From Acidimicrobiia bacterium (GTDB lineage Bacteria; Actinomycetota; Acidimicrobiia; Acidimicrobiales; AC-14): a DNA stretch of 13,042 bases. Below are positions 1-13,042 of this stretch, piece by piece; position 1 is the stretch's first letter, and each line of letters begins with the position of its first letter. Made by a program: the position numbers and the translations under genes. The DNA lies in assembly GCA_019243595.1 (NCBI GenBank), contig JAFAUA010000368.1, positions 1 through 13,042 on the forward strand, in the 5' to 3' direction. The notes under the pieces are model-generated. The model was given only the letters and a program-made list of their open reading frames with translations. It was not told the DNA's origin and searched no databases.

Positions 1-583
1 GGTCGAGCAGCGTGCGGAACAGCGGCTCGAGGTCGACGCCCTCCTTTTCGGGATCCATCGACGCCTGCCCGGCCCGGGCGTTGCAGTAGACGATCGGGAA
101 CTCGATGTGATGTTCCTGGGCGTCGAGGTCGATGAACAGCTGGTACACCTCGTCGACGACGTCCTTGATGCGGGCGTCGGGGCGGTCGACCTTGTTGATC
201 ACGAGCACCACCGGCAGGTGGTTCTCCAGGGCCTTGCGCAGCACGAAGCGCGTCTGCGGGAGCGGGCCCTCGCTGGCGTCGACCAGCAGGAGGACACCGT
301 CGACCATCGCCAGGCCCCTCTCCACCTCACCGCCGAAGTCGGCGTGGCCGGGCGTGTCGACGATGTTGATCTTCACGTCGCCGTATTGCACCGCGACGTT
401 CTTGGCCAGGATGGTGATGCCCTTCTCCCGCTCGAGGTCCATCGAGTCGAGGACCCGTTCGGCGACCTCCTGGTTGGCGCGGAACGCACCCGACTGCCAG
501 AGCATGGCGTCGACGAGAGTCGTCTTCCCGTGGTCGACGTGGGCCACGATGGCGACGTTGCGGAGGTCAGATCGGATAGGCAT
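1..583 (-). CDS. typA: TypA/BipA translational GTPase, N-terminal part (3' end outside window)
   Basis: Ribosome-associated GTPase of the elongation-factor family, linked in other bacteria to ribosome assembly and stress growth; cytoplasmic. About 194 codons are present. All GTPase motifs in this part are intact: G1 AHVDHGKT at residues 14-21, a switch I segment EKGITI at 53-58, G3 DTPGH at 76-80 and G4 NKVD at 130-133. The stretch [19 protein letters not shown], the GGEVER just after G3, and PQTRFVL at 109-115 are typical of TypA rather than EF-G or LepA. The ATG at 583 is chosen because it puts the G1 motif at the usual distance from the N-terminus. No clear Shine-Dalgarno precedes it. It is divergent from the VOC gene with only 29 bases between the two starts. 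The C-terminal domains lie beyond the left edge. Confidence 0.96.
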
Positions 584-612
584 GGGAACTGTCCACAGTA
601 GAAACAACGGGC

Positions 613-1011
613 ATGGAGCTTCGCTTCCTGTACGTCGGCTCGGACGACACGTCCGCCGACCTGGCTGCCTGGCTGCGGATCCCGGGTGCGACGATGCGGT
701 GGCGGTTCCACGCCTTCAGTGCCGATGTGGCGGCCGTCGACCTGGGTAGTCCTCCCCTCGTGCTGATCGCCGATCACAGGCCCGCGGGGTCGGTGCTGCC
801 GATCTACGCCGTCGACGACCTCGCGGCAGCGACGGCGGACCTCGTTGGCGGTGGCTGGACCGTCGAGCTCGGTCCCATGGGGACGCCCGAGGGTGACGCC
901 ACCGCACTGGTGGATCCAAGCGGGACGGCGATCGCCGTCCTGCAGGTCGACCGCCCCGGTGCCATGGACGCTGCCTTCGCCGACGAAGCCAACACCCACG
1001 CCATTCGCTGA
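613..1011 (+). CDS. VOC (glyoxalase/bleomycin-resistance fold) small protein
   Basis: A 132-residue protein that looks like a single vicinal-oxygen-chelate module pair. Supporting signs are the N-terminal strand [12 protein letters not shown], the central segment [21 protein letters not shown] (residues about 61-81), which is the usual beta-alpha transition starting the second module, and a C-terminal [11 protein letters not shown] (about 101-111), the common end of VOC domains. I cannot identify a full metal-binding set, so an enzymatic role is not shown and the substrate is unknown. Its stop codon overlaps the ATG of the next gene by one base (TGATG), so the two are probably co-transcribed and translationally coupled. 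No strong Shine-Dalgarno is seen. The family call is moderately sure; function is not assigned. Confidence 0.75.
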
Positions 1012-1415
1012 TGCTCACCGTTCACTGGTCGACCGTCCGGTTGTTCATCCACGTGCTGGCGGCGACGGTCTGGGTCGGCGGTCAACTGACCCTCGCCGGG
1101 CTCGTCCCCGGTCTGCGCGCCATCTCCCCGGACGCGCCGCGCACGGTCGCCCGCCGGTTCAACCGGATTGCCTGGCCCGCCTTCGTGGTCCTCGTGGCCA
1201 CCGGGATCTGGAACATCGCCGCCGTCCACGCCAGCTTCCACGGTGCCTACGGGGTCACCCTGATGGTGAAGATCGGCGTCGTGGCCGCCTCGGGGCTGAG
1301 CGCCTTCCTCCATTCCACGGCCCGGTCGAAGGCCGGGCTGGCCGCCTGGGGCGCCATCGCCGGGCTCTCCGCCCTCGCCGCCCTCTTCCTGGGGATCCTC
1401 CTGGCCAGGGGTTAA
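1011..1415 (+). CDS. CopD-like four-helix integral membrane protein
   Basis: A 134-residue hydrophobic protein with four predicted membrane helices at about residues 8-31, 54-73, 82-101 and 108-131. The first helix carries LFIHVLAATVWVGGQL, with His14 and a Trp-Val-Gly-Gly turn, and the second starts after ARRFNRIAWP. This pattern resembles the CopD/PF05425 type of small membrane proteins seen in actinobacteria. His14 and His101 sit at or near membrane faces and could bind heme or copper, but that is inference. The ATG overlaps the stop of the VOC gene by one base, so expression is probably coupled. Nothing nearby is a copper gene (no CopC or copper ATPase), so a copper-resistance role should not be assumed. 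Confidence 0.72.
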   Translation: MLTVHWSTVRLFIHVLAATVWVGGQLTLAGLVPGLRAISPDAPRTVARRFNRIAWPAFVVLVATGIWNIAAVHASFHGAYGVTLMVKIGVVAASGLSAFLHSTARSKAGLAAWGAIAGLSALAALFLGILLARG

Positions 1416-1426
1416 GAACGGGGAAA

Positions 1427-1452
1427 GGGGGCACTTCGCGTTCCAGTCCCCC
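1427..1452 (+). terminator. G/C hairpin after the CopD-like gene, no U-tract
   Basis: Twelve bases past the CopD-like stop, GGGGG at 1427-1431 pairs with CCCCC at 1448-1452, and ACT/AGT extends the stem across one unpaired base. No run of T follows, so it is at best a weak intrinsic terminator. It could equally be structure in the leader of the GGDEF-EAL gene, whose start is 25 bases downstream. Confidence 0.3.
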
Positions 1453-1476
1453 TCGCTCGAGGCCGATATCTGACAG

Positions 1477-3489
1477 GTGAGGGAGCGGAGGCGCGCTCGG
1501 AGTTCGGTCAAACGCCTCTTTGGCGTGCACGCGGCCATCAGCCTTATCCCCGTGCTCGTCCTCGGCGCCGCCCTGGCCCTCAACTTCAAGTCCGAGGCCC
1601 AGCGCCGGGGCCTCAACGAAGGCGAGTCCCAGGCAACGCTGGTGGCGCAGACCGGCGTGGAACCCCTGTTTCCCGAGGGCAACCCGGTGAGCACGGCGTT
1701 GACCCAGACCCAGCGCGAGAGCCTGACGCGACTCGCGTCGAACAAGACAATCCTCCGTTTGCGGCTGCGCGACCTCGCCGGCCACGTCGTCTGGAGTGGC
1801 GACGAATCGGGGATGAACGCCGCGCCCGAGCACGAGGCAATCGAAGCGGCGTCCGGCGGACCGGTGGCCAAGCTGACCCACCTCAACGCCGACGCCAACG
1901 ACGAGGGCCCGACCGGGGTCCAGGCCGTCGAGGTCTACCGGGCGCTGGAGGCGGGCGACCCGTCCCACCGCATCGGGGTGCTCGAGATCTACCTGCCGTA
2001 CGCGCCGATCAACCAGGAGGTCAGCGCCGGACTGCACACCCTCTACCGCGACCTCGGGATCGGCCTCGGCGCGCTGTACCTCACGCTGCTCGTCATCTCG
2101 ATCTCGATGGGCCGGGGCCTCCGCCAGGAGGTGAAGTTCAACGCTTTCCTCGCCGAGCACGACCACCTCACCGACCTGCCCAACCGCACGCTCTTCCACC
2201 GGCGGGCGGCGGCTGCGCTCAAGAAGGCACGGCGCAGTCAACCGGTCGTCATCGCCATCATCGACCTCGACCGGTTCAAGGACGTCAACGACACGCTCGG
2301 CCATCACAACGGCGACCGTCTCCTCGCCGAGCTAGCGCGGCGTCTGGACGTCAACACCCGTCCGGAGGACACTGTCGCCCGCCTCGGGGGCGACGAGTTC
2401 GGCGTCATCCTCACTGGTGCCACGGATCCGGAAGAAGCGCTCTGGCGGCTGCGCGAAGTCATCGACCGCGAGGTCGAGGTCAGCGGGCTGCCGCTGTCGC
2501 TCGAGAGCAGCGTCGGCTACGTCGTCGCTCCCGAGGACGGCAACAACGTCGACGACCTCCTCCAGCGCGCCGACGTCGCCATGTACGTCGCCAAGGGCGC
2601 GCACTCGGGGGTCGTGCGCTACGACGCCGAGCAGGACGACTACGACGCGGCCAAGCTCGGGCTCATCGCCGAGCTCCGCCAGGCCATCGACGCCGGCCAG
2701 CTCGTGCTCCACTATCAGCCCAAGGCCGCCATCGGCGACGGCAAGGTCGAAGCGTTCGAGGCGCTCGTGCGCTGGGAGCACCCGGTGCGCGGCCTCGTGT
2801 ATCCCGACAGCTTCATCCCCGTCGCCGAACAGACCGACCTCATCGACAAGCTCACCGACTGGGTGTTGGCCACGGCCCTGGAAGACGTCAAGACCATGGG
2901 ACGCGGGCGTGCTGGTCTCGCGGTGGCCGTCAACGTGTCGGCACGCAGCCTGAGCAAGCCCGACTTCGCGGACCGGGTGCAGGCTTCGCTCGAGCGCGCT
3001 GGAGTGCCCGCCACGCGCTTGATCGTCGAGATCACCGAGACCGCCCTGATCGCCGACCCCGAGCGGGCCGGGGCGGCACTCGCGCAGCTCGACGCAGCCG
3101 GCGTCCGCGTCAGCATCGACGACTTCGGCCAGGGCCAGACGTCACTCGGCTACCTGTCGAACCTCCCCGTGCACGAGCTCAAGATCGACAAGAGCTTCGT
3201 GTTCGACATGCTCACCAACCCGGCCCACGCGGCCATCGTGCGGTCGATCGTCGACCTCGGCCACAACCTGCAGCTGCGCGTCGTCGCCGAGGGGGTCGAA
3301 AGCGACGCCGTGCTCGGCGGTCTGCGCAAGGCGGGCTGCGACGTCGCCCAGGGCTATCTCCTCGCCCGCCCGATGCCCCTCGCCAAGCTCGAGGCCTGGC
3401 TGGCCGACCCCGCGCGCCGGGGCGGCCGGAGCGCGAAGTCGGCGCGTCGCCGCCCGGTGACGGCGAAGCGCAAGGTTCGCGTCGGCTAG
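1477..3489 (+). CDS. Membrane-anchored GGDEF-EAL protein (cyclic di-GMP synthesis/hydrolysis)
   Basis: A 670-residue bifunctional-type cyclic di-GMP protein. Order: basic N-terminus, membrane helix about 17-35, extracytoplasmic region about 36-192 with no family I recognise, second helix about 194-211, GGDEF domain about 220-385, EAL domain about 400-645, and a basic tail rich in Arg and Lys. The diguanylate cyclase site GGDEF is intact at 304-308. RPED at 295-298, five residues before it, is a complete RxxD inhibitory site. The EAL side keeps EALVRW (Glu428), NVSARSL, EITETAL, DDFGQGQ, KIDKSF, AEGVES and AQGYL, so the phosphodiesterase residues also appear complete. GTG at 1477 is the first possible start, because an in-frame TGA lies two codons upstream, and it retains the positive residues before helix one. 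No good Shine-Dalgarno is visible. The gene ends three bases from the convergent MarR gene. Confidence 0.95.
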   Translation: MRERRRARSSVKRLFGVHAAISLIPVLVLGAALALNFKSEAQRRGLNEGESQATLVAQTGVEPLFPEGNPVSTALTQTQRESLTRLASNKTILRLRLRDLAGHVVWSGDESGMNAAPEHEAIEAASGGPVAKLTHLNADANDEGPTGVQAVEVYRALEAGDPSHRIGVLEIYLPYAPINQEVSAGLHTLYRDLGIGLGALYLTLLVISISMGRGLRQEVKFNAFLAEHDHLTDLPNRTLFHRRAAAALKKARRSQPVVIAIIDLDRFKDVNDTLGHHNGDRLLAELARRLDVNTRPEDTVARLGGDEFGVILTGATDPEEALWRLREVIDREVEVSGLPLSLESSVGYVVAPEDGNNVDDLLQRADVAMYVAKGAHSGVVRYDAEQDDYDAAKLGLIAELRQAIDAGQLVLHYQPKAAIGDGKVEAFEALVRWEHPVRGLVYPDSFIPVAEQTDLIDKLTDWVLATALEDVKTMGRGRAGLAVAVNVSARSLSKPDFADRVQASLERAGVPATRLIVEITETALIADPERAGAALAQLDAAGVRVSIDDFGQGQTSLGYLSNLPVHELKIDKSFVFDMLTNPAHAAIVRSIVDLGHNLQLRVVAEGVESDAVLGGLRKAGCDVAQGYLLARPMPLAKLEAWLADPARRGGRSAKSARRRPVTAKRKVRVG

Positions 3490-3492
3490 GAG

Positions 3493-3996
3493 CTAGCGGG
3501 CCTTGGCGGGCTCGCGCTCGCCGACCCCGCAGACGCGAGCGGCGGCGTCGGGGTGCACGTCCTGCAGCACGCGGCTGAGGACGTCGGCGAGCATGTCGGC
3601 CTCGTCGTCGCTGAGGTGGCGGCCGAAGTGCTGTTCGACGCCGCGGAGGTGCACCGGCGCCGCCGCCCGCAGGCGCGAGCGCCCAGCGGGGGTGATCACC
3701 GCGTTCCATCCACGCCGGTCGCTCGGGCACTGCTCTCGCTTCACCAGCCCGTCGGCCTCCATGCGGTCGACCAGGCGCGTCACGCCAGATGGCGTGAGCA
3801 GCAGACTGCCGGCCAGCTCGCCCATCCGCATCCGGCCCTCGGGTGCCTGGCCCAGCCAGAGCAGGACCTCGTACCAGGGAAGGGGCAACCCCTTCTCCTC
3901 CTGCAACTCTTCGCCGAGGCGCCCGACGAGGGCCGCGTGGCTGGCCAGAAAGGCGCGCCACGCCGCCGTACGCCGTTCATCGAGCTTCTGCGCCAT
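3493..3996 (-). CDS. MarR-family winged-helix transcriptional regulator
   Basis: A 167-residue cytoplasmic DNA-binding protein. The winged helix spans about residues 38-110, with recognition-helix region GELAGSLLLTPSGVTRLVDR (59-78) and the wing signature CPSDRRGWNAVITPAGR (90-106). Outer helices at both ends would form the dimer. Cys90 sits just before the wing; a Cys-Pro here is common in actinobacterial members, so redox sensing is possible but not shown. The start is the ATG at 3996. It is divergent from the YceI gene, the classic arrangement for a MarR protein acting on its own and the neighbouring promoter through a shared intergenic operator. Ligand unknown. The Ala/Arg-rich tail after residue 150 is non-conserved. 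Confidence 0.92.
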   Translation of the reverse strand: MAQKLDERRTAAWRAFLASHAALVGRLGEELQEEKGLPLPWYEVLLWLGQAPEGRMRMGELAGSLLLTPSGVTRLVDRMEADGLVKREQCPSDRRGWNAVITPAGRSRLRAAAPVHLRGVEQHFGRHLSDDEADMLADVLSRVLQDVHPDAAARVCGVGEREPAKAR

Positions 3997-4040
3997 AGCT
4001 GAATTCTACCCCCGCTTCCGGAAAATTTGTTGCTCGGAAT

Positions 4041-4062
4041 AATGTTGTGTATGCAAACAGTT
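4041..4062. promoter_or_regulatory. Candidate MarR operator between marR-type and YceI genes
   Basis: The 104-base divergent intergenic region (3997-4100) is clearly AT-richer than its surroundings. It contains an imperfect inverted repeat with arms AATGTT and AACAGT (one mismatch) around a 9-base centre, and the inner TGTT/AACA arms match perfectly. Arm size and spacing suit a MarR dimer. A shorter exact repeat, AAAC-A-GTTT, overlaps its right half. A possible but poor promoter for YceI (TTGTTG at 4027, TATGCA at 4050, 17 apart) would be covered by the site. The assignment is inference. Confidence 0.4.
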
Positions 4063-4100
4063 TACTTCCTCGTACGCCGTAGAACCCACGAGGAGGAGCC

Positions 4101-4682
4101 ATGTCCACCACCGAAGCGCAGCTGGTCCGCACCCACCAGGGCCGGGACGTCCCCGCGCCCGGGACCTATGTCATCGACACGAGCCACAGCTCCGTCGAGT
4201 TCGTCGCCCGTCACCTGGGGCTCTCCAAGGTCCGGGGCCATTTCACGAACTTCTCGGGCGACATCCAGATCGCCGAGAACCCCGAGGAGTCCTCGGTTGA
4301 GGTCGACGTCGACGTGGCCAGCGTCGAGTCCGCCGACGCCCGTCGTGACGAGCATCTCCGCAGCCCCGACTTCTTCCACGTGGAGGAGCACCCGAGCATG
4401 TCGTTCAAGTCGACGAGCGTAACGCCTGTTGACGACGGCACTTGGCAGGTCGGCGGCCTGCTGACCATCCGGGGTGTCACCCACCCGGTCGTGCTCGAGA
4501 CCGAGTTCGAGGGCGGCGAGAACACCCCCTTCGGCGACCAGCGCATCGGCTTCTCGGCGAGCACCGAGATCAACCGCGAGGACTGGGACCTCGGTTGGAA
4601 CGCCGTCCTCGAGAGCGGCGGCCTCCTGGTCGGCAAGAAGATCAAGATCGACCTGAACGTCGAGGCCATCCGCCAGAGCTGA
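4101..4682 (+). CDS. YceI-family lipocalin-like isoprenoid-binding protein
   Basis: A 193-residue protein of the YceI family, whose members form an extended lipocalin-like barrel that binds long isoprenoid chains. Family landmarks are YVIDTSHSSVEFVARHLGLS near residue 23, VRGHFTNFSG (about 44-53), the RRDEHLRSPDFF segment (about 81-92), and a C-terminal GLLVGKKIKIDLNVEA strand. No signal peptide is present, unlike the periplasmic Escherichia coli protein, so it is predicted cytoplasmic, as is usual in actinobacteria. The ATG is preceded by a strong Shine-Dalgarno (AGGAGGAG at 4091-4098). It is divergent from the MarR gene, its probable regulator, and is followed 17 bases later by the dioxygenase-like gene. 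Confidence 0.94.
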   Translation: MSTTEAQLVRTHQGRDVPAPGTYVIDTSHSSVEFVARHLGLSKVRGHFTNFSGDIQIAENPEESSVEVDVDVASVESADARRDEHLRSPDFFHVEEHPSMSFKSTSVTPVDDGTWQVGGLLTIRGVTHPVVLETEFEGGENTPFGDQRIGFSASTEINREDWDLGWNAVLESGGLLVGKKIKIDLNVEAIRQS

Positions 4683-4701
4683 CCCGCCAGAATGGGCGGG
4701 T
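4682..4701 (+). promoter_or_regulatory. Hairpin covering the GTG start of the dioxygenase-like gene
   Basis: ACCCGCC (4682-4688) and GGCGGGT (4695-4701) form a perfect 7-bp stem with the loop AGAATG. The left arm begins on the last base of the YceI stop codon and the right arm contains the first two bases of the next gene's GTG. Ribosomes finishing YceI would cover the left arm and could open the stem, so translational coupling is plausible. Without a T-run it is unlikely to be a good terminator. Confidence 0.5.
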
Positions 4702-5437
4702 GGCCGACGGCCTGACCGCCCAGCAGCGCTACTTCTTCGACGTCTACGGCTACCTGGTGCTCGACGCCGTGCTCCCCCGGCGCGACGTCGAGCACCTGGA
4801 CGCCATGGTGGAAGCTCAGCGCCTGATGCCGGCGGGCCCCGACATCGGGAGCCAGCGCTTCGGCGACGAGTTCCTGCGCTGGGACCCGCTGTTCCGCACC
4901 CTGCTCGACCACCCCACGGTGCTGCCGATCCTCCGGGACCTGCTCGGCGACCATCTGCGGCTCGATCACGCCTACGGGATCCGGATGGCTCCCGGGACAT
5001 CGGGCCTCGGTCTCCACGGAGGCGGCACGCCGTTCGACCCGTCGCAGTACTACCTGCACCGCGGCGGCCGCATGTACAACGGGCTGACCACGGTGACGTG
5101 GACGCTCGTCGACAGCGCGCCCGGCCAGGGCGGGTTCGGGTGCATCCCCGGGAGCCACAAGGCCGACGAGCACCTCCCGCCGGAGATCCCCACCGAGTGG
5201 GTGCGCGAGGTGCCGCTCGCCGCCGGGTCGGTTCTCGTCTTCACCGAGGCCCTCACCCACTGCACGATCCCCTGGACTGCGCCCTACGAGCGCCGGGCCG
5301 TGCTCTTCAAGTACTCCCCCGGCCACCTGGCGTGGAACCAGTACAAGGAGCCGCACCGCGCCCTGTGGCGGTCACTGACCGCCCAGCAGCGGCGACTGTT
5401 CCAGCCGCCGTCGATCGCCCCCCACGAACCGATCTAG
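4700..5437 (+). CDS. Phytanoyl-CoA dioxygenase (PhyH)-like Fe(II)/2-oxoglutarate protein
   Basis: A 245-residue PhyH-family protein. It opens with a typical LTAQQRYFFDVYGYLVL, contains WTLVDSAPGQGGFGCIPGSHK in the jelly-roll core, and has the distal LTHCTIPW with His187 followed by Arg198/Arg199, which would hold the co-substrate. The proximal metal motif reads His106-Gly-Gly where the classic family has His-x-Asp/Glu, so the usual acidic ligand is missing at that spot. Asp113 or another residue may serve, or the chemistry may differ. Substrate unknown. The reading frame stays open far back into YceI, but residues before the GTG at 4700 are YceI out of frame; this GTG is the only sensible start, although its Shine-Dalgarno is weak. 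The stop overlaps the convergent rhodanese stop. Confidence 0.85.
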   Translation: MADGLTAQQRYFFDVYGYLVLDAVLPRRDVEHLDAMVEAQRLMPAGPDIGSQRFGDEFLRWDPLFRTLLDHPTVLPILRDLLGDHLRLDHAYGIRMAPGTSGLGLHGGGTPFDPSQYYLHRGGRMYNGLTTVTWTLVDSAPGQGGFGCIPGSHKADEHLPPEIPTEWVREVPLAAGSVLVFTEALTHCTIPWTAPYERRAVLFKYSPGHLAWNQYKEPHRALWRSLTAQQRRLFQPPSIAPHEPI

Positions 5438-5814
5438 GGCAGTGCCTTCCAGGCCTGGAATCCGCCCTCCAAATCGGTGGCGTTGACGAGCCCGAGGTCT
5501 TGCAGGGAGGCGGCGGCCAGGCTCGAGGCGTAGCCCTCGTCGCAGACGACGACGATCTGTCGGTCGTAGTCGCCGGCATCTGTGAGCCGGTGGGCGCTTG
5601 CGGGGTCGAGGCGCCACTCGAGCACGTTGCGCTCGACGACGACCGCGCCCGGCAGCTCGCCGTGCTCGCGGCGCTGCGCCTCGCTGCGGGTGTCGACGAC
5701 GAGGGCGCCAGCGGCCATTACCGCCGCCAGGTCCTCGGCCCGAACGCGCTCGGGAATCCGCCGGCGAGCCTCGGCGAGAACGTCGTCGATCGTCCGCTCG
5801 GCCACGGCCGTCAC
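5434..5814 (-). CDS. Single-domain rhodanese (sulfurtransferase)
   Basis: A 126-residue one-domain rhodanese that would carry sulfane sulfur as a cysteine persulfide. It has the CH2A-like start VVDTRSEAQRREHGELPGAV (residues 39-58), the active-site loop VVVCDEGYAS with catalytic Cys91, and the C-terminal LEGGFQAWKAL. The loop is of the six-residue type that accepts sulfur rather than the longer Cdc25/phosphatase type. It starts with GTG at 5814, overlapping the cysteine dioxygenase stop by four bases (GTGA), so translation is coupled. Cytoplasmic; no signal peptide. Context suggests a role in cysteine or sulfur breakdown. Its TAG stop overlaps the stop of the PhyH-like gene on the other strand through a CTAG palindrome. 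Confidence 0.92.
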   Translation of the reverse strand: MTAVAERTIDDVLAEARRRIPERVRAEDLAAVMAAGALVVDTRSEAQRREHGELPGAVVVERNVLEWRLDPASAHRLTDAGDYDRQIVVVCDEGYASSLAAASLQDLGLVNATDLEGGFQAWKALP

Positions 5815-6164
5815 GATACGGCTTCAGTTCGCAGCGGCGCCCGGCCCGACGCGTCGTAGAACGTCATCGTCGACAACGGTGGCGAGTACACGTGGATGCT
5901 CAGCGCCGGGGTGTCCGAGGCGTTGCCGACGTCGTGCAGCTGGCCACGCCGGACGACACCCGTCGAGCCCGCGCCCAGGTCGACAATCGAGCGCCGACTC
6001 TCGGGGAGCACCTCGCGCAGCTCACCGCGCACGACGACGAACGCACCCGCAGCCTCGCCGTGGTCGTGCATGCCGACGTGTTGGCCCGGCGCCCACCCGA
6101 GAAGCCACGCCTCGTAGAGGTCTGTCCTCAGGAGCCGTACGTGATGGCGGCGCACGTGGTCCAC
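5811..6164 (-). CDS. Cysteine dioxygenase family cupin (start uncertain, probably longer)
   Basis: A cupin of the cysteine dioxygenase type, which oxidises cysteine to cysteine sulfinate with O2 at a three-histidine iron. Numbered from the GTG at 6164, the ligands are His33 and His35 (HDHGEAAGAF) and His77 (LHDVGN). The tail SIHVYSPPLSTMTFYD contains the conserved active-site Tyr93. Gly40 occupies the place of the cross-link cysteine of mammalian enzymes, as is normal in bacteria. The frame upstream is open to 6263 and reads EIDQIALIAGGLAASDLWTA, which looks like the family's true N-terminus, yet it contains no ATG, GTG or TTG. An ATG at 6284 is in frame but followed by a TAG at 6264-6266. 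The protein therefore probably begins at a non-standard codon or the sequence holds an error. Coupled to the rhodanese by a four-base overlap. Confidence 0.85.
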   Translation of the reverse strand: MDHVRRHHVRLLRTDLYEAWLLGWAPGQHVGMHDHGEAAGAFVVVRGELREVLPESRRSIVDLGAGSTGVVRRGQLHDVGNASDTPALSIHVYSPPLSTMTFYDASGRAPLRTEAVS

Positions 6165-6209
6165 GCGTGCGTGAGCCGTCCACAGATCGCTCGCCGCGAG
6201 ACCCCCAGC

Positions 6210-6290
6210 GATCAGCGCTATCTGATCTATCTCTAGTATCTCTACTTGTCCGATAGACTTACACTAGATATGCCGACCCGGCATGCGCAA
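6210..6290 (-). promoter_or_regulatory. AT-rich control region of the cysteine dioxygenase-rhodanese pair
   Basis: An abrupt AT-rich patch in a GC-rich chromosome, upstream of the dioxygenase. Read on the minus strand it holds a possible promoter, TTGCGC (6290-6285) and TAGTGT (6266-6261) 18 apart. It also contains a perfect 6-bp hairpin ATGCCG-GGT-CGGCAT (6270-6284) and an inverted repeat GATCA-N8-TGATC (6210-6227). Two interlocking 6-bp inverted repeats are present as well: TCTATC with GATAGA, and TCTAGT with ACTAGA. The density of short repeats suggests an operator, but I cannot name the regulator. Part of the patch also reads as the conserved N-terminus of the dioxygenase. Confidence 0.45.
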
Positions 6291-6305
6291 GCCGAATGCA
6301 ACGCC

Positions 6306-6509
6306 CTACCTCGAGGCGTCGGTGATGGCCCAGAGCAGGAACGCACCCATCGCCAAATAGGTCAGGGCGACGAGGACCGCGGCTCCGCGGTGACGTCCGG
6401 TCCCCCACGTGCCGACCAGGTACTCGCCCCGCACGGCGGCCATCACGCTGGCGGCGCCGAAGCCGACGGCCGCCGCAGCGACGCCGATCACCAGCACGCC
6501 ATGGGGCAC
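6306..6509 (-). CDS. 67-residue two-helix membrane protein, unknown function
   Basis: A small hydrophobic protein with two predicted membrane helices, about residues 4-25 and 43-62, joined by a short loop (RGEYLVGTWGTGRHRG) with several charged or polar residues. I do not recognise the family. The GTG at 6509 is the best start: it lies eight bases after the stop of the DUF4118 gene and places the first helix at the N-terminus. The frame is open further upstream, but that part overlaps the DUF4118 gene and is Arg/Pro-rich shadow. It is the last gene of the minus-strand operon with kdpE and DUF4118, so a membrane partner role in potassium or turgor sensing is possible but unproven. Confidence 0.6.
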   Translation of the reverse strand: MPHGVLVIGVAAAAVGFGAASVMAAVRGEYLVGTWGTGRHRGAAVLVALTYLAMGAFLLWAITDASR

Positions 6510-6517
6510 ACCGAAAT

Positions 6518-7255
6518 CTACGCCGCCGGGCGCGCCAATGCCGCTCCCACCTGGTCGGCCAAGGCGACCGCGCTCATGCGCCGCTCCTTGGAGACGCCGA
6601 CGCCGGGCGTCGGGATCAGCACGAACCGACCGACCGTGCGGCCGGCGGCGACGACGGGTAGTTCCACACCCTCCCGCGGGAGCTCGAACTCGCCGTTGGC
6701 GTAGCGGTGCTCCCGGCTCTCGATGACGCCGCTGTGCTCCAGTCGCCGCAGGCCGGCTTCGAACGGAGGACGTTCGAACCACGCGTTCTGCAACTCGAGC
6801 GTCTCGATGAGCTCGGCCGTCACGGCGAGCAGGAGATCCTCGACGCCCTCGCCCCCGGCAGCCATTCCCGCGATGCGGTGCATGCGCTGGAGCTGGAGAC
6901 GCTGGTCGTCGCGCTGGGCGTGGACGCGCTGGGCCCTGATGGCGATCTCGCCGATCGCCAGGCCAACAGCAAGGAGGAGCACCGTCGTCAGCACGTCGTT
7001 GCCATCGCTGATCTTCAACGAGTTGTAGGGCTTGGTCTGGAAGAAGTCGAAGGAGATGGCGGCGACGAAGGCAGAGATGACCGCCGACGCCCGGCCGCCG
7101 GTGACGGCCCCCAAGAGCACCCACAGGACGAGCACAAGGGCGACGTTGGCGTTCTGGATGTCCCCACGCACGCCGACGAGCGCCGCCGCGGTGAACAGCG
7201 CGCCAAGAGAGCCCACCGCTGCGCCTATCCAGATCTTCACACCGCGATCGCTCAT
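6518..7255 (-). CDS. DUF4118 (KdpD-type membrane sensor module) protein lacking a kinase
   Basis: A 245-residue protein matching the membrane part of KdpD sensors (DUF4118, four helices at about 11-28, 38-52, 56-70 and 87-106). The landmarks are NANVALVLVLWVLLGA and the hallmark SFDFFQTKPYNSLKISD (residues 68-84). After the last helix come a basic segment (RAQRVHAQRD), a short helical stretch, and a GAF-like end, GRFVLIPTPG and then ALADQVGAAL. There is no histidine-kinase dimerisation or ATPase domain and no N-terminal KdpD or universal-stress domain, so it cannot phosphorylate KdpE by itself. The ATG at 7255 is chosen because it gives a protein colinear with the paralogue at 8344-9087. It lies 83 bases downstream of kdpE on the same strand. 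Confidence 0.85.
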   Translation of the reverse strand: MSDRGVKIWIGAAVGSLGALFTAAALVGVRGDIQNANVALVLVLWVLLGAVTGGRASAVISAFVAAISFDFFQTKPYNSLKISDGNDVLTTVLLLAVGLAIGEIAIRAQRVHAQRDDQRLQLQRMHRIAGMAAGGEGVEDLLLAVTAELIETLELQNAWFERPPFEAGLRRLEHSGVIESREHRYANGEFELPREGVELPVVAAGRTVGRFVLIPTPGVGVSKERRMSAVALADQVGAALARPAA

Positions 7256-7317
7256 GTACCTGGTGTACTGCCGCCCACCGGCCATGACCAGCGGTTTTGC
7301 GCCCTCTTTATGAAGTG

Positions 7318-7335
7318 CCCGCGGATCTTCGCGGG
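7318..7335 (-). terminator. Hairpin just after kdpE
   Basis: CCCGCG (7318-7323) and CGCGGG (7330-7335) form a perfect 6-bp stem with a 6-base loop, beginning three bases past the kdpE stop. On the minus strand it is followed by CACTTCATAAAG, not by a T-run, so full termination is doubtful. It may cause partial termination or protect the mRNA end, separating kdpE levels from the DUF4118 gene 83 bases further on. Confidence 0.4.
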
Positions 7336-7338
7336 TCT

Positions 7339-8022
7339 TTAGCGCCCGCTTTGGAAGCGGTAGCCCATCCCGGGCTCGGTGATGAAGTACTTCGGTCTGG
7401 ACGAGTCCGGCTCCAGCTTGCGTCGCACAGCGGCCAAGTACACGCGGAGGTAGTCGGTCTCCCTCTCGTACTGGGGACCCCAGACGTCTTGCAACAGCTG
7501 CTTCTGGGAGACGAGCTTCCCCTCGTTGCGCACGAGCACCTCGACGACACCCCACTCCCTCGGCGTGAGGTGCACGGGCGTGCCATCCGCCGCCGCCGCC
7601 GTCTTGGCTGCCAAATCGAGCGTGAAGTCGTCAGTGGTGACACGCGGTTCGTCATCGGCCGGGGCTGCCCGTCGCAAGAGGGCGCGCAGGCGAGCAAGCA
7701 GCTCGTCCATGCCAAACGGCTTCGTGACGTAGTCGTCGGCGCCCGCGTCGAGGGCGTCGACCTTCGACGGCTCCCCGTGGCGCGCCGACAACACGATGAC
7801 CGGCACCGTCGTCCAGCCGCGCAAACCGCGCAGCACGTCGAGACCGTCGATACCCGGCAAACCGAGATCGAGCACGATGACGTCGGGGTGACCGTGGGCG
7901 GCCTGCTCGAGACCCTCCTCCCCCGTCGTCGCCGTGTCGACGTCATAACCCCGGGCCCGCAGGCTGATGGCAAGCGCCCGCGCAAACCGGACCTCGTCGT
8001 CGATGAGCAGAACCTTCGTCAT
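7339..8022 (-). CDS. kdpE: KdpE-type OmpR-family response regulator
   Basis: A 227-residue two-component regulator of the OmpR/PhoB class, the usual size of KdpE, which activates kdpFABC under potassium limitation or turgor stress. The receiver domain (1-118) has the acidic pocket Asp8/Asp9, phospho-acceptor Asp52 in VLDLGLPGIDG, Ser79 and Lys101 (TKPF). The winged-helix DNA-binding domain (about 128-224) carries LTPREWGVVEVLVRNEGKLV, the Lys-Gln-Leu-Leu-Gln-Asp-Val-Trp-Gly signature, and the closing GMGYRF. Both halves look functional. The ATG overlaps the stop of the upstream 71-aa gene by four bases (ATGA). Unusually, no kdpD kinase gene adjoins it in this window, and it is transcribed away from the kdp structural genes. 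The kdpE name rests on context plus sequence style. Confidence 0.93.
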   Translation of the reverse strand: MTKVLLIDDEVRFARALAISLRARGYDVDTATTGEEGLEQAAHGHPDVIVLDLGLPGIDGLDVLRGLRGWTTVPVIVLSARHGEPSKVDALDAGADDYVTKPFGMDELLARLRALLRRAAPADDEPRVTTDDFTLDLAAKTAAAADGTPVHLTPREWGVVEVLVRNEGKLVSQKQLLQDVWGPQYERETDYLRVYLAAVRRKLEPDSSRPKYFITEPGMGYRFQSGR

Positions 8023-8234
8023 GTCGGCAACTGCTGGTAGCGGCGCACGGCGATGGTCGCCCAGATCAACTCGACCGCGCCGAACGGCCATGCTCCTGAG
8101 AGGAAGCCGTACAGGCTCGAGAGCACGCACCCGATGGCGAAGAGGAGCACAAAGCTGCGACCCCTCCGCTCGAGCGCATACATCAGCATCATGAAGGTCA
8201 GCGCGCAGACGCCGTAAAGCGTGACCACAGTCAT
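8019..8234 (-). CDS. 71-residue membrane protein translationally coupled to kdpE
   Basis: A small hydrophobic protein with two or three membrane segments: about residues 3-19, 27-45 (SFVLLFAIGCVLSSLYGFLS) and 48-62 (WPFGAVELIWATIAV), ending in a basic RRYQQ tail. Arg23-Arg26 form a cytoplasm-type positive loop. The LYGFLSGAWPFGAVELIWA stretch gives the impression of a conserved hypothetical family, but I cannot name it or its function. The ATG at 8234 is the only start that includes the first helix; it has no clear Shine-Dalgarno. It is the first gene of the minus-strand kdpE operon and overlaps kdpE by four bases, so its product is made together with the regulator. It could anchor or tune the sensor complex. 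Confidence 0.78.
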   Translation of the reverse strand: MTVVTLYGVCALTFMMLMYALERRGRSFVLLFAIGCVLSSLYGFLSGAWPFGAVELIWATIAVRRYQQLPT

Positions 8235-8360
8235 TAGTGAAGCAGGACTGCCCCGTTAAGGCGCCGTGAAGATCCTTGCGATGGCCGCGAAGTCGGCGCA
8301 AAAGCGGGTGTTCACGATGGCTGCGAGGCGTACAACCTCAAGAGTGAGCCGTGAACACCG
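8235..8360. promoter_or_regulatory. Divergent kdp control region with 10-bp inverted repeat
   Basis: The 109 bases between the starts at 8234 (minus) and 8344 (plus) must hold the promoters of both kdp transcription units. GGTGTTCACG (8307-8316) and CGTGAACACC (8350-8359) are a perfect 10-bp inverted repeat 33 bases apart. A third partial copy, CCGTGAA, lies at 8264-8270. A 13-base imperfect direct repeat begins at 8280 and 8316 (GATGGCCGCGAAG and GATGGCTGCGAGG), exactly 36 bases apart. These could be regulator sites, KdpE being the obvious candidate. I see no convincing -10/-35 pair. Confidence 0.4.
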
Positions 8361-9087
8361 GATCTCGAGCGTGGCCCTCATCGCAGGGGTCACCGGGCCC
8401 TTGGCGACGGCCGCCGCGTTGATCCCTGCCCAGTCCGCGATCGGCAACACCAACGTCGCCCTCGTACTGGTTGCCGTCGTGGTGGCCGTCGCGGTCGTCG
8501 GTCGGCGAGGAGCCGCGATCGTCAGTGCGCTCTCAGCAGCCGCCTGGTTCGATTTCTTTCACACCAAGCCCCACTACTCGTTCACCATCAGTGCGCATGG
8601 CGACGTCGTGACCGCCGGCGTCTTGCTGGTCGTCGGTCTCACAGTGGGCGAGCTCGCGGTTCGCAGTCGGCGCCACCGGGAGGCCGCGGTCGACAGCAGC
8701 GCGGACATCGGACGTATCCATGCCATCGCCGAGCTGGCCGCGTCCGGCGAAGAGCCCGAGTTCGTCACGATGGCGGTGGCGACCGAGCTCACACAGATCC
8801 TCGCCCTGCGCGATTGCCGCTATGAGCCCTACTCGCCGGTCGACCGACCGAGCGCCCGAATCGAGCGCAACGGCGAGGTGACGCTCGGGCAATTCCGTTG
8901 GGGCGTCGACACGATGGGCTTGCCGACCAAGCACGTGGAACTGCTGGTCGATGCCCAAGGTCGCCACCTCGGCCGCTTCATCCTGACGCCCACACCGGGC
9001 CAACCCATTCCGTTCGACAAACGGCTCGTCGCCATTGCTCTCGCCGACCAGGTCGGCGCCGCCATGGTGACGCCACAGTCCGTCTAG
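8344..9087 (+). CDS. Second DUF4118 (KdpD-type sensor module) protein, kinase-less, first gene of the kdp operon
   Basis: A 247-residue paralogue of the protein at 6518-7255. It shares NTNVALVLVAVV (residues 35-46), WFDFFHTKPHYSFTIS (68-83), the helix ending VGLTVGELAVRSRR, the RIHAIAELAASGE stretch, and the GAF-like tail GRFILTPTPG ... AIALADQVGAAM. Four membrane helices are expected between residues 10 and 106. No kinase, ATPase or KdpD N-terminal domain exists. The frame is open from a GTG at 8266 with ATGs at 8281 and 8317, but the GTG at 8344 is preferred: it makes residues 1-130 align with the paralogue without any gap (FDFF at 69-72 in both) and leaves room for the divergent promoter. 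Nine bases separate its stop from the 51-aa gene, whose Shine-Dalgarno overlaps that stop. Confidence 0.82.
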   Translation: MSREHRISSVALIAGVTGPLATAAALIPAQSAIGNTNVALVLVAVVVAVAVVGRRGAAIVSALSAAAWFDFFHTKPHYSFTISAHGDVVTAGVLLVVGLTVGELAVRSRRHREAAVDSSADIGRIHAIAELAASGEEPEFVTMAVATELTQILALRDCRYEPYSPVDRPSARIERNGEVTLGQFRWGVDTMGLPTKHVELLVDAQGRHLGRFILTPTPGQPIPFDKRLVAIALADQVGAAMVTPQSV

Positions 9088-9096
9088 AGGGGGCCC

Positions 9097-9252
9097 ATGG
9101 CTGACGTCGCGTTCGTGACAATCATCATCGTGTTCTTCGCTCTTGCCGCGCTGTTCGTGAGGTTCTGCGACCGCGTGATCGGCAGCGAGGAGGACGCCTT
9201 CGCCGACGCCCCCGAGTCAACGGGGAACGAGCAGGGGCAGCTAGCGGCATGA
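9097..9252 (+). CDS. 51-residue single-helix membrane microprotein upstream of kdpF
   Basis: A short gene encoding one membrane helix (about residues 5-22, VAFVTIIIVFFALAALFV) followed by a charged cytoplasmic-looking tail with RFCDRVIGSEED and an acidic, low-complexity end. The ATG is preceded by a good Shine-Dalgarno, AGAGGGGG at 9086-9093, and the stop overlaps the kdpF ATG by four bases (ATGA), both strong signs of a real coding gene. I have an impression that small proteins of this kind occur in actinobacterial kdp operons, but I cannot name a family. It may be an extra small subunit or regulator of the KdpFABC pump; function is inferred from position only. Confidence 0.8.
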   Translation: MADVAFVTIIIVFFALAALFVRFCDRVIGSEEDAFADAPESTGNEQGQLAA

Positions 9253-9338
9253 GTGCCGACGACGTTGCCGGGTTGGTGATCGCCGCGCTCCTTCTGGGCT
9301 ACCTGCTGTTCTCGCTGGTCTATCCGGAGAAGTTCTGA
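9249..9338 (+). CDS. kdpF: KdpF, small subunit of the potassium-transporting P-type ATPase
   Basis: A 29-residue single-helix peptide (VAGLVIAALLLGYLLFSLVY), ending Pro-Glu-Lys-Phe, the standard form and size of KdpF, which stabilises the KdpABC complex in the membrane. The closing YPEKF is typical. It overlaps the 51-aa gene by four bases and its TGA is directly followed by the GTG of kdpA with no gap. The GGAGAAG that encodes its last residues (9326-9332) also serves as the kdpA Shine-Dalgarno. Confidence 0.95.
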   Translation: MSADDVAGLVIAALLLGYLLFSLVYPEKF

Positions 9339-11057
9339 GTGACCCTCCAGAACTGGGCTGCGCTCGCCCTTCTGATCGTCGCCATCGTCGTCACCGTGCC
9401 GCTGCTCGGTGGGTACATGGCGAAGGTCTACGACCCCACGCTCGGTCGCCCCCGCGGCGACCGCTTCTTCTCCGCCATCGAGCGCGTCGTCTACCGCTTC
9501 TGTGGTGTGAACCCCGAACGAGAGCAGCGGTGGAACGTCTACGCCCTCTCCCTGCTTGCGTTCAGCCTCGTCTCGGTCCTAGTCCTCTACGTCCAGCTCC
9601 GGCTCCAGGGCCACCTCTTCCTCAACCCCGACCACTACAAGGGCGTCGAGCCGAAGCTGTCGTTCAACACCGCCGTCAGCTTCGTCACCAACACCAACTG
9701 GCAGGCGTATGGCGACGGCGTGATGAGCCATCTCAGCCAGATGGCCGGCCTGGCCTTCCACAACTTCGTGTCGGCGGCCGCAGGTGCCGCCGTCGCCGTC
9801 GCCTTCATCCGCGGACTTGTCCGCCGCCGCACCCGCACGCTCGGCAACTTCTGGGTCGACCTCACGCGTACGTGCACCCGCATCCTGCTGCCACTGACGT
9901 TCCTCGCGTCGATCGTCCTGCTGAGCCAGGGCGTCATCGACAACTTCAACGCCTCCAAGACCGTCCACACGGTCGCGGGCCAGACCCAGACGATCCCCGG
10001 CGGCCCCGTCGCCAGCCAGGAGGCGATCAAGGAAGGCGGCCAGAACGGCGGCGGCTTCTTCGGTGCCAACTCCATCCACCCCTTCGAGAACCCCAACGGC
10101 ATCACCAATTTCCTCGAGGTCTGGCTCGAGTTGGCCATCCCGTTCTCGCTGGCCTTCACGTTCGGCAAGATGGCCCGCGACCAAAAGCAGGGATGGGTCG
10201 TCTTCGCCGTCATGTTCGCCCTGTGGCTGGCCATGCTGCTGGTCGTCGCCAACCTTGAGCCGGCCGGGAACCCACACCTGACGGCGGTAGGCGCCAACCA
10301 GAAAGTGACGGCCGTGCAGGCGGGTGGCAACTTCGAGGGCAAGGACACTCGCATCGGAAACGCCGCCTGCGGGGTGTTTGGCGGGTCGACAACGAGCACG
10401 TCGTCCGGTGCAGTCAACTGCCAGCACGACAGCCTGCTGCCGCTGAGCGGCGGGGCGACGATGGTCAACATGATGTTTGGCGAGATCAGCCCGGGCGGCA
10501 CCGGCTCCGGCCTATTCGGCATGCTGATCTTCGCCCTGCTGTCGGTGTTCATTGCCGGCCTCATGGTCGGGCGGACACCCGAGTATCTGGGCAAGAAGAT
10601 CCAGTCCCAGGAGATGAAGCTCGTCGCCCTGTACCTGTTGTTACCGGCGATCTTCATCCTCGCCTTCGCCGGAGCGGCGGTCATCATCTCGACAGCGCTG
10701 AACGCCCGGACGAACGCGGGGCCACACGGTCTCAGCGAGATCGTCTACGCCTACACGTCAGCCTTCAACAACAACGGATCTGCATTCGGCGGGTTGAGCG
10801 TCAACACGGCCTGGTACGACACGACGCTCGGGATCGTGATGCTCGCCGGGCGTCTCCTGCCGATGGTCGCCGTGCTCGCCATCGGCGGCTCGCTCGCCCG
10901 CAAGAAGCACGTCCCCGCCACCGCCGGCACGTTCCCGACCGGTACGCCGCTGTTCGGCGGCCTGGTGTTCGGTGTCGTAATCATCGTCGTCGGCCTGACC
11001 TACTTCCCGGTCGTCTCCCTCGGGCCGATCGTCGAACACCTCGCCGGGAAGTTCTGA
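9339..11057 (+). CDS. kdpA: KdpA, potassium-binding and translocating subunit
   Basis: The 572-residue channel-like subunit of KdpFABC, which selects K+ through four pore loops and passes it to KdpB. Hallmarks: TNTNWQAYGD at 117-126, GGQNGGGFFGANSIHPFENP with Asn236-Gly239, the third loop GTGSGLFGM from 387, MVGRTPEYLGKKI, and NNNGSAFGG from 477. About ten membrane helices are expected and length is normal for the family. Two cysteines, Cys344 and Cys361, flank the third-loop entry, where many homologues have none. Starts with GTG immediately after the kdpF stop and uses a Shine-Dalgarno inside kdpF. Ends nine bases before kdpB. Long open frames on the opposite strand here are compositional shadows. 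Confidence 0.98.
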   Translation: MTLQNWAALALLIVAIVVTVPLLGGYMAKVYDPTLGRPRGDRFFSAIERVVYRFCGVNPEREQRWNVYALSLLAFSLVSVLVLYVQLRLQGHLFLNPDHYKGVEPKLSFNTAVSFVTNTNWQAYGDGVMSHLSQMAGLAFHNFVSAAAGAAVAVAFIRGLVRRRTRTLGNFWVDLTRTCTRILLPLTFLASIVLLSQGVIDNFNASKTVHTVAGQTQTIPGGPVASQEAIKEGGQNGGGFFGANSIHPFENPNGITNFLEVWLELAIPFSLAFTFGKMARDQKQGWVVFAVMFALWLAMLLVVANLEPAGNPHLTAVGANQKVTAVQAGGNFEGKDTRIGNAACGVFGGSTTSTSSGAVNCQHDSLLPLSGGATMVNMMFGEISPGGTGSGLFGMLIFALLSVFIAGLMVGRTPEYLGKKIQSQEMKLVALYLLLPAIFILAFAGAAVIISTALNARTNAGPHGLSEIVYAYTSAFNNNGSAFGGLSVNTAWYDTTLGIVMLAGRLLPMVAVLAIGGSLARKKHVPATAGTFPTGTPLFGGLVFGVVIIVVGLTYFPVVSLGPIVEHLAGKF

Positions 11058-11066
11058 GGATCTGAC

Positions 11067-13042
<1,976 letters not shown>

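What the first reader, a model, noticed from the sequence alone, without database searches (positions are those of the whole stretch)
6518..9087. KdpE flanked by two kinase-less KdpD-like sensor modules and no kdpD
Two DUF4118 proteins, both ending in a GAF-like region and both without a kinase, sit on either side of kdpE, one in the kdpE operon and one heading the kdpFABC operon. Normal Kdp loci have one KdpD kinase fused to this sensor region. Stand-alone modules may form a split sensor that works with a kinase encoded elsewhere, act as decoy or dominant partners of a full KdpD, or regulate the pump directly. If kdpD lies downstream of kdpC, the modules would be added layers of control rather than replacements.
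Basis: partly seen in the sequence, partly recalled or inferred. Interest (0 to 1): 0.72.

Follow-up and report, generated by a model that had tools for sequence, protein, structure and literature searches.

The report
Stand-alone potassium-sensor modules beside potassium importers
Two small membrane proteins that look like the sensing half of the bacterial potassium sensor KdpD, with no enzyme part, belong to an old, conserved, unnamed family that tends to sit beside potassium-import genes and often carries a KdpE-type control site; what they do is untested.

Summary
The two kinase-less DUF4118 proteins are real: each is a complete protein of about 245 aa with a four-helix membrane part and a GAF-like fold, and no other recognised domain. 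"No kdpD" is wrong for the genome: a full kdpD follows kdpC on another contig, which begins in the tail of a kdpB. The modules are not decaying pieces of it: on a 68-row tree all 38 module rows form one group apart from KdpD and from a shorter DUF4118 kinase, and module 1 shows dN 0.014 against dS 0.394 between two species. A 22-bp tandem repeat found de novo upstream of modules matches the footprinted M. smegmatis KdpE box; 20 of 37 modules have one, both window modules included. Of 42 module loci, 34 lie within 5 kb of KdpA/KdpB (19) or a KimA-type K+ importer (15). Four genomes 90-98% complete have a module but no KdpD domain and no KdpA. I read the modules as non-catalytic K+-sensing co-regulators of the K+-starvation response, probably acting by contact with DUF4118 sensor kinases; direct action on importers is the main rival. 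No contact was tested. No earlier description turned up in the searches named.

The parts
6518..7255 (-). Module 1 (DUF1m): stand-alone DUF4118 + GAF-like protein, 245 aa
   Evidence: PF13493 E 1.7e-20, no other family at E 0.1; model pLDDT 85.8; GAF fold; dN/dS 0.014/0.394 between G000 and G002 over 194 codons
7339..8022 (-). kdpE, OmpR-family response regulator
   Evidence: Response_reg + Trans_reg_C; best NCBIfam model KdpE, 237 bits, below its cut-off of 325
8344..9087 (+). Module 2 (DUF2p): stand-alone DUF4118 + GAF-like protein, 247 aa from the preferred start GTG 8344 (longest frame from 8266)
   Evidence: PF13493 E 1.7e-21; 44% identical to module 1; model pLDDT 87.5
7323..7344 (-). 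KdpE-box-like tandem repeat, box 1 of module 1 (-89 from its start; overlaps the end of kdpE)
   Evidence: 14.0 bits with a matrix that excludes the window, only just above the third and fourth sites of the window at 13.6 and 12.9; exact pattern match 7327-7344
7291..7312 (-). Second, weaker box of module 1 (-57)
   Evidence: 10.4 bits
7262..7267 (-). -10-like TACACC, 6 nt before the start of module 1
   Evidence: sequence; misses the strict pattern
8254..8275 (+). KdpE-box-like tandem repeat, box 1 of module 2 (-90)
   Evidence: 22.8 bits with a matrix that excludes the window; exact pattern match 8254-8271
8286..8307 (+). Second, weak box of module 2 (-58)
   Evidence: 6.8 bits
8202..8223 (+). 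Further box-like site upstream of module 2 (-142)
   Evidence: 13.6 bits
8331..8336 (+). -10-like TACAAC, 7 nt before GTG 8344
   Evidence: 14 of 37 modules carry this pattern, 1.05% of shuffles
8019..8234 (-). Small membrane-like ORF (71 aa) overlapping the start of kdpE; no relative found in the loci searched, no Pfam match
9097..9252 (+). Small ORF (51 aa), recurrent upstream of kdpA in relatives
9249..9338 (+). kdpF (29 aa)
9339..11057 (+). kdpA
   Evidence: PF03814 E 5.9e-223 at 9369-11042
11067..13042 (+). kdpB, cut by the contig end; a kdpB tail, kdpC and kdpD stand at the start of contig C330 (L005)

Best explanation
Shown by computation: the two proteins belong to a conserved family of stand-alone modules, each made of a four-helix DUF4118 membrane part and a GAF-like domain, as in the K+-sensing core of KdpD, with neither KdpD's N-terminal serine-kinase part nor its histidine kinase. 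Most of the loci examined sit beside high-affinity K+ importers of two unrelated kinds (KdpFABC and KimA). About half of the module genes tested (20 of 37), both in the window included, carry a KdpE-type operator, and most module genomes also have a KdpD-domain protein. Inferred: they are made when the KdpE-type regulator is active (K+ shortage) and act without catalysis, as membrane K+ sensors that contact the homologous membrane/GAF part of DUF4118 sensor kinases (KdpD, and the shorter DUF4118 kinase of contig C426). They would thereby set the kinase/phosphatase balance towards KdpE and its paralogue, a feedback layer on K+ uptake. The two copies here would be two such inputs, one tied to kdpE and one to the pump operon.
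For: Domain make-up. Full kdpD after kdpC. One group apart from KdpD and DUF4118-HK (100/99). Purifying selection on module 1. Association with Kdp: KdpD domain (PF02702) in 20 of 23 module genomes against 30 of 224 others, KdpA in 19 of 23 against 22 of 224 (not corrected for kinship). Importers next door: 34 of 42 loci within 5 kb; KimA identity. KdpE box: de novo motif LL 171.5 against 73.3 +- 3.0 in 12 shuffles; 36 hits >= 17 bits in 690,904 bases, training sites and two repeated loci included, against 0-2 in Markov sequence; the M. smegmatis footprinted box (PMC5401905, passages) scores 20.3, best of 20,000 shuffles 14.5; own genome has 3 exact pattern hits, all at K+ genes, two of them known when the pattern was written. 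At least 6 Kdp/KimA neighbour changes on the module tree, hard to square with docking to one importer fold. Precedents for proteins acting on KdpD by contact: LprF/LprJ and UspC (PMC3610689, passages), PtsN (PMC8534201, passages).
Against: No direct evidence of contact with any kinase; no complex was modelled. G070 (95% complete) has a module 44 nt from KimA, no KdpD domain and no KdpA, and its only other DUF4118 match is below the cut-off at 20.4 bits, so a DUF4118 kinase partner is doubtful there. The KimA-linked clade L054/L055/L056/L058 has no KdpE box, and 17 of 37 modules lack a box at 14 bits. Module 1's own box is modest (14.0 bits; other sites in the window reach 13.6 and 12.9). Which regulator reads the box is not known: G003 and G008 have boxes although no KdpD domain or KdpA was found there. 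Not every kdp operon without a heading module has a good site: L047 19.2 and L068 20.2, but L044 13.8, L050 12.2 and none in L049. Sequence similarity to the own KdpD sensor region is weak: 21-27% over 68-97 residues.
Confidence: 0.45

Rival explanations
1. The module is a direct regulatory subunit of the K+ importers: it senses K+ (or a GAF ligand) and opens or brakes KdpFABC or KimA at the protein level, independent of any kinase.
For: In 10 of 42 loci the module lies within 80 nt of KimA on the same strand, and in 16 of 42 it stands upstream of kdpA on the same strand within 540 nt. Modules persist in genomes 90-98% complete in which neither a KdpD domain nor KdpA was found: G001, G003, G008, G070; in G001, G008 and G070 KimA is next door. 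KdpD itself controls the pump post-translationally (PMC11018627, passages and section 8).
Against: KdpFABC and KimA are unrelated importers, yet neighbours changed at least 6 times on the module tree. Module 1 here lies with kdpE, not with an importer. L038 (G003) has no importer in the stretch held.
Confidence: 0.3
2. The modules sense K+ or another ligand for a different partner, for example a hybrid kinase as in L054 (862-aa HK, module, KimA) or a c-di-AMP pathway.
For: L054 gene order and domains; G070 without another DUF4118 protein above the cut-off; GAF domains bind varied ligands (recalled).
Against: I saw a hybrid kinase beside a module in L054 only, and the neighbours of only some loci were scanned with Pfam. 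No riboswitch reached its Rfam threshold in the 10 sources scanned.
Confidence: 0.15
3. The modules are decaying fragments of duplicated KdpD genes without function.
For: They are homologous to the KdpD sensor part.
Against: One group apart from all 20 KdpD rows (100/99); dN/dS 0.014/0.394 for module 1; invariant residues and operators across genera.
Confidence: 0.03

Closest known systems
KdpD (full-length K+ sensor kinase; E. coli type)
   Same: DUF4118 four-helix membrane part followed by a GAF domain; same locus and box type
   Different: No KdpD/ASK domain, no Usp, no HisKA/HATPase; separate group on the tree
KdpD variants of the 2024 survey (KdpD/Usp-only, truncated-DHpCA, split ASK plus TM/GAF/DHpCA kinase; PMC11018627, section 8 read)
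   Same: Shortened or split KdpD chains
   Different: The versions named in that section keep the serine-kinase part or the histidine kinase; these modules keep neither. The survey counted only the full-length chain where a species had several, so such modules would not show. Its figures and supplements were not seen
NCBIfam NF038185 KdpD-like non-kinase potassium sensor
   Same: KdpD relative without a histidine kinase
   Different: That model matched residues 2-355 (KdpD/Usp part) of the full KdpD and neither module
LprF/LprJ of M. tuberculosis (accessory KdpD-binding lipoproteins; PMC3610689 and PMC5401905 passages)
   Same: Proposed role: a non-catalytic membrane partner that tunes KdpD
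   Different: Lipoproteins rather than DUF4118/GAF proteins; no comparison of sequences was made
M. smegmatis KdpE box (PMC5401905 passages)
   Same: 22-bp site matching our de novo motif, 20.3 bits
   Different: There it controls kdpFABC; here boxes also stand before stand-alone modules, a regulator gene and the DUF4118 kinase

Membership tests
KdpD sensor histidine kinase | DUF4118 four-helix membrane domain | tested here: met
   PF13493 above cut-off in both modules; helices over the four positions in both models, helices 2 and 3 running together in module 2; E. coli KdpD membrane domain 2ksf E 9.3e-10 by profile. Membrane insertion itself was not predicted separately
KdpD sensor histidine kinase | GAF domain behind the membrane part | tested here: met
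KdpD sensor histidine kinase | HisKA and HATPase_c kinase domains | tested here: not met
   No match at E 0.1; no H-box pattern in any of 37 module frames
KdpD sensor histidine kinase | N-terminal KdpD (serine kinase) and Usp domains | tested here: not met
   No PF02702 or PF00582 match at E 0.1
NF038185 KdpD-like non-kinase potassium sensor | match to the NCBIfam model | tested here: not met
   No match at E 0.01 for either module
Stand-alone DUF4118+GAF family (this report) | full-length match to profile A1, no kinase in the frame, one group on the tree | tested here: met
   370 and 367 bits (both are rows of A1); in the class sample matches counted as modules score above 118 bits, other DUF4118 matches at most 77; group 100/99
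KdpE regulon | KdpE-type 22-bp tandem repeat upstream | tested here: met
   22.8 and 14.0 bits, matrix built without the window
KdpE regulon | binding by KdpE and induction at low K+ | not testable with these tools
   needs EMSA and expression data
KdpD-binding accessory protein (LprF/LprJ, UspC, PtsN type) | physical contact with KdpD | not testable with these tools
   no complex modelled; inference from homology and gene order

The most novel reading that the evidence does not exclude
A new class of stand-alone K+ sensor: a membrane/GAF module freed from kinases that works as an exchangeable regulatory subunit on two unrelated K+ importers (KdpFABC and KimA), controlled by KdpE boxes where KdpE-type regulators exist and kept without any KdpD in some lineages.
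Probability: 0.25. Interest if true: 0.8.

Novelty: new variant of a known kind. Interest (0 to 1): 0.6.

Why it matters
In KdpD, K+ sensing, two kinase activities and the membrane part share one chain, which makes sensing hard to study by itself. A natural protein that is only the membrane/GAF part, kept by selection beside K+ importers, would let sensing be studied apart from catalysis and shows that nature uses it alone. It also points to a regulatory part shared by KdpFABC and KimA loci, and it gives a KdpE-type box for Acidimicrobiia that predicts a K+ regulon in largely uncultured bacteria.

Tried and rejected
Decaying-fragment idea: rejected by tree and dN/dS. Replacement of a lost kdpD: rejected, kdpD found. 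'Solo' modules with no K+ link: first taken at face value, then overturned for most of them when their neighbours proved to be KimA. A motif search on 16 modules then labelled solo found nothing (73.4 against 69.2 +- 2.4, max 72.9), although 4 of the 16 (L037, L038, L039, L060) have sites by the matrix trained on kdp-linked modules (18.2, 23.3, 20.5, 15.8); the KimA-linked clade L054/L055/L056/L058 has none. The own-genome pattern with up to one mismatch is hardly enriched (28 hits against 20 for the reversed control); only the exact hits count, and two of those three were known when the pattern was written. For the C426 kinase the start codon I chose gave no box within 200 nt, although two sites lie inside that frame; its true start was not settled. 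Riboswitch scan of 10 sources: none. The small ORFs at 6306-6530 and 8019-8234 have no relatives in the loci searched. The Walker-A pattern was too narrow (it missed the own KdpD), so I use the Pfam result instead. Foldseek alone gave no match at E <= 0.001; the GAF assignment rests. An earlier count said 24 of 37 modules have a site >= 14; the recount is 20 of 37. Outside Acidimicrobiia the family looks rare: 2 further genomes in a sample of 396 from the phylum at E <= 1e-25; that search scored at most 6 candidates a genome and the class search 11, so both are lower bounds.

No locus was dropped from the 42 for lack of a neighbour. The site counts use 37 modules because L042, L043, L074, L080 and L086 are cut, split or partial; 18 of the 20 sites also built its matrix. 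Not classified: 167-200-aa DUF4118 frames beside kdpD in G103 and G251 (52-56 bits).
Full report
1. What is in the window. The window is contig C521 of a fragmentary genome (3.70 Mb, 597 contigs, 81.5% complete). Titles of close records place the lineage in Acidimicrobiia. Pfam gives each module DUF4118 and nothing else at E 0.1. The modules are 44% identical to each other over 230 columns.

2. kdpD is not missing. DUF4118 occurs in four places of the genome. One is an 836-aa KdpD with KdpD, Usp, DUF4118, HisKA and HATPase domains on contig C330. C330 begins with the last codons of a kdpB, then kdpC, then kdpD, and the window's kdpB breaks off near its end. Relatives have about 28 residues between the two points, so the contigs very likely abut with some 80 bases lost; this is inference. 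A gene in which Pfam finds only a DNA-binding domain follows kdpD. The fourth DUF4118 protein is a 430-aa DUF4118 kinase with its own response regulator on contig C426, flanked by KimA-type importers.

4. A family, not a fragment. A profile search returned 529 proteins at E <= 1e-10 among the 7995 candidates scored; the 120 listed are 212-293 aa long. In 247 genomes of the class, 23 have matches above 118 bits and the next best match is 77 bits; 2 further genomes outside the class appear in a sample of 396 from the phylum. Both searches score only some candidates per genome, so they are lower bounds. On a tree of the DUF4118 domain (68 rows, 119 columns) the 38 module rows form one group (100/99), the 20 KdpD rows another (100/98) and the 10 DUF4118 kinases a third (90/84). 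The two window modules fall in different parts of the module group, each next to modules of other genera (97/85 for module 1; 90/78, weaker, for module 2). Between this genome and a second species of its genus, module 1 shows dN 0.014 and dS 0.394 over 194 codons. A recent, decaying fragment does not fit.

5. Regulation. Upstream regions of 21 kdp-linked modules gave, de novo, the 22-bp motif CGTTAAGANCG-CGTCAAGACCG, two half sites 11 bp apart (log-likelihood 171.5; 12 dinucleotide shuffles 73.3 +- 3.0, maximum 80.4). 16 of 21 carry a site of at least 18 bits. In 690,904 bases of held loci, 36 sites reach 17 bits against 0-2 in three Markov sequences; the 36 include the training sites and 2 repeats. 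Kdp operons without a heading module are an independent check with a mixed outcome: good sites in L047 (19.2) and L068 (20.2), weak ones in L044 (13.8) and L050 (12.2), none in L049. The KdpE site of M. smegmatis mapped by footprint and EMSA (PMC5401905, passages) scores 20.3 bits with this matrix, and the best of 20,000 shuffles of it reaches 14.5. With a matrix built without the window, the two best sites of the window are those before module 2 (22.8) and module 1 (14.0); the next are 13.6, also before module 2, and 12.9, inside module 1. In the whole genome the exact pattern occurs three times: before each module and before the regulator gene behind kdpD; the first two were known when the pattern was written. 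Of 8 starts examined, 7 have boxes at -90/-89 and -58/-57: modules 1 and 2, the regulator behind kdpD, L035, L036, L038 and L041; the eighth, the C426 kinase, had an unsettled start. A TACAAC-like element 6-7 nt before a start codon is found in 14 of 37 modules against 1.05% of shuffles (the pattern was written), which suggests leaderless transcripts. Overall 20 of 37 modules have a site of at least 14 bits and 17 do not. The C426 kinase region also has a pair of sites.

6. Neighbours. Of 42 module loci, the nearest K+ importer lies within 5 kb in 34: KdpA/KdpB in 19 and KimA in 15; 8 have none in the stretch held, several of them at contig ends. Orders seen: module-kdpFABC(DE), kdpC-module-kdpD, module-kdpD-kdpE, kdpE-module, module divergent from kdp, and module with KimA. 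KimA was identified by the only PDB match, 6s3k, E 1e-158 to 1e-108, for three proteins, and the others by BLAST to those three. In 10 of 42 loci the KimA gene is on the same strand within 80 nt, and in 16 of 42 the module stands upstream of kdpA on the same strand within 540 nt (distances from stop-to-stop frames). KimA is found in 115 of 247 genomes, 1-4 matches each in the table, so such adjacency is not expected by chance; no formal test was made. Kdp and KimA neighbours need at least 6 changes on the module tree (33 rows labelled), though many forks are weak. A KdpD domain (PF02702) occurs in 20 of 23 module genomes against 30 of 224 others, and KdpA in 19 of 23 against 22 of 224 (Fisher 4e-13 and 1e-13, not corrected for kinship). 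Yet G001, G003, G008 and G070 (90-98% complete) have a module while neither a KdpD domain nor KdpA was found. G001 and G003 have the DUF4118 kinase, G008 another DUF4118 frame of 645 aa, and G070 nothing else above the cut-off.

7. How it most likely works. Shown by computation: domain make-up, conservation, operators, gene neighbourhoods. Inferred: K+ shortage activates the KdpE-type regulator, which raises the modules together with the importers; the modules, having no output domain, act by contact. I prefer contact with DUF4118 sensor kinases (0.45), because the parts are homologous, KdpD-domain proteins are present in 20 of 23 module genomes, and importer neighbours changed often between unrelated kinds. 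Direct action on importers (0.30) is favoured by the tight KimA gene pairs and by G070.

8. Against what is known. The 2024 study that showed KdpD to be a serine and histidine kinase (PMC11018627; passages, section 8 read) sorted KdpD of 5495 species. The versions named in that section keep the serine kinase, the histidine kinase or both, and where a species had several chains only the full-length one was counted; a module without either part beside a full KdpD would drop out of that count. A full-text search for DUF4118 found 7 papers. In the two whose passages I opened it is a passing mention; the other five were seen only in the listing, one occurrence each. Searches on DUF4118 with KdpD, KdpE motifs, LprF/LprJ, KdpD without its kinase, KimA with KdpD and KdpD accessory proteins listed nothing on such modules, judged by titles and abstract beginnings. 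Subscription journals and preprints are not covered, so novelty is provisional.

9. Verdict. A new variant of a known kind: a conserved sensor-only relative of KdpD, often under KdpE-type boxes and tied to two importer types.

Noticed in passing
L005 (G000:C330) 3257-3808: Gene behind kdpD in which Pfam finds only a winged-helix DNA-binding domain, preceded by the genome's only exact KdpE-box pattern match outside the window; relatives occur near kdp genes in L040, L065 and L067.
   Followed up: partly
L062 (G074:C54) 1031-5848: KimA gene (box of 26.4 bits upstream), module (own box of 22.2 bits), small ORF, kdpA and kdpB in a row on one strand: both importer types together.
   Followed up: partly
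L006 (G000:C426) 8775-10927: DUF4118 kinase and response regulator between KimA-type importers, with a pair of KdpE-like sites; looks like a second K+ two-component system that could read the same boxes.
   Followed up: partly
L054 (G165:C105) 3872-9193: Hybrid histidine kinase, module and KimA in a row on one strand.
   Followed up: no
G103:C51 about 14928-15221 and G251:C128 about 3644-3946: Short DUF4118 frames (200 and 167 aa) directly beside kdpD, scoring only 52-56 bits against the module profile: perhaps another kinase-less form.
   Followed up: no
L074 (G142): Module and the kdp cluster are split by frameshifts in many places, most likely sequencing errors of that record; left as found.
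   Followed up: no
window 8019-8234 (-) and 6306-6530 (-): Two small membrane-like ORFs, one overlapping the start of kdpE and one behind module 1, without relatives in the loci searched.
   Followed up: partly
window 1477-3489 (+): GGDEF-EAL protein (670 aa) upstream on the same contig, apparently unrelated to the K+ genes.
   Followed up: no
L040 and L050 (G012:C11): Two kdp gene sets on one contig, one headed by a module and one without.
   Followed up: no
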